Shown here in pieces: positions 1-64,000 of a stretch of 64,000 nucleotides of DNA. The stretch comes from Salinarchaeum sp. IM2453. GTDB taxonomy: Archaea; Halobacteriota; Halobacteria; Halobacteriales; Salinarchaeaceae. Both the position numbers and the translations under genes were made by a program. Numbering within the stretch: the first letter of the stretch is position 1; the number at the start of each line of letters is the position of its first letter. The notes under the pieces were generated by a model that saw only the letters and a list, made by a program, of their open reading frames with translations, ran no database searches and was not told where the DNA came from. The stretch lies in assembly GCF_019693215.1 (NCBI RefSeq), contig NZ_CP081183.1, positions 1,119,226 through 1,183,225 on the forward strand. The letters are read 5' to 3'.

Positions 1-199
1 TCGCTAACCCAACATCATACTCTGTACTACTGCACAGTGTATCGACAAAGGCCTCTGCGTCAAACCGCGGCGGTGATTCGATGATAACACCAATATTTTC
101 TTCAGTTAACCGGTCAACAGTCTGTTGTCCGATTGCTCTTCCGATTAACTCTTTACTGTTCTTGAAAGAGTCGCGTTGTATTTTATTAGTCTTACTCAT
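1..199 (-). CDS. 5' end of a gene of unknown function, last visible gene of the druA operon
   Basis: Only the first 66 codons lie in the window; the gene continues past position 1. The ATG at 199-197 overlaps the TGA stop of the preceding gene in an ATGA arrangement, so the two are probably translationally coupled. The visible N-terminus is charged, begins MSKTNKIQRDSF, and has a predicted helix followed by a hydrophobic strand (IGVIIES). No motif allows a family call. Downstream of an ATPase and a 500-aa protein, a large HerA/DptH-like ATPase would be one possible partner, but nothing here proves that. Confidence 0.65.
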   Translation of the reverse strand, partial: MSKTNKIQRDSFKNSKELIGRAIGQQTVDRLTEENIGVIIESPPRFDAEAFVDTLCSSTEYDVGLA

Positions 200-1698
200 G
201 CTTCCCCCTCGGGAGTAGAAATAATTGTTACACCATCTGCATATTCATCAGCGTACCCTAAGTCGGATACAGTTCGCCTGAATCCGTCGTAGTTCTGATT
301 ATTCAGCGGATCACTCTCAGCTGCGCTAGCTCCGAGTCGCACATCCCATTGAGCCAAATGAGCCCGATCTTGCTCTGTTCCCCCAACAATGATACCATAG
401 CGCTCGCGCAATTCATTGGAAAGCTCTTGTAGCGAGATCTCTTGGCCTGGTCCGACCACCGACAGTATGATTGGCTCCAACATCTCAGGATCCGGCCGAA
501 ATCTGCGCTTGTTTGCGCGATTTCCACGTGGCTTAAGAAGGCCAGCACGCCAAGCAAGAGTCTGTGCCGTTGATTGAGGTGTGTACGTATCGAATCTATT
601 GGAAAAGTCATGGATCACATTGCTGACAGCATCGACCAGTCGGTGAAACGTACTATCTTTTTCCGGGTCACGTGAAGCCCGAAATACCTGTTCAAACTTC
701 TCATGATCCTGTCTGATTTTCTCAGTTCTCCGTCGATTCAACTCAAGGAAGTTGTTATTCTCTATTTCGCGGAGAATCTCGTCTTTACTGTAGTCTCTGT
801 ATCCTTTTCTATCGAGAACATGTCTAACACCGAGTCTTGTAGCAAGTTGAATTTCAGATCCAACAATACGAAATGATTCAAGACTGACGTCAGCAACTGG
901 ATTATCGCTATTGCCAGTATAATTTAATACCAGCGGGACAGGTTCGTCCTTACTTTTGTCTTCCCTGATCTCATTATGTCGGTTCGCCATGTAGACATAA
1001 ATCATAAATCCAGCAAATTTGATAGTGCGACGAAGATCCCGAGCAAAGTTTAGGTCATGCTCACCATTCGAGTCTTTCAGATGTTTCGACAGCGTTCCGA
1101 ACCCATCTACGAACTCATTGGTAATCTTCTGATCCTCAAATGCGTCTCCGAGAGCAGGCTCTTTCCATGGTGATACAGTTATATTATCTCGTTCTCCATC
1201 AATAACCAGAGGCCGGAAAAGCAGAGAGACAGCATCATGGTGGTCTCGCAACTGATCAGTGAGTTTTTGACCGATGTCGCTACTTGAATTTTTGATAACA
1301 GTATGTATGAATCTTGAGGGAGTCCTTCCGACAGTGCGGTTATGGATAAACCAGTCGCTCATCCCTGTCATCGCGGTATATGTCGGGGTACTTGCGTACA
1401 GGGCATTATCATTGTCGAGTACTTTTCGCATTTTGAGTCTGAGGTTATCCATTTGCTCGTCGCTGAGATTACGGGAAGACTCAAAAAGGTCGTGGTATTT
1501 TTCAGCAAGTTCGCTAGAAGGTGCATTACCCGGTTTCTCAACGAAATTAAACAAATCATCGGCTTCGTATGTAGACTCAAGAACATTGCTAAAGACAACC
1601 TGAGCTAGATGTACAGGCTTCAGCGAAGATGACGTTGCTTTGAATCCGAACGCAGCTTCTGACGCCTCTGAATTAATATCGTTAAGTTTCATTGGCAT
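196..1698 (-). CDS. Uncharacterised 500-aa protein in the druA operon
   Basis: I do not recognise this 500-aa acidic protein. It starts 6 bp after the ATPase gene ends and its stop overlaps the next start, so it belongs to the leftward defence operon. The N-terminal half is predicted helical; residues about 230-245 hold a short hydrophobic stretch (FAGFMIYVYMA) that could be a buried helix rather than a membrane span. The central part carries repeated Arg/Glu pairs. The C-terminal 100 residues (ISLQELSNELRERYG followed by GFRRTVSDLGY) look like a winged-helix DNA-binding fold. Its position after a DptF-like ATPase suggests an accessory factor, for example a DptG-like partner, but this is inference from gene order only. 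Confidence 0.8.
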   Translation of the reverse strand: MPMKLNDINSEASEAAFGFKATSSSLKPVHLAQVVFSNVLESTYEADDLFNFVEKPGNAPSSELAEKYHDLFESSRNLSDEQMDNLRLKMRKVLDNDNALYASTPTYTAMTGMSDWFIHNRTVGRTPSRFIHTVIKNSSSDIGQKLTDQLRDHHDAVSLLFRPLVIDGERDNITVSPWKEPALGDAFEDQKITNEFVDGFGTLSKHLKDSNGEHDLNFARDLRRTIKFAGFMIYVYMANRHNEIREDKSKDEPVPLVLNYTGNSDNPVADVSLESFRIVGSEIQLATRLGVRHVLDRKGYRDYSKDEILREIENNNFLELNRRRTEKIRQDHEKFEQVFRASRDPEKDSTFHRLVDAVSNVIHDFSNRFDTYTPQSTAQTLAWRAGLLKPRGNRANKRRFRPDPEMLEPIILSVVGPGQEISLQELSNELRERYGIIVGGTEQDRAHLAQWDVRLGASAAESDPLNNQNYDGFRRTVSDLGYADEYADGVTIISTPEGEA

Positions 1699-1704
1699 TG
1701 GAAT

Positions 1705-3264
1705 TTACCTCCGTTCTACCTGATATCGATCGTCGTTTACAGTGAGTATCTCCAACTCACCAGTCTCTACATCCATAATATGAACCGTGCCATAATCCTG
1801 ATCGTGGCTCTCACGATATTCAATTTCTTCCATGAATTCCAGTAACTGCTGCTCCTCTTCTCTGTCTCGAAGAATATACGGTATGTTTCCTTCAAGTGCT
1901 CCTAACGTTTCAGATAACTCTGAGTCAATTCGTAACCTGACATCAGATTCTCGTCCTTCATATTCAAGGACGTGATGATCGTGATTGTAATCCATGGCGT
2001 TGCTAATTGCTGGATGGAGTTGCGGCACACGCCGCTTTAGTTCACGTTTTGGAATTTCAGTCCGGGAAATAAGGGTTGTCGAAGGCTTGGATCTGTAATT
2101 ATGTGAGAGCCATATCTTGAGATCTGATCCTTTCGAGGAATCAGGCATAAAGTAACTGTTAATCATCTCAATAATATCTTCTTTCACACTCTCATCTGGA
2201 CGGTCTCTACTTCGTTGATTGTGGAAGGAATAGTTGACCTCATGATAGAGGTCGCGAGCGGTATAGTCCTCGATGGTTGTATCTTCAAAGTAAAATTGGC
2301 GTTTTTTCTGGATATACAATTGATCAACTTCTTCTCTGATTACTTTGTCGGTGGTCTTGGAAGTCTCTTCCTCAGCATCTGCCCACAGTTTACTATCAAT
2401 GAATGGGTGGGTGAGGTCTCGAGGATGGAAATGCTCGTTGAGCAGACTAAATATCGTTCCACTGCCGCTGAATGCCAGATTGTAGTATTTTAATTCCTCA
2501 CCAAAATCAACGACACTCTCCTCTTTGGCTCCCGTGATGCAGTATGCGAGAAAGTTCAGAAGATCGCGAACAGTGACGTGAGCATCAAGCTGGCCGACAG
2601 ACTGAAGAAGTCGAATAATATTGTCTCTAACTCGATTATTTCGCATTTTGTCTATATTGTACGCAATATGTCCATCAATTTCACTACCATCTGGCTTCTT
2701 CAAAAATTTACTCGAAGCTAGGTTTTCGATTGCTTGGCCTATCACCTTACGCGTTAGAATATTTCTGTTGTTGAGATCAATAACGACGATAGAATCAAAC
2801 TCGACTTCATCGGCTTGATCTCTGCTGTAAATAATCTGATTCTGAAATTGGTCGTGTACCGTGTTCAAAAAGGAGTACTCATCAAAATACTCTCTAGTCA
2901 TATCATACAATGGACCATCATTGATTGCAAGGATGCCCGGACGGCCGTCCTCCAAGGCTTCTTGCCACTCATCGAGTAGAACAGTATAGTCGTCATATTC
3001 AGAGGCGTCAGAGAGATAGAAGTATTCTGGTTCCGGATATTTTGATTTCATCTGGAGGATGTACTGCGTTTTTCCATCTCCTGGATTCCCAGTTAAAACG
3101 ACCTGCTTACCATCTTCAAGGGCCTCTTGAAGAAACCCCTCTCCGTCTAATCGCGTCTTAATGTGAATCTCTCGACGTTGCTCATCAGTAAGTTGTTCTG
3201 CAAATCCTCCTCGTGCCAGTTGTGATAGAAATCGCAGATCGATAGTTGATGATTCAATCCCCAT
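1705..3264 (-). CDS. P-loop ATPase, DptF-like, of the druA operon
   Basis: 519-aa cytoplasmic NTPase. The Walker A motif is at residues 59-66 (GNPGDGKT), followed by a Walker-B-like hydrophobic strand ending in Asp around residue 160 (IVVIDLNN). A second conserved strand GILAINDGPL lies near residue 110. The layout of an early P-loop and a long helical C-terminus resembles the DptF class of phosphorothioation-dependent restriction ATPases and related defence STAND/AAA proteins; that link is from motif memory, not a search. It lies 37 bp after druA and 6 bp before the 500-aa gene, so the three are probably one transcript. Likely role: ATP-driven sensing or loading step in the defence complex. 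Confidence 0.75.
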   Translation of the reverse strand: MGIESSTIDLRFLSQLARGGFAEQLTDEQRREIHIKTRLDGEGFLQEALEDGKQVVLTGNPGDGKTQYILQMKSKYPEPEYFYLSDASEYDDYTVLLDEWQEALEDGRPGILAINDGPLYDMTREYFDEYSFLNTVHDQFQNQIIYSRDQADEVEFDSIVVIDLNNRNILTRKVIGQAIENLASSKFLKKPDGSEIDGHIAYNIDKMRNNRVRDNIIRLLQSVGQLDAHVTVRDLLNFLAYCITGAKEESVVDFGEELKYYNLAFSGSGTIFSLLNEHFHPRDLTHPFIDSKLWADAEEETSKTTDKVIREEVDQLYIQKKRQFYFEDTTIEDYTARDLYHEVNYSFHNQRSRDRPDESVKEDIIEMINSYFMPDSSKGSDLKIWLSHNYRSKPSTTLISRTEIPKRELKRRVPQLHPAISNAMDYNHDHHVLEYEGRESDVRLRIDSELSETLGALEGNIPYILRDREEEQQLLEFMEEIEYRESHDQDYGTVHIMDVETGELEILTVNDDRYQVERR

Positions 3265-3301
3265 GTTTCACCTGATGTTGATTGCGAGTACATTTGACAT
3301 A

Positions 3302-5419
3302 TTAACTGTTCCTTATAATAAATTCGCTGAGACTGGATTGTCGGTTGTCAAAATCAATCTCGTTACTCAATTTAAACTCGTGTTTATCAAACTCTCGTAT
3401 CTCTTCGAGAATCTCCTGTTTTTGAACCCTCATGCTCGCCCAACGATCTATCCAGTGCTGGTAGATTGATTCTTGTTCCTTTTTTGGGTTCTCAAACTCC
3501 CAGTAGTATTCCGGATTATCATCCACTCCGAAAAGGTACTCTTGGGTGTTTCTTGCGAGCTCAATACCGTAGACAATTCGCCTCGACTCATGCTTCAGTA
3601 CATCCGTTTCTAATCCGCAGTTTCTCAGTCCTCGACGAATCTTCCGGATACGAGGAGAAATTCCCTCCCCAAACCGACCTTTGACAACTTTTCGACCTTC
3701 TTCCATCTGTGTGACTTGGCTAAGTCGCTTTCGTGTCTCGGGACCGAACTGTACCGACCCATATCCTTCCGTGTAACCAACTTCTTCGTATTCAATGCGC
3801 CCATTTTCTGTAGGAACACGGATGCGATCATACTGTGCACTTCCAACTTCGAAGAGTCCAGTAGTGTCTAAGAAAACAAGCTCGTTTGGCTTAGTTACGG
3901 GTTCGCCCTTCATTGAGCTAGCGATCTTACTCTGATAGTCCCCATATTTGTCTTGATACATATTGATGACTTCAGGACCGGTCAAGGCCATTGCCACCAA
4001 CTTTCCTCCAAGAATATGATTATACGGTGGGATTGCGCCACAAACCATGATGTTCATCATGTTGGCTCCAACACGTTCTTTCTTAGTCTCTTTCAGTGCT
4101 GTTTTGATTGCTTTTCGTCCTGAACTACTACTCAACCCTTCCCGGATGAATTTTTCATCGTCTTTGTCACTGTGTTCGTGGAAGTACTTCCTGTCTCGGA
4201 GTAACTTTTGCAGAGCGCTTGATCGCTTCTTGCGGAACAAGGCTGTCTCGCTTCTTTTTTCCCAAGAGTCTTTCTTCTCAGGATTTTCTCCGTTTCCGTT
4301 TTCAATTGTTTTCTCAGCCTGTTGTTCAATCTCCTTAAGAATTTCAATCAGTGTATCATCTGGGTTGTTAAACCGGTCTTCTGAAAGTTCGGAGTATTCA
4401 TCGATGAAGTCGTCGTATCGAATATTCGAGATTGCGTTCTCAATCGATTTTTCCAAAGCTGCACGAAGGTCAGAGCAAAATTCACTGACTCTTTTATGGT
4501 ATTCCTCCTCTGATTCTAACCACTCTGTTTGAGTTACTGTACGAGTCTTTTTATCTGCTGTCCGCTTTTCCTTTGGTAGTTGTTCCTTGTATTCGTGTAC
4601 ACGCTTTTTCCGTTGCAAATTTTGCTCGACAGCGTCGATTGTCCAGCCAATGAAATCATCTCTTACTGATAGGTTCATCATCGGACTTGCCAGAGAGGCA
4701 ATCCCCATGACAGGATGGTTTGGCTTGGCTTTATTTCTAATAAGAAAATTGATATTTCTTCCAGGCACTGTATTGTACGGGGTCAACCAAGTGTACCGGA
4801 AATATCTCCATATGTCCATCAAATCCAATCCAGTATGCGGACACTTTTTTCCTGTTTCTACTTTCTGGATATATGGGTGGACAACGTCCTCAAGATCTTC
4901 AGCAATTTCCTCGCGATCTTGGTTCAGAAACGGCACTAGATCCTGATAAAGGTCTTTTCCGTCAGAGATTAAATCAAGAATGCTTCGCTCACCGGTTGCA
5001 TTTCGACGAGTATCATTCTCCATCTCTCGGACAAACTCTCGAACACTTTCTTCTTTGAATTGTGCCCGGCGCTCTTTTTGGAGAATGGCTCTTTCCTGTT
5101 TTTTGAATTTCTTAGGATCGTCCTTATATTGGTCAGGATCAGGACGGACAACGCAGAACTCTGTGTCTTTGCGGATATCGTAGTTGATCTCTATCAGATC
5201 TAATAGTACGTTTAACGAAGCCAAGTATTTGACACGGTCTTCCGAAATCTCTTTATCCATTTTGTCTTCGATAGTTCGAACCTCGTCCTTTATAGCGACC
5301 TCTCGATCAAGCGACTCTTGAAATTCAATCAATTCATCTGTCAAAGCGTCAAACCTCTTCTGGTACTCTTCGGAGAGGTCAGGCGAAAAGTCTATTTCTC
5401 GTTCAGATGTCCCACCCAT
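3302..5419 (-). CDS. druA: DruA-type protein with DUF4338 domain
   Basis: 705-aa protein, first gene of the leftward operon. The C-terminal 500 residues carry the landmarks I associate with DUF4338 of Druantia DruA: RYTWLTPYNTVPGRN at about 208-222, MGIASLASPMMNLSVRDDFIGW at about 238-259, GAIPPYNHILGGKLVA at 461-476, FLDTTGLFEVGSAQYDRI at 516-533, VGYTEGYGSVQF at 547-558 and LKHESRRIVYGIELARN at 608-624. Bacterial DruA proteins are nearer 400 aa. Here there is a charged coiled-coil N-terminal extension (1-190) and a Lys/Glu-rich insert (270-440). DruA is required in type I Druantia, but its biochemical role is not firmly established. Divergent pairing with a druE-like operon supports the assignment. 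Confidence 0.82.
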   Translation of the reverse strand: MGGTSEREIDFSPDLSEEYQKRFDALTDELIEFQESLDREVAIKDEVRTIEDKMDKEISEDRVKYLASLNVLLDLIEINYDIRKDTEFCVVRPDPDQYKDDPKKFKKQERAILQKERRAQFKEESVREFVREMENDTRRNATGERSILDLISDGKDLYQDLVPFLNQDREEIAEDLEDVVHPYIQKVETGKKCPHTGLDLMDIWRYFRYTWLTPYNTVPGRNINFLIRNKAKPNHPVMGIASLASPMMNLSVRDDFIGWTIDAVEQNLQRKKRVHEYKEQLPKEKRTADKKTRTVTQTEWLESEEEYHKRVSEFCSDLRAALEKSIENAISNIRYDDFIDEYSELSEDRFNNPDDTLIEILKEIEQQAEKTIENGNGENPEKKDSWEKRSETALFRKKRSSALQKLLRDRKYFHEHSDKDDEKFIREGLSSSSGRKAIKTALKETKKERVGANMMNIMVCGAIPPYNHILGGKLVAMALTGPEVINMYQDKYGDYQSKIASSMKGEPVTKPNELVFLDTTGLFEVGSAQYDRIRVPTENGRIEYEEVGYTEGYGSVQFGPETRKRLSQVTQMEEGRKVVKGRFGEGISPRIRKIRRGLRNCGLETDVLKHESRRIVYGIELARNTQEYLFGVDDNPEYYWEFENPKKEQESIYQHWIDRWASMRVQKQEILEEIREFDKHEFKLSNEIDFDNRQSSLSEFIIRNS

Positions 5420-6170
5420 GTTTATTTGGTCGACGTAGAAAATAGTTCTCTGCTGGAACTCAAAAGACTACCGACTCAAGCCTATTTCGGGACTTGTTAA
5501 TAGATCATGTACTGTAGCCTGACAATCTGACCGTGTCTTGCAATTGCGCCGGGATAAATTCAAGTAAATTGGATTTGATAAATCGCTGGACTACGTTCGA
5601 TTCACTGAGTCATTATCGTACAGGTGAAACAGGAAATATTCGATATCAAGCGTCGGCGGCTATTTGCTTCGTTTAATTTGACGGTCTATCCTACTGTATT
5701 AAATAGGTTCCATCAGAATCAAAATTACATAATCGTTGAGAGGAGGAAAGTATCCGAACTCCTGTATCAATATCCGACAAATACCTCGGTCTCTTGGTTA
5801 TGCCGGGGAATTCCAGTCGATCAACTGTTTTACGCTTGGCCCGGTGGAAGAAATTAACCGCGAGTCTAGTGACGCACTCGTGGTAGCGTTGCAGATGGAT
5901 GTTAGGATATAAATTAGGTACACGGATTACTCTGTAACCCTTCGTCACTTTGTCAGATTACAGCATTACCCTCTATTTTATGATACAATATCTTATTGCT
6001 GATCGAAACTGGGGTTAAATTTATTATAATTGAATAACATTTTTTGTTCATGAACAGAGGTCCTTTAGAATCCTCCTGGCTACAACTATCTGCCGATCGT
6101 TGTGGTCGGGATCTTGTTCCGAAGAGAAACCGCTGTGAACGCCCAGCAATTCGTAAGGTAGACATTTTCT
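5420..6170. promoter_or_regulatory. Divergent control region between the two defence operons
   Basis: 750 bp without a convincing gene, separating leftward druA from the rightward operon. The small open frames here have no coding character. The stretch is rich in AT tracts suited to archaeal promoters. The clearest is AAATTTATTATA at about 6017-6028, reading rightward, and another TATA-like AGGATATAAATTAGG lies at about 5904-5918. The length is large for haloarchaea, where intergenic spacers are usually short, which suggests regulated expression of the two arms. I see no tRNA, rRNA or repeat array here. Confidence 0.5.
6017..6056 (+). promoter_or_regulatory. TATA-like box and 12-bp palindrome upstream of the rightward operon
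   Basis: A TATA-like sequence spans about 6017-6028. Sixteen bases further on lies the perfect 12-bp palindrome TGTTCATGAACA (6045-6056), which covers the position where transcription is expected to start (about 6048). A palindrome over the start site is the usual layout for a repressor operator in archaea. The regulator is unknown. Confidence 0.4.
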
Positions 6171-6178
6171 ATGAGTGA
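6050..6178 (+). CDS. Candidate 42-aa basic leader ORF overlapping the start of the rightward operon
   Basis: An ATG at 6050 lies inside the palindrome and about 26 bp after the TATA-like box, exactly where a leaderless haloarchaeal transcript would begin. The frame runs 42 codons (MNRGPLESSWLQL...) and stops at 6176-6178, overlapping the next gene's ATG (6171) by 8 bp. The product is basic (many Arg, three Cys-free basic clusters near the end, two Cys in CGRD and RNRC), unlike the acidic proteome. It may be a chance frame, a leader peptide, or the N-terminus of a coupled gene. Low confidence. Confidence 0.2.
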   Translation: MNRGPLESSWLQLSADRCGRDLVPKRNRCERPAIRKVDIFYE

Positions 6179-7673
6179 GCCCTCGATTCCTACAGCGCTA
6201 GATCCTCACGGGAATCACGTTCCAATCGAGGAAGCAATGGACAAGTTGGATTATTACCGATGTCCACAGTGTAAAGAGTTTGTTGATCCTCGTCAGGGAC
6301 CTAAGAGGCAGTATTTTGCTCACAAGCGGGGAGTCATTGATGATGATAAGTCGTGCGCTCTTTCGAGCCAAGCTGATGTGGACGAGATGGTTGACGAACT
6401 CAGAACCTCAGATATAGAAAAAGACGAAGCTCAGCGCTCAATTCGTGTGTATTTAGGCGAACACTATGAGAGAGAGATTACGTGTTTTGGGATTATTCCT
6501 TCATTAGAGTGGGAGCAGGTCCCGGATGGAGTCGACGTGAATAGGCTTTTGAGCCAACTTGAGATTTCCACAAAAGGAGTCACAAATCCTCCAGTACCGA
6601 AGAACTTTCACCCGAGTGAACCGGAAGCGATGATTCCACTTGACCCAGACGCGGAGGAATTCAAAGTTGACATCGCAGGACCTGAGAAGCTTGATGCTAT
6701 TATTGGTCTGTGGACAGCTGAGGGACTTTCTACAGGCAATCTATTTGCCGGTGATCAGCGTCGTGCGCGACGTCATAAAAGTAATCGTCAGATCAAGGAG
6801 GGAGAATGGGTTTACGTTCTCACCCCTATTACGTCTCCACATTTATCAGATTTTGTGACGACCTACAAAATCGGTTCGTACAATGCACTGGCGTTTCCTG
6901 CCAGAGAGGAAACAAAAAATTTGCTTGAAGAGTACGGTGACGGGCTTAAGACTGACACATATGGATTTGATGTCGATGTGATTTTGCCTGCGGATGCCCA
7001 CCCGACGATAGAGGCCCCGGTCTACGGTGCTCCTCACGAAGAGGTGTTGATCGGTATCACGCCTCCTGAAGAGATAGATCCCATGTTTGAAGTTGTGACT
7101 ATCCCCAAGCGTACTGGAGATGTCGTTAATATAAGACAAACCGGTCCGGGGAACCCGCGGTACTATCCAACCACCATTCCACAAGATGGTTCTCAACGCG
7201 TTAGTATCCATCAGCGGAACTCGGATCGACATCGATTAGTTCATCTTCACCCTGCAGATTCCGATAAGCGGACGTCTGATATTGAGGGGGATTCGAGAGT
7301 GATCGGCGTCAAACTCCATATTGGAGACGAAGCCATTTTCCTTTCCCCATTCAAGGAAAAACAGACCCACAAATTCGATCATGAATTCAATCCACATACG
7401 CTGCCAGTAATCTTGGACTATGTTGGGCCGAAAGGATTGGAACTCGAAGTAACCGGATCGTTTATCGATGACGCTACACTGGGTCCTGTAATCTCCCGTT
7501 TTACAACCGAAATCGAAGACTTGGCTGAAGAACTAATCACTTGGATAACAAAGGGCTGCGAGTCCATTCAGATCGAGCTTGGTGGTCTGGGAACGGTTGA
7601 ATTAGCATTTTCTCAGCCAGCATTGACTACTGCCTTTGATTTGCCTGATAACAAATCGGAACCCATTGAGTAA
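6171..7673 (+). CDS. DruB-position protein with CoiA-like N-terminal zinc finger
   Basis: 500-aa acidic protein, first gene of the rightward defence operon. Residues 31-62 have Cys31-x2-Cys34, then RQYFAHKRG (His51) and Cys62, the arrangement of the CoiA/competence-type N-terminal zinc motif found fused to many nucleic-acid enzymes. The rest is predicted mostly beta-rich (VIGVKLHIGDEAIFLSPF, LELEVTGSFIDD) with no catalytic motif that I can see. It ends 2 bp before the next ATG (TAATCATG), so the genes are coupled. By order and size it occupies the place of druB of type I Druantia (the bacterial protein is of similar length), but I assign this by context, not by sequence match. Confidence 0.7.
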   Translation: MSEPSIPTALDPHGNHVPIEEAMDKLDYYRCPQCKEFVDPRQGPKRQYFAHKRGVIDDDKSCALSSQADVDEMVDELRTSDIEKDEAQRSIRVYLGEHYEREITCFGIIPSLEWEQVPDGVDVNRLLSQLEISTKGVTNPPVPKNFHPSEPEAMIPLDPDAEEFKVDIAGPEKLDAIIGLWTAEGLSTGNLFAGDQRRARRHKSNRQIKEGEWVYVLTPITSPHLSDFVTTYKIGSYNALAFPAREETKNLLEEYGDGLKTDTYGFDVDVILPADAHPTIEAPVYGAPHEEVLIGITPPEEIDPMFEVVTIPKRTGDVVNIRQTGPGNPRYYPTTIPQDGSQRVSIHQRNSDRHRLVHLHPADSDKRTSDIEGDSRVIGVKLHIGDEAIFLSPFKEKQTHKFDHEFNPHTLPVILDYVGPKGLELEVTGSFIDDATLGPVISRFTTEIEDLAEELITWITKGCESIQIELGGLGTVELAFSQPALTTAFDLPDNKSEPIE

Positions 7674-7675
7674 TC

Positions 7676-9502
7676 ATGAGTTTAGAACCAAACGAGCAGT
7701 TCACTGCTAAAATCACAACAATCACTCAGAACGGAAAAGCTACAGTTCGGCGTGGAAATAAAACGGTAAATATCGGCCCTGTTTCGTGTGAGAAGGGAGA
7801 ACGAGTCCGGTTGAAATACCTTGGTGAGAAAGAAGAATTTGGTAACGATGTCGGATTTGCTATTTGTTTGAATGAGGAGATGCTTGCAGATAATTACGAT
7901 GAGTGGGTGCACAACATGATAGACCACCTGATCATGGATCAACCTCCAGATCAAGGTGAAGTAACTTATTCTGAGATCGATGAAATAAGAGATCGAAATC
8001 TTGGGAGGACAACCCTCGGCGGAAAACGCATTCAACTAGGGCCAGTAGAAGGTGATGTTGGGGATCTAGTTCGCATCGTTGGAGCGGAGGAAAACTATGC
8101 CAAAGTTTTGACGCCTTATCTTCAAGGAAAAAACTATGAGGTTCGATTTAAAATTCTCTCAGGACAGTTCGATGAACTCCCCATCTCCATTGGTGATAAG
8201 ATTACAACAACGATCTCAGATATTGAAAACAATACGTTAGTCGGCTATGTCGGAGATATTCCTATCTGGTTTCCGGATGCTGACGCTGAAATAGCACAGA
8301 AAGTTGATGGTCAAATCACCGGCTGTGACGCCGATCACTTTATTGGGGAGATAGTCAATACATATGACGAACCTGGACGAATTGAACACTCTTCACACTG
8401 GGCACGAATGCAATGGTTGCGACAAAGTGGGTTCGCTGACGACCCACTGCATAACTTTACACAGAAATTCATCCATCACGACCAAATAAATCTACCAGAT
8501 GCAACTGATCGTCTTCGCGATGCACTTGTCGCTGAGGCAATTCGACTTGCAATTGCTGATAAGGTGGAGGAATCAGATGGAGCGTATCCTCGTGTACATA
8601 TCTCGGGAATCCAACACTGGGTAACGCATAAACTCGCCGCTATTCTTGGGAATCCAAAAGAAGAAGACTCCGAAGACTGGTTCAACATGATTCTTAAAGA
8701 CCGCTCTGGACCGACAATTACGTTTCTCGGTGACATTCTTAATCTATCTGAGGGCTATTATGCACCATCTCCGACCCACGCGGTTATGACGAACTCCTCT
8801 AATGCAGTGCTTATTTCCGGACAACCAACAATGGCATTTTCAGACCGTGATCTTGAGATACAAGTCCGGGGGATAACTCGGATCATCACTGGTACTAGCG
8901 AGGGAGAACTCTTGGCAAACGATATTCCAGTTCAATCTCGGTCAGAATATGTTGGTTTGGATAGCGGAAGATTGTTTACAGAGAGCGATCTTATCAACTT
9001 TATCACGGATCAGCCGAAGGAGAATTGGACGCCAGAACAGAGCTGGGAACCATACACAGGCCAACAATGGGGTTTCCAACAAGATGGTGATCCCTTAGAG
9101 GTGAAGTTAGATGATGATTCCACCGTGAGCTTCTGGCGTGTTCCGGTCGAATACGGAAGAGACGTCTATCGGTTGAAACTCCAGCGCTCGGCGAGTGAAT
9201 CAACAGATATGGTTGCTGTTCCCAGCCGATACCGAAAACACGTATCGCTCATCATCGACGCGGTGAGCGGTATCTCCCAACGGGTAGAATTCAAGAAAAT
9301 CAAAGATGGAGTATTAGTGAGTTGTGACTTTGTGCCCCCCCGACATCAAATGAGATGGCTCCATGCAATTGGCGCAGAATGGTTAGAAACCTCGAAGAAC
9401 CAACTACAGTGGAGAATTCAGAACGAGGAAACTGAATCAGTCGTCGACATCTTCGAATCTCTACCCATTACTATCACCAACAAAACAAAGGTTGATTACT
9501 AA
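7676..9502 (+). CDS. OB/TRAM-domain-rich protein in the DruC position
   Basis: 608-aa protein between the zinc-finger protein and the helicase. The N-terminal 235 residues look like three successive small beta-barrel modules: 4-55 (FTAKITTITQNGKATVRRG with a following GERVRLKYLG), 105-160 (NLGRTTLGGKRIQLGPV with GDLVRIV) and 165-235 (ISIGDKITTTISDIENNTL). The alternation of KxxVxRGxxxxxxGPV and GExVRLKY is typical of TRAM/OB RNA- or DNA-binding folds. The remainder is a mixed domain without recognised catalytic residues. Its stop and the helicase start overlap as TAATG. The likely role is nucleic-acid recognition for the DruE-like helicase; equivalence to druC is inferred from order and length only. 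Confidence 0.7.
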   Translation: MSLEPNEQFTAKITTITQNGKATVRRGNKTVNIGPVSCEKGERVRLKYLGEKEEFGNDVGFAICLNEEMLADNYDEWVHNMIDHLIMDQPPDQGEVTYSEIDEIRDRNLGRTTLGGKRIQLGPVEGDVGDLVRIVGAEENYAKVLTPYLQGKNYEVRFKILSGQFDELPISIGDKITTTISDIENNTLVGYVGDIPIWFPDADAEIAQKVDGQITGCDADHFIGEIVNTYDEPGRIEHSSHWARMQWLRQSGFADDPLHNFTQKFIHHDQINLPDATDRLRDALVAEAIRLAIADKVEESDGAYPRVHISGIQHWVTHKLAAILGNPKEEDSEDWFNMILKDRSGPTITFLGDILNLSEGYYAPSPTHAVMTNSSNAVLISGQPTMAFSDRDLEIQVRGITRIITGTSEGELLANDIPVQSRSEYVGLDSGRLFTESDLINFITDQPKENWTPEQSWEPYTGQQWGFQQDGDPLEVKLDDDSTVSFWRVPVEYGRDVYRLKLQRSASESTDMVAVPSRYRKHVSLIIDAVSGISQRVEFKKIKDGVLVSCDFVPPRHQMRWLHAIGAEWLETSKNQLQWRIQNEETESVVDIFESLPITITNKTKVDY

Positions 9503-12500
9503 TGCAATCTATCAAAGAAGTATCCGACAGACTGGATGACGATCTGCAAAGGTACATCGAATCAACATATCACCTTCGCCATCCCAGGTTGTTAAAAGAA
9601 CGAAGAGCACTGATGAACGAAGGGGCGACCTCGACCGAACCTTGGGTCGAAGCCACACCCTCTTACATTTCTGGGAAAAAACTCAGAAATCTTGGCCTCC
9701 CCGATTCTGTTGTTGAGATTCTGAAAGATCTTGAAGATGATGATCTTGACATCTTCGATCCGCCTTACAAGCACCAGGCAGACGCGTTGCAGTCTTTTTT
9801 CAACGACGAAGACGACCTAATTGTCTCGACAGGAACTGGATCAGGGAAAACCGAGATTTTCCTGTATTCAATCTTGGGACAATTGGCACAGGAGGCGGAG
9901 CGCGGAACTACCTCGGAACAACGGGGCATTCGAACCCTAATTCTCTATCCAATGAATGCACTTGTTGCAGACCAGTTGTCCCGGATGCGACTGCTGTTCG
10001 GCGACAAATCTGGTGCAGATACGATTGAGAACTACATGGGGCGTCGTGTGCAGTTCGGGATGTACACCAGCCGGACCCCGTATCACGGAGAATATAACGT
10101 GGACAAAAATGACCGGATGGTCAAGCCAGTGATCAAACGGTACGTGGAACTCCAAGAGGAGAATCCCGAACTCTATCAGGAGCTAAAACGTAAGGGACGA
10201 ATTCCCGCCAAAGACCTCAAAGGGTTCCGAAATTTCAATCCATCAAGTAAGCGTGAGAAATTCTGGACCCAGCCTAGTGATCGAGAGTTATTCACTCGCC
10301 AAGAGATGCATTCACCGAACGAACACGGTGGCACACCGGACATCCTAATCACGAACTACTCGATGCTTGAATATATGCTGCTCCGGCCGATCGAGCAGCC
10401 GCTCTTTCAAGACACCCGTGAGTGGCTTCAGGCCGACGATAAGAACGAACTAAACATTGTTCTCGACGAAGCCCACCTTTATCGTGGAGCTCAAGGTGCA
10501 GAGGTGGCACTCCTTCTGAACCGGCTCCTGCAGAATCTCCAGGTATCCCGTGACCGCATCCGATTTATATTAACGAGTGCGACAATGGGGGAAAACGTAG
10601 AGGAGGCGGCGCCTGAGTTCGCAGCTCAACTCACAGCTGGCCACTCTGAGGAATTTGCGGTGATCGAGGGAACACAGAGAGAATACGATGGTGGTTCAAC
10701 AAGTAACGCCCGGGTTGCTGAACTACTCAAACGGATCGGATACCAACTTGAAGACCGGTCCAAAATCCGGAACTTGGCAAGCGAACGGGGTTGGGATCAA
10801 CTGACAGTAGACTCAATTGAAGAGACAAGAGCATATTTAGCCGAACAGTTGGAAACGGACCCCTTATTCCGGGAAGCGCATAGCTATCTCCGTGAGGATC
10901 CGCTGCCGCTCTCGGATTTGGCAGAAGAACTGTTTCCCGACGTAGAATCTGACCTTGCGCGTGAGGCAACAGGCAATCTCCTGTATCTTTGTACCGAAGC
11001 GCGTGAAGGTGCAGAACAAGCCCTGCTTCCTACCCGCCTTCATATGTTCTTGAAAGGGTTGCCAGCGCAGTATGCCTGTGTCAATCCTGAATGTTCTGGT
11101 CGTCGTGTGACTGAAGGGGAGAATCTCTTGGGCCGTATATATGAGAATCCTCACACGACCTGCCCAGAATGTGGAAGCAGGGTCTTCGAATTGATCAGTC
11201 ACCGGACCTGTGGTGCAGCGTATCTCCGTGCTTATCGTCGATCGGATGACACGGGGAAACACACGTTCCTATGGACGAACCCCAAGAACAGCTCAAACTT
11301 GGATGAACTTCACCTCCTTGTCGAAGAGCCGCGGACAGATCCTGACCCGAAACACGAGCATAACCGCTCTCTGGCAGAGACGACACAATCAAAGCCTCTG
11401 GATATATCTTCCGGGCATTTGATGGACTGGCAGGACATCAATGAAGCCGATGAGGACTCACATATTGAGGTATACATTCCAACTGAGGAGCCGCCAGATG
11501 AAGATGCAGCGTGGAGTTGGACGCGGTGTCCTGCCTGCGGGATCGAAGAACGAAGACAGAACGGCGAGACAAAAATCGAAGATTTGGTCACAAAGGGTGA
11601 AGAGCCGTTTGCGAACATTGTCCGATCAATGTTCGGTATCCAGCCCAAAGACCCGTTCAAGGATGATTTCCCTAACGAAGGGCGGAAAGTACTGTGCTTC
11701 TCCGACGGTCGTCAGAAGGCAGCCCGGTTAGCCCGGGATCTACAATCTAATGTAGAACTCGACTCATTCAGGGAAGTCATTACCGACATCATTGCAAACA
11801 CAGACGAGGAAATCACTATGGATCGTCTGTTCGCTGAATTTGCTGTCTATTGCCACAAGAACAACATTGTGTTCTTCGATGACAGCGACGAGCGGACAGA
11901 TCAGGAGGGTGTGCAGTATGAAGGATCCCGTTCGCGTTTTGAGCGGATCCAGCGACGGCTCGAGGAGATTACGGACGAATTCTTCCTTGAGTCGATCGAC
12001 GACATCCCGAAACGGGAGAACGCTTGTCAGGCGATCTCTGATCTTGATCGGCCAAGGCAGTATGATGAGGCACTCCTTCGATCACTCGGTGATGAATACT
12101 ACTCCATTCCAGCTGCCTTGATTGGATACCTTGCGCCCACGGAGTCTCTGATGGAAAAGCTCAATGAACAAGTTCCTACCATCGATACCGATCTGCTTCA
12201 GAGCATCTTGATTGAATCGCTGCGAAATGCCTGTGAACAACGAGCATTCGACCTTGATATTGACACGATCCGCCGCTCAAAGTCATATACATACAACAAC
12301 TGGATGGAACCAGACGAAGCAGGGGCTGACGAAGTTATTCCGAAGTATGTCCGCGAATCTGTTGGTGACGAAGTTTTAGAAGACGAATGGAACGAACTAC
12401 AACGAGCGCTGATGACGAACCAGCCGGCGCTATTTAAAATCGATGCTCATGGGAACTACTTCGTCAATCCCGAGGCAACTCGTATCGAACTCCGGCTTGA

Positions 12501-14931
12501 TAAGAACTGGTATCGCTGTCAGGGATGCTACCGGTTTTCTATCGTCTCGCTGAACGGTGAGTGTCCTCACGAGGGGTGTACTGGCACACTGACCGAAGTC
12601 GGCGATGACGACATCCATCTCGAAGCACGGAAGGGCCTTCTCCGTAACCCACCGCAACAAGTCAAACGCGGTCAGAAGGATCCGTTGACGATCCGATCAG
12701 AAGAACACTCTGCACAGTTGAGCGCTAAAGATAATTCCGAGGCGTTCTCTCGGTCTGAAGAGTACGAACTCCTTTTCCAAGATATCCTAGTCGGTGATTC
12801 AGAAGCTGACCAACCGATCGATGTGCTGAGTTGCACAACGACAATGGAGGTCGGTATTGACATCGGCAGCTTGACTGGGGTTGCCATGCGGACAGTACCG
12901 CCTGGACCGGAAAACTATGAACAGCGTGCAGGTCGTGCAGGGCGCCGAGGAGCAGGATTATCCACGATCATCACATTTGCCGATAACTCCCCACACGAAT
13001 CTTACTACTTCAATAACCCCGAGGAAATGATCACAAGCGAAGGCAACGAACCAATTATCTACGCAGGAAACAAGAAAATCGCTCGGCGGCATATTAACGC
13101 ATCTCTCCTGGCTAGATATTTTGATCCCTCTAACATCGAAACCAGTGCTGACGTATTCCGTTCATTAAGCACTACCCAAGAATTCTTTGAGGGAGATGGA
13201 GATCAAACGTTAGACGACTTTGAAGACTGGATAAGCGACCAGGTGTTACAGCAGTCGTCGCCGGTGGTCGCTCGTCTCGGTGGTCTTCTGCCCGATGCAT
13301 TAGGCGAAGACTTCCCAGATAACTGGCGGGAACCGTTTATTCGTGAAACAGCTCAGGAATTCCTCGACGAGTTGCGAGAGCTTCAATCACGAGCTAACTG
13401 GGAAGAAAAGTCAGGCACAGACGAAGATCTCCTCTCAGTACTCCTTGACGCAGCTTTACTTCCGACATTCTCTTTCCCAACAGATGTCTGTGACTTCACA
13501 GTCCGTGCGAACGAACGCGGCGCAAACAGACCGAAGACAAAATACGAAACCTCACGTGACCTGAAACAAGCGCTCTCAACTTATGTCCCCGGCAGAGAGA
13601 TTGTTATTGACAAGAAGACTTACGAGTCATATGGACTCTACTTCAAATTCGCAGACAACCCGGTGAACCGGGCTGACGGTGTCGACTGGGATGATCTAGA
13701 TCACCTCAATTGGTGTCCTAACTGCGAGACGGTTTACGATGAACAAGAGGTGAGTCTGGAAGAACAAGAGATTACCTGTCCAGTCTGCGCCGAAGCTAAA
13801 ATCACCTCGCTTCAGATGCACACCCCTTCCGCCTTTGCTCCCGAAGTGGACCACAGAACTGACACCCCTGAGGAAGGCTCTCGTTATACTGAGGACCGCG
13901 TCTATGCTACACAACCGAAGTACCCCCTGACTCCAACATCACAGGATGCCAGAGGAGCAACGGAGATGGCCAATCAGAAACAATTCGGGCCGTCTACTGT
14001 CGGTCGGCTCAATGATGAGGAACTTCTCATTGCGAACTTTGGTCCTGACGACGAGGGATTCGAAGTGTGTGTGAAGTGTGGCGCTGTAAGCCGAGACGGT
14101 GAATTAGAAAATCCGCATAATCGTCCGTACCCGAAAGATCCGCGATTCCTCGGAGAGTACGAATGGGACGACCAATGTTCTGGATCTTCTGTCACAACGA
14201 GTTTCAGCCATACATTCAACAGCGACCTCACGGTGTTCCAGATCCCGCTTAACGAAAAGATGGAGTTCGTCCCTAACGCTGAATGGTTTGAGACGGCTGG
14301 CCAGTCGCTCGCTGAGGCATTAGTAATGGGTGCATCGCGAGCGCTTGGTATCGAAGACGAGGAACTGGAAGGCGGGTTCCGAAGTCGGTCCGCCGAATAC
14401 GTGGATCAAGATGATGTGCGTGGCGTTATCGAGATTTTCCTCTTTGATACTACCTCGGGAGGTGCTGGGTTCTCTACAAAAGTCTGGGACGAGTTCAATA
14501 CGGTCTTAGCTGAAACACGGTCTATTTTGGAAGGCTGTAGCTGCGATTCTGCATGTCATAACTGTCTGCAGCGATACGAAAACAGACATCTTCACGACTC
14601 GCTCGATCGGCATCAAGGGTTGGCCCTGTTGGACTACGCCGAAACAGGGGATCCCCCAACGCTGTCTACGGACAAGATCGAAAGCCTTGTTCAGCAATTC
14701 GAACGGTCATTGCGTCTCAAAGAAAGTAACATTGATATTGTCCAGTCTGGTAGTGAGGCAGATGTCTGGTCTGCAAGTTTGAATGGAGAGTCGATTACAT
14801 TTGGTATACGTTCGAGCCTGCGCCGAGACCGATCAACTACGTCACCAACAATAGATGAGGACTTTTCGGATTACGATCTTTCAAAGCGTCTTCCGAATGT
14901 TGTCTATTCGGTGGTTAATCGGATCCAATGA
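9502..14931 (+). CDS. druE: DruE-type superfamily 2 helicase with C-terminal DUF1998
   Basis: 1809-aa ATP-dependent helicase or translocase. Motif I VSTGTGSGKT lies at residues 108-117, the DEAH box in IVLDEAHLYRGAQGAE at about 318-333, LTSATM at about 357-362 and QRAGRAGRRG at about 1140-1149. Several Cys pairs (CVNPEC, CPECG, CPACG, CQGC, CPNC/CPVC, CVKCG) suggest zinc ribbons inserted in the core. The C-terminus has FLFDTTSGGAGFS followed by CSCDSACHNCLQRY near 1679-1692, the DUF1998 four-cysteine signature. Length and architecture fit DruE of Druantia (about 1700-2100 aa) better than the shorter MrfA or DrmA/DrmB proteins. It follows the OB-rich gene in a TAATG overlap. It looks more GC-rich than the two genes before it. 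Confidence 0.85.
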   Translation: MQSIKEVSDRLDDDLQRYIESTYHLRHPRLLKERRALMNEGATSTEPWVEATPSYISGKKLRNLGLPDSVVEILKDLEDDDLDIFDPPYKHQADALQSFFNDEDDLIVSTGTGSGKTEIFLYSILGQLAQEAERGTTSEQRGIRTLILYPMNALVADQLSRMRLLFGDKSGADTIENYMGRRVQFGMYTSRTPYHGEYNVDKNDRMVKPVIKRYVELQEENPELYQELKRKGRIPAKDLKGFRNFNPSSKREKFWTQPSDRELFTRQEMHSPNEHGGTPDILITNYSMLEYMLLRPIEQPLFQDTREWLQADDKNELNIVLDEAHLYRGAQGAEVALLLNRLLQNLQVSRDRIRFILTSATMGENVEEAAPEFAAQLTAGHSEEFAVIEGTQREYDGGSTSNARVAELLKRIGYQLEDRSKIRNLASERGWDQLTVDSIEETRAYLAEQLETDPLFREAHSYLREDPLPLSDLAEELFPDVESDLAREATGNLLYLCTEAREGAEQALLPTRLHMFLKGLPAQYACVNPECSGRRVTEGENLLGRIYENPHTTCPECGSRVFELISHRTCGAAYLRAYRRSDDTGKHTFLWTNPKNSSNLDELHLLVEEPRTDPDPKHEHNRSLAETTQSKPLDISSGHLMDWQDINEADEDSHIEVYIPTEEPPDEDAAWSWTRCPACGIEERRQNGETKIEDLVTKGEEPFANIVRSMFGIQPKDPFKDDFPNEGRKVLCFSDGRQKAARLARDLQSNVELDSFREVITDIIANTDEEITMDRLFAEFAVYCHKNNIVFFDDSDERTDQEGVQYEGSRSRFERIQRRLEEITDEFFLESIDDIPKRENACQAISDLDRPRQYDEALLRSLGDEYYSIPAALIGYLAPTESLMEKLNEQVPTIDTDLLQSILIESLRNACEQRAFDLDIDTIRRSKSYTYNNWMEPDEAGADEVIPKYVRESVGDEVLEDEWNELQRALMTNQPALFKIDAHGNYFVNPEATRIELRLDKNWYRCQGCYRFSIVSLNGECPHEGCTGTLTEVGDDDIHLEARKGLLRNPPQQVKRGQKDPLTIRSEEHSAQLSAKDNSEAFSRSEEYELLFQDILVGDSEADQPIDVLSCTTTMEVGIDIGSLTGVAMRTVPPGPENYEQRAGRAGRRGAGLSTIITFADNSPHESYYFNNPEEMITSEGNEPIIYAGNKKIARRHINASLLARYFDPSNIETSADVFRSLSTTQEFFEGDGDQTLDDFEDWISDQVLQQSSPVVARLGGLLPDALGEDFPDNWREPFIRETAQEFLDELRELQSRANWEEKSGTDEDLLSVLLDAALLPTFSFPTDVCDFTVRANERGANRPKTKYETSRDLKQALSTYVPGREIVIDKKTYESYGLYFKFADNPVNRADGVDWDDLDHLNWCPNCETVYDEQEVSLEEQEITCPVCAEAKITSLQMHTPSAFAPEVDHRTDTPEEGSRYTEDRVYATQPKYPLTPTSQDARGATEMANQKQFGPSTVGRLNDEELLIANFGPDDEGFEVCVKCGAVSRDGELENPHNRPYPKDPRFLGEYEWDDQCSGSSVTTSFSHTFNSDLTVFQIPLNEKMEFVPNAEWFETAGQSLAEALVMGASRALGIEDEELEGGFRSRSAEYVDQDDVRGVIEIFLFDTTSGGAGFSTKVWDEFNTVLAETRSILEGCSCDSACHNCLQRYENRHLHDSLDRHQGLALLDYAETGDPPTLSTDKIESLVQQFERSLRLKESNIDIVQSGSEADVWSASLNGESITFGIRSSLRRDRSTTSPTIDEDFSDYDLSKRLPNVVYSVVNRIQ

Positions 14932-14941
14932 TAGATGACAG

Positions 14942-15811
14942 ATGGTGAATAACTCTCCAGCCTCTCACGTCGACTGGTCGTACTCCACCGCGAGACTATA
15001 TCACAAATGTCCGCGCCAGTTCTATTATCAACACCGCCAACGGGAGGAAAAAGACACTGGCTATGAAACCCAGTCGTCAACAGCAGTCCAGCCCCCAGGT
15101 GCACGAATTGGATCTGTTGTCCATGATTGTATTGCCGAAAAAATAGAACATTGGCGAAACAGTTCAAAGAGAACGCTGCAGGATAGTCAGGAAGCCGCAG
15201 CTGCGAGCCTTCAGCAGTACGTAGCGGAGAACAGTGACGAGATTAGAGACAGTCACTTTACGGACGAAGACGAGTTTGACCCGGATGAATTTGCCCAGTC
15301 ACTGATACAGACTGCTCAAAGCCATATTAAAACATTCTTCCAAGTGATATGGCCTCAATTCAATTCACACCGATATATCACACATGAGATAACTCGTTCG
15401 TTCAGTGTTGATGAACATACTGTTTGGGTACGTCCTGATTTCTGCACCCGGAGTCAAGAGGGTGATCTCGTTATCACGGACTGGAAAACGGGTGCAGTTG
15501 ATCGGTTCAGCGAACCAACTCTTCAAGTCTTGACGTATGCTTTGTGGGCCCACAGAGAGTATGAGCCCGATTTAGACCGCATTCTTGTACAACTCGTTCA
15601 CACAAAACACGGAGAGTTCGACCGAACACGACCAGACCGAGTTGACCTCGACTCTATTAAAAACCAGATACGTACTGATAGAGAGGACTGGACAACGTTC
15701 CAGTCCATGAACGATTATCAGCCCGATCCCGAGACAGAGAAGTGCAAATATTGTACGTTCCTCGACCGCTGTGACGCCGGGCAAATGTGCATTGACAAAG
15801 GACCAGATTAA
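14942..15811 (+). CDS. RecB/Cas4-like PD-(D/E)xK nuclease with probable Fe-S cluster
   Basis: 289 aa, 10 bp after the helicase and the last gene of its operon. The nuclease core is seen as His in VVHDCIAEKI (about 56-65), Asp in VRPDF (about 162-166), DWKTG (about 180-184, the D-x-K pair) and the downstream QVLTYAL (QxxxY motif). Cys23 (YHKCPRQFYY) plus three Cys at the C-terminus (CKYC about 268-271, C277, with a further C283) give the four-cysteine pattern that binds 4Fe-4S in Cas4 and AddB. Such enzymes are metal-dependent exonucleases acting on DNA ends. Canonical type I Druantia is not described with this nuclease, so its place here suggests a helicase-nuclease pair degrading invading DNA. 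Confidence 0.85.
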   Translation: MVNNSPASHVDWSYSTARLYHKCPRQFYYQHRQREEKDTGYETQSSTAVQPPGARIGSVVHDCIAEKIEHWRNSSKRTLQDSQEAAAASLQQYVAENSDEIRDSHFTDEDEFDPDEFAQSLIQTAQSHIKTFFQVIWPQFNSHRYITHEITRSFSVDEHTVWVRPDFCTRSQEGDLVITDWKTGAVDRFSEPTLQVLTYALWAHREYEPDLDRILVQLVHTKHGEFDRTRPDRVDLDSIKNQIRTDREDWTTFQSMNDYQPDPETEKCKYCTFLDRCDAGQMCIDKGPD

Positions 15812-16443
15812 ACACCTCTCCCTGCACGGGATCAACCGCTGTGCCCCCCGTATTGACCGATCGCTGCGCTCACAATGAGCCAATCCTGTGTGGTCCAGTC
15901 GATCGGTTGCGTTGGGTCCGACATTACACACAAGATTAGCTGCAAACTGTATTATAAGTCTGAGGGTAAGGAAAAAGACAGTATAACTAACTGCTCTCTC
16001 GGAATTGATGCTGAGTTTTAATATCCTATCACCGAAATAACGGAGTGCGGAGATTGGCTGATTGCGGCCGAACGCGATCCGTACAAGGCGTAGTATCGAC
16101 ACATAGCAACTGCTATCGAAGTAAGCCAAAGGAAAAGTGCCCCAGCGTAGAAATCTGATGGCCCTCCGACACGATCAGTAAACAGGATTCCAGCGCGGGG
16201 CACGGCTCCTGATTAGCACAAACACAGACTGGATGCCCAGAAGCCATGACTATCTTGATCGAACATAAATTTCAAGCTAACGAATTTGAATTAAAAGTAA
16301 AGTGCTCCGGTACGGGTAGGGGGTGTAAACAGGGGGACCGGAGCACGGCTCCTGTTGTTCAAAAATGTACAACAGAAGCTACGTGTACGTCAATAAGACA
16401 CACGAATCAAGTTTACGGAATCGGACAATACCCGATGGTACAA
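15812..16443. other. Gene-free stretch with structured repeats, edge of a mobile remnant
   Basis: 630 bp between the nuclease gene and the repressor gene, without a believable coding frame. It contains inverted repeats ACCGATCG/CGATCGGT (15856-15863 and 15900-15907), GTGCCCC/GGGGCAC (16137-16143 and 16197-16203) and a 10-bp pair at 16302-16346, described separately. A long rightward open frame begins near 16246, but its early part has mixed, non-acidic composition and lies opposite the repressor gene, so I treat it as non-coding. No tRNA-like fold was found. Confidence 0.45.
16200..16354. repeat. Direct repeat GCACGGCTCCTG, two copies, each after a palindrome
   Basis: The 12-mer GCACGGCTCCTG occurs at 16200-16211 and 16343-16354, 143 bp apart. 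Each copy directly follows an inverted repeat whose right arm overlaps it: GTGCCCC...GGGGCAC for the first and GTGCTCCGGT...ACCGGAGCAC (16302-16311 and 16337-16346) for the second. Two parallel hairpin-plus-tail units of this sort could be transposon-derived ends, recombinase sites or regulatory RNAs of the adjacent element. Confidence 0.55.
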
Positions 16444-16752
16444 TTAGGAATCTTCGGGAAGAACGAGATCATCGTATTCGAGTTCTCCCTCAAGATAAGC
16501 AATTCCTTTGTCGGTAATTCGGTAATAGCGTCTTTTTTCGTCAGTAATCTCAAGCAGTCCCATTTCGTTGAGCTTCTTCATTCGACGCGAGACCGTGTTT
16601 CTTGCTTTATCAAGCATCCCGAGCTCTTGGGTTATATTCACCCAGACGGCCGTGGGCGGAAGTGCAATCCTAAATCCTGCCTGCTCAAGTTCTTGATAAA
16701 ACTCAAGAATGGCGTCATCAGTTTCATTCATCCACGGTACCCGCGGTCGCAT
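16444..16752 (-). CDS. PhiH1-type repressor-like winged-helix regulator
   Basis: About 102 aa from the ATG at 16752; a longer frame from 16779 would add MICYNVSEF, but the family normally begins MRPRVPWM, so I choose the inner start. The sequence RVPWMNETDDAILEFYQE, the central helix-turn-helix (MLDKARNTVSRRMKKLNEMG) and the wing (KRRYYRITDKGIAYL) match the small haloviral/plasmid repressors named after the PhiH1 repressor. It is divergent from the PadR-like gene, and the 230 bp between them hold the promoters of both. It probably controls this element. It binds DNA, presumably as a dimer. Confidence 0.8.
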   Translation of the reverse strand: MRPRVPWMNETDDAILEFYQELEQAGFRIALPPTAVWVNITQELGMLDKARNTVSRRMKKLNEMGLLEITDEKRRYYRITDKGIAYLEGELEYDDLVLPEDS

Positions 16753-16842
16753 GAACTCAGATACATTATAACATATCATTATTCTACCGACATGACTCCT
16801 TTTTGGACTTTATTTGTAATAAATAGACGGTATCACATTAAC

Positions 16843-16986
16843 TTTATAAATATGGACGATATTTACTACTGTAACGAGCGTTCATTTCGGACCCGTTGCT
16901 ATTCGGCGGGTCCATTGGAGAAATCCCGGACCCCGCTGCGGGCACAGCGGGCCCGGATGGGCGCTCGTGGATCAGGCACGAACGCC
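16843..16986 (+). ncRNA. TATA box and potentially folded 5' leader ahead of the PadR-like gene
   Basis: A TATA box (TTTATAAAT, about 16843-16851) predicts a start near 16870. The following leader can fold: an outer 7-bp stem ACGAGCG (16874-16880) with CGCTCGT (16962-16968) encloses two hairpins, GGACCCG/CGGGTCC (16889-16895, 16907-16913) and CCCGCTG/CAGCGGG (around 16932-16955). It is much richer in GC than its flanks. The coding start lies 18 bp after the outer stem. It may be a regulatory leader or a small RNA; no known riboswitch class is recognised. Confidence 0.35.
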
Positions 16987-17559
16987 ATGTCAAGAAACGA
17001 CTCATCGGGACAAAAAAGTCCCGACACGGAAGTTGTATCGCTTAATAACTGTTCGGTGTGTCACTTTACCGATGGAAGCTCTGGAGAAGGTCAAGACAAA
17101 CATAATTCAAAACCTCGCGAGCATACAGCCAACTCCTCCAGCAGTATTCTTCCGGATGGTGGCACCGGATACACAGATCTCAGTGGTTTTCAGCGTGATA
17201 TCTTGTTGACGACACTGGTCATAGCTAGAGACTCAACAACTGATACTTCCGGTACAAACATTCAGGACTATCTTGAAGCTCGTTACGGTGAAGAAATCAA
17301 CCACAGTCGCTTGTATAAGAACATACATAGACTGACCGATCTCGGGCTACTCAGCAAGTCCACAATCGACGGACGAACTAATTGCTACGAGTTGACAACT
17401 GAAGGCACGAGACTACTTTCCCAACAGCTTAACGAGCTTGTTTGCGCCCTCAGTTCTGGCGAAGCAGATACTCACCAGATAGGAATCAACGATAGACAGC
17501 TGAGTGTTTCACAGGAATTGGAATTCCACTGCTTAATTGAGGGGAAAGAAGATGAATGA
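16987..17559 (+). CDS. PadR-like winged-helix transcription regulator with long polar N-terminus
   Basis: 190 aa from the ATG at 16987. Residues 1-60 are polar and Ser/Asn-rich with low complexity. From about 62 a winged helix follows: LSGFQRDILLTTLVIAR, IQDYLEARYGEEINHSRLYKNIHRLTDLGLL and GRTNCYELTTEGTRLL, the pattern of haloarchaeal PadR-family and halovirus regulators. An upstream in-frame ATG at 16852 lies within the TATA box and is unlikely to be used. The gene overlaps the next by 8 bp and begins a run of four tightly packed genes, probably one operon of the mobile element. Confidence 0.7.
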   Translation: MSRNDSSGQKSPDTEVVSLNNCSVCHFTDGSSGEGQDKHNSKPREHTANSSSSILPDGGTGYTDLSGFQRDILLTTLVIARDSTTDTSGTNIQDYLEARYGEEINHSRLYKNIHRLTDLGLLSKSTIDGRTNCYELTTEGTRLLSQQLNELVCALSSGEADTHQIGINDRQLSVSQELEFHCLIEGKEDE

Positions 17560-18124
17560 CGCTCCCCACCAGTCTACATGTCCATACCCGGCAACTGTCC
17601 GAATTCCGGACAAATGGAATACCGGAGATCTCGATAATCCTGAAATAACCGAAATTGACGGTCAGAAAGTGACTGTTCACGGCTATGACCATGTGGATGA
17701 AGTGGTAATTATTGGTGGAGAACCAGTTGAGGAGCTTGACGTATCCACCTTTCATGACCGAATGTGGGTTAGTAGCACTCTTGTAGATCCATTGTTGTTA
17801 CCTGACGGTGGCCGAAAGCGCGAGCGGTTTACTGTGTATTCTGATCGACCGTTTGCTTCGATTACTTACGGACCATCCACCAGTGAGTCGGCTGAGTATG
17901 CGCTTTTGGTTACAACCCGAGAACATGGCCAAATCGAGTTACTGCTTGATAAAGAGTCAATGTATCAACTCTGGACAGAAACGCACACAACTCCCTGTCC
18001 AGAGCCACCAATCGAGGACGACAAAGGACAGCTCGTCCAGCAGCTATTGCACTTAGCCGACGGAGCAAGCGAAGAAAGAATTGAGACTGCTATTCGAGCA
18101 CTGCGAGGGAACAGTCATGAGTGA
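17552..18124 (+). CDS. Hypothetical protein of the mobile-element operon
   Basis: 190 aa from the ATG at 17552 (MNDAPHQ), which overlaps the stop of the PadR-like gene; the earlier in-frame ATG at 17537 adds only MRGKK and lies deeper in the upstream gene. I do not recognise a family. The first 110 residues are predicted beta-rich (KVTVHGYDHVDEVVIIGGEPV, RFTVYSDRPFASITYG), and the C-terminal 40 are helical (LVQQLLHLADGASEERIETAIRAL). Acidic and soluble, without a signal peptide. Its stop overlaps the next ATG in ATGAGTGA, which implies coupled translation. Confidence 0.65.
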   Translation: MNDAPHQSTCPYPATVRIPDKWNTGDLDNPEITEIDGQKVTVHGYDHVDEVVIIGGEPVEELDVSTFHDRMWVSSTLVDPLLLPDGGRKRERFTVYSDRPFASITYGPSTSESAEYALLVTTREHGQIELLLDKESMYQLWTETHTTPCPEPPIEDDKGQLVQQLLHLADGASEERIETAIRALRGNSHE

Positions 18125-18383
18125 GTCGGCTGTCGGACACTGCGTAGAGCCATCGTTTTCCATTCATCGCAACAGCAACGCTGAGGTCACTATGATCGAA
18201 GTGGCCACGCCCGGCTGCACCGTCCGATATCAGATGATCGGCTCCACGGCTGTGCAATCGGGACCAGTGACTGGCAACCTGCATGATATTGATTTATTCC
18301 ATGACGCTGTTGCTCGGTTGCCGTTTGTGCAGGCAGTTGCATCGGCAGACAACCAAGATTCAGTTTCTTCTTTAGAACAATGA
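18117..18383 (+). CDS. Small hypothetical protein of the mobile-element operon
   Basis: 88 aa from the ATG at 18117. It overlaps both neighbours (8 bp upstream, 4 bp downstream), which is the best evidence that it is real. The composition is unremarkable: short beta strands (EVTMIEVATPGCTVRYQMIG) then a helix (DIDLFHDAVARLPFVQAVAS). No known motif. Confidence 0.55.
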   Translation: MSESAVGHCVEPSFSIHRNSNAEVTMIEVATPGCTVRYQMIGSTAVQSGPVTGNLHDIDLFHDAVARLPFVQAVASADNQDSVSSLEQ

Positions 18384-18583
18384 TTGACAACACGATTGAT
18401 ATTACCGAGAATCCAGACAAATGGGTTCGAGAAAACCGAGATACGTTGCGCCGTATTATCAAACACGCTGATGACCAGTTCGTTCGCGCGCTCGCGATTA
18501 ATGTATTAGTCAAATATGGCGACACGCCAGCTGTCGAGCAGGTCAAAAAAGAACTGGATTATGCTGAGGAGGTGCTTGGCTAA
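18380..18583 (+). CDS. Small helical hypothetical protein preceding the integrase
   Basis: 67 aa, ATGA overlap with the preceding gene. It is predicted all-helical and charged (WVRENRDTLRRIIKHADDQFVRALAINVLVKYGD, then VEQVKKELDYAEEVLG), possibly a HEAT-like or dimerisation helix pair. Last gene of the rightward group; it converges on the recombinase gene with only 2 bp between stops. Confidence 0.55.
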   Translation: MIDNTIDITENPDKWVRENRDTLRRIIKHADDQFVRALAINVLVKYGDTPAVEQVKKELDYAEEVLG

Positions 18584-18585
18584 TG

Positions 18586-19839
18586 TCAGCCACTGCTCAG
18601 AGCGTCCAGGAACCGATCAGCCTCGTCGAGGACAGTCGGGTCTTCCTCAACGAGATTAAGGACTCGTTCAGCATTTTCGAGGTCCTCCAGAATCGACGGG
18701 TCTTCACGAGCGAGTTTGAGCAACTCGGCTCTGGCTTGTTGCTTTTCTCGGTTGATCTTTTTGACAGCATCCTGATCAAGTGCTTGCGAGCACCAGACAC
18801 AGAAGTCTTTCTCACGAGGCGTTTCTTGTCCACATCGCGGGCAGGTCATCGGGGCGATCGGGTCCGGCTCGTCCTCACTCACGTCGACACCGTGGGCTCT
18901 GGCCAGCTCCCGGTCGCTTTCCTCGGCAAAGACCTTGACATATCGAGAGGCAACGTCACTTCCTCGAACCCAGCCGTGATGGTCCTCAATGTGGGCTTGA
19001 TTGAGTCCCTGCGAGGCCAGATAGGACGCCGAAGACTTGCGGAAGTTGGTCAGCGTCACCGGCTTATTAACGCCAGCGTCCTGAGCACTGCCACGAAAGA
19101 TTTTGCGGAACATCTGGTAGGAGATCTCGGAGCCATCGGACAGCGAACACCACAGCGGCGCAGTACTGTCGTCGCTCCGTGGATGGTCTTCGAGCCAGCG
19201 GGTCAGGTACGGCGTACTGGGAATCAACAGCACAGACCGCTGACCAGTCTTTCCGTCGACGGTCACCTTTGTTCCGTGTTTGTGGTCGCTGACGTCACCA
19301 ACGCGAATCGACCGAAACTCACCAGACCGAGCACCGAGATCCCATGCGACGGCGATCATCGCTCGGTCCCGGGAGTTGTCGCAGGCCTCAATCATTGGCT
19401 GGATGTCGTCGTCCCACTTGAGCATCTTTGCTGGATCCGGTTCGGGCTTGTAGGATTTGGATGTCCCCGAGGACACCCAGTCAATTGTCGCCGGTGGATC
19501 ACTCCCATTCTCATCGGTCGCCCGACGACCAAAGACCCGGAGTGCGACCCGGTAGTCCCGGTTGGTTTCCTCGTTGTCGTAGTTTTTGTTGATCCAGTGG
19601 ACGATGTTCTTTGTGGCAGATTTGTCGGACAGGGCCTCGGCAAGGCCGCCGGCCTCCTCGGCCATAATCGTACAGTGTCGAAGCAATTTGATGTGGCGGG
19701 GAGTACTGTATTGACTCGAACGGAGTGCAAGTTCCTGATCGAAGGTCTGCAGCGCATCCCGATCAGCTTCAGACAATTCTTCAGACTCGGCAATTCGTTC
19801 CTGAAGCCGTTCCAACTTCTGGCGTTTGCGACTACCCAT
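18586..19839 (-). CDS. Tyrosine recombinase (phage-type integrase) with C-terminal zinc ribbon
   Basis: 417 aa. N-terminal helical core-binding part (residues about 30-130) then a catalytic domain: the first Arg in WDLGARSGEFRSIRVGD, a Lys in the beta hairpin GKTGQRSV, TNFRKSSASYL with Arg in the box II position, HHGW in the box III position, and the nucleophilic Tyr in SRYVKVF. The usual His of the HxxR box is replaced by Thr/Asn, so activity needs checking. After the catalytic part come CPRCGQ...CVWC, a zinc ribbon seen in haloarchaeal integrases, and a charged helical tail. The gene is visibly more GC-rich than mutS beside it, a sign of transfer. It probably mobilised the 16-20 kb element. 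Confidence 0.85.
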   Translation of the reverse strand: MGSRKRQKLERLQERIAESEELSEADRDALQTFDQELALRSSQYSTPRHIKLLRHCTIMAEEAGGLAEALSDKSATKNIVHWINKNYDNEETNRDYRVALRVFGRRATDENGSDPPATIDWVSSGTSKSYKPEPDPAKMLKWDDDIQPMIEACDNSRDRAMIAVAWDLGARSGEFRSIRVGDVSDHKHGTKVTVDGKTGQRSVLLIPSTPYLTRWLEDHPRSDDSTAPLWCSLSDGSEISYQMFRKIFRGSAQDAGVNKPVTLTNFRKSSASYLASQGLNQAHIEDHHGWVRGSDVASRYVKVFAEESDRELARAHGVDVSEDEPDPIAPMTCPRCGQETPREKDFCVWCSQALDQDAVKKINREKQQARAELLKLAREDPSILEDLENAERVLNLVEEDPTVLDEADRFLDALSSG

Positions 19840-20028
19840 ATTCTACTTTTTATAAAGACAGATGTAAACCTTTGGTGTGAAGCTCACGCCCGGACCTACT
19901 TTTACCTCTGACTGCTTAGGCAGCTGCGGCTCTGCCATACAGCGCTTCTGACTTTGTTAATCGCAGCGGAGTACCTGTCCAGAGATAGTCCGTGGTATTT
20001 TAGTCGTTATCTCCTGTTTAGGTTTAAT

Positions 20029-22659
20029 ATGACACAGACAGACGGTATTGTTGGTGAATACTTCGAACTACGCGAAGAAGCTGATGCAGATTTATTGGCC
20101 ATGCAGATGGGGGATTTCTATGAGTTTTTTGCTGACGATGCCGAAATTGTTGGTGAGGAACTTGATTTAAAAACTTCTCATCGATCGTCTGGTGGTGAAT
20201 CGTATCTCATGGCTGGTGTTCCTGTGGACGATCTCACACCTCATCTTACCGCACTTGTAGAGCGTGGATACCGTGTTGCTGTCGCTGATCAGCACGAAAC
20301 GGATGATGGTCATACCCGTGAAATCTCTCGTATTGTTTCTCCGGGTACACTTATCGAATCAACTGATGCTTCTGCTCGCTATCTTGCAACTGTCGTTGAA
20401 GAAGAACAGTACGGCGTTGCTCTTGCAGATGTTACAACCGGGAAATTTTTCATCTCACACGTTGAGGACGATCGCTCTGAGTTACTCTCTGAACTTTACC
20501 GATTCTCTCCTGTTGAGGTTCTCCCAGGTCCAGAAATCCGCAACGATGATGTAATGATTTCTAAGTTTCGTGAAGAATTAGATACGACCATTAATATCTA
20601 TGAAACTGCCGCATTCGCTTCTGGATCAGCCACACACGCTGTACATAACCACTTTGGCGACGGAGCACTAGAAAGTGTGAACGTTGATGCGTCTTCACCA
20701 GCTGTTAGGGCTGCTGGAGCTGCACTTGAATATATCAATGAAACTGGCCCTGGCGTCCTTGCGTCTTTTACACGACTACAGCGACTTCGTGACTCAGAGA
20801 GTGTTGCTCTGGACGCGACAACTCAGCGCAATCTTGAACTTACCGAGACACTCCGCGGTGACCAGTCTGGGTCACTTCTTGATACGATTGATCACACCGT
20901 CACCAGTGCCGGCCGTCGTAAACTCAGAGAGTGGCTTGTTCGCCCAACTCGCAATGTTGATGAGTTGAATAGTCGACTGAACAGCATCACCGCTCTTAGC
21001 CAAGCTGCATTAGCCCGCGATCAGTTAACTGATGAGCTAGACGCATGTTATGACCTAGCTCGGATATCGAGTAAAGCGACACACGGCAGTGCAGCTCCTA
21101 CGGATCTCGTTCGAATTCGTGAGACTCTTTCACTGCTTCCTTCAATTATCTCGATTATTACTGATACTGAGAGATTAGCTACGTCACCCGTCTCTACGTT
21201 GTTTATTGATATCGATGACTCTCAGATTAACAGCCTGTATGACAAGCTTGACTCAGCACTCACTGATGATCCGCCCAAATCCATCTCTGATGGTGGCATC
21301 ATTGCCCGTGGCTATCATGAAGAACTCGATACACTCTTATCTGAATACGAGTCACACCAGCGCTGGATTGAGAACCTCGACGATCAGGTCAAGCGTAACT
21401 ACGGACTTACTCATGTAACCGTTGATCGAAACAAGACGGACGGATATTATATTCAAATTGGAAAATCAGAAGCCGATGAAGCTCCAGACCATTTTGATGA
21501 GATTAAAACGCTTAAAAATTCCAAACGATTTATCACCGAAGAACTACAAGAGCGTGAACGATCAATTCTTCGTCTTGAAGAACAACGATCAGAAATTGAA
21601 CGAGAATTGTTTGAAAATCTTAAGACGACCATTGCAAATCACGCTGACCTTCTACAGACTATCGGAGAAAAACTAGCAAGACTTGATGCCCTCTCTAGTC
21701 TCACCACCCACGCTGTCCAATACCGGTGGGCAAGGCCTGAGATTGAACCTCCAGGCGAAGAGATTCACATCGACCAAGGGCGACATCCTGTAGTAGAAAC
21801 AACGACTGAATTTGTCCCAAACGATACTCGCCTTAATTCTGATAACCAGTTTTTGATTGTTACTGGCCCCAATATGAGCGGAAAGTCTACCTACATGCGT
21901 CAGACAGCACTTATTGTTTTACTTGCACAGATTGGTAGCTTTGTTCCTGCAAATGACGCTCGTATTGGCCTTGTCGATGGTATTTATACCCGTGTTGGTG
22001 CGCTTGATGAGCTTGCACAGGGACGATCAACATTCATGGTCGAGATGCAGGAGCTATCAAATATCTTGCATTCAGCAAGCGAGGATTCACTCATTATTCT
22101 TGATGAAGTCGGACGGGGGACAGCAACATATGATGGTATTTCAATTGCATGGAGCACCACAGAATACCTCCATAATCAAATCGAAGCAAAGACTCTTTTT
22201 GCCACTCATTATCACGAGTTAACATCGCTTGCTGATCACCTTGACCGAGTTAGTAACGTCCATGTAGCGGCAGAGGAGACAAACGGCGATGTAACTTTTC
22301 TGCGAACAATCCGCGATGGTCCAACTAATCGTTCATATGGTATTCACGTCGCAGATCTAGCAGGCGTTCCTGATCCCGTTGTTAGCCGCGCTCGAACTGT
22401 TCTTGACCGCCTCCGAAATGAGAAAGCTATACAAGCAAAAGGAAGCCCCGACTCATCCACACAAGTCGTATTTGATCTTGAAACTGGCAGCTTAAAGGGC
22501 ACACAGGGCTCTTCCTCAGAAGACAACGGACAACTAAGTGAACAGTTTGGTGATGATGCTGAATCTGTTCTTACGGAATTATCTGATCTTGATATTGCTC
22601 AGACGTCGCCCGTCGAACTTATGTCTATTATTCAATCATGGCAGGAAATGCTTGATTGA
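20029..22659 (+). CDS. mutS: DNA mismatch repair protein MutS
   Basis: 876 aa from the ATG at 20029; the frame is open further upstream but MTQTDGIVGEY is the natural N-terminus. The mismatch-binding motif GDFYEFF (Phe-x-Glu) is near residue 26, followed by connector, lever and clamp regions. The ATPase has Walker A GPNMSGKSTYMRQ near residue 615, then STFMVEM, LDEVGRGTATYDG and THYHEL. It binds mismatches and recruits MutL. It lies directly upstream of mutL and is probably co-transcribed or co-regulated. The promoter lies in the 189 bp between it and the integrase. Confidence 0.95.
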   Translation: MTQTDGIVGEYFELREEADADLLAMQMGDFYEFFADDAEIVGEELDLKTSHRSSGGESYLMAGVPVDDLTPHLTALVERGYRVAVADQHETDDGHTREISRIVSPGTLIESTDASARYLATVVEEEQYGVALADVTTGKFFISHVEDDRSELLSELYRFSPVEVLPGPEIRNDDVMISKFREELDTTINIYETAAFASGSATHAVHNHFGDGALESVNVDASSPAVRAAGAALEYINETGPGVLASFTRLQRLRDSESVALDATTQRNLELTETLRGDQSGSLLDTIDHTVTSAGRRKLREWLVRPTRNVDELNSRLNSITALSQAALARDQLTDELDACYDLARISSKATHGSAAPTDLVRIRETLSLLPSIISIITDTERLATSPVSTLFIDIDDSQINSLYDKLDSALTDDPPKSISDGGIIARGYHEELDTLLSEYESHQRWIENLDDQVKRNYGLTHVTVDRNKTDGYYIQIGKSEADEAPDHFDEIKTLKNSKRFITEELQERERSILRLEEQRSEIERELFENLKTTIANHADLLQTIGEKLARLDALSSLTTHAVQYRWARPEIEPPGEEIHIDQGRHPVVETTTEFVPNDTRLNSDNQFLIVTGPNMSGKSTYMRQTALIVLLAQIGSFVPANDARIGLVDGIYTRVGALDELAQGRSTFMVEMQELSNILHSASEDSLIILDEVGRGTATYDGISIAWSTTEYLHNQIEAKTLFATHYHELTSLADHLDRVSNVHVAAEETNGDVTFLRTIRDGPTNRSYGIHVADLAGVPDPVVSRARTVLDRLRNEKAIQAKGSPDSSTQVVFDLETGSLKGTQGSSSEDNGQLSEQFGDDAESVLTELSDLDIAQTSPVELMSIIQSWQEMLD

Positions 22660-22734
22660 GATTTCTTAACATCCCCTTCGTTTCAACTGGAGATTTCCGG
22701 TAGGTATTTTATTTTTACTCAGTAACTCTTCAAC

Positions 22735-24774
22735 GTGTCATCCCCAGACGAAATCCACCAGCTTGATCAGCAAACAGTTGCCCAGATTGCAGCAGGAGAA
22801 GTTGTTGAACGTCCAGCGTCAGTTGTCAAAGAACTCATCGAAAATAGCCTTGATGCTGGTGCGACTCAGATAGATGTTGAGGTTGACAACGGTGGAATCG
22901 ACCGTATTGCTGTTCGTGATGATGGACACGGAATGACCCAATCAGCGGCCAAAGTCGCCGTAAAAGAACACACAACGAGCAAGATTAAATCCGCTGACGA
23001 GATTGATTCTGTTGATACACTCGGATTTCGAGGCGAAGCATTACACACAATCGGGGCTGTGTCCCGCATGGAGATAACTACTAAAGCAAAAGGAGAAACC
23101 GGAACTCGTATTCAATATACTGGTGGAGAGATTAACACGGTTGAACCTGCTGGCCGTCCTGTTGGAACTACTGTTGAAGTGAGTGATCTATTTTATAATA
23201 CACCTGCCCGTCGTAAGTATTTATCCAAAGAACGTACCGAGTTTTCTCACATTTCACGAGTTACTGGTCGGTATGCACTTGCCAATCCCGACGTTGCGAT
23301 TTCTCTTAGTCACGATGGCTCGGATGTTTTTGCCACCTCCGGACAAGGTGATCACAAATCTGCAATTATGTCTGTATACGGACGCGAAGTTGCCGAATCG
23401 ATGATAGAAGTTGGTGCGGACCCCTCTGGATCCATCAACCATATCAATGGGTTTGTCAGCGATCCGGAGACAACACGTTCCACTCGGGACTACCTTGCCA
23501 CATATATCAATGACCGCTATGTTGAATCCGATACGCTTCAGTCAGCAATTGTTGACGCATATAATGGACAGTTAGCTGCAAGCCGCTACCCTTTTGCTAT
23601 TCTCTTTGTTGATCTCCCTTCTAATGAAGTTGACATCAATGTCCACCCTCGAAAATTAGCTGTTCGATATGAGCATGAGTCGGAAGTACGCGACACAGTA
23701 AAGCGGGTAGTTCGTGACGCTCTTCTCTCTGAGGGGCACATACGAACTTCTGCTCCCCGCGGAACCTCTGCTCCTGATGAGACCAGCATTGCTACTGACA
23801 ATCCAGACCTTACTTCATCCGCAAATATAACTGAATCAAATATATCTCCAGAGGAAACAAAGGGGGTATCTGATCTCTCTTCCCCAGAATCCCGAGTTCA
23901 TCAACAAACCTCTACGGAGGACCCGAAACAATCCTCATCCCATTCAGTGAACATCGAAGCATCATCTAGCGAGTGTGAAGATAATAATCAGGACACCCCA
24001 ACAACTTCACCCGAACCCAGTGACTCTAGTCACTCCTCAGATAAGGAGCCCTCCCAAGGGTCTGATTCATTATCTGATACTGATTCGTCGGGGTCTTCCA
24101 GCAGGTTCGATTTAACTACTCAGCAAGCTCTCACTGGAGATGACGTAACTGACAGTACCTTCTCTCGGTTGCCTTCACTTTCTGTTCTTGGCCAATTCGA
24201 TGATTCGTACATTGTCTGTGAGGACCAAGAAGGTCTCATCCTTATTGATCAGCACGCTGCTGATGAACGTATTCACTACGAACGATTGCGTGAAGCAACA
24301 AAGGATGAAACCGTAACCCAGTCTCTCGCTACCCCAGTTGAACTCACCTTGACTCCCGATGAAGCTGCTATTTTCGATGCAGTCTCTTCTGCTCTTGCTC
24401 AACTTGGTTTTCATACGGAACAAGATGGAACAACAATTCAAGTTCGAAGTGTTCCGGCTATTCAGGATCATACGCTTTCCCCTGATGTTATCCGTGAACT
24501 CTTTGATGCTATCCTTGATGATGCGGTTGATGAATCTGCGACATTACAGGCCATGGTTGACGAGATTCTTGCCGATATGGCCTGCTCTCCAGCTATCACT
24601 GCTAATACTTCTTTACATGATGGATCTGTTCGGTCACTACTAAGCGAGCTTGATCGTTGTGAGAACCCCTACGAATGTCCTCATGGGCGACCGACTCTTA
24701 TACGCGTCCCAACCAAAGAGATTGAAGATCGGTTTGAACGTGATTATCCAGGCCACTCCTCTCGCTCTGAATAG
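22735..24774 (+). CDS. mutL: DNA mismatch repair protein MutL with endonuclease motif
   Basis: 679 aa from a GTG at 22735. The GHKL ATPase has ELIENSLDAGA, RDDGHGM, GFRGEAL and STRDYLATYINDRY in order. A long low-complexity linker (about 335-465) is rich in Ser, Asp and Thr (for example SDSLSDTDSSGSSS). The C-terminal dimerisation domain has DQHAADERIHYE, the endonuclease motif of MutL proteins that nick DNA, together with CSPAI and CPHGRP metal-site signatures. It starts 75 bp after mutS. It acts after MutS to incise the daughter strand. Confidence 0.94.
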   Translation: MSSPDEIHQLDQQTVAQIAAGEVVERPASVVKELIENSLDAGATQIDVEVDNGGIDRIAVRDDGHGMTQSAAKVAVKEHTTSKIKSADEIDSVDTLGFRGEALHTIGAVSRMEITTKAKGETGTRIQYTGGEINTVEPAGRPVGTTVEVSDLFYNTPARRKYLSKERTEFSHISRVTGRYALANPDVAISLSHDGSDVFATSGQGDHKSAIMSVYGREVAESMIEVGADPSGSINHINGFVSDPETTRSTRDYLATYINDRYVESDTLQSAIVDAYNGQLAASRYPFAILFVDLPSNEVDINVHPRKLAVRYEHESEVRDTVKRVVRDALLSEGHIRTSAPRGTSAPDETSIATDNPDLTSSANITESNISPEETKGVSDLSSPESRVHQQTSTEDPKQSSSHSVNIEASSSECEDNNQDTPTTSPEPSDSSHSSDKEPSQGSDSLSDTDSSGSSSRFDLTTQQALTGDDVTDSTFSRLPSLSVLGQFDDSYIVCEDQEGLILIDQHAADERIHYERLREATKDETVTQSLATPVELTLTPDEAAIFDAVSSALAQLGFHTEQDGTTIQVRSVPAIQDHTLSPDVIRELFDAILDDAVDESATLQAMVDEILADMACSPAITANTSLHDGSVRSLLSELDRCENPYECPHGRPTLIRVPTKEIEDRFERDYPGHSSRSE

Positions 24775-25026
24775 TCTTAGTGCTAATATGGTCATGTTGA
24801 ATTATACAGACTATGCTATTCTTGAACCTCTCTCGGCTGAATCCGGAGGGGGTTTGCCTCGTTATCGAAGTAAACTACTTTACTTTCTCTCCTACCACAT
24901 CCATGACTTGGTCTTTGGACAGGCACTTTCCTAAAAGAGTGATCCTGCCATCGTTGGTGTGGTAATAGGCACCTAACTACACAACGTGTCGAATTACTGA
25001 AGTAGACTAACCTCTTATGTATTGTC

Positions 25027-27072
25027 GTGTCAAAGCAGGTTCCTGATGTTGAAACGCTTTTTCTCCACGAAACAAACCGTGGATACTCCGTTGTTCCCCG
25101 ACGCAACGATACTCGTCTTTTCCGAGGAGTCCTTGAAATAAAAGAGACCAACGCAGGACCTCGCCCGGGAAAATTCTTAATTAAAGATGGGTCTGAAGAA
25201 ACCCCGCGTAATCCACAGGAGTTTGTTGATATAGCGCGAATGGCTGATCGAATCCGCGTTTCTGAACAAACCTCTGCGCGCGGGCGGCGGCAAATTAAAC
25301 ACCTTCTTGATGCGTACCAGCTCAATGCAAAAGTTGTCCGAACATGTCGATACTGCTCTAACGCTGGTCGTTATTCGCCAATCACTTCAGAAACTGCAAT
25401 TACATCTGGTGAAGACCAGATATGCCGTTCATGCGCTCGTAAAGAGCTTGATAGAGAACTATCATACCAAGGAGAAATTACTGCCGACGCAAGAGACCGT
25501 CTTGAAGAGCTGCTTTTTGAAGTCCGAGACCTTGATCGTATTACTGATCTACTGAAAGGCCATCTCGATCCTGAACTGACAAAATTCGATACGATTTCTG
25601 CAACTGTCGATGATATTGATCTAGTTCCTGTTCCTGATCTTGACCTCCATCCGAAGCTATCTAATATTATTACAACCAGATTTGATGAATTGCTCCCTGT
25701 TCAGAGTCTCTCTGTCAATAATGGTCTCCTCGATGGTAATGACCAACTGGTTGTTAGTGCAACAGCAACTGGAAAAACTCTGGTCGGAGAGCTGGCCGGT
25801 ATTGATCATGTCCTTCGTAATGGGGGAAAAATGCTTTTTCTTGTCCCTCTCGTTGCGCTTGCAAATCAAAAATACGAAGATTTCCAAGAAGACTATGGTG
25901 ATATCGTTGATGTGACACTTCGTGTTGGTGGAAGTCGAATTCGGGACGGCGGCGTAAGCTTTGACCCTGACGCTGATGTTATTGTCGGAACATACGAAGG
26001 AATTGATCACGCGCTTCGCGTTGGTCATGATCTTGGTGACATTGGTACAGTCGTTATTGATGAGGTTCACACTCTTAAAGAGGAAGAACGCGGCCATCGA
26101 CTTGATGGCCTAATCTCACGACTCAAATACTACTGTACGAATAATGACTCTAATGATTACTCCACTCAGTGGATTTATCTTTCAGCAACTGTCGGTAACC
26201 CTGAAGAGCTTGCTGCTGATCTCCAAGCTGACCTGATTGAGTTTGAGGAGCGCCCTGTTCCAATTGAACGCCATGTTACCTTTGCTGACGGTCCAGAAAA
26301 AGTGGATATTGAGAACAAACTAGTCAAAAGGGAATTTGATACAGAGTCATCAAAAGGCTATCGGGGGCAGACGATTATTTTCACAAACTCCCGACGACGC
26401 TGCCATGAGATCTCCCGACGGCTTGAATATAGTTCTGCTCCGTATCATGCTGGCCTTGATTACAAGCGACGGAAACGTGTAGAAGAACAGTTTGCCGATC
26501 AAGATATTTCCGCTGTTGTCACTACTGCCGCCCTTGCGGCTGGTGTTGACTTCCCAGCCTCGCAAGTGATCTTTGACACGCTTGCCATGGGCATTGAATG
26601 GTTATCTGTTCAGGAGTTTGAGCAAATGCTTGGTCGAGCTGGCCGTCCTGATTACCATGATCAAGGAACTGTCTATGTACTTGTTGAACCGGACTGTCGC
26701 TACCACGCAAGTATGGACATGACTGAGGATGAGGTCGCATTCAAATTGCTCAAAGGTGAGATGGATCCAGTTCGTCCGGTTTACAGCGATGACGCTGCCA
26801 TCGAAGAAACCTTAGCTAATATCACTGTTGGCGGATCAGCAGCGAAGTATCTCAATGACCAGATGGTGGGTGAAATCCCGACAAAATTCGCTCTTGGCAA
26901 ACTTCTTGAATATGACTTTATCGACGGTCTGGAAACTACTAAACTTGGCCGAGCTGTTACCGAACACTTCCTTTCACCAAAAGAGGCGTTCATTATGCTC
27001 GAAGGCATTCGTAGCAAGAATCATCCATATGATATTGTTGCTGATATTGAACTTCAAGACGAGAATCTCTGA
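25027..27072 (+). CDS. DEAD/DEAH-box helicase with N-terminal zinc finger
   Basis: 681 aa from a GTG at 25027. The N-terminus carries CRYCSNAG...CRSCAR (about residues 117-142), a four-cysteine zinc motif. The helicase core has motif I SATATGKT (about 240), DEVH in VVIDEVHTL (about 346), YLSATVG, then IIFTNSRRRCHEISR, AALAAGVDFPA and QMLGRAGRP of the second RecA domain. It belongs to the Ski2/Hel308-like branch of superfamily 2 by its GRAGRP motif and DEVH box. It follows mutL by 250 bp and may work in repair or recombination; its substrate is unknown. Confidence 0.88.
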   Translation: MSKQVPDVETLFLHETNRGYSVVPRRNDTRLFRGVLEIKETNAGPRPGKFLIKDGSEETPRNPQEFVDIARMADRIRVSEQTSARGRRQIKHLLDAYQLNAKVVRTCRYCSNAGRYSPITSETAITSGEDQICRSCARKELDRELSYQGEITADARDRLEELLFEVRDLDRITDLLKGHLDPELTKFDTISATVDDIDLVPVPDLDLHPKLSNIITTRFDELLPVQSLSVNNGLLDGNDQLVVSATATGKTLVGELAGIDHVLRNGGKMLFLVPLVALANQKYEDFQEDYGDIVDVTLRVGGSRIRDGGVSFDPDADVIVGTYEGIDHALRVGHDLGDIGTVVIDEVHTLKEEERGHRLDGLISRLKYYCTNNDSNDYSTQWIYLSATVGNPEELAADLQADLIEFEERPVPIERHVTFADGPEKVDIENKLVKREFDTESSKGYRGQTIIFTNSRRRCHEISRRLEYSSAPYHAGLDYKRRKRVEEQFADQDISAVVTTAALAAGVDFPASQVIFDTLAMGIEWLSVQEFEQMLGRAGRPDYHDQGTVYVLVEPDCRYHASMDMTEDEVAFKLLKGEMDPVRPVYSDDAAIEETLANITVGGSAAKYLNDQMVGEIPTKFALGKLLEYDFIDGLETTKLGRAVTEHFLSPKEAFIMLEGIRSKNHPYDIVADIELQDENL

Positions 27073-27120
27073 TCCTGCTGTTTCGGAACAGTTATTCACG
27101 TTATTATCCCAGTTTGATTT

Positions 27121-27408
27121 ATGTCTGATAACGTCATAGACGAGCTATTCGCCATTATCGAGGATCGCAAGGAAAATCTTCCGGAGGACTCATATACAGC
27201 GTCACTTTTCGAACATGATCGCGGCCAGAACGCCGCTTTAGAAAAACTGGGAGAAGAAACAACTGAGCTTATTCTTGCTGCCAAAGACAAGGATGAAGAT
27301 GAAATCGCGCACGAAGCAGCCGACATCGTCTACCATCTACTTGTTATATTAGCGTACCATGATATGACGCTTGACGACTTACGTGCTGAACTTGAAGAAC
27401 GCCGATAA
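27121..27408 (+). CDS. hisE: Phosphoribosyl-ATP pyrophosphatase
   Basis: 95 aa, the usual size of single-domain HisE. It hydrolyses phosphoribosyl-ATP to phosphoribosyl-AMP in histidine synthesis. The MazG-like all-helical fold is seen in ALEKLGEETTELILAAK (metal-binding Glu residues) and DEIAHEAADIVYHLLVILAY. It stands alone here without other his genes, as is common in haloarchaea. The start follows 48 bp after the helicase stop. Confidence 0.93.
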   Translation: MSDNVIDELFAIIEDRKENLPEDSYTASLFEHDRGQNAALEKLGEETTELILAAKDKDEDEIAHEAADIVYHLLVILAYHDMTLDDLRAELEERR

Positions 27409-27482
27409 CATCTTACCTCTTTTCAGTGCTATCTCCCCGCAATCCATTTATCTACCCACTATCTAATTACAATTACTAGTGC

Positions 27483-28361
27483 ATGAGCCGGGAGGAACGG
27501 AAGCTGCTGGACACCTCGGGAAAATTTTTACAGGTGGTCAAAAATGGCCGTCGCCGCGAACAGGCGGCTTGGCTTCCCGGTAGAATCCTTATCTCTACCC
27601 AGAGAATTGTCCTTGTCTCAAATGAAGGCAAGCGTACTATTCCACTTTCCTCAATCTCTGACATTGGCGGTAGATACGATGTCAACCAAACTATTGCACG
27701 TGTTTCTGATTACACAGCAATCAAGTTCGGTGAGCGGGGTAAACAGGTTGTGTTAGTCAATGTCCCCGACGACGAAGTTGATATAGAGACTTCGCTACAC
27801 AGTGCTTTACTCAACCATCGGCAAATGCTCGTACAACACCCAGCTGTTGAGGGGGGAGTTGTACAGAGTGTTGAGTGGGTTGTTGGCCATCTTAAAGTAG
27901 AACCAGATACTGTCAATATTGCTCTCAAGGACGGAACGTTCATTGAAATTGATCTAGACGACATCTCTGAATTTTCCACTACAGAACAAACTGTTCGAGA
28001 TGAATCCCGACCTGTTCTCAAAGTCAGTCATACAAACCAAGATGGTACCTCTGTTGAAACCCATATATCTGGGGACGAACGTAGGTGTTCTTTCCTTACT
28101 TCTATCTTCCGGGAAGGGGATGAACGAAGTCAAATCGGCGTAGACTTAGAATACTCAGAACAGAAGGTGCTCATGGCTTTACATTCTGGTGTCTCCCCGT
28201 TTGAAATACCTGAGTTTGTTGACATGGATGCTGACAGAGTGGAAGAGATATATGAACGTCTCATTGAGTTGGGTGTGCTTGAGGAGATTCGCAAACGACG
28301 TGAGGTTAAGCTGACGGCCCGTGGCCGCAAGGTCGCTTCTGGTGCTATTGAGTCAGAATGA
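27483..28361 (+). CDS. cheF: CheF-family chemotaxis adaptor
   Basis: 292 aa. CheF proteins link the Che system (CheY, CheC, CheD) to the archaellum motor. The sequence begins with a beta-rich domain (GRILISTQRIVLVSNEGKRTIPLSSISDIGG) typical of the family and ends with a winged-helix-like module (EQKVLMALHSGVSPFEIPEF then GVLEEIRKRREVKLTARGRK). A second copy lies next to it on the other strand. It sits at the head of a motility group with arlCE-like, cheY and cheC genes, which supports the call. Confidence 0.88.
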   Translation: MSREERKLLDTSGKFLQVVKNGRRREQAAWLPGRILISTQRIVLVSNEGKRTIPLSSISDIGGRYDVNQTIARVSDYTAIKFGERGKQVVLVNVPDDEVDIETSLHSALLNHRQMLVQHPAVEGGVVQSVEWVVGHLKVEPDTVNIALKDGTFIEIDLDDISEFSTTEQTVRDESRPVLKVSHTNQDGTSVETHISGDERRCSFLTSIFREGDERSQIGVDLEYSEQKVLMALHSGVSPFEIPEFVDMDADRVEEIYERLIELGVLEEIRKRREVKLTARGRKVASGAIESE

Positions 28362-28384
28362 TCATTATCGTCTCCTGTGTGCTC

Positions 28385-29251
28385 CTAAATGTTAATATCG
28401 TCAATTCTGTCGGCAACGATCAATTGTCCCCATGACGTGAGCTTTGGATTATCTGTGCCTGAAAGTAGACCTTTTTCTTCCATCTGAGCAAGCAACTCTT
28501 CGACTTGTTGGTCGTTTATGTCGAGTAATTCTTGAAGTTGATCAAGTTTGCCACCCGAATATAATGCTATCAGCACTTCTGTTTCTTGATTATCAACATC
28601 AATCCGCTCAAGCTCATTTTCAAGCTGAAAATAGCGTAGCCGTAGATATCTAGCTAAGATATTTAGCTTTCTTACCGAAGTGTGTGATATTTCTGTCGTA
28701 ACTGATTGATTGTCTGACATATGCTGCACAGAGAGGACAGGCTGAGAATCTCCTTCGATTTCTCGGTCAATATATGAGATATCGACGATTGCAGATAGGT
28801 TAATTGTAAAGTCTATATTTTGTCCACTGAACCTAACCGAATCCTCATACAGTTGTATTTCAGCGTCTCGATACTGTTCATCAGTAAGCCGACCTCCCAC
28901 GCGAGCCGGGTGTTTTACTGTTGCTGTTCGTCCCTGTAATGTTGCTTTGTACAGGAACATTGCAAATTGATCGATTCGCTCATGATCACCTTTTATCAGC
29001 ACTGTCCTTCGGTTTTGGTTGCTGATATAACCGACCAATACTGTCTGACTGAAAAACTCAGAGAGATCTGGTGGGATTTTACTCACAATAACTTCAAAAA
29101 CGTCACCTAACGGGATTTGCCGCCGTTGTTCGTCCGAGACGACGACTAGTCGCTTCTGGCTCAGAATTACCCGACATGGCTCCGGATCCATCCGATATGT
29201 ATCGGCATAGATAGCTTCTGCACGAAAGTCAGCAATTACAGACTCGGACAT
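28385..29251 (-). CDS. cheF: Second CheF-family chemotaxis adaptor
   Basis: 288 aa, paralogue of the neighbouring cheF and convergent with it (23 bp between stops). Corresponding segments align: CRVILSQKRLVVVSDEQRRQIPLGDV at the N-terminus, KHPARVGGRLTDEQYRDAEI in the middle, and TEVLIALYSGGKLDQLQELL at the C-terminus. Halobacterium salinarum also has two adjacent, oppositely oriented cheF genes in its chemotaxis cluster. It is divergent from the arlCE-like gene, with 101 bp between them for both promoters. Confidence 0.87.
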   Translation of the reverse strand: MSESVIADFRAEAIYADTYRMDPEPCRVILSQKRLVVVSDEQRRQIPLGDVFEVIVSKIPPDLSEFFSQTVLVGYISNQNRRTVLIKGDHERIDQFAMFLYKATLQGRTATVKHPARVGGRLTDEQYRDAEIQLYEDSVRFSGQNIDFTINLSAIVDISYIDREIEGDSQPVLSVQHMSDNQSVTTEISHTSVRKLNILARYLRLRYFQLENELERIDVDNQETEVLIALYSGGKLDQLQELLDINDQQVEELLAQMEEKGLLSGTDNPKLTSWGQLIVADRIDDINI

Positions 29252-29352
29252 CTACGTGACTGATAATAATCGGCCGATTTACAAATCAGTTCTGGCGTAG
29301 CGATGAGATTGGCATAATCTTCAAGTATTTCTCGTGCGGAGTTACATGTACT

Positions 29353-30678
29353 GTGCCCAACGATGCCCTCCTACTTGCTGCCGCTGAGGTGGTTCTCAAC
29401 AATTGGGAACTGGCTCCCCTTCTTGCAATTCCGTCTTTCGTAGCCTTGGGTGTGCTTGACGGCATTTTCAACAGCGACACTGAATCTGACACCGAAGGAA
29501 CTGACGCTGATGATCTCTTCGATGAGACACCTGATGACACAGAAGATGATCTTAATGATGACTTGTTTGACGGCGAAGGCTTTGATGATCAAGAATTTGA
29601 GGAAGGTGCGGGCGAATCTGAACTGGAAGCTCGAGTTGATCAACTTGAGGAAGAACTGTCTAGCCTCTCCTCGACTGTATCGACTGTTCGTACTGAAAAC
29701 GAGCAGATAAGTGAAAGTGTTGATGAAATCGAAGAAAATGTTCGGAAATTGCTTGATATCTATAAGATGGTCACTAAGGGGGTCAATCCCTTTGTTGACG
29801 AACAGGGCGGCAGTATATCCGCAGAAATCGATGATGAATCGCTTGGTATCTTCGGCGACGATGATACCGATGCTGAGACCGAAGAACTAGATGAAGACGT
29901 AATGGAAGCTGAGGCAGAGGAATTCTTTGCTGATGACTTTGAAGAGAGCGACTTTGATGATGGAGACGGTGTTGATGATTCTGACATAGAATCTGATGAC
30001 TCGAATCCCCCTGAAGATGATGTTGAGTTTGAAGCTCTTGACGAGTCGGCAGATCCAATGGACAGCAACGAGTCAGATGATGCACAGAGCTTTGACGATC
30101 TCAAAGAAGAATATGAGTCTGATGACCCGGAATTCGAAGAGCTTGATGAAACTGACGAGTCTGACTTACACTCTGAACCAACAGATGATCATCAACTAAC
30201 TGAATCAACTTCATCAGACGGTGAAGCAATGATGGAGTTGGACTCCGAGATGGACACATCAGACCAACCATCTTCAATGGCTGCTTCCCCTTCAGATCAG
30301 ATTGAAAACCAAAGCACACAAAAATCCACCATCAAAGCAGAAAAGCCGTACCTTGATGAACTTCCAGCTGGATATACAGAGGACCTGATTGTGCTTGAAT
30401 GGATTGAGTTCTTAATCGAAGAGAGTAGTCCAGCGGCTGCACAAAATGCTCTTACGTACTACGAACGTATCGGATGGATTGGACCTCGAGCTGCTGATCA
30501 ACTTCGATCATTCCTCGATGGTCATCCAGATGTTGATGGATCTATTGACGCAAATACGGCGCCAGAAACGCTTTCGACGGATCACCACTCTCGGAGCCTA
30601 CAATATATTGCCCGGCTTGATGGTACGATACTAGATTCGTGGAGTGAAAGAAGCCGTAAACGATGGCTTCATCGATAA
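29353..30678 (+). CDS. arlCE: Archaellum accessory protein with ArlC-like coiled coil and ArlD/E domain
   Basis: 441 aa from a GTG at 29353. The N-terminal part after about residue 90 is a coiled coil ending LLDIYKMVTKGVNPFV (about 135-150), the hallmark of FlaC/ArlC. A very acidic low-complexity linker (about 155-315) follows. The C-terminus KPYLDELPAGYTEDLIVLEW and ALTYYERIGWIGPRAADQL (about 330-385) is the ArlD/ArlE domain. Such fused ArlCE/ArlD proteins form the cytoplasmic collar that receives the CheY signal in euryarchaea. The acidic linker is unusually long. Confidence 0.83.
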   Translation: MPNDALLLAAAEVVLNNWELAPLLAIPSFVALGVLDGIFNSDTESDTEGTDADDLFDETPDDTEDDLNDDLFDGEGFDDQEFEEGAGESELEARVDQLEEELSSLSSTVSTVRTENEQISESVDEIEENVRKLLDIYKMVTKGVNPFVDEQGGSISAEIDDESLGIFGDDDTDAETEELDEDVMEAEAEEFFADDFEESDFDDGDGVDDSDIESDDSNPPEDDVEFEALDESADPMDSNESDDAQSFDDLKEEYESDDPEFEELDETDESDLHSEPTDDHQLTESTSSDGEAMMELDSEMDTSDQPSSMAASPSDQIENQSTQKSTIKAEKPYLDELPAGYTEDLIVLEWIEFLIEESSPAAAQNALTYYERIGWIGPRAADQLRSFLDGHPDVDGSIDANTAPETLSTDHHSRSLQYIARLDGTILDSWSERSRKRWLHR

Positions 30679-30802
30679 TTGAATCACGCAGCCCGACGCT
30701 CTTTTTCGCTGTGAAGTACCTTGGGCCAAGCTCCGATACAGTCGCGTTATACCGCTTGTGCAGGCAGAAGCATTTATTCATCAGTCGATGTAACAGTCTC
30801 GT

Positions 30803-31156
30803 ATGGTTGATGTCCTGATTGTGGACGATTCTGATTTCATGCGGAATCTCCTCCGTGAAATTCTTGAAGAAAAGCATAATGTCCTTGATGAAGCAGAAAA
30901 CGGAGTTGAAGCAGTTGAGAAATTCAAAGAACATGATCCAGATATTGTAATGATGGACATTGCAATGCCAATTCAAGATGGAATTGAGGCAACAGAAGAG
31001 ATCAAAAATCTGGACCCTGCGTCTAACATAATTATGTGCACCTCCGTTGAGCAAGAAGAAATGATGAAAGAGGCGATCAAGGCTGGTGCTGATGGCTATA
31101 TTACAAAACCATTCCAGAAACCTAACGTCCTCGAAGCAATCTCTGACACGGTCTAA
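30803..31156 (+). CDS. cheY: Chemotaxis response regulator CheY
   Basis: 117 aa, a single receiver domain. Acidic pocket VDDSD near residues 8-12, phosphorylated Asp in IVMMDIAMP (about 52), the switch Thr in IMCTSVE (about 82) and the conserved Lys in YITKPF (about 104). No output domain. It starts 124 bp after the arlCE-like gene and is followed 2 bp later by cheC, its likely phosphatase. It carries the phosphoryl signal to the archaellum motor via CheF. Confidence 0.95.
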   Translation: MVDVLIVDDSDFMRNLLREILEEKHNVLDEAENGVEAVEKFKEHDPDIVMMDIAMPIQDGIEATEEIKNLDPASNIIMCTSVEQEEMMKEAIKAGADGYITKPFQKPNVLEAISDTV

Positions 31157-31158
31157 GT

Positions 31159-32406
31159 ATGCGTCTTGACATTCAGACTCTCGGCACAGTCAATCAACTT
31201 GCTCACGATGGTGCACAAGCCGCTGCTAATTCCCTTATCCAACTTACTGGGACTGAAACTGATGTCGAGGTAACGCGCGTTGACCTTGTTCCGCTACCTG
31301 ACTTGGCTGAGGAATTTACCGGCGAAGAATTTGTTGGTGTTGAAATTGAAACGAGTGGAAGTCTCACCGGTACGGTTGTACTTGTCTTTGACCGTGATAG
31401 CACTATGTTGCTTCTTGACTCCATTATGCCTGAATCTTGGGGTGATGTCAGCTCTGATATGGACAAAAGCGGAGTCAGTGAAGTTGCAAACATCATGATT
31501 GGAGGCTTTGTTGATGCTTGGGCAGATCACTTCTCAACAAAAATCACGTTAAGCCCGCCAAAGTACGTCGCTGGTGAATGGCCAAGCATCCTGCCAGAAG
31601 ACGTTCCGCTTTGGAATGAACGGGAAACTGCAATGACTTTCACAAGTCAACTTACAACTGAATCTGAGGTTATTGACTTCCACATCTACTTGTTCCCAGA
31701 ACGTGACTCGTTCCAATCACTTCTTGCTGATACATTTCCACAGGATCGTCTGCCTATCTCGATGGATAAACTATCTGTATTTAATGAGATGACAAAAGCA
31801 GGTGCTGGACGTGCCGCAGAAAAAGTCACGCAAATGACTAACATTGAGACGGACGTTGAAATTAGTCGATTTACATTTGTTCCATTTGAGGACATTGACG
31901 GGTATCTCACTGACGACGAACGGATTATTGCAATAACAAATCTCCAAGCTCCGCCAGGTGGATATATCGTCGTTTTATTTGATATGGAATCTGCCCGTGT
32001 TATCGCCGACGCCTTGCTTCCAATTGAAACAGAGGGCAACGAGTTTACTGACCAACACCAAGCAGCGATTGAAGAAATCGGAAATATAATGACCAGTGGA
32101 TTTATCGATGGATGGGCTAACACGCTTAATCGGAAAATCCAGCATGTACCGCCTGATGTCGTCAACGGCCCCGGTGCAACGACTTTGCGATCACTAATCG
32201 GTGATTTTGAAGAACGACAAGATTACCTCTTCCTATTTGACTCCACGATACAGACTCCTGAGCAAGCCATTGGACTCAACATCTTCGCAATACCTGATCA
32301 AGACCAGCTTCAAACCGTACTTGACGAACTGTCAGTTGATGAAGCCACATCTGCAATTGATGATCCAGAGAGCTTTGAACCCAGCTCTTACGATGATCTA
32401 AAGTGA
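31159..32406 (+). CDS. cheC: CheC-like phosphatase with two CheC/CheX repeats
   Basis: 415 aa, about twice the size of a simple CheC. Two repeats can be seen, the first with VSEVANIMIGGFVDAWADHF and the second with AIEEIGNIMTSGFIDGWAN, each the CheC phosphatase helix (Glu and Asn active-site pattern E-x2-N). Each repeat also has a matching strand pair (GTVVLVFDRDSTMLLLDSIM and GYIVVLFDMESARVIADALL). It probably dephosphorylates CheY, whose gene lies 2 bp upstream. The stop codon is inside a repeat element (see 32403-32456). Confidence 0.9.
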   Translation: MRLDIQTLGTVNQLAHDGAQAAANSLIQLTGTETDVEVTRVDLVPLPDLAEEFTGEEFVGVEIETSGSLTGTVVLVFDRDSTMLLLDSIMPESWGDVSSDMDKSGVSEVANIMIGGFVDAWADHFSTKITLSPPKYVAGEWPSILPEDVPLWNERETAMTFTSQLTTESEVIDFHIYLFPERDSFQSLLADTFPQDRLPISMDKLSVFNEMTKAGAGRAAEKVTQMTNIETDVEISRFTFVPFEDIDGYLTDDERIIAITNLQAPPGGYIVVLFDMESARVIADALLPIETEGNEFTDQHQAAIEEIGNIMTSGFIDGWANTLNRKIQHVPPDVVNGPGATTLRSLIGDFEERQDYLFLFDSTIQTPEQAIGLNIFAIPDQDQLQTVLDELSVDEATSAIDDPESFEPSSYDDLK

Positions 32407-32456
32407 ACTGCTTCGCGGGCTCAAGCCCCAATACGTCTAGTCTGTTTTTCTCTATA
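32403..32456 (-). repeat. PATE-like repeat, diverged copy at the cheC 3' end
   Basis: The sequence GTGAACTGCTTCGCGGGCTC, then AAGCCCC and a tail TCTGTTTTTCTCTATA, is a diverged copy of the repeat family best seen at 35759-35869. In the reverse strand it ends in AGCAGTTCAC. The stop codon of cheC (TGA) lies inside it. Confidence 0.5.
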
Positions 32457-32485
32457 AATATATAATATTCCGATACTTTAGTATA

Positions 32486-33367
32486 CTATTTTCTGCTGGC
32501 AGTTGCTACCTGCATTGCGTCTGCACAGTGCGCGAACCCACATTCTCCTGTTTCGTCTGCTACAATTATCCCTGCAAATGACTTGGTGTCTTTTTCAAAT
32601 CTACCAATCGCCTGTTTTGCAGCTTCCCGTGGTGTCATCCCTTCCTCGAGATTTCGTACCGCTTCTCTGGAAAGCGTCGTCTTGGCGATGTCTTCTCCTG
32701 CGCCCGTTGCACTCGCCCCCCCAGCCGATGCTGAGTAAAACCCGGATCCAATCTGCGGTACATCCCCTACTCGTCCAGCTAACGCTGCCCATCGTCCGCC
32801 AGTAGACGTTCCAGCAACAATCTTTCCGTCTACATCGACAGCAACTGCCCCGACAGTGTCATGGTCAGATCCCGCTGATGGTGACGTTGATCCAAACTCG
32901 TCCTGTATATATTTGAGTTGTTCATCAAGCGACCGTCCATCGTATTCCATTTGTTGATATCGTTGGGTTGTTTTTTCACTCCAGAGATCTACCGCCGTCT
33001 CTATCCCAGCATGTTCTGCTAGACGAACAGCGTGATCCCCTGCAATCATCACATGTGGTGTGCTTTCAAGCACGTATCTTGCAACTCGGATTGCACCTGC
33101 TACTCCTGTCATGTTACAAGCTGCCCCAGCTTTCGATGTACTTGTCATAATTCCAGCATCGGTCCGGGGTATTCCATCCGCTTGCACACAACTTCCAACA
33201 CCTGCGTTAAACATTGGACTATCCTCAAGAATTCGAATAGCTGACTCGACAGCAGTCATTGGACTCTCAGCAGCAGCACCGGTCTGTGCCGCTTCGTCCA
33301 AAACTTTTTGCCGCGACTTGGGATTCTCCGGCTCCGACCCGGCTCCCCCATGTACAATTACCCGCAT
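32486..33367 (-). CDS. Ntn-type isoaspartyl peptidase / L-asparaginase
   Basis: 293 aa. Plant-type asparaginases are autocleaving N-terminal nucleophile hydrolases that remove isoaspartyl residues or hydrolyse asparagine. The N-terminal HGGAGSEP, the glycine-rich FNAGVGSCVQADG, and the catalytic Thr in SDHDTVGAVAVD (about residue 168) are all present, followed by GTSTGGRWAALAGRVGD of the substrate pocket. The length is right for the undivided precursor. It is convergent with cheC and divergent from icd. Confidence 0.88.
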   Translation of the reverse strand: MRVIVHGGAGSEPENPKSRQKVLDEAAQTGAAAESPMTAVESAIRILEDSPMFNAGVGSCVQADGIPRTDAGIMTSTSKAGAACNMTGVAGAIRVARYVLESTPHVMIAGDHAVRLAEHAGIETAVDLWSEKTTQRYQQMEYDGRSLDEQLKYIQDEFGSTSPSAGSDHDTVGAVAVDVDGKIVAGTSTGGRWAALAGRVGDVPQIGSGFYSASAGGASATGAGEDIAKTTLSREAVRNLEEGMTPREAAKQAIGRFEKDTKSFAGIIVADETGECGFAHCADAMQVATASRK

Positions 33368-33524
33368 AGCTCCAAATTGTATACCGAGCGAAAAGACACA
33401 ATTGATCTATCTTTAATTATTAAGTGTTTATTTTAGTCTTATTCTCAGTCAATTGTTTCTCTTAGCAGAGAAATCTCTTCCAAGATGGTAGTGTTTTTGA
33501 CGCTGGTCTCTATGAGTGTATGTT

Positions 33525-34781
33525 ATGAGCTACGATCACATCGATGTCCCTTCCGATGGGGCTCCAATAGAGGTCGAAAATGGTGCTCTATCGGTTCCGG
33601 AAGATCCAATTGTACCCATCCTATACGGAGACGGTATCGGTAAAGAGGTTGCACCGGTAGCAGAATCAGTTATCGGCAAAGCTGCAGAGGCCACTGGTCG
33701 TGACATTCGCTGGATGCGTGTATATGCTGGTGAGTCTGCCCGAGAAATTTACGATGCAAACCTTCCGGATGAGACCCTTGATGCGTTTCGTGAATTTCGT
33801 ATCGGAATAAAGGGCCCACTCACGACCCCAGTTGGGGCTGGATTCCGTTCATTAAATGTTGCCATCCGACAGTCTCTTGATTTGTACGCCAACGTGCGTC
33901 CGACATACTATATTAATGGTGTGCCCTCTCCTGTTAAGCGTCCTGAACAGATGGACATGGTTGTCTTTCGGGAGAATACTGAGGATGTTTACTCTGGTAT
34001 TGAATGGGAACCTGGATCAGAAGGATCCGAACAGGTTCGTGACTTCATTGAAGAAGAGATGGGCTACGACGATATTCTCCATGAAGGCGACATTGGTATC
34101 GGCATTAAGCCAATGTCTGAATTTGCGTCTAAGCGATTAGTTCGAGAAGCAATTGACTATGCGCTTGAAAAAGACCGTGATACTGTGACCCTCGTTCATA
34201 AAGGCAATATTATGAAATACACTGAAGGGGCCTTCCGAGACTGGGGTTATGAAGTTGCTAATGAAGAATATGGTGATGAGGTAATCACCGAAGATACTCT
34301 CTGGGAAGAACGCGACGGTGAACTTCCCGAAGACGCGGTTGTTGTTAACGATCGGATTGCTGATAATATGCTCCAGCAACTGCTTATCAATACTGAACAT
34401 TACGACGTTCTTGCAATGCCAAACCTCAATGGAGATTATCTCTCCGATTCAAGTGGTGCACAAATTGGTGGCCTTGGCATTGCTCCGGGTGCGAACTTCG
34501 GAGATAATCGCTGTATTGCCGAACCAGTACATGGTTCTGCACCAAAATATGCCGGACAAGATAAAGTCAATCCCACGGCAATTATTCTCTCTGGACGGCT
34601 GATGCTTGAGTATATGGGCTGGGATGACGCTGCTGATCTCGTTTATCAAGCAGTGGAGAAAACTATCGAAGAAGGTCAGGTTACCTTTGACCTCTACCGA
34701 CAAATCGAGGGCGGTGAAAAACTCTCGACAAGTGAATTTGGTGAAGCAGTCGTTGACAACATTGAGGCTGTCAACGAGTAA
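33525..34781 (+). CDS. icd: Isocitrate dehydrogenase (NADP-type)
   Basis: 418 aa from the ATG at 33525; a GTG three codons upstream (33516) is possible. It oxidises isocitrate to 2-oxoglutarate in the TCA cycle. It shows ILYGDGIGKEVAP near the N-terminus, RSLNVAIRQSLDLYANVRP (substrate phosphate contact and Arg residues), FRENTEDVYSGIEW, LVHKGNIMKYTEGAFRDW, and the nucleotide region AEPVHGSAPKYAGQDKVNPT. Size and motifs match prokaryotic homodimeric enzymes. Monocistronic. Confidence 0.95.
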   Translation: MSYDHIDVPSDGAPIEVENGALSVPEDPIVPILYGDGIGKEVAPVAESVIGKAAEATGRDIRWMRVYAGESAREIYDANLPDETLDAFREFRIGIKGPLTTPVGAGFRSLNVAIRQSLDLYANVRPTYYINGVPSPVKRPEQMDMVVFRENTEDVYSGIEWEPGSEGSEQVRDFIEEEMGYDDILHEGDIGIGIKPMSEFASKRLVREAIDYALEKDRDTVTLVHKGNIMKYTEGAFRDWGYEVANEEYGDEVITEDTLWEERDGELPEDAVVVNDRIADNMLQQLLINTEHYDVLAMPNLNGDYLSDSSGAQIGGLGIAPGANFGDNRCIAEPVHGSAPKYAGQDKVNPTAIILSGRLMLEYMGWDDAADLVYQAVEKTIEEGQVTFDLYRQIEGGEKLSTSEFGEAVVDNIEAVNE

Positions 34782-34841
34782 TTTCCCTCGCTAATCTCCG
34801 GGACACCAATAATTAGGTTAATTCCGGCCGTGTAATTGGCT

Positions 34842-35762
34842 GTGAGCTCCAGCAACGATGATCCCTCTGACAGCGACTCAATGTATGGATGGCGCATCAA
34901 AAGCGTAAAATCCGCTCTGCAGAGTCGTGGCCTTGATACCGGAGATCTCTCTGTTGATGATCTTACATCTCTCGGTCATCTTGACCAATATCACTATTAT
35001 GGCACTGCGGCGTGTGATGAGGCGATTGACGTTCTTGGATTAAATTCTGATCGTCGTGTTTTGGATATCGGTAGTGGTATCGGCGGTCCTGCTCGCTACC
35101 TTGCCGACAAAACTGGCTGTACTGTACATGGTGTTGAGATGAAAGATGACCTTGTTGCAATGTCACGTAAACTTACGGACCGTGTTGGACTTGATGATCA
35201 TGTTACATTCACCAACGATGATGCCGCTAATATTGAGTTTTCGACAGACAGGTACGATCACGCTGTTATGTGGCTTGTATTAATCCATATTGACAATCCT
35301 CAGGCCTTACTGGAGTCACTAACAACTGCACTTCATCAGCAGGGAACTATACTCATTGAGGCTATTGCCAATAACGGCTTATCTTCTACACAGCAAGATA
35401 TTCTTCGTCAGACTATTGATGCATCAGATGTACTCACTGAGTCTGAACTTGTCGAGTACTGCTCCGAAGCCGGCTTTGTTGACATCAAAACGTGTGATCT
35501 TACAGACGCTTGGACAAACTGGACTCAACATCGATATACCCTTTTTACGGAGAATCAAGAACCGTTTGTTGATCTACATGGTGAACAGATATATCAACAA
35601 CGTCGTGAAGTTTATCGCACCATGGCTGACCTTTTCTCAGATAATGCTCTTCGTGGTGTTCGGTTAACAGCACGTGTCTCGGACGATACATCACTAGAGC
35701 TTTCATCTCGACAACAAACATCACTACAAAAGTATAGCGCCGATCTGCTCTTAGAAATGTGA
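34842..35762 (+). CDS. SAM-dependent methyltransferase, sarcosine/dimethylglycine-type
   Basis: About 306 aa from the GTG at 34842 (a TTG at 34836 is less likely). The class I methyltransferase motif I is RVLDIGSGIGGPARYLADK (about residues 68-86), with an acidic residue at the end of strand 2 (HGVEMKDD) and a post-I region VTFTNDDAANIEF. The preceding LGHLDQYHYYGTAACDEAI resembles enzymes that methylate glycine derivatives to betaine in halophiles, and the C-terminus is extended. The acceptor is not determined. The stop codon overlaps a repeat element at 35759. Confidence 0.8.
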   Translation: MSSSNDDPSDSDSMYGWRIKSVKSALQSRGLDTGDLSVDDLTSLGHLDQYHYYGTAACDEAIDVLGLNSDRRVLDIGSGIGGPARYLADKTGCTVHGVEMKDDLVAMSRKLTDRVGLDDHVTFTNDDAANIEFSTDRYDHAVMWLVLIHIDNPQALLESLTTALHQQGTILIEAIANNGLSSTQQDILRQTIDASDVLTESELVEYCSEAGFVDIKTCDLTDAWTNWTQHRYTLFTENQEPFVDLHGEQIYQQRREVYRTMADLFSDNALRGVRLTARVSDDTSLELSSRQQTSLQKYSADLLLEM

Positions 35763-35869
35763 ACTGCTCCGGGGTCAAGCCCCGAGGCACTCTGCCTGCT
35801 TTCTCTGTAGAATTATCCCCGCCTACTCGCCGCCTTCGGCGGCCCCTTGAGGATGGAGGCGTAGCCTGT
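35759..35869 (-). repeat. Complete PATE-like element, best copy in the window
   Basis: Read on the reverse strand the 111-bp element begins AGGCTACGCCTCCATCCTCA, has a perfect hairpin GCCGCCGAAGGCGGC (near 35826-35843), then CTACAGAGAAAGCAGGCAGA, a second hairpin CGGGGCTTGACCCCG, and ends GAGCAGTTCAC. Its two halves recur separately elsewhere (see 38114, 52239, 53067, 56679, 62906). Subterminal hairpins and a constant right end suggest a non-autonomous IS200/IS605-type element. It supplies the stop codon of the methyltransferase gene. Confidence 0.65.
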
Positions 35870-35968
35870 GAGAGTTACATCCCTGTTCAAATTGTGGTTA
35901 AAGATGGTTGATAGTCATTGACCACATAAACCGAGAAACTTCGGTACAGATATTAATCCCTCAAATAT

Positions 35969-36859
35969 CTATCGTGTTACTACTTCACAACCGTCATCAG
36001 TGACGATTACTGTGTGCTCTTTCTGGCTCACAAATTTTCCTTCTTTCTCTTTAAGAACAGGGTACCCATGAACAATATCATTTGCTTTTAACCGACGCAG
36101 TGCCATCTTTGGTCGCCGAACATCTAACCATCGGGCAGCAAATGGTAGTGTTTTAAACTCTTCAGCAATCTGCTCAAGGGCTTGTCTCGCATCGCGATTC
36201 CGAACTGACCCCTCTTGCTCAAGCATAAATATTTCTTCATTACTTCCTTCTGTTACTTTTCCTGTGCCGTCAGTTACGAACGGCTCAACTGCAACGACAT
36301 CCCCGGCCTCAAGCGTTACTCCCTGTGAGACCTCTCGGTTCGGAATCGATGGTTCAGTATGTTGATCATATCGACCCAGTCCATGGCCTGTTAGATTGAC
36401 AACTGGGTTGTATCCTCGGGCATCGATTGCTTGTTCAATTGCTGCCCCAACAGTTCCAGTATCCACACCATCCTCAATCGTCTCAATTGCTGCGTCTAAT
36501 GCATCTTCACTTGCCTTGACAAGATCGCTATGCTCTCCGGTCAAATCAACAGTAATTGCTGAGTCAGCGATCCAGCCGTCAATATGTACACCAATATCTA
36601 TGTTTACAAGATCTTCACCAAATGTTGTTCTTTCGTCTGCTGCTGGTGTCCGATGGGCCGCTTCCTCATCGATACTGATGTTTAGTGGAAATGCAACTTC
36701 ACCACCGAGTTCCCGTATTCGGTTTTCAGCAAATTCTGCAATTTCAAGATGGCTTGCTCCCACCTCAATCCTGTCTACGGTTTCCGAACGCACCTGTGTG
36801 AGAATCTCGCCTGCCTCTCGATGTTTTTCATACTGCTCAGCGTCAAGGTCCACAGCCAT
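35969..36859 (-). CDS. map: Methionine aminopeptidase, type 2
   Basis: 296 aa, the archaeal size. It removes the initiator Met from nascent proteins using two metal ions. The metal ligands are recognisable: Asp in VNIDIGVHIDGWIADSA (two Asp), His in NLTGHGLGRYDQH, Glu in VVAVEPFVTDG, and Glu near the end within the KEHTVIVTDDG region. The type 2 helical insertion is present in the C-terminal part (LEQIAEEFKTLPFAARWLD). It is divergent from the HIT-family gene. Confidence 0.94.
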   Translation of the reverse strand: MAVDLDAEQYEKHREAGEILTQVRSETVDRIEVGASHLEIAEFAENRIRELGGEVAFPLNISIDEEAAHRTPAADERTTFGEDLVNIDIGVHIDGWIADSAITVDLTGEHSDLVKASEDALDAAIETIEDGVDTGTVGAAIEQAIDARGYNPVVNLTGHGLGRYDQHTEPSIPNREVSQGVTLEAGDVVAVEPFVTDGTGKVTEGSNEEIFMLEQEGSVRNRDARQALEQIAEEFKTLPFAARWLDVRRPKMALRRLKANDIVHGYPVLKEKEGKFVSQKEHTVIVTDDGCEVVTR

Positions 36860-36986
36860 ATCTCAGATATCGGGGAAACAGTCAAATGCGTTTCGTTCCT
36901 TTCTAACCGTCACTTGAGTCAACTCCTGTCTGATGTGTATCCTCTTAGAGAGTAACATTTGTATCCTCAATTGCATAGTCCACTGT

Positions 36987-37535
36987 ATGGATCAAATCTT
37001 TGCCCCGTGGCGAATTAAATGGGTCAAACAAGGAAGTGAAAATGAAGAAATTAATGGATGTGTTTTCTGTGAACTTCCTAAGCAGAATGATGATCGGGAC
37101 AATTTGATTGTGGCACGTAGTGAGCATACATTTGTTCTGTTAAACAACTACCCATACAACCCTGGGCATCTTATGGTAATCCCTCATTCCCACGTGGCCA
37201 CCTTTGATGAGCTATCAGATGTAGAATTACTCGATCATGCTCGAATGAAAGCCCGAACAATCGAAGCACTAGACACTGCTGTTAATCCAGCAGGGTTTAA
37301 TGTAGGAGTCAACTTAGGAGGAAAAGCCGCTGGTGGATCCATTGATGACCATCTACATACCCACGTAGTTCCGCGATGGACAGGTGATGCTAACTTTATG
37401 CCGGTAATCTCTGACACCAAAGTTATTGTTGAAGCACTTGAGGATACTTATGAATGGGTGCATGAAGCTTTTTCCGAACAGGCAGAGACAAATTCAACTG
37501 GCCTGGACACAGCAGTCACAATTGTTGACCCATAA
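36987..37535 (+). CDS. HIT-family nucleotide hydrolase / transferase
   Basis: 182 aa from the ATG at 36987 (MDQIFAPWRIKWV); the frame extends upstream without good reason. It carries CVFCELP near residue 28, whose Cys pair is typical of archaeal and actinobacterial HIT proteins of the Ap4A phosphorylase-like class, and the histidine triad in DDHLHTHVVPRW (His-x-His-x-His). Probable hydrolase or phosphorylase of dinucleoside polyphosphates. A DUF5830 gene follows 16 bp later. Confidence 0.88.
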   Translation: MDQIFAPWRIKWVKQGSENEEINGCVFCELPKQNDDRDNLIVARSEHTFVLLNNYPYNPGHLMVIPHSHVATFDELSDVELLDHARMKARTIEALDTAVNPAGFNVGVNLGGKAAGGSIDDHLHTHVVPRWTGDANFMPVISDTKVIVEALEDTYEWVHEAFSEQAETNSTGLDTAVTIVDP

Positions 37536-37551
37536 ATACCTGTGATTAGAC

Positions 37552-37911
37552 ATGGATGGAGACCCAGTTGAACTTGGAGTGGAATTGCTAGCAGCTATTG
37601 ATGAAAATGAACTTTCAATAGCTGATGCAATAGATCGCATTGAGACAATTACAACTGATCCGACCCTTACGCGCAATATTCTTCGAGAGGCGGAATCTCG
37701 CGGCATTATCGAACGAAAAGATGCAACGATTCAATCACACAGTACTATACCCATTGATTTCACGCAGGATGTTGTTCAGAAAGAAGGCAAGTTTACGTGC
37801 CGACGCTGTGGAACTGATATTTCAACTGGACACTTTGTCAAGCTAGATGCTGGTAAACTGGGACCGTTCGGCTCCTCCTGTATTCGAAAAGTCACTGGGC
37901 GTGACGAATAG
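37552..37911 (+). CDS. DUF5830-type haloarchaeal protein with zinc site
   Basis: 119 aa. The N-terminal two thirds is helical and looks like a winged helix (LSIADAIDRIETITTDPTLT, ILREAESRGIIERKD). The C-terminus has CRRCGTDISTGHF and GPFGSSCIRKVTGRD, a treble-cleft-like zinc site. Small proteins of this form are common in haloarchaea, annotated DUF5830 and without known function. Placed 16 bp after the HIT gene and ahead of tRNA-Met. Confidence 0.75.
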   Translation: MDGDPVELGVELLAAIDENELSIADAIDRIETITTDPTLTRNILREAESRGIIERKDATIQSHSTIPIDFTQDVVQKEGKFTCRRCGTDISTGHFVKLDAGKLGPFGSSCIRKVTGRDE

Positions 37912-37955
37912 AGATGAGAAGTATTAAAAAATCCCGCCAACCAAGTATATACTGA

Positions 37956-38103
37956 GCCCGGGTGGCTTAGCTGGACATAGCGCCGCACTCATAGGGTTTC
38001 GAGCTTCGGTGCGGCATTTCAGTCCATGTCTCTCACTTCGAGGCCCGCCGAGCCTCGTACCTGGGACATGCGGAGATCGAGGGTTCGAACCCCTCCCCGG
38101 GCA
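37956..38103 (+). tRNA. Elongator tRNA-Met (anticodon CAU) with a 74-nt intron
   Basis: The acceptor stem is GCCCGGG (37956-37962) with CCCGGGC (38096-38102), discriminator A at 38103. The T arm GAGGG-TTCGAAC-CCCTC is intact. The anticodon stem CCGCA (37983-37987) pairs with TGCGG (38069-38073). The anticodon CAT is at 37990-37992. A 74-nt intron (37994-38067) sits after position 37, the standard archaeal site, and ends in sequence able to form a bulge-helix-bulge. Haloarchaeal elongator tRNA-Met genes are known for introns of this length. CCA is not encoded. Confidence 0.93.
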
Positions 38104-38113
38104 TTCTCTTTTG

Positions 38114-38224
38114 TTTCCAGCGGTAGTAAAGCGAATGCATCCAACTTCAGTCGTTGGAGGAGATAAAACTTTTCTACAGAGAAAGCAGGCAGAGCGACTC
38201 AGAGCTTGACCCCGAGCAGTTCAC
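38114..38224 (+). repeat. PATE-like element downstream of tRNA-Met
   Basis: The left part AGCGGTAGTAAAGCGAATG (about 38116-38134) matches, with one change, the reverse strand at about 43754-43772. Then comes a hairpin CCAAC-TTCAGTC-GTTGG, followed by CTACAGAGAAAGCAGGCAGA (38174-38193), a diverged CTTGACCCCG hairpin, and the family end GAGCAGTTCAC. It lies 11 bp after the tRNA gene. Confidence 0.6.
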
Positions 38225-38328
38225 AGTAATTGCTATCCGGGTTCACTCTTAAAACCCATTTTTTGTCTCGGAAGCTAAAATTTCAAATTTTGAACAGGAT
38301 GGACTCAGCTCTGAATGCTTATAACCGA

Positions 38329-39582
38329 TCAGCACCACCGCTCATACTGATAACATCGTGCTGGATTATGTGGTTGTGGTTCTCGCTCGGTATCATCATA
38401 TGCTGCCCGGTGTTCTTCGTAGTCAATGAATAACTCTCCTTCAGGATCAAAATCCCGGCTCAGAGCACTTTCTGCCTGTTTCTTGTTCCATGACTCAAGA
38501 TGGTTTACTGCTGTCTCAGTGTCAATCTCTGTTAATTCTAAGTGTTTTTTACAGTCACGGAGTATTTCCCCTCCGACATCACTTCGCGCAATCAATGTTG
38601 AGTGACCGCTCTGGCTTCCGATTGTTCCAGCACTGATATCCGCGGCTTTTCCGACAAAGTCTGCACACTCATCACATCCAGGCATTGTCGGAGCGTCATT
38701 ACCCGACACCTCTATCGTAATTGTCTCACTGGATTTTGTTTGAATCCGCAGTCCATCTCCCACCAGCGATAGAGATGAAACTTCTGATGGACGTACACCG
38801 GCGTCAATTAGTGTTGACCGGAGGTGTTCGTATTCAAAGCTCTGTGTACACATTAATGCGATTGTTAACGTGATATGCTGTAGATGTGAATCACGCCCAA
38901 ATTCTTGTAACGATCTTGCTCCCGTGATAACACAGGGTGTTCCAACCAGTGCTATGTCGGGGTCAGTAAGATCGGACTTAGCAACTAACTCCTCGACCCG
39001 ACCTAACTGCATCATTTGTGTAAATACGCTTCCAGCTGTCTCTGCTAGCTCTTCTTTTGTTGTTACTAACCGAGACTGCCCTTTCAATGGCTTATCCGGG
39101 TCTTCTTGGGCAACGACTGCTCCGTCTATTACTCCCGTCTCAAGTAGTCTTGCTAGTAATCCTGTAACTGCACCCCCATTCTGGCCACGGGTTTGTAATA
39201 TCTCATTTGCTGCTCTTGCAGCATATGTCACTTGAGCTCTACCACCTGAACGATCTTGGATGATATCATTTGCCCGTTCATATCGCATTCCACTCCGTGG
39301 GCAAAAGTCCCAACAAAGCGAACATCCTGTGCACATTTTGACCAGTGTTGGTCGTCCATCAAGTTCGTCAACACCAATCGAACCGGAAGGACAGGCCGCT
39401 TCACAGGTTCCACACTGAATACATCGGTCTGCCTCAATTACTGCTTCATCGAGGTCGCGAAACCAAATTTTTCCGCGTGGATCGGCTATCTCTTTTGCAT
39501 CTCGTGGATCATCTCCGATCGTTGGGATTCGTGGCTGTCGGTCCGTGTCTGTCGTGGTGTTATGTGAATTCTTTTGTGACAT
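38329..39582 (-). CDS. FrhB-like F420 oxidoreductase with two 4Fe-4S clusters
   Basis: 417 aa, 3 bp after the sulfite reductase gene; a ribosome binding site AAAGGAGGT lies inside that gene's end. The N-terminal ferredoxin has two clusters: CIQCGTCEAACP (Cys 54, 57, 60, 64) and CTGCSLCWDFCP (Cys 84, 87, 90, 94). The rest is an FrhB/FpoF-type F420-binding domain, recognisable by GGAVTGLLARLLETGVIDGAVV, IALVGTPCVITGARSL and GCDECADFVGKAADISAGTIG. These subunits move electrons from F420H2 to Fe-S clusters. Next to a sulfite reductase, it is the probable electron donor, a split counterpart of methanogen Fsr. Confidence 0.86.
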   Translation of the reverse strand: MSQKNSHNTTTDTDRQPRIPTIGDDPRDAKEIADPRGKIWFRDLDEAVIEADRCIQCGTCEAACPSGSIGVDELDGRPTLVKMCTGCSLCWDFCPRSGMRYERANDIIQDRSGGRAQVTYAARAANEILQTRGQNGGAVTGLLARLLETGVIDGAVVAQEDPDKPLKGQSRLVTTKEELAETAGSVFTQMMQLGRVEELVAKSDLTDPDIALVGTPCVITGARSLQEFGRDSHLQHITLTIALMCTQSFEYEHLRSTLIDAGVRPSEVSSLSLVGDGLRIQTKSSETITIEVSGNDAPTMPGCDECADFVGKAADISAGTIGSQSGHSTLIARSDVGGEILRDCKKHLELTEIDTETAVNHLESWNKKQAESALSRDFDPEGELFIDYEEHRAAYDDTEREPQPHNPARCYQYERWC

Positions 39583-39585
39583 CTC

Positions 39586-41967
39586 TTAATTACCTCCTTT
39601 CGTTTTTCCCATTGTAGGGGCCGGTTGATCGTCTCCGGACACTAATTGCTGCAGTTGCTGATATGAGGTTTCTTCAACCCACTCTGAAAATGATTGGCCA
39701 GTACTCACTTTCCCATATTCGGTGAGCATTCGCTTGATTATCTCTGGAACATCTGCTGTTGGTACACTTCCAGCGACCCAGTCTACAAACTGATTGCGGC
39801 CGAGATCACCTCCCAATCCCAAGTCGACGGCTGGCTTGGACCCATTGACCGTTGGGATTTCTTCTCCTCGCATTCCAAAGTCAGCAAGTTGCGGGTGTGC
39901 ACATGACGCTGAACACCCACTCAAGTGCGCTCGAACAGCGTCTAGGTTTACTTCTCCTTCATATTCTTCTTCATACCACTCATCAAGCTCACGAGCCCAT
40001 CTTGCCGCCCTATTTTTTGTGTTAATTATTCCATATGTACAATATTCTTTTCCTGTACAAGCAATTACCCCTCGTTCAAATGGTCCTGGATCTGGGCTAT
40101 ACTTTTTGATCACTGGCTCTTGGCGAACTTCATCAACCTTCTCTGGTTCTACGCCTGGAATTATCAGATTTTGTGCCGGTGATAACCGAATTTCTCCATT
40201 TCCGTATTTCGCAGCGATATCTGCAATCTCAGTAAGGTCAGTGCCAGACATTCTGCCGACGGGCACGTTTAGTCCAATATACTGATTTCCATCCTCTTGC
40301 TCGTGAATACCAACGTGATCACCCCGATATTGCTCTGTTAATCCGTCACCAGATGAATTTATTTCAAAGTCACATCTTGCTACAATTTCACTTCGTACTT
40401 CGTCGATTCCCCATTCGTCAACCAGAACCCCGAGCCGGTTGACAGCCGTGTCAAGATAACTTCCATGGTCAATAAACATATCTGCCGTTGCCTCAACGAC
40501 ATCCCGGATCTGTTCTTCCTGAACGAACAAATCAAGGTTTCGTGCTTTCATCGGTCCATCAGATAATCGCCCTCCGATATGTACATTGAAACCAAACTTA
40601 GCACCTTTCTCCGCAGGAAGGAACGTAAGATCGTGTATCTGTCCTCTAGCACAATTCTCATGACATCCTGTAATTGAGACCTTGAGCTTTCGCGGCAAAT
40701 TTGCATATCGCTCATCTCCAAGGAAGTAATCTGAAATATCCGTCGCGGTTGGGTGGACGTCAACAGACTCCTCTGATGTGAGTCCTGACACCGGACAAGT
40801 GACAACATTTCGAACCGAGTTTCCACCCGATTGTAGTGTTGTTAGTCCCACATCGTCATACCGGTCCCAGATCTCCGGCACGTCTTTCATCTGGACCCAG
40901 TGCATCTGAATACCCTGACGTGTTGTGATATCAAGATAGCCGTCACCAAATTCTGGATTTTGGGCTTTACCTCCGTGTTCTTCTGGTGCCCGGGCATACT
41001 TATCTGCGACCTCACCAATTACCTTGGCCTGTTCGGCGGTCAGCTTTCCCCCCGGAACTTTTGTCCTGAACATGAAGTATCCCCGATGCTTCTGATGATA
41101 CATCCCAACTAATTTCAACCGCCCAATTGCATCTTCTCCTAGGTCATCAACAAAACCGGTAAAGCTACGGTGAGACTGTACCTCCTCTTTAAGTCCCAGT
41201 GGACTCCACCCCCGATCCTGTTCTCGAATCCAGTCGGTCAGACTCCCCTCATATACTGATATATCTGTGTATCCAAGCTCAGCTAACACACTATATGTAT
41301 GACTCAATCGTCGGGCTGTGTTACAATACAGGGTAATCTTTTTATCTTTTGTTATGCCTCTGTCAGCTAACAGAGAAAAAATCTCTGATCTCTCACATAA
41401 TTGTCCATCTTGGATAAAGTCTTCCCAGCTTACCTGCACTGCTCCTGGGATTGAAGCTGATTCGTATTCGGCGCGTGACCGTGTGTCTACAAGTATCTGA
41501 TCGTCATCATCAACTGCGTTTTCGACAGCATTCCGGTCAACAATTGGATCTCCAGGTTCTGATGCGGTATAATCACTCCTTGCTGCTGTCTGCTCGCCTG
41601 ACTCAAGATCGTATTTTTCGCTCCAAGCCTCAAACCCTCCATCTAAGACATATAACTCTCCGTCGTGTCCGAATGCTTGTGCAGTTAACAGTACTCGAGC
41701 AGCATATACCCCCGGTGCGTCATCATACGCGACGACCGTATCGTCAGGACTAATTCCCGATTCACTGAATATTGTCTCAAACGTGTCCTTGTCCGGTAAG
41801 TGTCCGGCTAGTGATCCTGAAGGATTTCTGACCTCTTCGTATGGGATGTTTACCGCAGTTGGTATGTGACCAATTCGCCGAAACGGACCTGTGTCGCGAA
41901 CATCAATAATTACCGCGTCTTCTTGATGCTCTGCAAGCCAATCAATATCTACAAAACCACTAATCAT
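39586..41967 (-). CDS. Tandem rhodanese fused to siroheme sulfite/nitrite reductase
   Basis: 793 aa from the ATG at 41967 (MISGFVDIDW); the upstream extension to 42036 is unlikely. Residues 1-125 and 145-265 are two rhodanese domains. The first has Asp (VAYDDAPG) where the catalytic Cys would be; the second has Cys215 in LYCNTARR, so only the second can be active. Residues about 285-793 form a sulfite/nitrite reductase with two ferredoxin-like halves and the 4Fe-4S-siroheme ligands ACTGKEYC (about 634) and HLSGCSASCAHP (about 679). The reaction would be six-electron reduction of sulfite to sulfide. The rhodanese may supply or accept sulfur, coupling thiosulfate to the enzyme. Confidence 0.88.
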   Translation of the reverse strand: MISGFVDIDWLAEHQEDAVIIDVRDTGPFRRIGHIPTAVNIPYEEVRNPSGSLAGHLPDKDTFETIFSESGISPDDTVVAYDDAPGVYAARVLLTAQAFGHDGELYVLDGGFEAWSEKYDLESGEQTAARSDYTASEPGDPIVDRNAVENAVDDDDQILVDTRSRAEYESASIPGAVQVSWEDFIQDGQLCERSEIFSLLADRGITKDKKITLYCNTARRLSHTYSVLAELGYTDISVYEGSLTDWIREQDRGWSPLGLKEEVQSHRSFTGFVDDLGEDAIGRLKLVGMYHQKHRGYFMFRTKVPGGKLTAEQAKVIGEVADKYARAPEEHGGKAQNPEFGDGYLDITTRQGIQMHWVQMKDVPEIWDRYDDVGLTTLQSGGNSVRNVVTCPVSGLTSEESVDVHPTATDISDYFLGDERYANLPRKLKVSITGCHENCARGQIHDLTFLPAEKGAKFGFNVHIGGRLSDGPMKARNLDLFVQEEQIRDVVEATADMFIDHGSYLDTAVNRLGVLVDEWGIDEVRSEIVARCDFEINSSGDGLTEQYRGDHVGIHEQEDGNQYIGLNVPVGRMSGTDLTEIADIAAKYGNGEIRLSPAQNLIIPGVEPEKVDEVRQEPVIKKYSPDPGPFERGVIACTGKEYCTYGIINTKNRAARWARELDEWYEEEYEGEVNLDAVRAHLSGCSASCAHPQLADFGMRGEEIPTVNGSKPAVDLGLGGDLGRNQFVDWVAGSVPTADVPEIIKRMLTEYGKVSTGQSFSEWVEETSYQQLQQLVSGDDQPAPTMGKTKGGN

Positions 41968-42287
41968 AACATCACCTGCCAGATGGAATTCAACTCTGAT
42001 GTGTCTCTCATATTCTTCCTCTTTACACTGTATCAACCAACTATTTATGTCGCATGCAACACCTGCTTTAACTCCGTGATACCAGCAATAATCTCTGCCT
42101 AAATGACTAAATGTAATGGTTAAAATATTATCAATATTCGGTAATAATGCCTTAGTCCCATGAATATTATTTGTGTGTAAACAGACTGAACAGCAGATTT
42201 CGATGTAAATACAAGCAATTTTTTCCTATATTAATTACGATAGGTTCATGTATCTGTATAAACATGATCATCCTGTGATTAAACATC
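41968..42287. promoter_or_regulatory. Divergent promoter region between sulfite reductase and the 35-aa gene
   Basis: 320 bp with no gene. It contains TATA-like sequence (TATATTAATTA, about 42219-42229) inside the interrupted palindrome CCTAT...ATAGG (about 42216-42235), and an AATATT...AATATT palindrome near 42125-42141. The divergent sulfur genes may share control from here. Confidence 0.35.
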
Positions 42288-42395
42288 ATGACAGACGATG
42301 ACACAAATGAAGAACACTTAGAAGATGTTCAGGATGGAGCAGGATGTGCAGAAATCTGGGAGAAAATGAGCGAAAAAAGAAACAACGATTCATGA
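42288..42395 (+). CDS. 35-aa acidic small protein near sulfur assimilation genes
   Basis: A small frame MTDDDTNEEHLEDV... ending MSEKRNNDS. The core GAGCAEIWEKMSEKR looks like a conserved peptide often found in haloarchaea, with a single Cys. The composition (14 acidic residues out of 35) is typical of haloarchaeal proteins and supports real coding. It lies 91 bp ahead of the PAPS-reductase-like gene and divergent from the sulfite reductase, which suggests a regulatory or carrier role in sulfur assimilation. The function is unknown. Confidence 0.6.
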   Translation: MTDDDTNEEHLEDVQDGAGCAEIWEKMSEKRNNDS

Positions 42396-42486
42396 GTTGC
42401 CCTGCCTTCATACTTCCTCACTGTGTGACTGATCTATAGCCGTGTCGTATTGTGCTCCAAACTAATTCATCTCGATAGAATAACAC

Positions 42487-43458
42487 ATGTCTCGACAATT
42501 TCCTGAATATGTTTCCGTCGATTATGACGATGGCACAGATACGAGCCCAGATGACATTCCCGGGCTCCAGAACAAAATCGAGAAAGCAATTGATGTTGTT
42601 TATGAAGGACTGACTCAGTACCAACGACCAGCTGTCATGTGGACTGGTGGCAAAGATTCCACATTGACATTGTATTTCATCGCTGAAGTTGTTGAACGAT
42701 ATGACTTGGATGCCCCTCCAGCAGTTTTTATTGATCACTTCCAGCACTTTGATGAAATACACTCATTCGTAGAAACATGGGCTGAGCGATGGGGGGTAGA
42801 TCTCATATACGCTCGCAATGAAAATGTTGGTGAATACGTCAATACTCATGACCTTGAACCAGGTGATGAAATTCCTGTTGATGCTTTAGATGAACACAAC
42901 CAGCATCATATTCGTAATATCCTCGAGTACGAGGAGGAGACGTTTCCTTTCCTTCTTGACACCTATGTCGGTAACCACCTATTGAAGACTGTTGCGCTTA
43001 ATGATACGCTCGAAGAATACAACTTTGACAGTGTCATTAGTGGAGTTCGATGGGATGAACAAGAAGCACGTGCAAGTGAGACATTTTTCTCCCCTCGTCA
43101 TGATCCTGACACGTATCCTCCTCATGACCGGGTCCATCCGATCCTGCAATTTACCGAACGGGATGTCTGGGATACCTTTTGGCACTATGTTGTCCCTGAT
43201 GTTGTCGATGAGTACCCGGAAGAGGGATACACTCCTGAGTCGAGTGCTGACCTTCCAGATGGAGTTTCTAAAGAAGATTTACCGATCTCTCCAAAATACT
43301 TCGAAGGATTTCGATCACTCGGGAGTGAGATATCAACAGACAAAACATCAACTCACCCGGCATGGTTACAGGATCTTGAATCTACAACTGAACGTGCTGG
43401 TCGAGCGCAGGACAAAGAAGACCTCATGGAACGGCTTCGCGATCTCGGATATATGTAG
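42487..43458 (+). CDS. PAPS reductase / CysD-family ATP-pyrophosphatase
   Basis: 323 aa. The PP-loop motif WTGGKDSTL is at about residues 53-61, with SGVRWDEQEARASE and VHPILQFTERDVWDTFW characteristic of CysD/CysH-type enzymes. The C-terminus FRSLGSEISTDKTSTHPAW and ERAGRAQDKEDLMERLRDLGYM matches the CysD tail, and the ECGIH Cys motif of PAPS reductase is absent. It either adenylylates sulfate or acts on adenylylsulfate. Beside sulfite reductase and the siroheme operon, sulfate assimilation is the natural role. A DndC-like role in DNA modification was considered and rejected. Confidence 0.85.
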   Translation: MSRQFPEYVSVDYDDGTDTSPDDIPGLQNKIEKAIDVVYEGLTQYQRPAVMWTGGKDSTLTLYFIAEVVERYDLDAPPAVFIDHFQHFDEIHSFVETWAERWGVDLIYARNENVGEYVNTHDLEPGDEIPVDALDEHNQHHIRNILEYEEETFPFLLDTYVGNHLLKTVALNDTLEEYNFDSVISGVRWDEQEARASETFFSPRHDPDTYPPHDRVHPILQFTERDVWDTFWHYVVPDVVDEYPEEGYTPESSADLPDGVSKEDLPISPKYFEGFRSLGSEISTDKTSTHPAWLQDLESTTERAGRAQDKEDLMERLRDLGYM

Positions 43459-43460
43459 GA

Positions 43461-43785
43461 GGGACCTCATTCATATCCTCCAGAGGGAGAGGTCAAGTCT
43501 CTCAAGCCTTGAATCCTCCTCTGGCTGAAGTCGTGGGACTCTTCTGTAGGGGATCCAGCCAGCTGATTCTCTCAGCTGTGAACTTGCGGGTTCACTGATG
43601 CACCTTCGGCCCTCAAATGAGTGTGCGGCGTATTGAGTATCTGTTCGGTGTCGCCCTCTCTGGAGGGAGTGGCACTCACGGGCGTCCAGCACCGTGAGCA
43701 GCGGGCCGGGCCATCGGCCCAACGTTCCATCCCCGGCCAAAGCCGATAACCATTCGCTTTGCTACCGCTGTAACTTCAAAACAGC
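43461..43785 (-). mobile_element. Decayed IS200/IS605-type (TnpB) 3' end remnant
   Basis: A gene-free, clearly GC-rich 325 bp between the PAPS-reductase-like gene and sirC. Read leftward it starts AGCGGTAGCAAAGCGAATGG, contains short hairpins (GGGCCGATGGCCC, GTGAGTGCCAC), and ends with CCCACGACTTCAGCCAGAGG and a purine-rich tail GAGGATTCAAGGCTTGAG. These sequences resemble the 3' end and right end of haloarchaeal IS1341-type tnpB elements, which encode the guide RNA. No intact tnpB frame remains. The first 19 bases match the repeat at 38116. Confidence 0.4.
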
Positions 43786-44400
43786 TCATTTTATGTCGAT
43801 GATCTCTCGTGCGATTTCGAGCCCTTTGTCTTGGTTATTCGGAAGTTGCTCCCAGACTCGTTCAGAATCCATCACCTTCCACAGGAGCTGTTTTCGCTGC
43901 TGCTGATCTGAGATTTCTTTCTTTAGTGCCTCCCGTAACTCCATCTGAATTTCTGCCATAGCATCAGCCTCCTCTATTACTGGCGTCAACTCCAGTCGCA
44001 AATGCTTTGTTGTCGCCGGACTCGCTCCTCCCGTTGCGATTGCAACTGATACGTGGTCACCATCGATATGGCTCGGAACAACTATATCGTTTGGTTGGTC
44101 TACTCGATTTACAAGTATATCTCGTTGATTTGCTGCAGTAACAATGTTTTCGTTAACCTCCTCGCTATCTGTCGCAGCAATAACAAGATATGCATCAGTA
44201 ATAATTTCGTGAATATTTAATTCAGTTACTCTCTTCGTGATGCATGTACACGGAACCTCATCAAATCCTTCTGCAAAAGACTCGGCAACCACCGTTACCG
44301 ATGCTTCCTGTACGAACCGCTTAGCTTTCCGAAGTGCAACTGAGCCTCCTCCAATAATAACAACTTCCTTATCTTTAAAATCATGGAATAATGGGATCAT
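43786..44400 (-). CDS. sirC: Precorrin-2 dehydrogenase (siroheme synthase, SirC/Met8-like)
   Basis: 204 aa. It oxidises precorrin-2 to sirohydrochlorin with NAD. The Rossmann motif VVIIGGGSVALRKAKRF is at residues 13-29, followed by DAYLVIAATDSEEVNENI and the catalytic region VPSHIDGDHVSVAIATGGASPATT. Short helical C-terminus. It follows cobA by 12 bp and forms the end of the cbiX-cobA-sirC operon, providing siroheme for the neighbouring sulfite reductase. Confidence 0.9.
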   Translation of the reverse strand: MIPLFHDFKDKEVVIIGGGSVALRKAKRFVQEASVTVVAESFAEGFDEVPCTCITKRVTELNIHEIITDAYLVIAATDSEEVNENIVTAANQRDILVNRVDQPNDIVVPSHIDGDHVSVAIATGGASPATTKHLRLELTPVIEEADAMAEIQMELREALKKEISDQQQRKQLLWKVMDSERVWEQLPNNQDKGLEIAREIIDIK

Positions 44401-44412
44401 TATGTGTTCTTT

Positions 44413-45228
44413 TCACTTAATAAGATAGTCAGACACAGAATCTCGTATGTTCACAACGCTACCAACGATTGTGACTGCCGGTGGCTCAATGTTTTGTTTA
44501 TCTCTTTTGCTAACAATTGTTTCGAGTGTACCTGTAATGACTTGTTCGCTGTCCCACGTTGCCTTCTCAACCATTCCTGCTGGTGTCTCCTTTGAAACTC
44601 CATAATCCTGAAGTGCTTGAACAATCTCTGGCAATTTAGCAACACCCATTAAAATAATAACTGTTCCCCCGGCGATTACTGTATCAGCAACTGCTTCCCA
44701 GTCGACTGTGCTTCCACGCTTTTCTGATGCTTGGTGGCCAGTTACTATCATGAGGTTTGATGAATAGTCGCGGTGTGTCAGCGGGATACCACTCTCTGTT
44801 GCCGCTGCGAGGACACTGGAAATACCTGCAACTGTCTCAAATTCAATCTCATGTTCTGCAAGATGTTCTGTTTCTTCTCCCCCTCGGCCAAACACCGTTG
44901 GGTCTCCAGACTTCAATCGAACTACATGTTCTCCTTTTTCTGCTTTGTTCTTCATCAGTTCATTAATCTGTTCTTGTGTCATCGGGTCTGGCTGACGCTT
45001 TCCGACATCAACTTTTTCCGTGTTCTCAGGAATTTCATCAATTAAATCGTTTGTTGTCAGAGAGTCATATAGAACAACATCTGCTGTCTGTAATCGCTTC
45101 CATGCCCGACGTGTCAATAAGTCTGGATCACCTGGTCCTGCCCCGACGAGAGAAACTTTTCCCTCGCTTGTTTCTTCCGATGATGCTCCCGACTGGGAGC
45201 TATCTTTATCTGCTTTCTCTTTAATCAT
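44413..45228 (-). CDS. cobA: Uroporphyrinogen-III C-methyltransferase
   Basis: 271 aa, somewhat longer than typical through a polar N-terminal tail of 25 residues. It transfers two methyl groups from SAM to uroporphyrinogen III, giving precorrin-2. Signature motifs: VSLVGAGPGDPDLLTRRAWK, VVLYDSL, VVRLKSGDPTVFGRGGEE and GIPLTHRDYSSNLMIVTGH. Middle gene of the siroheme operon, 83 bp after cbiX. Confidence 0.95.
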   Translation of the reverse strand: MIKEKADKDSSQSGASSEETSEGKVSLVGAGPGDPDLLTRRAWKRLQTADVVLYDSLTTNDLIDEIPENTEKVDVGKRQPDPMTQEQINELMKNKAEKGEHVVRLKSGDPTVFGRGGEETEHLAEHEIEFETVAGISSVLAAATESGIPLTHRDYSSNLMIVTGHQASEKRGSTVDWEAVADTVIAGGTVIILMGVAKLPEIVQALQDYGVSKETPAGMVEKATWDSEQVITGTLETIVSKRDKQNIEPPAVTIVGSVVNIRDSVSDYLIK

Positions 45229-45311
45229 ATCCTGTTTCTCTCGCTGTTTTTCCCACTTCTGTTTCTCTATACACCGGTAATTGTCGTCTATCTGTCGAAA
45301 ATGGACTAATA

Positions 45312-46097
45312 TTAGCTTTCTTCATCATATCTTTTTGCCCGGTCAACAAGGACGTCAATTAATTGATCATCAATTCTGGCCCCGACCACATCTGTTGTGA
45401 TGACTCGGCACGTATCATTCCCTTTTCTGAACTCTCTTGCCTTGCTTCGTATCCTGTTAGCGATTATCCCGTCACCAACTGTATACGGGACAACAATTGT
45501 ACTACGCGTTTCGTCTGTTGTTGTCGTGTCTAATACCGACTCCAACGATGGACTTCCCATAGTGAGAAATGCTGGTTTGACTTGGCCCCAATCTATCTTC
45601 TGCTGTAACTGCTTGCTAATTTCTTTAGCTGTTTTATTCGCATCCTTGTCGCTTGTTCCTTTCGGACAAAAAATAACCGTTGTCTCGGATGAATCCTGCT
45701 CTGAGAGTAACTCTGATCTTGCATCCTCAACGCGCTGTCTAACAATCTCAACCATTTTTGGATGTGATCCCAGATGCTTCCCTCGTTTAATTGTAATATT
45801 TGGATTATCTCGCTTTATTTGTTGTATTGCTTCTGGGATATCCTGTTTAATGTGTGTTGCTGCAAACAATAAAAGCGGTAAAATGGTAATACTTTGACAG
45901 TTCTCAATCAGTGACTTGACTCCTGATTGCACATCTGGGTCAGATTTTTCAATAAATCCTACCTGTACCGGTTTCCCAATTCGGGACTCTAGCCTCCTGC
46001 CAACACGGCGTACTAACTCATTTGACTCTTCAACTGATGATCCATGTCCAACAAGCACAATTCCATCGGGCACGCCCTGTTGTTCTCTTGTACTCAT
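45312..46097 (-). CDS. cbiX: CbiX/SirB-type sirohydrochlorin chelatase
   Basis: 261 aa from the ATG at 46097 (MSTREQQGVPDG); a longer frame starts at 46187. It inserts iron or cobalt into sirohydrochlorin. The metal-binding His is in IVLVGHGSSVEESN at the N-terminus, with a second His in FAATHIKQDI (about 74). The second half repeats the chelatase fold but has CPKGTSDKDA in place of the HG motif, so only the first half is likely to bind metal. First gene of the siroheme operon. For the sulfite reductase next door the product would be siroheme. Confidence 0.88.
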   Translation of the reverse strand: MSTREQQGVPDGIVLVGHGSSVEESNELVRRVGRRLESRIGKPVQVGFIEKSDPDVQSGVKSLIENCQSITILPLLLFAATHIKQDIPEAIQQIKRDNPNITIKRGKHLGSHPKMVEIVRQRVEDARSELLSEQDSSETTVIFCPKGTSDKDANKTAKEISKQLQQKIDWGQVKPAFLTMGSPSLESVLDTTTTDETRSTIVVPYTVGDGIIANRIRSKAREFRKGNDTCRVITTDVVGARIDDQLIDVLVDRAKRYDEES

Positions 46098-46332
46098 AAT
46101 TACATAGTGTCTGTTTTCGCTCAATCCGTGTATTTCGTTGTTCCTGATTTTATCGAGTGTATTCAAAGAGTGTGCTGTCGCTGTCAAGATCGGCCACTTT
46201 CTATGACAATCTCTGGACTATCTAGAATCCAAACTCTTTCGTACGCTTCTGCCGTTATTCACTCACAGACGATAGATAGAAGATAGTGTCCTTCCACATC
46301 GATCTCCTGTGTTTTCCTAACTACAATTGAAC

Positions 46333-47709
46333 ATGACCCGGTTCCCACTCCCTGCCCCTGCTGGCCCCCACTTACAGACAGTTCTTGACCATTTCCCTAC
46401 CGCTGTAATTATACTTAATACTGACTTCGAGTGCACCTATTTGAATAAGCAAGCAGCTCAATTTACTGATACAGCACAAGCCAGTGGTAAAACTCTCTGG
46501 GAATTGCTCCCGAAGATGTCTAACTCATCACTGGAGGATCTAGTCAAAGAAGCTACCATCCAACAAGAACCTTTGACTGTTGATGAGTACTTTCCCTCAC
46601 ATGACCGTTGGTACCAGCTTCAAGTTCTTCCTTTTACCGATGGTATCACTCTACTGATGCATGACTATTCGGGTGATCTTTCCCAATTAGACCAGTCGCA
46701 AAACAATCTCAAATTCTTTCGCAAAGCGGTTGAACAGGCAGGTCATGCACTATATATCACTGATACTAACGGTGTCATTCAGTATGTCAATGGGGCTGCC
46801 GAGGAGATCACCCAGTATACTGAAGAAGAATTGTTGGGCCGTACTCCTAAAATGTTCAATTCTGGTGTTCACGATGATACTTTTTATACTGATCTTTGGA
46901 ATACGATACTCTCTGGCGATGTCTGGCAAAGTGAAATAATCAACGAACGGAAAAATGGAGAACGTTATATTGTCGATCAGACAATTGCGCCAATCACAGA
47001 TGCCGATGGAGCTCCCGTAAAGTTCATTGCAATTAACCGTGAGATCACTGAGAAAAAACGTCGAGAACAACGACTGAGTGTTCTTAATCGTGTCCTCCGT
47101 CACAATCTCCGTAACAGTGCAACTGTGTTGTACGGACACGCTGAGGAACTTGCACAGAAAACATCTGGCGACGTTTCTGAGTTAGCACTGACACTTCGTG
47201 ACGAGACTCGAGACTTGATGCGAAAAGGTGAGATTGTTCGTGAGTTTGATCAACTCCTCCGTGAGTCCAATGTTATGGAAAATGTTGACTTGTCTGCCGT
47301 ACTTCACCGAAGAATTAAGAATATTCAGCCGCAAGCGGATCAAACCGATCTCCACATTGATATCCAACCAGGCCTACATGTCCGAGCCAATAGCGATCTC
47401 ATCGCTGTCATCTTTGATGAACTGCTTGAAAATGCAATTAAGCACAATTCGTCTTCTGACCTTACACTGACAGTCACAGTTCAGGACGAAGCAGAACACG
47501 TTCGTGTCATTATCAGTGATGATGGGTCTGGCATCCCACAAAACGAGTTGCAGGCAGTCATTGAAGGCGAGGAGACTGAACTCACGCATACAAGTGGACT
47601 TGGTCTCTGGCTCACCAAGTGGGGAACTAGACATCTTGGGGGAACGCTTAACATCAGCTCAACACCTGTATCTGGGACGAAAGTAGTTATTGAGTTTCCA
47701 CAGGCATAA
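46333..47709 (+). CDS. Two-PAS histidine kinase, haloarchaeal type
   Basis: 458 aa from the ATG at 46333 (MTRFPLPAP), six bases inside the longest frame. Two PAS domains lie at about 15-125 and 135-250 (FFRKAVEQAGHALYITDTNG, with the PAC segment NREITEKKRREQR). The H box is LNRVLRHNLRNSATVLYGHAEEL (His near 258). The ATPase domain has N box FDELLENAIKHN, G1 VIISDDGSGIPQNEL, and G2 TSGLGLWLTKWG. No membrane segments, so it senses an internal cue. The cognate receiver is not next to it. Confidence 0.9.
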   Translation: MTRFPLPAPAGPHLQTVLDHFPTAVIILNTDFECTYLNKQAAQFTDTAQASGKTLWELLPKMSNSSLEDLVKEATIQQEPLTVDEYFPSHDRWYQLQVLPFTDGITLLMHDYSGDLSQLDQSQNNLKFFRKAVEQAGHALYITDTNGVIQYVNGAAEEITQYTEEELLGRTPKMFNSGVHDDTFYTDLWNTILSGDVWQSEIINERKNGERYIVDQTIAPITDADGAPVKFIAINREITEKKRREQRLSVLNRVLRHNLRNSATVLYGHAEELAQKTSGDVSELALTLRDETRDLMRKGEIVREFDQLLRESNVMENVDLSAVLHRRIKNIQPQADQTDLHIDIQPGLHVRANSDLIAVIFDELLENAIKHNSSSDLTLTVTVQDEAEHVRVIISDDGSGIPQNELQAVIEGEETELTHTSGLGLWLTKWGTRHLGGTLNISSTPVSGTKVVIEFPQA

Positions 47710-47811
47710 TACACACGGACCTTCACTTCTTCAGCAGCGGAGCATAACCATACAGATGGAAGTCGGTCCAAGTTAGGACCAAGCCTTGAGATACTCTTTC
47801 CCAACCATCAG

Positions 47812-48162
47812 CTAATCTTCTGTATCCATTGAAGCTTCTACTTCGACCGTTATTGACTCTGTTGTAGACCGGTATACTGTCATTTCTCTTCCCTTTTCAG
47901 AGTACGCCACTCCAGTCTCCTCTACCAGTTCCACTTCTTCAAGTCGTCTCAGATGATACATTACATTTTGTAGCGAGCTTGATGTGTGTTCTGTGAGTTT
48001 TGTTGCTGTCGTTGGTTGGCTTGCAAGCACGCAGAGGATTTGTCGTGCTGTCTCTGATCCAAGTGCTTCAATAACCCCTGCGTCGTCTAGCAGATCAACT
48101 GTGTCGATTGGATCTTCCGTTGGTTCATGAATTTGTTTTGGGATTAGATTGTGCGTTGCCAT
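47812..48162 (-). CDS. ArsR-like winged-helix transcription regulator
   Basis: 116 aa. A DNA-binding module runs from about residue 30 to 95: VIEALGSETARQILCVLAS, PTTATKLTEHTSSSLQNVMYHLRRLEEVELV with a wing ending GREMTVYRST. It ends with an acidic tail. It is divergent from the DUF6293 gene and the 180 bp between them contain AGTATT/AATACT repeats likely bound by one of the two. Confidence 0.85.
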   Translation of the reverse strand: MATHNLIPKQIHEPTEDPIDTVDLLDDAGVIEALGSETARQILCVLASQPTTATKLTEHTSSSLQNVMYHLRRLEEVELVEETGVAYSEKGREMTVYRSTTESITVEVEASMDTED

Positions 48163-48257
48163 TTTTGATCACTTTTTGTTTTACAGCCGGTCCTCTCTTG
48201 ATCCGACAATCTCTTCTCAACCTATAGTATGCGCTATCAGTAATTCAGTTCTGCTAC

Positions 48258-48307
48258 AATACTAACTATACTACAAATAGTATTGATACAATAAATACTA
48301 TCAATAC
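48258..48307. promoter_or_regulatory. Inverted repeats in the divergent promoter of the HTH and DUF6293 genes
   Basis: GTATTGATA (48280-48288) and TATCAATAC (48299-48307) form a perfect 9-bp inverted repeat with a 10-bp spacer. AATACT (48258-48263) and AGTATT (48279-48284) form another overlapping pair. Four related half-sites in 50 bp between divergent genes look like an operator for a dimeric or tetrameric winged-helix regulator. Confidence 0.5.
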
Positions 48308-48343
48308 AAAATATACAAGTCAGGACAGTCGTCCGTTAATTAT

Positions 48344-49114
48344 ATGCCCACTACCCGCTCTCTTGAGCGAATTTCAGAAGTGCATATTGCCCCTCTCGGG
48401 TATGAATATGATCGGATTCTAGAGCCGGTTCTCAAATATGACGCAGATATCCTATATTTGCTTTATGGAACAGACACTTCAACTCCTGAATATCACGAAG
48501 CATTACAGCAAGAGCTCCTGAATGAGGGAATCGATATTCGAACCAGAGATATTAATCTTCATGATATTTATGATGTGCTTGGCACAGTAACAACTGTTAC
48601 CGACCAGCATCGTGAGGATATAGTTCGTGTAAATGTGTCTAGTGGTCCAAAACTAGCCACTGTCGGTGTCGCTCTTGCTTGCATGGCGACTGATGCTGCT
48701 GGATACCATGTACATCCAGAGACACATAACCATGCAGCTGCTTCTTCTCCTCGTACTGAGGGAATGGTTGCTGCTGAGCAACTCCCATCGTATCCTCTTG
48801 AAACACCATCTGAAGACCAAGTTCGTGTGCTTAATTTTATTGACGAACGCAGTACCTCCACATACACTCCAAAAAAGAGTGATCTCATAACGTTTGCAGA
48901 AGATGCTGAACTTAATTTTATCCGAAAAAGACAACCTGGAAATGAGAAAGCGAAATTTGCTCTGCTGAATAATCAAATAATCGAGCCACTAGTTGATAAT
49001 GGCTACCTTCAGGTTGAGTCAGTCGGCCGGACCAAACAAATATCTTTGACCGACACTGGAAAAAACGCACTTCGAGCCTTCCGACATAAACTTCCAGAAA
49101 AACCTGACAGATAG
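48344..49114 (+). CDS. DUF6293 / HFX_2341-type regulator (CARF-like domain plus HTH)
   Basis: 256 aa. The N-terminal 150 residues have the Rossmann-like pattern of the HFX_2341 family (VHIAPLGYEYDRILEPVLKY, VRVNVSSGPKLATVGVALACMAT), related to CARF sensor domains that bind nucleotide second messengers. The C-terminal 90 residues are a winged helix (FALLNNQIIEPLVDNGYLQVE, RTKQISLTDTGKNALRAF). Such proteins are common in haloarchaea and most have no known ligand. It is divergent from an ArsR-like gene with shared palindromes between. Confidence 0.8.
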   Translation: MPTTRSLERISEVHIAPLGYEYDRILEPVLKYDADILYLLYGTDTSTPEYHEALQQELLNEGIDIRTRDINLHDIYDVLGTVTTVTDQHREDIVRVNVSSGPKLATVGVALACMATDAAGYHVHPETHNHAAASSPRTEGMVAAEQLPSYPLETPSEDQVRVLNFIDERSTSTYTPKKSDLITFAEDAELNFIRKRQPGNEKAKFALLNNQIIEPLVDNGYLQVESVGRTKQISLTDTGKNALRAFRHKLPEKPDR

Positions 49115-49259
49115 ATTTTAATCGAAGTGTGTGAAATATTGTTTCTTTTTGTGCATGTGGCTAGTTGATAGTGTTAGGTGATTGAATATGTTTAGGCAAG
49201 CCAAAATATTTCTTTTTTTATTGAAAACTCTTATTCGTATACTCACAAATAATAAGCAT

Positions 49260-51251
49260 ATGGTTGAGGCCTCCAGCGCATCGATGCAGACGGAATCGGA
49301 CATTGGGTCTGATAGCTCTCTTTCTCAGGGCTATCTCCGATTGCAGGTTATTTCTGTTGTCTTGACCTTTCTTGGCACTTTTGCTGGATTATTGATTGGC
49401 TGGTTTGATGGCCCAACGACATTGTATTGGACCAGCTATGCTATTGCATACATCTCAGGTGGCTGGTATGGTGTTAAAGAGGCCATTGAGAGCCTTCAAG
49501 AACCAGCCATCGAGATTGACCTTCTCATGATCATTGCCGCCGCTGCCGCGCTTGTTATTGGAGCACCATTCGAAGGCGCATTACTATTGTTTTTATTCTC
49601 GCTTTCGAATGTTCTTGAAGAATATGCCTTTGGGCGGTCAAAGGCGGCAATTTCCTCCCTTGCAGAGATGCGTCCGGACACCGCACAGGTTTTTGTAAAT
49701 GGTGAAGAGGAACAACAGCCGATTGAGAATGTTGAGATTGACGATGTTATTATTGTCCGGCCAGGCGAGCGATTACCACTTGATGGTGAAGTAATTGATG
49801 GACAAAGTTCCATTGACGAGTCTTCAATTACCGGTGAGTCAGAGCCTGTTACCAAAACACCCGGTGATGAAGTCTACAGCGGCACGATTAACAAAACTGG
49901 CAGTCTTGAAGTCCGGGTTACTCGAGAAGCTGCTGAGTCTACTCTTTCACGACTCATCGACATGGTTCAGGAAGCTCAACGTAAGCAAGCCCCCACCCAA
50001 CGGCTTGTTGATCGGCTTGAGCAGCCATATGTCCTTGGCGTATTTCTGATGACAATTCTTGCAGTTGTAATTCCTTACTGGCTGCTTAGTCATCCTCTTG
50101 ATAGTACTATTTACCGAGCAGTGACACTCATGGTTGCTGCCTCGCCGTGTGCAGTGATCATTTCCACTCCAGCAGCTGTCCTCTCCGCAATCACCGCCGG
50201 TGCCCGACAGGGTGTGCTGTTCAAAGGCGGCGACCATGTTGAAATTGCTGCGAATGTAGATGCCATTGCTTTTGATAAAACCGGAACGTTAACTGAAGGA
50301 AATACTGTCCTAAATGAATATACTGCTAGAGATGGTGCTAAACTAGGCAGTATGCCTGTGAACGATCAGCAACTGTTGCGTCTTGCAGCTGCTGTACAGA
50401 GTCGCTCTGAACATCATCTTGGAGAAGCAACTGTTGAAGCAGCCAACAATCAGTCAATTTCAACTCCTGATATCACCAATTTCAACGCAGTAGTTGGGAA
50501 AGGTGTTAATGCTCAAGTTGATGGCACGCCGATTCATATCGGCAATCAGCGATATTTTGAGTCTGAAATTAACAGCAAAGTTGAGCATATAGAACAGGGA
50601 ATCGAGGCTATTCGTCGTCAAGAAAAAAACGGAAAAACCAGTGTCATTGTTGCAGCAGAATCAGAAGATAAATTCACTGTTCTTGGATGGCTTGCTTTTA
50701 CCGATACCATTCGCCCAGAAGCTGCTCAGACAGTTCAGCAACTCCGTGAAAGTGGCATTCGCGAAATAATTATGCTTACCGGCGATAACGATCGAGTGGC
50801 ACAAGCAATTGCCGATGAGCTCAACATCGATACCGTCTATTCGGAACTACTTCCCGAAGAAAAAGTCGCTCAGATTGAAGCACTACAGAAACGCCATAAC
50901 GCCGTCGCGATGGTTGGAGACGGCGTCAACGATGCACCAGCACTTGCAACTGCCGATATTAGTGTTGGAATGGGCGGTGCCGGAACTGATGTTGCCTTGG
51001 AGACGGCAGACGTTGTGTTAATGTCTGATGACCTTAGTAGGCTCCCGTATATTCTTTCTTTGAGCAAAAAGACTAAACGAACACTGTGGATCAACTTTAC
51101 AATAGCTTTCGGCGCTATCGGGCTGATGATCGCTGCTATCTTAGCTGTTGATCTTCCGCTACCGTTGGCTGTTGTCGGCCATGAGGGATCAACCGTTCTG
51201 GTGGCTCTTATTGGTCTTCGATTACTTGGTTATTCGCCAGGTGACCTGTAG
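49260..51251 (+). CDS. P1B-4-type heavy-metal transporting ATPase
   Basis: 663 aa from the ATG at 49260 (MVEASSAS); a frame from 49182 would add a Leu/Ile-rich start and lies near an AT tract. The membrane has six predicted spans. The metal site SPC is in VAASPCAVIIS and HEGST is in VVGHEGSTVLVAL of the last span: the P1B-4 signature (Co, Zn, Ni or Fe export) rather than CPC of copper pumps. It has no N-terminal metal-binding domain. The P-type core is complete: TGES, DKTGTLTEG, TGDN and GDGVNDAPALA. Confidence 0.92.
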   Translation: MVEASSASMQTESDIGSDSSLSQGYLRLQVISVVLTFLGTFAGLLIGWFDGPTTLYWTSYAIAYISGGWYGVKEAIESLQEPAIEIDLLMIIAAAAALVIGAPFEGALLLFLFSLSNVLEEYAFGRSKAAISSLAEMRPDTAQVFVNGEEEQQPIENVEIDDVIIVRPGERLPLDGEVIDGQSSIDESSITGESEPVTKTPGDEVYSGTINKTGSLEVRVTREAAESTLSRLIDMVQEAQRKQAPTQRLVDRLEQPYVLGVFLMTILAVVIPYWLLSHPLDSTIYRAVTLMVAASPCAVIISTPAAVLSAITAGARQGVLFKGGDHVEIAANVDAIAFDKTGTLTEGNTVLNEYTARDGAKLGSMPVNDQQLLRLAAAVQSRSEHHLGEATVEAANNQSISTPDITNFNAVVGKGVNAQVDGTPIHIGNQRYFESEINSKVEHIEQGIEAIRRQEKNGKTSVIVAAESEDKFTVLGWLAFTDTIRPEAAQTVQQLRESGIREIIMLTGDNDRVAQAIADELNIDTVYSELLPEEKVAQIEALQKRHNAVAMVGDGVNDAPALATADISVGMGGAGTDVALETADVVLMSDDLSRLPYILSLSKKTKRTLWINFTIAFGAIGLMIAAILAVDLPLPLAVVGHEGSTVLVALIGLRLLGYSPGDL

Positions 51252-51357
51252 CTCCTTTGGCTGATAACATACACTTTCCCTATTCGAAAATAACTTACTG
51301 GTTTGGCTTCCTCCGCATGTGATGATGGCCTCAAGAATGATGAAGCTGCTTCTAATC

Positions 51358-52062
51358 TTAATTCTGCTCTACGGGCGGTTCTGAATGTCCTTGTTCAGGA
51401 CCTCCACCTTGTCCCGGGCCATCTGGAGGTCCGGGGATCTCCTCAGGAGGACCACCACCCGGCCCCCCAATCTGCGGACCAGCAATCCCTTGTGCAATCT
51501 CGGCTACTTCTCCACCACGCAAGTTACTTGCGTTGTTTCGTAACTCTTCGATATGATCAATGCTAATGCCCTGGTCTTCACGTACCTCTTGTGATATATT
51601 AGCAGATGTAGCAGCGTTTTGTGACTGATTTGCAGCCTGTTCCACTGAGGCAGATTCAGCTGCTATCTTAGCAATCTCTACTCGATACTGTCCTGGAGAT
51701 ATCTCCCCCTCATCGAGTGCATCACTGAGTTGGGCCTTACGATCTTTGAGGTCTTTCGTCTGGTTTTCAATCTCATCTACCTGTTCTGCGATGATCTGGG
51801 TTTTTTCCTTGTCATTTGCTGCAGCAGCTATTTGTATTCCAAATGCTCGTTGCTCGATGTTGGCTTCAAGCTCCGCTTCTCCAACACCAATCACTCCGGT
51901 TAATTGCTCACTTGATGTTGCGTTTGGTAGCCCAGTGGGATCCTGCTGGTCATCTTTTTCTGGTACCGGGGTATCTTCTCCCGTGGCTAACCCTATAGCT
52001 GAAAGGGTAATTATACCTACGGCAGCCAATATCAAGATGACAAATAATGATCGATGTTTCAT
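51358..52062 (-). CDS. Exported or membrane-anchored protein with Gly/Pro-rich C-terminus
   Basis: 234 aa. Residues 6-27 (FVILILAAVGIITLSAIGL) form a signal peptide or anchor. The region 55-180 is a charged helical coil (KEKTQIIAEQVDEIENQTKDL). The last 40 residues are Gly/Pro/Glu-rich (GPQIGGPGGGPPEEIPGPPD). Many haloarchaea carry similar small envelope proteins of unknown function. It is convergent with the metal ATPase (106 bp between stops). Confidence 0.75.
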   Translation of the reverse strand: MKHRSLFVILILAAVGIITLSAIGLATGEDTPVPEKDDQQDPTGLPNATSSEQLTGVIGVGEAELEANIEQRAFGIQIAAAANDKEKTQIIAEQVDEIENQTKDLKDRKAQLSDALDEGEISPGQYRVEIAKIAAESASVEQAANQSQNAATSANISQEVREDQGISIDHIEELRNNASNLRGGEVAEIAQGIAGPQIGGPGGGPPEEIPGPPDGPGQGGGPEQGHSEPPVEQN

Positions 52063-52238
52063 TAATGCTGTGTATGTCCTGTTTAACTATAACTTCTGAA
52101 CATTCTTACGTTGATTTAACGCCATTTTCCTTGTTTTTCAACGGTGAAAATTTGTTATTCGGCGATGTAAGGGCGCTACTCCCAGCGAAATGTGATGGAA
52201 CGTTGACAATCGTCTGTTCCAGACAAATTAACTTTTAC

Positions 52239-52300
52239 AGGCTACGTCCCTCTCCGTAAGGAGCCACCAACGGCAGCGAGCATCCAAGGGTAGTTCACCA
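52239..52300 (+). repeat. PATE-like element, short copy abutting a decayed kinase
   Basis: Begins AGGCTACGTCCCTCTCCGTA, continues AGGAGCCACCAACGGCAGCG and ends AGGGTAGTTCACCA. The same left and right ends bracket a 355-bp copy at 62906-63260, so this looks like an internally deleted form. It lies 20 bp before the histidine kinase pseudogene, which lacks its expected start. Confidence 0.6.
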
Positions 52301-52320
52301 ATAAATACCAGTTTACTGGT

Positions 52321-52936
52321 TTGATGGAACCAGATGGAACATTTATTGAGGTAAATCGGACTGCAACAGATTTCAGTGGACTTGATCGAAGTCGTGTTAA
52401 CAGAAAATATGGAAAACCCCTTGATTTCAACTGGAGGATTTGCCAACACGACTCAAGAAAGCAGCAAGTGGCGAGTTCGTTCGTATGGGAATACCAGCAC
52501 AAGGACAACATCGGAGAGCTATGCTAGACTTTTCAATCCGGTTAGTACTGGATGATCAAAATCTGTTGAATTGTTGGTCCCTGGAAGGTGGGAATATAAC
52601 CGAAATCAAGTGTCGTGAAAAGCACCTAGATACGCTTCAGCGTGTATTACGGCGTAATTTACGAAATGAGTTAACAGCCACAAAAGGATACGCTGAGATA
52701 TTAGCTAATTCCATTGATGACCCAACACTGTTAGAACATGCAAATAAAACCATCAAAGGAGCAGAAGATCTTCTTAATTTCAGTGAGAGTGCTCGACAAC
52801 TAAGCCAAACGGTCCAATCTGATGATCCAGCCCTACCGTTGTAAGGCTTAAACCTCTGATTGACTCTATTATGACTGCCATAGCTCAAAAACACCCAGAC
52901 AGTGATATTTCTGAACCAACAGCGTTTCCAGCTTGA
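52321..52936 (+). pseudogene. Frameshifted PAS-histidine kinase fragment
   Basis: Three consecutive reading frames encode parts of one kinase. A PAS piece runs from 52321 (PDGTFIEVNRTATDFSGLDR) to about 52440. A second frame continues TRLKKAASGEFVRMGIPAQG to the H-box helix LDTLQRVLRRNLRNELTATK and on to about 52840. A third frame adds VRLKPLIDSIMTAIAQKHPDSD to the stop at 52934-52936. The catalytic His of LRHNLRN is Arg here, and the ATPase domain is missing. The 5' end is lost next to a PATE-like repeat. Confidence 0.75.
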
Positions 52937-53066
52937 TCTATCTGCTGAGTTGGCTTCTCAGTTCTACTGTGGGCGGGATCATTAGCCGCCCAGTTGGAGG
53001 GGTGTCAGTTAATACGCTCTGCAGCCAAGAGCGGGGGTGTTGAGGTAGCCAGACACACTGGATCCT

Positions 53067-53112
53067 CTACAGAGATAGCAGGCCGAGTGCCTCAGACTTG
53101 ATTCCGAGGTAC
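53067..53112 (+). repeat. PATE-like repeat, diverged copy
   Basis: CTACAGAGATAGCAGGCCGA followed by GTGCCTCAGACTTGATTCCG is a mutated copy of the family sequence at 38174 and 56679. It lies 130 bp after the kinase pseudogene, so decay and repeats cluster here. Confidence 0.5.
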
Positions 53113-53222
53113 TTCTCTGTCGGAGTAGCGCTCAAGTTTACTGATAAGTCCCACACAACCGTGTATCGGTCGTTGACATTAGCACATATTTTATTATCTA
53201 TGATACTTTGTTGTCTTTATCA

Positions 53223-53603
53223 ATGGTACCATCAGAAGGTGATACCCGCACCGTTGCGCGGACGTTTACAGCCGACGACGTATCTCGGTTCGCTGAGTTT
53301 TCTGGTGACGATCAGCCTAGACATACCGAACCAAGAGAAAACGGTGAGCTAATGGTCCAAGGTTTACTTACTGCAACACTTCCCACTGAAGTTGGAAGCG
53401 ATGATCGCGTATTAGCGCACACCATGGAAGTTGAGTTCTCCAAGCCAGTATACACAAATGAACAAATCGAGTGCCATGTCCTCTATGAGAGCGTCACCGA
53501 GAAGGATAACCGATATGACGTGACTATGGATATAACATGCAGTAATCCGGAAAATGATATAGTGCTGACCGGTAACATCAACGGGATTATCTGGAAAAAA
53601 TAG
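53223..53603 (+). CDS. MaoC-like hot-dog dehydratase
   Basis: 126 aa from the ATG at 53223 (MVPSEGDT). The hot-dog fold with MaoC landmarks: FTADDVSRFAEFSGDDQPRHTEP (Asp/His positions of the hydratase motif) near residue 20, MVQGLLTATLP and AHTMEVEFSKPVYTNEQI. Members hydrate enoyl-CoA esters or act as thioesterases in fatty-acid and amino-acid degradation. It stands alone; the next gene is on the other strand 330 bp later. Confidence 0.8.
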   Translation: MVPSEGDTRTVARTFTADDVSRFAEFSGDDQPRHTEPRENGELMVQGLLTATLPTEVGSDDRVLAHTMEVEFSKPVYTNEQIECHVLYESVTEKDNRYDVTMDITCSNPENDIVLTGNINGIIWKK

Positions 53604-53935
53604 TTCTAGCTCTGTAAGTGAAGAGATCTTTCTGATTCAGTGAATATGTGGATTATCACCTACGCATATAGTATACTATTTGTTAAAAATAAAGGAAAAA
53701 ATACACCAATACGTATATTAAAATAAAAATATAATTTGAGTTGAGATCTAATATCGGGCGTATATCAAATAAATAAGGAATATATCTACACAATATTAAA
53801 TATATTAAAAATTTACCCATAAAAGTTATGATTATTGCATTAAAAATATAGTACAAATTACTAAAATTTTTCTATTATTTTTATATATTATATGAAGAAA
53901 TATGACATAAAGGGTGTTTATACTGTTCCTAAAAA
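53604..53935. other. Very AT-rich intergenic stretch
   Basis: Some 330 bp without a gene, rich in runs of A and T (for example ATATAAATATATTAAAAATT patterns around 53800-53900). It sits at the 3' ends of two convergent transcripts, so it may serve both as terminator. No repeat, tRNA or conserved palindrome is seen. Confidence 0.5.
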
Positions 53936-55057
53936 TCAGTACGGCTTCTGGAAATACGGTTCCTCAAATAATGTCAGTGTTTGTCCGAGACCCATCTTCT
54001 TAGCGTTTTGGTATACCTCGTTTGTCCATGTCACATCCTCCATCGGTAGCCCCAGTGGATAGAAAATGGACTTTCCGTCAGTTGGCTCACTGTCCTTTCC
54101 GGTTATAATATCATGAATTGCTCGAAGGTCTTCCTCGTCAATCTTAAGTCCTTTATTATAATCCACAGCAGCTCCCAGTGCATTCGTAATGTCCCAGTCC
54201 AGATGTTCTGCGAACTCAAGATCATTCTTCGGAATATCACAAAACACGAGTTCTTCCTCAAACGCCTCCAGTGGAACACGCAGATCGCCAAGCGGAATAA
54301 CAACTGTGTCGTCTTTTAGCCATGACTCTTTGATACGTGGTGGCGGTGAACCAGCTGCTGCAACCGATACAACATCGCCTTTACTAATTGCGTCTTCCGG
54401 GGAATCATTTGGCACAATCTCAGTGTCGATATCGTCTTCCATATACTCTTTAAATGCCTCTGCCTTCCGCAGTTCAGGATGGTGTATTTGAATTTCTTTT
54501 AACGAGTCAAGAGCAACATCCATTGCGAGGGCAGATGTTTGCCCGATCACCCCTGGCCCAATTATTGTTGCGACTTCTGCCCGATCACCTTGGATATACT
54601 TTGCTCCTACCCCCGACACTGCGCCTGTTCGCATTGCGCTTTCAACTTGTCCATCCATCAAAAATAACGGTTCACCGCTGTCTGGATCGTTAAGTGTGAT
54701 CGTATGTAGAGAGCGTGGAATTCCTCGCTCTGTCGGATTATTCACATTCGACCCATACCATTTCACTCCCATCTTATGCACGTCTCCTCCGACGTATGCT
54801 GGCATTGCACCAAACCTACGGTCTGGGCCGGATTCGGGAACTTCTGGATACTCCGGTTCATCCGGGAACGTTGTCATATGCCCGTGAATTGTTTGACCAG
54901 ATGTTGTTCCTCCACCCATAATTACACGACCTTGGTTATACAATTCAAACACATACTCCATCTTCTCGACGCAACCTTCCATGTCTGTTAAACCTGCTTC
55001 TATTGCTTCCTCTTGCTGGAGAAACATAATCTCCAGTGGCTGTCTTTCAGTAGACAT
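53936..55057 (-). CDS. Ornithine cyclodeaminase / mu-crystallin family protein (tyramine oxidase B-like)
   Basis: 373 aa from the ATG at 55057 (MSTERQPLEIMFLQ); the frame begins at 55078 with MFIVTNR. NAD(P)-binding proteins of this family include ornithine cyclodeaminase, ketimine reductase and proteins named tyramine oxidase subunit B. It has LFLMDGQVESAMRTGAVSGVGAKY, the Rossmann turn IIGPGVIGQTSALAM, and the acidic strand GDVVSVAAAGSPPP. It lies 280 bp downstream of a DAO-type flavoprotein gene transcribed in the same direction and probably acts on its imine product. Confidence 0.85.
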   Translation of the reverse strand: MSTERQPLEIMFLQQEEAIEAGLTDMEGCVEKMEYVFELYNQGRVIMGGGTTSGQTIHGHMTTFPDEPEYPEVPESGPDRRFGAMPAYVGGDVHKMGVKWYGSNVNNPTERGIPRSLHTITLNDPDSGEPLFLMDGQVESAMRTGAVSGVGAKYIQGDRAEVATIIGPGVIGQTSALAMDVALDSLKEIQIHHPELRKAEAFKEYMEDDIDTEIVPNDSPEDAISKGDVVSVAAAGSPPPRIKESWLKDDTVVIPLGDLRVPLEAFEEELVFCDIPKNDLEFAEHLDWDITNALGAAVDYNKGLKIDEEDLRAIHDIITGKDSEPTDGKSIFYPLGLPMEDVTWTNEVYQNAKKMGLGQTLTLFEEPYFQKPY

Positions 55058-55341
55058 CCTATTGGTAACAATAAACAAACCAATACATAAAATTTGGTTT
55101 TGATGTATATATTGGATTAGTCTTATACTTTACCACCGCCTGATAAGGGATCAGCGTTATAATATCTAATATATTAGTTGTAATCTGGATATATATCCAG
55201 TTAAAGTATTTTTGGAATAATGGTTCCTTGAAGTCTTTATACAAGCGAAGCAGTTTATTTACAAGGGGGATAAGGCAATTTCTCCGAGCTTGCTCCCAAG
55301 ACGAGCTCATCTCGAAAACCCCACCTCGGCGCTGTTCATAA

Positions 55342-56562
55342 TTACGAGGCAGTATCTGATTCTGTCTCCTGTCGGGGATCAACAACTCCATGTCCTTGCT
55401 TGTTTTTCTCAAATCGATCTAGAGAGAAATAGTCTACGTCAGTGATACTTGAATCACCTTTGGTCACAAGATCTGATAGTATCTTGCCGATTGCTGGCCC
55501 CTGTTTAAACCCATGTCCGGAAAACCCGCACCCAACAACGCAGCCGTCAGGGCCTACCTCGTCAAGAATAAAGTCAAAATCTGGTGTGTTTGAGTAAATT
55601 CCACAGTACTCTCCTTGTAACCCAGCGTCTTCGAGATCCGGACAGAAACTGACTAAGTTATCTATTAGTTCTAACTTTACGTCCTCATCAACACTATCTT
55701 TATACGTATCAGGGTCAACTTTTCCTTCTGACTCGTGTGTATGTGTTGCGATAAGTATCCCATCAACAAAGTCATCTCTAGCATACCATTCTTCCCCAGG
55801 GGCCCCACTAGTTGGTAGACCTTCTGAATATTTTCTACTGAATCCCTCTGATTCCAGTAGTAAAATTTGCTCACGTGATAATTCAATCGGCACATCGACT
55901 TCGATTGTCTCCATGATCTCTGTAGTCCATGGTCCGGCTGTTACAACGACGTTTCCCGTCTCAATAGTTTTTTCTGGTGTCTTCACCCCAACTACTTTCC
56001 CTCTTTCTGTTTTAATCTCCGTGACTTTTGTCCCCGTATCAACGATTGCCCCGGCTTCACGGGCAGCATTTACAAATCCAATACATGCATCGGTTCCACT
56101 GGAGTATGCTGCTGTTTCATCATTTACAACAAAGTCTGTCTCTGGACTTGATATCATTGGGTATTCCTCTGTAAAATCTTCGCGTTCAAGTCTTGATACT
56201 GGAATATTCAACTCTTCTAATACTTTGTGGCCATTCATTGCATATGCTCCAGATTCGTCTCCCTCAATCCCGAGTCGAAGTAGAGGATTTGGCTTATATG
56301 CGAGTGGCTGTCCTGTCCGCTCCTCAAACTCACGATAAAATTTATGACTCCATTTTGCCATCTCTGCATAAATTTTCGAGGCTCCATAGTGATGTCTAAT
56401 AATTGCAGAAGAATCCCCCGTTGCTCCGCTTGCAATGTTGTCTTTTTCGAGTAACAGCACTGACTGATCTGTTTCCGTTGCGTGGAAATAACAGGTGCTT
56501 GTGCCGGCGATTCCTCCACCAATAATTACAGTGTCCACTGTGTCTGGTAGGTCTTTCTGCAT
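55342..56562 (-). CDS. DAO-family FAD-dependent amine/amino-acid oxidoreductase
   Basis: 406 aa from the ATG at 56562 (MQKDLPDTVDTVIIGGGIAG); the longer frame to 56763 would read through a repeat element and is rejected. The dinucleotide-binding motif VIIGGGIAGTSTCYF is at residues 10-24, followed by GATGDSSAIIRHHYG, the DAO substrate domain and C-terminal GCGFSGHGFKQGPAIG, which contacts FAD. Closest in type to sarcosine, dimethylglycine or glycine oxidases. With etfA and etfB just upstream, electrons would pass to electron-transfer flavoprotein rather than oxygen. Confidence 0.86.
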   Translation of the reverse strand: MQKDLPDTVDTVIIGGGIAGTSTCYFHATETDQSVLLLEKDNIASGATGDSSAIIRHHYGASKIYAEMAKWSHKFYREFEERTGQPLAYKPNPLLRLGIEGDESGAYAMNGHKVLEELNIPVSRLEREDFTEEYPMISSPETDFVVNDETAAYSSGTDACIGFVNAAREAGAIVDTGTKVTEIKTERGKVVGVKTPEKTIETGNVVVTAGPWTTEIMETIEVDVPIELSREQILLLESEGFSRKYSEGLPTSGAPGEEWYARDDFVDGILIATHTHESEGKVDPDTYKDSVDEDVKLELIDNLVSFCPDLEDAGLQGEYCGIYSNTPDFDFILDEVGPDGCVVGCGFSGHGFKQGPAIGKILSDLVTKGDSSITDVDYFSLDRFEKNKQGHGVVDPRQETESDTAS

Positions 56563-56678
56563 ATATCTTTGGTCTAATTTCTGTATGTATATATCTTTGT
56601 TACAAGGTAATTTATCGCATGATCTCTGGTCTGTGATCTGCTTTAGAAATAAAAAATCAAAGCGTAGCCCCCCGTGAT

Positions 56679-56730
56679 CTACAGAGATAACAGGCAGAGT
56701 GCCTCGGGGCTTGACCCCGGAGCAGTTCAC
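56679..56730 (+). repeat. PATE-like repeat in the spacer between etfA and the flavoprotein gene
   Basis: CTACAGAGATAACAGGCAGA, GTGCCTCGGGGCTTGACCCC, and the end GGAGCAGTTCAC: near-identical to the copy at 35759-35810 (reverse). It is preceded by AGCGTAGCCCCCCGTGA. Its insertion lies in the 316-bp gap inside an otherwise co-directional catabolic cluster. Confidence 0.65.
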
Positions 56731-56878
56731 TGACTGAAATCTTGCTGTATCTTTTATGTCCACTTCTCAATAGGAAACTTAGGATACCACCTATCTACAG
56801 ATCAAAAAGAACGAATTTCGCTGATGTTGATTCTGATACGTTTCACCTGTAGAGCCGTGCGTCTCTCTGGTTAGTGTC

Positions 56879-57841
56879 TTATACGTTCTCTTTGACTGAC
56901 TTTGTTAGTTGAGGAACGACATCAAAAAGGTCGTCAACGATGCCGTAATCTGCAATATCAAAGATCGGCGCCTCAGGGTCTTCATTTATCGCAATGATTG
57001 TGTTTGCATCTTGTATCCCTGCGACGTGCTGTACTGCTCCTGAGACTCCCACAGCGAGATAAACATTCGGTGATACAGTTTTCCCTGACTGACCAACCTG
57101 CCGACTTGGTGGTAACCATCCATTGTCGACAATCGGCCGAGACGCTGCAAGTGTTGCACCAGCTGATTCAGCAAACTCTCTAATTAACTCAATATTTTCT
57201 TTACTTTCGATCCCACGACCAACTGAAACAACAAAATCAGCATCAGTGATGTCTATGTCCCCATTTGACGTGGATCTCAATCCTGTCACGGCACTGTATA
57301 TTTCATCGTCTGGAGGGGAGATGTCCATTGATGTCACCGTTGGATTACCACCTCTACTTGCTTTTTCCCATTCAGAACTCCGAATTGTCAGGACGCTTTG
57401 ATCACTTTTGATACGCATCTTCGTCTGGATTTTTGCCCCGTGTGTCTCTCGAGTTACTGCTAGCTTTCCATCATACGCAAAATTGATGACGTCCGTCAAT
57501 ATCGGCATATTCAGTTTTTTAGCAACTGCCGGCGCAAAGTCGAGCCCGTTGACCGAATTTGGTGTCAAAATATACTTTGGGTCACATTGCTTTCCTATCT
57601 CACGGATCGCATGCACATATGTATCGTGATTGAAGTGCCTACCATCAGTAACTGCATAAATTGTATCAATCCCTGCGCACTGAAATTCTTTAGATAGTTT
57701 CACCGCCTCTCCATTGATAACTGCTGCGTGAAGCTCTCCTCCTGTTTCTGCTGCTAGTTGTTGTCCAGCAGTAGCAAGTCGGAGTGAAGATTCACGAAAT
57801 GACCCCTGACGATGATCTGGGATGATCAACACGTCACTCAT
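56879..57841 (-). CDS. etfA: Electron transfer flavoprotein, alpha subunit
   Basis: 320 aa. With ETF beta it carries electrons from flavin dehydrogenases to the respiratory chain. The FAD-binding C-terminal domain shows DADFVVSVGRGIESKENI, GATLAASRPIVDNGWLPPSRQVGQSGKTVSPNVYLAVGVSGAVQH and IAINEDPEAPIFDIADYGIVDDL. The N-terminal domain has ILTPNSVNGLDFAPAVAKKL. It overlaps the beta-subunit gene by 4 bp (ATGA) and is transcribed after it. Confidence 0.93.
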   Translation of the reverse strand: MSDVLIIPDHRQGSFRESSLRLATAGQQLAAETGGELHAAVINGEAVKLSKEFQCAGIDTIYAVTDGRHFNHDTYVHAIREIGKQCDPKYILTPNSVNGLDFAPAVAKKLNMPILTDVINFAYDGKLAVTRETHGAKIQTKMRIKSDQSVLTIRSSEWEKASRGGNPTVTSMDISPPDDEIYSAVTGLRSTSNGDIDITDADFVVSVGRGIESKENIELIREFAESAGATLAASRPIVDNGWLPPSRQVGQSGKTVSPNVYLAVGVSGAVQHVAGIQDANTIIAINEDPEAPIFDIADYGIVDDLFDVVPQLTKSVKENV

Positions 57842-58626
57842 GTGCTTACAACCTCATTTTCTACGAGATAGTCAGATAACTGTTCAGCAGTCTCTTCTGG
57901 ATCCCCACTCCAAAGTGTTGCCTTCTCATCTACTTCTGGTATGTATACATCTTTAATCTCAATACACGAACCAAGTTCTTTACCATTTATTCCGAGGTCG
58001 TCCAGTGACTTCAGGTCAAGCGTCTTTCGCTGTGCTGCCCGAATCCCGCGAATGCTTGCGTATCGTGGTTCGTTTATGCCTGTTTGTATCGTTAACACAG
58101 CCGGTAAGTCGATATCTGTCTTTTCGATCATGCCACCTTCTAACTCTCGGTGTACCCGTATTTGATCTTCATCAAGCAGTGTTTGATTCACAATCGCTGC
58201 CCATCCATAATTAAGTCGTGTCGCTAAGTGCACCCCAACTGCACCCAACTCTTCGTCACCTGTTTGTGCACCTGTTAGAATGAGGTCGGGGTCCTCTGCT
58301 GCCAGCCCTGCAGAAAGTATCTTTGTCCGGGCGTCGACATCAATGAAGTCCATCTCTGCGAGCGTCTCGTCCCAAATTCGTATACCTCTGTCCGCCCCTT
58401 TAGCAAGACACGTTCGGATTATCTCCTCTGTCCGCTCGGGGCCTATTGTTATAACCACAACTTCTGTACCTTCCTGCTGCTCACTAATCTGCACAGCTTC
58501 CTCGACTGCGTAGTTGTCCCATTCATTCAGTTCGTGCTCTACATACTTTTCTTCAATCTTATTTCCAGTAATTTCGAATTTATCTGGAACGACACTTACC
58601 TCTCTAACAATTACTGCTATCTTCAT
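57838..58626 (-). CDS. etfB: Electron transfer flavoprotein, beta subunit
   Basis: 262 aa from the ATG at 58626 (MKIAVIVREVS); three extra codons upstream are possible. AMP-binding subunit of ETF. It shows WDNYAVEEAVQI and VVVITIGPERTEEIIRTCLAKGADR, LILTGAQTGDEELGAVGVHLATRL, and AVLTIQTGINEPRYASIRGIRAAQRK, all typical of ETF beta. First gene of the etfB-etfA pair and probably serves the DAO-type flavoprotein downstream. Confidence 0.93.
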   Translation of the reverse strand: MKIAVIVREVSVVPDKFEITGNKIEEKYVEHELNEWDNYAVEEAVQISEQQEGTEVVVITIGPERTEEIIRTCLAKGADRGIRIWDETLAEMDFIDVDARTKILSAGLAAEDPDLILTGAQTGDEELGAVGVHLATRLNYGWAAIVNQTLLDEDQIRVHRELEGGMIEKTDIDLPAVLTIQTGINEPRYASIRGIRAAQRKTLDLKSLDDLGINGKELGSCIEIKDVYIPEVDEKATLWSGDPEETAEQLSDYLVENEVVST

Positions 58627-59153
58627 GCATAGCATACATATTCATATGATTATATCAACGTTCTGTATCATGGCATGTACTGCCGAAGAATTTGACTGCG
58701 TTTACCAGACGTAAATTCTCTTGAAAAAACTGTGTGCTTAGTGATCCCTGTATTCCGTTAAGTGGACCACCAATACATGTTACAATCACTGTCCTAGTCT
58801 CTATAAGCGAAGCGAACTGATTATTTCAGGCTTTGACTCTCTACCAACTACAATGTTTTAGACTACAATACACATCATTCTGGCTAACTTGGTGATGATA
58901 TCCTCTGTGATGGCGGTTGTAACAATTGAAACTGGTATTCTTACATGCTTGACCTTCCCTTATTTCGCTGCTGTGTGTGGATATTATGAATACGGTATAA
59001 CCGTTTTTTGTTACATGACAGTCAGGCTTTTGGGAGTATAAAGTAGCTGGCTAAACTGAATGTAAGGAATAAAACAAATTCTGTTTAATATGCGTAAACA
59101 AAAGAGTCCTGAGCTGACAAAACTTCTTTAATCCCTCATAACATGCTGCGCAT
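58627..59153. promoter_or_regulatory. Divergent regulatory spacer between etfB and the IclR-family gene
   Basis: 527 bp without a convincing gene. A 43-codon hydrophobic frame at 58910 is not acidic and is probably chance. The palindrome ATGC-TGC-GCAT lies at about 59144-59154 just before the regulator start and is a possible operator; TATA-like GAGTATAAAGTAG is near 59035. The spacer is long enough to hold control sites for both directions. Confidence 0.35.
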
Positions 59154-59933
59154 ATGAAAGATAACACTGGTCGAAAGCTCAGCACGGTTTCAACTGCTGT
59201 TCATGTTCTTGAGGCCCTACGAGATTTGGAGGGTGCTGGTGTCACAGAACTTGCCAATCACTTGGAACTATCAAAAGCAGCTGTACACGGCCATCTTTCT
59301 ACCCTCCGTGACGAACAGCTGGTTGTCAAACGTGGCGATGATTATCATCTGAGCTATCACTTTGTGACACTTGGTGAATATGTAAAAAACCAAAGCGACC
59401 TCTATACTGCTGGTAAAGAACGTGTTAACGGACTCGCGGAAGATACCGGTGAGTTTGCTCATTTGATGACCGAACAGTTTGGATATGGAGTTCATCTATT
59501 CAAATCACAGGGAGATCAAGCAGTTGGAGAACCCTATCATATCCGAAATCTCCAGCGCCGTGATTATTTACATTATTCAGCAGCTGGTAAGGCGATTCTC
59601 TCACGACTTCCTACCGAACGAATCCGATCGATAATTGCAGAACGCGGCTTACCTCAGCGAACAGAAAACACAATCACCTCTGAAAGTGAACTTCTCGATC
59701 AACTTGAGACAATCCGCGAACGAGGATACGCGTTCAATGATGAAGAAGAAATTGATGGGCTACGGGCTGTTGCTGCTCCAATTGACACTGACTCTTTGGA
59801 TACAGTCGGTGCAATCAGTCTCTCTGCACCCATAAGCCGATTTAGTGGTCAGTATTATCGAGATGAAATCCCCGAAATGATCATGCATGCGGCCAACCTT
59901 ATTGAACTAGATATTGAAACCACAAACAAATAA
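59154..59933 (+). CDS. IclR-family transcription regulator
   Basis: 259 aa. The N-terminal winged helix (STVSTAVHVLEALRDLEGAGVTELANHLELSKAAVHGHLSTL) is followed by the IclR effector domain (LHYSAAGKAILSRLP, RGYAFNDEEEIDGLRAVAAPI, GAISLSAPISRFSG). It is divergent from etfBA. In haloarchaea such genes usually regulate the adjacent catabolic cluster, here the amine/ETF genes. The ligand is unknown. Confidence 0.9.
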   Translation: MKDNTGRKLSTVSTAVHVLEALRDLEGAGVTELANHLELSKAAVHGHLSTLRDEQLVVKRGDDYHLSYHFVTLGEYVKNQSDLYTAGKERVNGLAEDTGEFAHLMTEQFGYGVHLFKSQGDQAVGEPYHIRNLQRRDYLHYSAAGKAILSRLPTERIRSIIAERGLPQRTENTITSESELLDQLETIRERGYAFNDEEEIDGLRAVAAPIDTDSLDTVGAISLSAPISRFSGQYYRDEIPEMIMHAANLIELDIETTNK

Positions 59934-59992
59934 TAGTCAAGTTTTGATCCCGTCACCTCCAATTGAAACGTAGTAATACTGTTTCACAATAT

Positions 59993-61858
59993 CTATTGTG
60001 AGGACTTGACAGCGGAAGCAGTGACTGTTTTCCAGTTGTCTGGAGTAATAATGTTTCCAGAGAATTCTCCGGCTTCAGGATATGCAGTTGTAATAACTAC
60101 GTCTGCTGCTGTGGTGAGATATTCTGTAAGATGTTTAATGTGCTCTGCGGCAAGCTGCCCAATTCCATCAAGTGCAATGATAGGAATTCGATCATTAACA
60201 CTGAATGTCCGGTAACCAGCCAGCGCAGTCACAATCCCAATTAGCTCTACTTCTCCCTCACTCAGTCGATCTAACGATGTTTCCCGGCCGTTACGGGCAA
60301 CGATAATTTCAAATTGATTTGTGTTGCCTTGTGTGTCTACTTTTCGATTCAGCCGAGCGTTATCAAATCCCGGAACAAACCGTTCAATAATCTCTCCCAT
60401 TGCTTTATCGAACTGTTCTTTCAATTCTGTTTCTTTTGCCTCTTTTTTCCCCCGTAATTCAGATAACTGGCTGGCTATATTACTTCGCTTTTTCTGTAAT
60501 TCTTCTAGTTCCCTCTTTTGTTTTCTTAGGCCCTCAAGCCGGTCTTGTTTCTCTGTCAGAGTTCGCTCTTGGGAACCAATTTTTCGTTGCACACGTGTTA
60601 ATTCCTGCTGAATTTCATCCTGCTCTTTCTCATATTCCGCTTTTAATTCCTCTATCTCTAATTTGAGGTTTTCAATTTCTGACTGGAGGGTGTCTTTGTG
60701 CTGCTGTTGTTCTCTCCGCTCAAACTCTAATTCCTCTATTTCCTGTTCAAGTTGCTGCTGCTTTCTCATCACACGTTCTCTCTGCTGCTTTGCTTTTTCA
60801 ATCTCTTCAATTTCTTCTGTAACTTCAACCTTCTTTGCCTTTATTTCATCTATCTTCTGCTGAATCTGTTCTAACCGTCCATCTACATTGTTTTCTGTTG
60901 TTTCCGACCCACAGATCCAGCATTCAAACCTATCTTCTGTAATTGACCGGTCTATTTCCGACAGTAAGTGGACCTGCCCTTCATCAATGATCTCTCGGTT
61001 TGATCGATATAACTCCTCTAAAAGTGATATCTGTAGTTCAAGTTCGTCAATCTGATCCTGATATTCTTGAACCTGTTCTTTACTCACTTCTTCTTCGGTA
61101 GGTACCTCTATCTTATTCAACTCCTGTTGTTTTGACTTAATCTGCTCTGTATATGTTGAAATCTTTCTATTTATTCGACTAAGGCGTCGCTGTTTCGAGT
61201 CAAGTCTTGATTCTTTGCTAGTAATCTTTTCGCGTAGCTCTTCCTGTGCATGGTCTTCCTCAACCTGTTGTGTAAGCTGCTGCTCTTTATTGGTTAATTC
61301 ACTTAGATCACTTTCAATCTCAGCGATCTCCTTTTGCAACTCAGGAATTGCATCAACGGATCCTTCTAGCCGTCGAATTTTCGTATCAACTGCCTGCCGC
61401 TCATCCTGTAGCTGTTCAATCCTCTCATCAATATCGGCGACATCCAGTGGCTTAATCAATAGCTCTGTCAACCGATCATTGTCCTTTGATCGAACAGCGC
61501 TTCTAATCGGGTTGTTCTCACCAAGGAACCCAAACAATTGTGCGCAGATTTTATCTTGTTCACTGGACAATACAGGGTGCCCCGACAGCGTCACTGTCTC
61601 TGTTTCATCACGTCCAAGAGAAATCGTATATTCTTTGCTTCCTGTAGATAGTGTTACTTTCCCCTCTTGCTTGCTTTCTGTTAGCGGGTGTGATTCATCA
61701 GATAGCGTCGTAATACCTGTAACTGTTCGCAGTGCCATCAATAAACTAGACTTTCCCTGGAAATTTGACGCCTGAATAACATTGACTCCGGGAGAAATTT
61801 CCACAACACCCTGTTGTATCCCAGCGATATTTTCAATGTCAACTAACCACATATCCAA
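59993..61858 (-). CDS. Archaea-specific SMC-related ATPase with zinc-hook-like centre
   Basis: 621 aa. The Walker A is ASNFQGKSSLL at about residues 30-40, and the ABC signature and Walker B are LSEGEVELIGI and IIALDGIG near the C-terminus. Between them two long coiled coils (about 150-310 and 335-500, rich in Glu, Gln and Lys) flank ECWICGSE at about 318-325, a Rad50-like CxxC hook. This is the archaea-specific SMC-related (Sph-like) family. It follows rdfA by 42 bp and the pair is probably an operon; haloarchaeal RdfA-type genes often neighbour such ATPases. Confidence 0.86.
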   Translation of the reverse strand: MDMWLVDIENIAGIQQGVVEISPGVNVIQASNFQGKSSLLMALRTVTGITTLSDESHPLTESKQEGKVTLSTGSKEYTISLGRDETETVTLSGHPVLSSEQDKICAQLFGFLGENNPIRSAVRSKDNDRLTELLIKPLDVADIDERIEQLQDERQAVDTKIRRLEGSVDAIPELQKEIAEIESDLSELTNKEQQLTQQVEEDHAQEELREKITSKESRLDSKQRRLSRINRKISTYTEQIKSKQQELNKIEVPTEEEVSKEQVQEYQDQIDELELQISLLEELYRSNREIIDEGQVHLLSEIDRSITEDRFECWICGSETTENNVDGRLEQIQQKIDEIKAKKVEVTEEIEEIEKAKQQRERVMRKQQQLEQEIEELEFERREQQQHKDTLQSEIENLKLEIEELKAEYEKEQDEIQQELTRVQRKIGSQERTLTEKQDRLEGLRKQKRELEELQKKRSNIASQLSELRGKKEAKETELKEQFDKAMGEIIERFVPGFDNARLNRKVDTQGNTNQFEIIVARNGRETSLDRLSEGEVELIGIVTALAGYRTFSVNDRIPIIALDGIGQLAAEHIKHLTEYLTTAADVVITTAYPEAGEFSGNIITPDNWKTVTASAVKSSQ

Positions 61859-61900
61859 TATTTTCTCACGCGCACAAAATAATATTACTGTCTGCGTTGA

Positions 61901-62548
61901 TTACTGCTGGTTGTTCTTGCTACTTTCCGTTAATATAGCATGTTCTGAGCAGATCTCCTTATCACGAAGGACTTTTTCTATTCGAGACTGTGTTCCGCAT
62001 ACAGGACACTCTACAATTATTTGCGTCTTAATCGGTATATCATCAGCTTTATAGAGTGAATCCCCAGAACCAAGCGATGAAATGATCTCTTGCATATTCT
62101 CTTCAACGATATCCTCCACATATTCTACTCGCTCTTTTTGCCAGTTTGACCTTTTTGCCTCATCTCGCTCTTTATTTCCTTCCAAACAATTCGTTAGGTG
62201 TCGGTATAATGTTGATGTTGATATTAGATTACTTATTAGTTCCTCGCTGTCTATCCCCTTTGCTTCAAGTTCATCGAGTAAGCCTTGTCGCTCAAGCTCT
62301 TCTCCGCTATCTAGTGTTTGGTAATCTGACTTAAGCCGAGAATCTACAATGCTTACCTCGTGTTCCTCATAGGTCGTTTCAATTATCTTTTTGTTGAACC
62401 AATCTCGAAGTGGTCGTAGGCCTGTCTCTGGGTAATCTTCTGTTCCGTTCCATCGTCTGAGTAGATATTCATCAACACTGTCTGCCTGCACCGCATCCTG
62501 TAAGTTGTATTCTTCAATCACCCGACCAACTTTACAACAAGAATTCAT
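61901..62548 (-). CDS. rdfA: Rod-determining factor RdfA-like protein
   Basis: 215 aa. It begins KVGRVIEEYNLQDAV, has LLRRWNG, RPLRDWFNKKIIETTYEEHEV and LYRHLTNCLEGNK, and ends with a zinc motif (CPVCGTQSRIEKV...CSEH). I recognise this layout as RdfA, a haloarchaeal protein that promotes rod-cell formation in Haloferax volcanii. It is transcribed directly ahead of the SMC-related ATPase. The identification is from recalled family features, and species differ in copy number, so the function here is not certain. Confidence 0.75.
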   Translation of the reverse strand: MNSCCKVGRVIEEYNLQDAVQADSVDEYLLRRWNGTEDYPETGLRPLRDWFNKKIIETTYEEHEVSIVDSRLKSDYQTLDSGEELERQGLLDELEAKGIDSEELISNLISTSTLYRHLTNCLEGNKERDEAKRSNWQKERVEYVEDIVEENMQEIISSLGSGDSLYKADDIPIKTQIIVECPVCGTQSRIEKVLRDKEICSEHAILTESSKNNQQ

Positions 62549-62905
62549 ATACTGAATGTTGCAAGGGAAACAACATAGTGTTTCGGTCGAATTATGACGG
62601 TACTTTTACCGTCTTAAAAAATTAATAATACTACTAAAAAATAATAGGAAATATGATATAACCGCAGGGGTAGTATGAATATAAAACAAAAATTAATTTT
62701 TAAGTTGTAGATTAATCAAAAAATATCCAGAAAATGGGGGAAAATAACTTTTCACCGACAAAAACACAAAATAAATATGCAAAAAATTAATAAGAATATT
62801 ACATTTATATAGTAGATAATATTATATTATAGAGAATATTGACAGAGGCTGGTATTGGAAAACTACTTGCGAAGCTATTTGTTCGCGTATTATTTTAACC
62901 GTTAT
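62549..62905. other. AT-rich upstream region of rdfA
   Basis: A 350-bp stretch rich in A/T (for example AATATTATATTATAGAGAAT at 62819-62838) with no gene. It must contain the leftward promoter of rdfA. Nothing else stands out. Confidence 0.4.
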
Positions 62906-63260
62906 AGGCTACATCTCCATTTTCAAGGAGCACTGCAGGGGTGAGAATCGCAGGGAGGTATAGATACAGCCGTCCGCTCAGCCTAATCAGCACGGCTAAT
63001 TTACATGCCAGTTGACACCAAGCTGTAATAGATGTTATTCACGAGCCTAGTTTATACTGGACCGTCCCTGCGGTTAGACTACATCATCCTGTCACTATAT
63101 TGGAGGTCAGGAACTGACTGAATTAGTGCCTGAAGGGGTCTACTTCACAAAGAAGCTGAGGAACCCCCCGATGAGGTGTCTTCAGAGTGGCTTATGCGAC
63201 CAGAAAGCTTCTGACTCAACGAGTCGGCGAAGACGGCGAGTAGCCAGGGGCAGTTCACCA
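62906..63260 (+). repeat. 355-bp PATE/MITE-like element upstream of bioB
   Basis: It begins AGGCTACATCTCCATTTTCA and ends GGCGAGTAGCCAGGGGCAGT followed by TCACCA, the same ends as the 62-bp copy at 52239-52300. Between them lies about 300 bp of GC-richer sequence without a coding frame. The right part GTCGGCGAAGACGGCGAG can form a hairpin. It may be a non-autonomous element or a decayed IS605 member. Confidence 0.5.
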
Positions 63261-63320
63261 TACTGTCGTTACGGCGCATTTATCAAAACTACTTTGATGC
63301 CGTAAACTATTTTGGCTATT

Positions 63321-64000
63321 ATGGTTGACAAAACTGGAAATCAGACAATTGATGACGCTGTCGAGCGTGTCTTATCCGGGATCAAGCTAGATCGAGCTGA
63401 CGGGTTATCACTGATTTCACAGCCGGTTGAAAAACTAATGAGAGCAGCGGACATTGTCCAGTCACGATACGGAGATAATACTGTTAACTCATGTAGTATT
63501 GTCAATGCTAAATCCGGCGGATGCGCCGAAGACTGTCAGTTTTGTGCGCAGTCTGCATCTTTTGACACGGATATTGAGACCCATGACCTGCTTGATCCTG
63601 ACCGCATTCTTACGGCAGCAAAGAATGCAGAGCGCGATGGTATCTCTCGGTTTGGGATCGTCATCGCTGGTAGAGGAGTAAATAAGCTACAGCGCCCAGA
63701 AGAGTGGTCCCATATTATTGATGCCATCCGGCGTGTCCGCCGTGAAACTGATCTTGCCGTTGATGCAAGTCTTGGAACACTAACCAAAGACGAAGCCGAA
63801 ACACTCGCTGATGAAGGGGTTGAGCACTACAATCATAACCTTGAGACATCACGACGGTACTTCTCTGAGGTTGTTTCTACTCACACATTTGACGACCGAC
63901 TGAATACACTTGAGAACGCCAAAGAGGCTGGTATGCAGCTATGCTCTGGTGTTATTCTGGGGATGGGTGAATCCCCAGCTGACCGCATTGATGCGGCTCT
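63321..64000 (+). CDS. bioB: Biotin synthase, 5' part
   Basis: 226 codons are present; the gene runs off the window. Radical SAM enzyme that inserts sulfur into dethiobiotin. The cluster motif GGCAEDCQFCAQSA (C-x3-C-x2-C) is at about residues 71-84, followed by the family segments GISRFGIVIAGRG, VDASLGTL, GVEHYNHNLETS and CSGVILGMGES. The start ATG at 63321 fits the usual N-terminus. It lies 60 bp after a PATE-like element. Confidence 0.94.
   Translation, partial: MVDKTGNQTIDDAVERVLSGIKLDRADGLSLISQPVEKLMRAADIVQSRYGDNTVNSCSIVNAKSGGCAEDCQFCAQSASFDTDIETHDLLDPDRILTAAKNAERDGISRFGIVIAGRGVNKLQRPEEWSHIIDAIRRVRRETDLAVDASLGTLTKDEAETLADEGVEHYNHNLETSRRYFSEVVSTHTFDDRLNTLENAKEAGMQLCSGVILGMGESPADRIDAA

Follow-up and report, generated by a model that had tools for sequence, protein, structure and literature searches.

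Two adjacent genes in the analysed window (64,000 nucleotides of the Salinarchaeum sp. IM2453 genome) are predicted to encode a soluble F420H2-dependent assimilatory-type sulfite reductase (aFsr) combined with a sulfurtransferase module, the rhodanese of which would act on thiosulfate; for this reading as a whole, the chances appear evenly balanced. Domains, gene pairing and the intact siroheme, sulfite-binding and rhodanese residues are given by the sequence (Table 1); the F420 donor, the sulfite substrate and the use of thiosulfate by the rhodanese are what we infer. Haloarchaeal pairs of this kind were proposed in 2012 by Susanti & Mukhopadhyay as aFsr-alpha/aFsr-beta, a putative F420H2-dependent assimilatory sulfite reductase (PMC3448663), sharing with the pair studied here the adjacent genes, an aSir-type reductase and a separately encoded Fsr-N homolog that bears two additional ferredoxin clusters. 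The present form differs by its N-terminal tandem rhodanese, which is unmentioned in PMC3448663. A 2024 survey describes, in the portion consulted, the same domain fusion in Halobacteria as a NirA-rhodanese family (cluster 195.2, 19 of 529 halobacterial NirA), that portion not discussing an FrhB partner, an F420 link or conservation of catalytic residues (PMC11237513). A rhodanese fusion linked to an FrhB partner was found neither in PMC3448663 nor in this portion of PMC11237513. While the split pair and the NirA-rhodanese fusion are already known, the aFsr-type pair bearing the rhodanese fusion is a new variant. Biochemistry for any aFsr was not found in the literature.

Table 1. Features of the predicted aFsr pair and its neighbourhood (positions in the window)
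Feature	Position	Strand	Basis
aFsr-beta, dicluster ferredoxin and FrhB-type F420H2 dehydrogenase subunit (predicted), 417 aa	38329..39582	-	Pfam FrhB_N/FrhB_C, Fer4
Two 4Fe-4S ferredoxin motifs (CxxCxxCxxxCP ... CxxCxxCxxxCP), residues 54-94 of aFsr-beta	39301..39423	-	8 Cys
FrhB_N, residues 119-191 of aFsr-beta, FAD-binding GQ[ND]GGxVT region	39010..39228	-	Pfam
FrhB_C, residues 210-354 of aFsr-beta, 4Fe-4S Cys and ADIS[AV]G loop	38521..38955	-	Pfam, alignment
aFsr-alpha, N-terminal tandem rhodanese: rhodanese-rhodanese-NirA/aSir siroheme sulfite reductase (predicted), 793 aa	39586..41967	-	Pfam, fold matches
Rhodanese domain 1, residues 9-118, without active-site Cys, structural domain	41614..41943	-	PF00581
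Rhodanese domain 2, residues 147-248, catalytic domain, loop YCNTARRLS	41224..41529	-	PF00581
Codon of catalytic Cys215, rhodanese domain 2	41323..41325	-	Cys in 25/25 fused homologs
First NIR_SIR repeat, residues 382-531	40375..40824	-	PF01077
Second NIR_SIR repeat, residues 632-776, siroheme-4Fe-4S Cys 637, 643, 685, 689	39640..40074	-	PF01077
Divergent neighbour, N-type ATP pyrophosphatase, CysD-like	42487..43458	+	PF01507; top NCBIfam CysD PRK05253 88.6 bits, below cut-off
Precorrin-2 dehydrogenase, siroheme synthesis	43786..44400	-	TIGR01470 above cut-off
Uroporphyrinogen-III C-methyltransferase, siroheme synthesis	44413..45228	-	TIGR01469 above cut-off
CbiX/CfbA-type sirohydrochlorin chelatase	45312..46187	-	PF01903

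The aFsr-alpha protein (P0001, start codon ATG) is the product of the sole NIR_SIR gene of the host genome and comprises two PF00581 rhodanese domains, as the earlier note had claimed, followed by NIR_SIR_ferr half domains and two NIR_SIR repeats (E 4.5e-35, 1.2e-41, 1.2e-48). With these two repeats and its CxxxxxC...CxxxC pattern it is of the NirA/aSir type by which the 2012 aFsr was delimited. The closest solved folds are those of tobacco Nii and Mycobacterium tuberculosis NirA, the latter being the best match (1ZJ8; E 1.1e-44, TMt 0.85). This sulfite reductase is ferredoxin-dependent and has neither FrhB partner nor rhodanese, whereas the window reductase has both. The first repeat contains the anion residues R386, K427 and K429 as well as extra cysteines (391, 435, 439), and R350 lies just ahead of it; these four anion residues, forming a sulfite-type R/R/K/K site, and the four siroheme-4Fe-4S cysteines of the second repeat are invariant among 30 aligned relatives. 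The nearby siroheme synthesis genes were likewise counted in favour of a siroheme sulfite reductase.

The annotation as nitrite reductase NirA agrees with the top NCBIfam match (ferredoxin-nitrite reductase PRK09566, below its cut-off) and with the in vitro reduction of both anions by siroheme reductases. However, the position corresponding to tobacco 226 is Lys in the window, in all examined sequences of clades A and B and in all FrhB-paired forms, while Asn, as in plant nitrite reductase, occupies it in haloarchaeal homologs that adjoin a molybdopterin oxidoreductase gene (L080) or an MFS gene (L094). Considering also the rhodanese fusion and the cysH/sat/cysC neighbours of bacterial forms, the nitrite reductase assignment is rejected as highly improbable on anion-site Lys and context, and sulfite is probably the substrate of the predicted reductase.

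The partner protein aFsr-beta (P0002; FrhB_FdhB_N 3.1e-21, FrhB_FdhB_C 5.8e-29) is encoded 3 bp downstream on the same minus strand, and its two N-terminal ferredoxin clusters (C54, C57, C60, C64 and C84, C87, C90, C94; 8/8 invariant in 32 relatives) together with the adjacent FrhB part correspond to the Fsr-N homolog of aFsr. The earlier description of an FrhB-type protein with two 4Fe-4S clusters directly behind a siroheme reductase is thus borne out by Pfam, Cys motifs and coordinates. Since C217, C245, C303 and C306 are invariant in the 32 relatives as well, a third cluster in the FrhB domain is likely. Such a combination of FrhB-type F420H2 oxidase (predicted in the case of aFsr-beta), N-terminal dicluster ferredoxin and siroheme sulfite reductase is shared with Fsr group I of Methanocaldococcus and Methanothermococcus (PMC10229431; 7NP8, 7NPA), and the earlier note regarded the pair as the same parts in two genes. 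In contrast to the single chain of Fsr, however, the window holds two ORFs separated by stop and 3 bp, and its reductase is a two-repeat NirA-type protein with rhodanese and no inserted ferredoxin, unlike the single-repeat, Dsr-like Fsr-C half with its inserted ferredoxin. The notion of a split Fsr was therefore rejected, since a NirA/aSir-type reductase implies that FrhB protein and reductase form an independent combination here, not a divided Fsr.

Pairing of the two genes is nearly general: 79 of 80 FrhB relatives have a reductase gene directly upstream, the remaining one being truncated by a contig end, so the lack of co-occurrence that would have counted against the pair was not observed. 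This supports the prediction of a functional FrhB-sulfite reductase pair. The rhodanese fusion is present in 12 of these 80 loci, all in Halobacteria. Fused pairs recur in 25 of 294 Halobacteria genomes (46-62% identity to the window reductase; SiR-FrhB gap -1 to +1 bp where measured), and the arrangement is therefore not due to chance. The window form falls in a separate clade A (support 0.999), and as 18 of the 25 genomes also hold an unfused pair, a separate role of the fused one is possible.

Several lines point to F420 as the probable electron donor of the predicted pair, in agreement with its earlier proposal as a plausible one. Top solved-structure matches of aFsr-beta are F420 enzymes (8RIU, 8RJA, 7NPA/7NP8, Frh), to which it is closest in both sequence and fold. 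The ferredoxin part of the aFsr-beta structure model is poor. The closest solved relative, the zeta subunit of the F420-reducing CODH of Ca. Ethanoperedens (8RIU_B, PMC11493965), also links F420 to another redox enzyme by means of a ferredoxin and an FrhB domain, but its partner is CO dehydrogenase and electrons flow towards F420. The GQ[ND]GGxVT motif is conserved in Fsr and 8RIU, too; the ADIS[AV]G loop aligns with the S209/V210 loop, which in FrhB adjoins the F420 ring (PMC3591093). The host genome contains cofH/cofG-type genes (CofH model match below its cut-off) and Fno above cut-off. The strongest evidence for F420 comes from actinobacterial relatives with cofD-cofC-cofE-cysH-SiR-FrhB-x-sat-cysC operons, one locus (L161) having cofD, cofC, cofE, sat, apsK and CysH all above NCBIfam cut-offs and others showing full or partial versions; these operons belong to unfused bacterial forms, not to the rhodanese clade.

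Alternatively, the FrhB subunit could pass electrons from ferredoxin to siroheme, as in the plant FrhB-family enzyme HCAR, a structural relative of aFsr-beta ranking behind the F420 enzymes. The Lys-rich GKGK loop, for which a role in binding the F420 phosphate has been proposed in FrhB, is indeed not conserved (VGDGL in aFsr-beta), and those related reductases that lack FrhB (clades C, D and E) presumably take ferredoxin directly. Yet ANME FsrII deviates at the same loop and uses F420H2 (PMC9295563), and FrhB would be superfluous in an enzyme driven by ferredoxin, to judge from the unpaired clades. Given in addition the F420-enzyme kinship and cofDCE within the same actinobacterial operon, a ferredoxin-fed FrhB subunit is considered unlikely.

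The rhodanese is the least certain point. Two domains with the catalytic Cys in the second only correspond to the tandem-domain (TST/MST) type, and neither in the window nor in clade A relatives does the loop of domain 1 contain Cys. Canonical loops read CG[SA]GVT in MST and CRKGVT in TST. The window loop CNTARRLS fits neither and is of the same type as in free-standing haloarchaeal tandem rhodaneses (46-47% identical). Cleavage of thiosulfate supplying sulfite to siroheme is favoured, even if thiosulfate as rhodanese substrate falls slightly short of an even chance. Instead, the rhodanese of the same F420-dependent reductase may serve the output or persulfide side: it would obtain sulfane sulfur from donors such as persulfides or compounds of the mercaptopyruvate type and hand it on to acceptors (tRNA thiolation, Moco, SAMP or Fe-S proteins), the reductase doing no more than recycle sulfite/persulfide by-products. 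The catalytic Cys is intact and the motif by itself is not diagnostic of a donor; fusion of the sulfur carrier ThiS to sulfite reductase is a bacterial precedent (PMC1779556). On the other hand, rhodaneses require sulfane sulfur and do not act on free sulfide, so that direct product capture is chemically awkward. Furthermore, neighbourhood clustering revealed no gene set kept beside the fused pair in clade A (neighbours partly annotated), nor was any of the searched sulfur genes conserved there beyond the pair itself. This output role is rated rather doubtful.

Thiosulfate use may also be viewed against the sulfur genes of the host, in whose genome recognisable ATP sulfurylase, CysN, APS kinase and CysH were not found, rendering the usual sulfate route to sulfite unlikely. 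A CysN candidate (G000:C1:231850) was dismissed, its sequence reading as elongation factor 1-alpha, and the divergent CysD-like neighbour was rejected as CysH, its CysH scores being weak and none over threshold. However, the same searches did not find Sat and CysH in Haloferax volcanii either, so the missing genes may reflect unrecognised haloarchaeal enzymes. A promoter/terminator scan of the locus performed no better than shuffles.

In the proposed thiosulfate-dependent mechanism, electrons would pass from NADPH via Fno to F420H2, to FAD and one 4Fe-4S cluster of the FrhB domain and, via the two ferredoxin clusters, to the siroheme-4Fe-4S of the NirA-type subunit, where sulfite would be reduced to sulfide with six electrons. 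Domain 1 of the rhodanese would be structural, while domain 2 most likely would take the sulfane sulfur of thiosulfate as persulfide on Cys215, setting sulfite free beside the siroheme pocket. The persulfide would then be reduced by thiols, so that both sulfur atoms would become sulfide, to be used in cysteine and Fe-S synthesis. More speculatively, one may envisage a channelled F420H2-driven assimilatory thiosulfate reductase, in which sulfite split off at Cys215 reaches the siroheme directly within one polypeptide chain and eight electrons convert both sulfur atoms to sulfide; this proposal is tentative and rather unlikely to hold in full. To our knowledge, it would, if true, be the first F420-dependent thiosulfate-using enzyme, and a sulfide source for haloarchaea without recognisable sulfate activation and CysH.

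What F420 does in haloarchaea has been called enigmatic, a single reaction having been reported (PMC8305020). The pair, and above all its actinobacterial cof-cysH-SiR-FrhB-sat-cysC relatives, turns the 2012 prediction into a testable claim of F420H2 participation in sulfur assimilation of aerobic archaea and bacteria, and the rhodanese clade may represent a thiosulfate route in genomes in which enzymes of the usual path from sulfate to sulfite were not found.

The 2.66-Mb genome of Salinarchaeum sp. IM2453 has a single NIR_SIR gene, whose product is the reductase aFsr-alpha (rhodanese-rhodanese-NirA/aSir). Domain matches and coordinates bear out the architecture proposed in an earlier note, i.e., two rhodanese domains N-terminal to a siroheme reductase, with the gene for the ferredoxin/FrhB protein aFsr-beta following after 3 bp. 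A TTG-start reading frame for aFsr-alpha (reaching 42036) is unlikely, since homology starts near the ATG at 41967. On the far side of aFsr-beta, an intron-containing tRNA (CAT anticodon; Rfam 51 bits, not called by ARAGORN with the settings used) resembles elongator tRNA-Met.

Features of the paired reductase genes, their surroundings and related loci
Feature	Coordinates	Strand/orientation	Description
aFsr-alpha, 793 aa	39586-41967	minus	two rhodanese domains, then half domains and two repeats of NirA-type siroheme reductase
aFsr-beta, 417 aa	38329-39582	minus	two ferredoxin-type 4Fe-4S motifs, FrhB_N, FrhB_C
CysD-like ATP pyrophosphatase gene	upstream of pair	divergent	
Three siroheme-synthesis genes	beyond CysD-like gene, upstream side of pair		
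tRNA with intron	37956-38103	plus	
Actinobacterial operon	L161:1095-9393		equivalents, complete or partial, in L138, L140, L142, L149, L151, L165, L169, L196
aFsr-beta remnant (L120)	G192:C1:1157000-1171000		frameshifted, without reductase
Third FrhB copy	G243:C1:435145-436311; G106:C7:49830-51017		41-43% identical

Strong aFsr-beta matches in 294 Halobacteria genomes fall into two clades, A with rhodanese-fused reductase (25 genomes, including the present one) and B with unfused reductase (82 genomes); 18 genomes possess both pairs and seven, Salinarchaeum sp. IM2453 among them, A only. In both clades the reductase gene is directly upstream of the FrhB gene wherever coordinates were compared. 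The same order was found in 79 of the best 80 loci kept after scanning bacteria and archaea at one genome per species, the remaining locus ending at a contig edge; the co-occurrence on which the earlier proposal depended is thus confirmed. Twelve of these 80 loci carry the rhodanese fusion (Halovenus, Natronoglomus, Natrarchaeobius, Natrinema, Natronomonas, Natronobiforma, Natronococcus and Halorhabdus), with gaps of -1 to +1 bp between the two genes, and no fused match was found outside Halobacteria in the phylum sample. In the reductase tree, clade A stands apart from every other group (support 0.999), and A and B cluster together to the exclusion of the unpaired reductases (0.979); this topology is compatible with a single pairing event and, later, a single rhodanese fusion. 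Judging from the remnant in genome G192, the rhodanese-type system appears to have been lost in some lineages. The third FrhB copy occurs in genomes already harbouring A and B pairs.

Across 30 aligned relatives, the siroheme-cluster cysteines (637, 643, 685, 689) and the anion-binding residues R350, R386, K427 and K429 of aFsr-alpha are invariant. In the alignment, K429 falls on N226 of tobacco nitrite reductase. Every A, B and unpaired C/E sequence has Lys at this position, but Asn occurs in a NirA group adjoining a molybdopterin oxidoreductase (L080) or, at another locus, an MFS gene (L094). With this Asn-bearing group as internal control, sulfite is favoured over nitrite as substrate. Haloarchaeal NirA homologues with a K-x-N anion site (L080-L083, L094, L095, L097), adjoined by a molybdopterin oxidoreductase or MFS gene in those checked, look like true nitrite reductases. 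Cys 391, 435 and 439 (often also 381) in the N-terminal repeat are nearly invariant in aFsr-alpha and missing from tobacco Nii; they may hold an additional 4Fe-4S cluster in an electron relay.

Both sequence and fold place aFsr-beta nearest to the F420-reducing subunits of CODH and Fwd from an ethanotroph (8RIU, 8RJA; PMC11493965); Fsr and Frh come next, and HCAR, a relative that does not use F420, ranks behind them. The lysine loop of FrhB, proposed to bind the F420 phosphate (PMC3591093), is not conserved, and F420 use is therefore unproven by residues alone; ANME FsrII, for which a positive-to-negative change has been reported here, uses F420H2 nonetheless (PMC9295563). CofH/CofG-type genes (CofH model match below its cut-off) and an Fno match above cut-off in the host genome make F420 synthesis and its NADPH-driven re-reduction probable. 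The strongest evidence for F420 as donor is the gene context of actinobacterial relatives, mostly Rubrobacter, with the order cofD-cofC-cofE-cysH-SiR-FrhB-x-sat-cysC. At L161, the matches to CofD, CofC, CofE, CysH, Sat and ApsK are all above the NCBIfam cut-offs; two acidimicrobial/actinomycete loci instead carry cysD-cysN. Gene x, between FrhB and sat, is conserved (113-120 aa). No description of this arrangement was found in the literature searched. The pair itself is real and conserved, and it very probably functions as an F420-linked sulfite reductase.

As to the origin of the sulfite, neither homomeric ATP sulfurylase nor CysH was found in the host genome, and APS kinase gave no convincing match; the best CysN match reads as EF-1alpha, and the gene adjoining the pair is CysD-like rather than CysH. 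Sat and CysH searches were likewise negative in Haloferax volcanii, so unrecognised haloarchaeal enzymes are possible. While about one third of Halobacteria genomes contain a paired sulfite reductase, CysH reaches threshold in only 5 of 294, and the sulfate-to-sulfite step of haloarchaea looks unexplained.

In the rhodanese module, Cys215 of domain 2 (loop YCNTARRLS) is retained in 25 of 25 fused homologues, and the active-site loop of domain 1 lacks Cys, as in two-domain sulfurtransferases. Free-standing haloarchaeal tandem rhodaneses (46-47% identical) share this loop type (YCNTARRISHT), and the fused module was therefore probably recruited from them; the two other tandem rhodaneses of the host have CRVGERSS and CGGGIAST loops. 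In the standard rhodanese reaction the persulfide stays on the enzyme and sulfite is released. Since such a module is fused to the reductase, thiosulfate would be the simplest sulfite source: the rhodanese would split it and the freed sulfite would serve the reductase domain.

The view of the pair as a split Fsr assigns it to the wrong lineage, since the reductase half of Fsr is a single-repeat unit (PMC10229431), in contrast to the two-repeat NirA/aSir protein aFsr-alpha. In 2012, aFsr-alpha/beta was proposed for haloarchaea and used to support an account of how Fsr originated, with rhodanese unmentioned in the main text (Susanti & Mukhopadhyay, PMC3448663); a 2024 fusion survey reports a rhodanese fusion in 19 of 529 NirA proteins from Halobacteria and suggests that it may act in sulfur metabolism (PMC11237513), and a 2021 F420 review gives Fsr for methanogens only (PMC8498797). 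Thus, the pair is known as a prediction and the rhodanese-NirA fusion as a statistic; the present analysis adds the combination of pair and fusion, the clade that has it, the conservation of catalytic residues and the bacterial operons with cof genes. The latter predict F420-dependent sulfate assimilation in the bacteria carrying them, and the rhodanese sets the clade A pair apart as a distinct variant with a sharp hypothesis, putative thiosulfate use.
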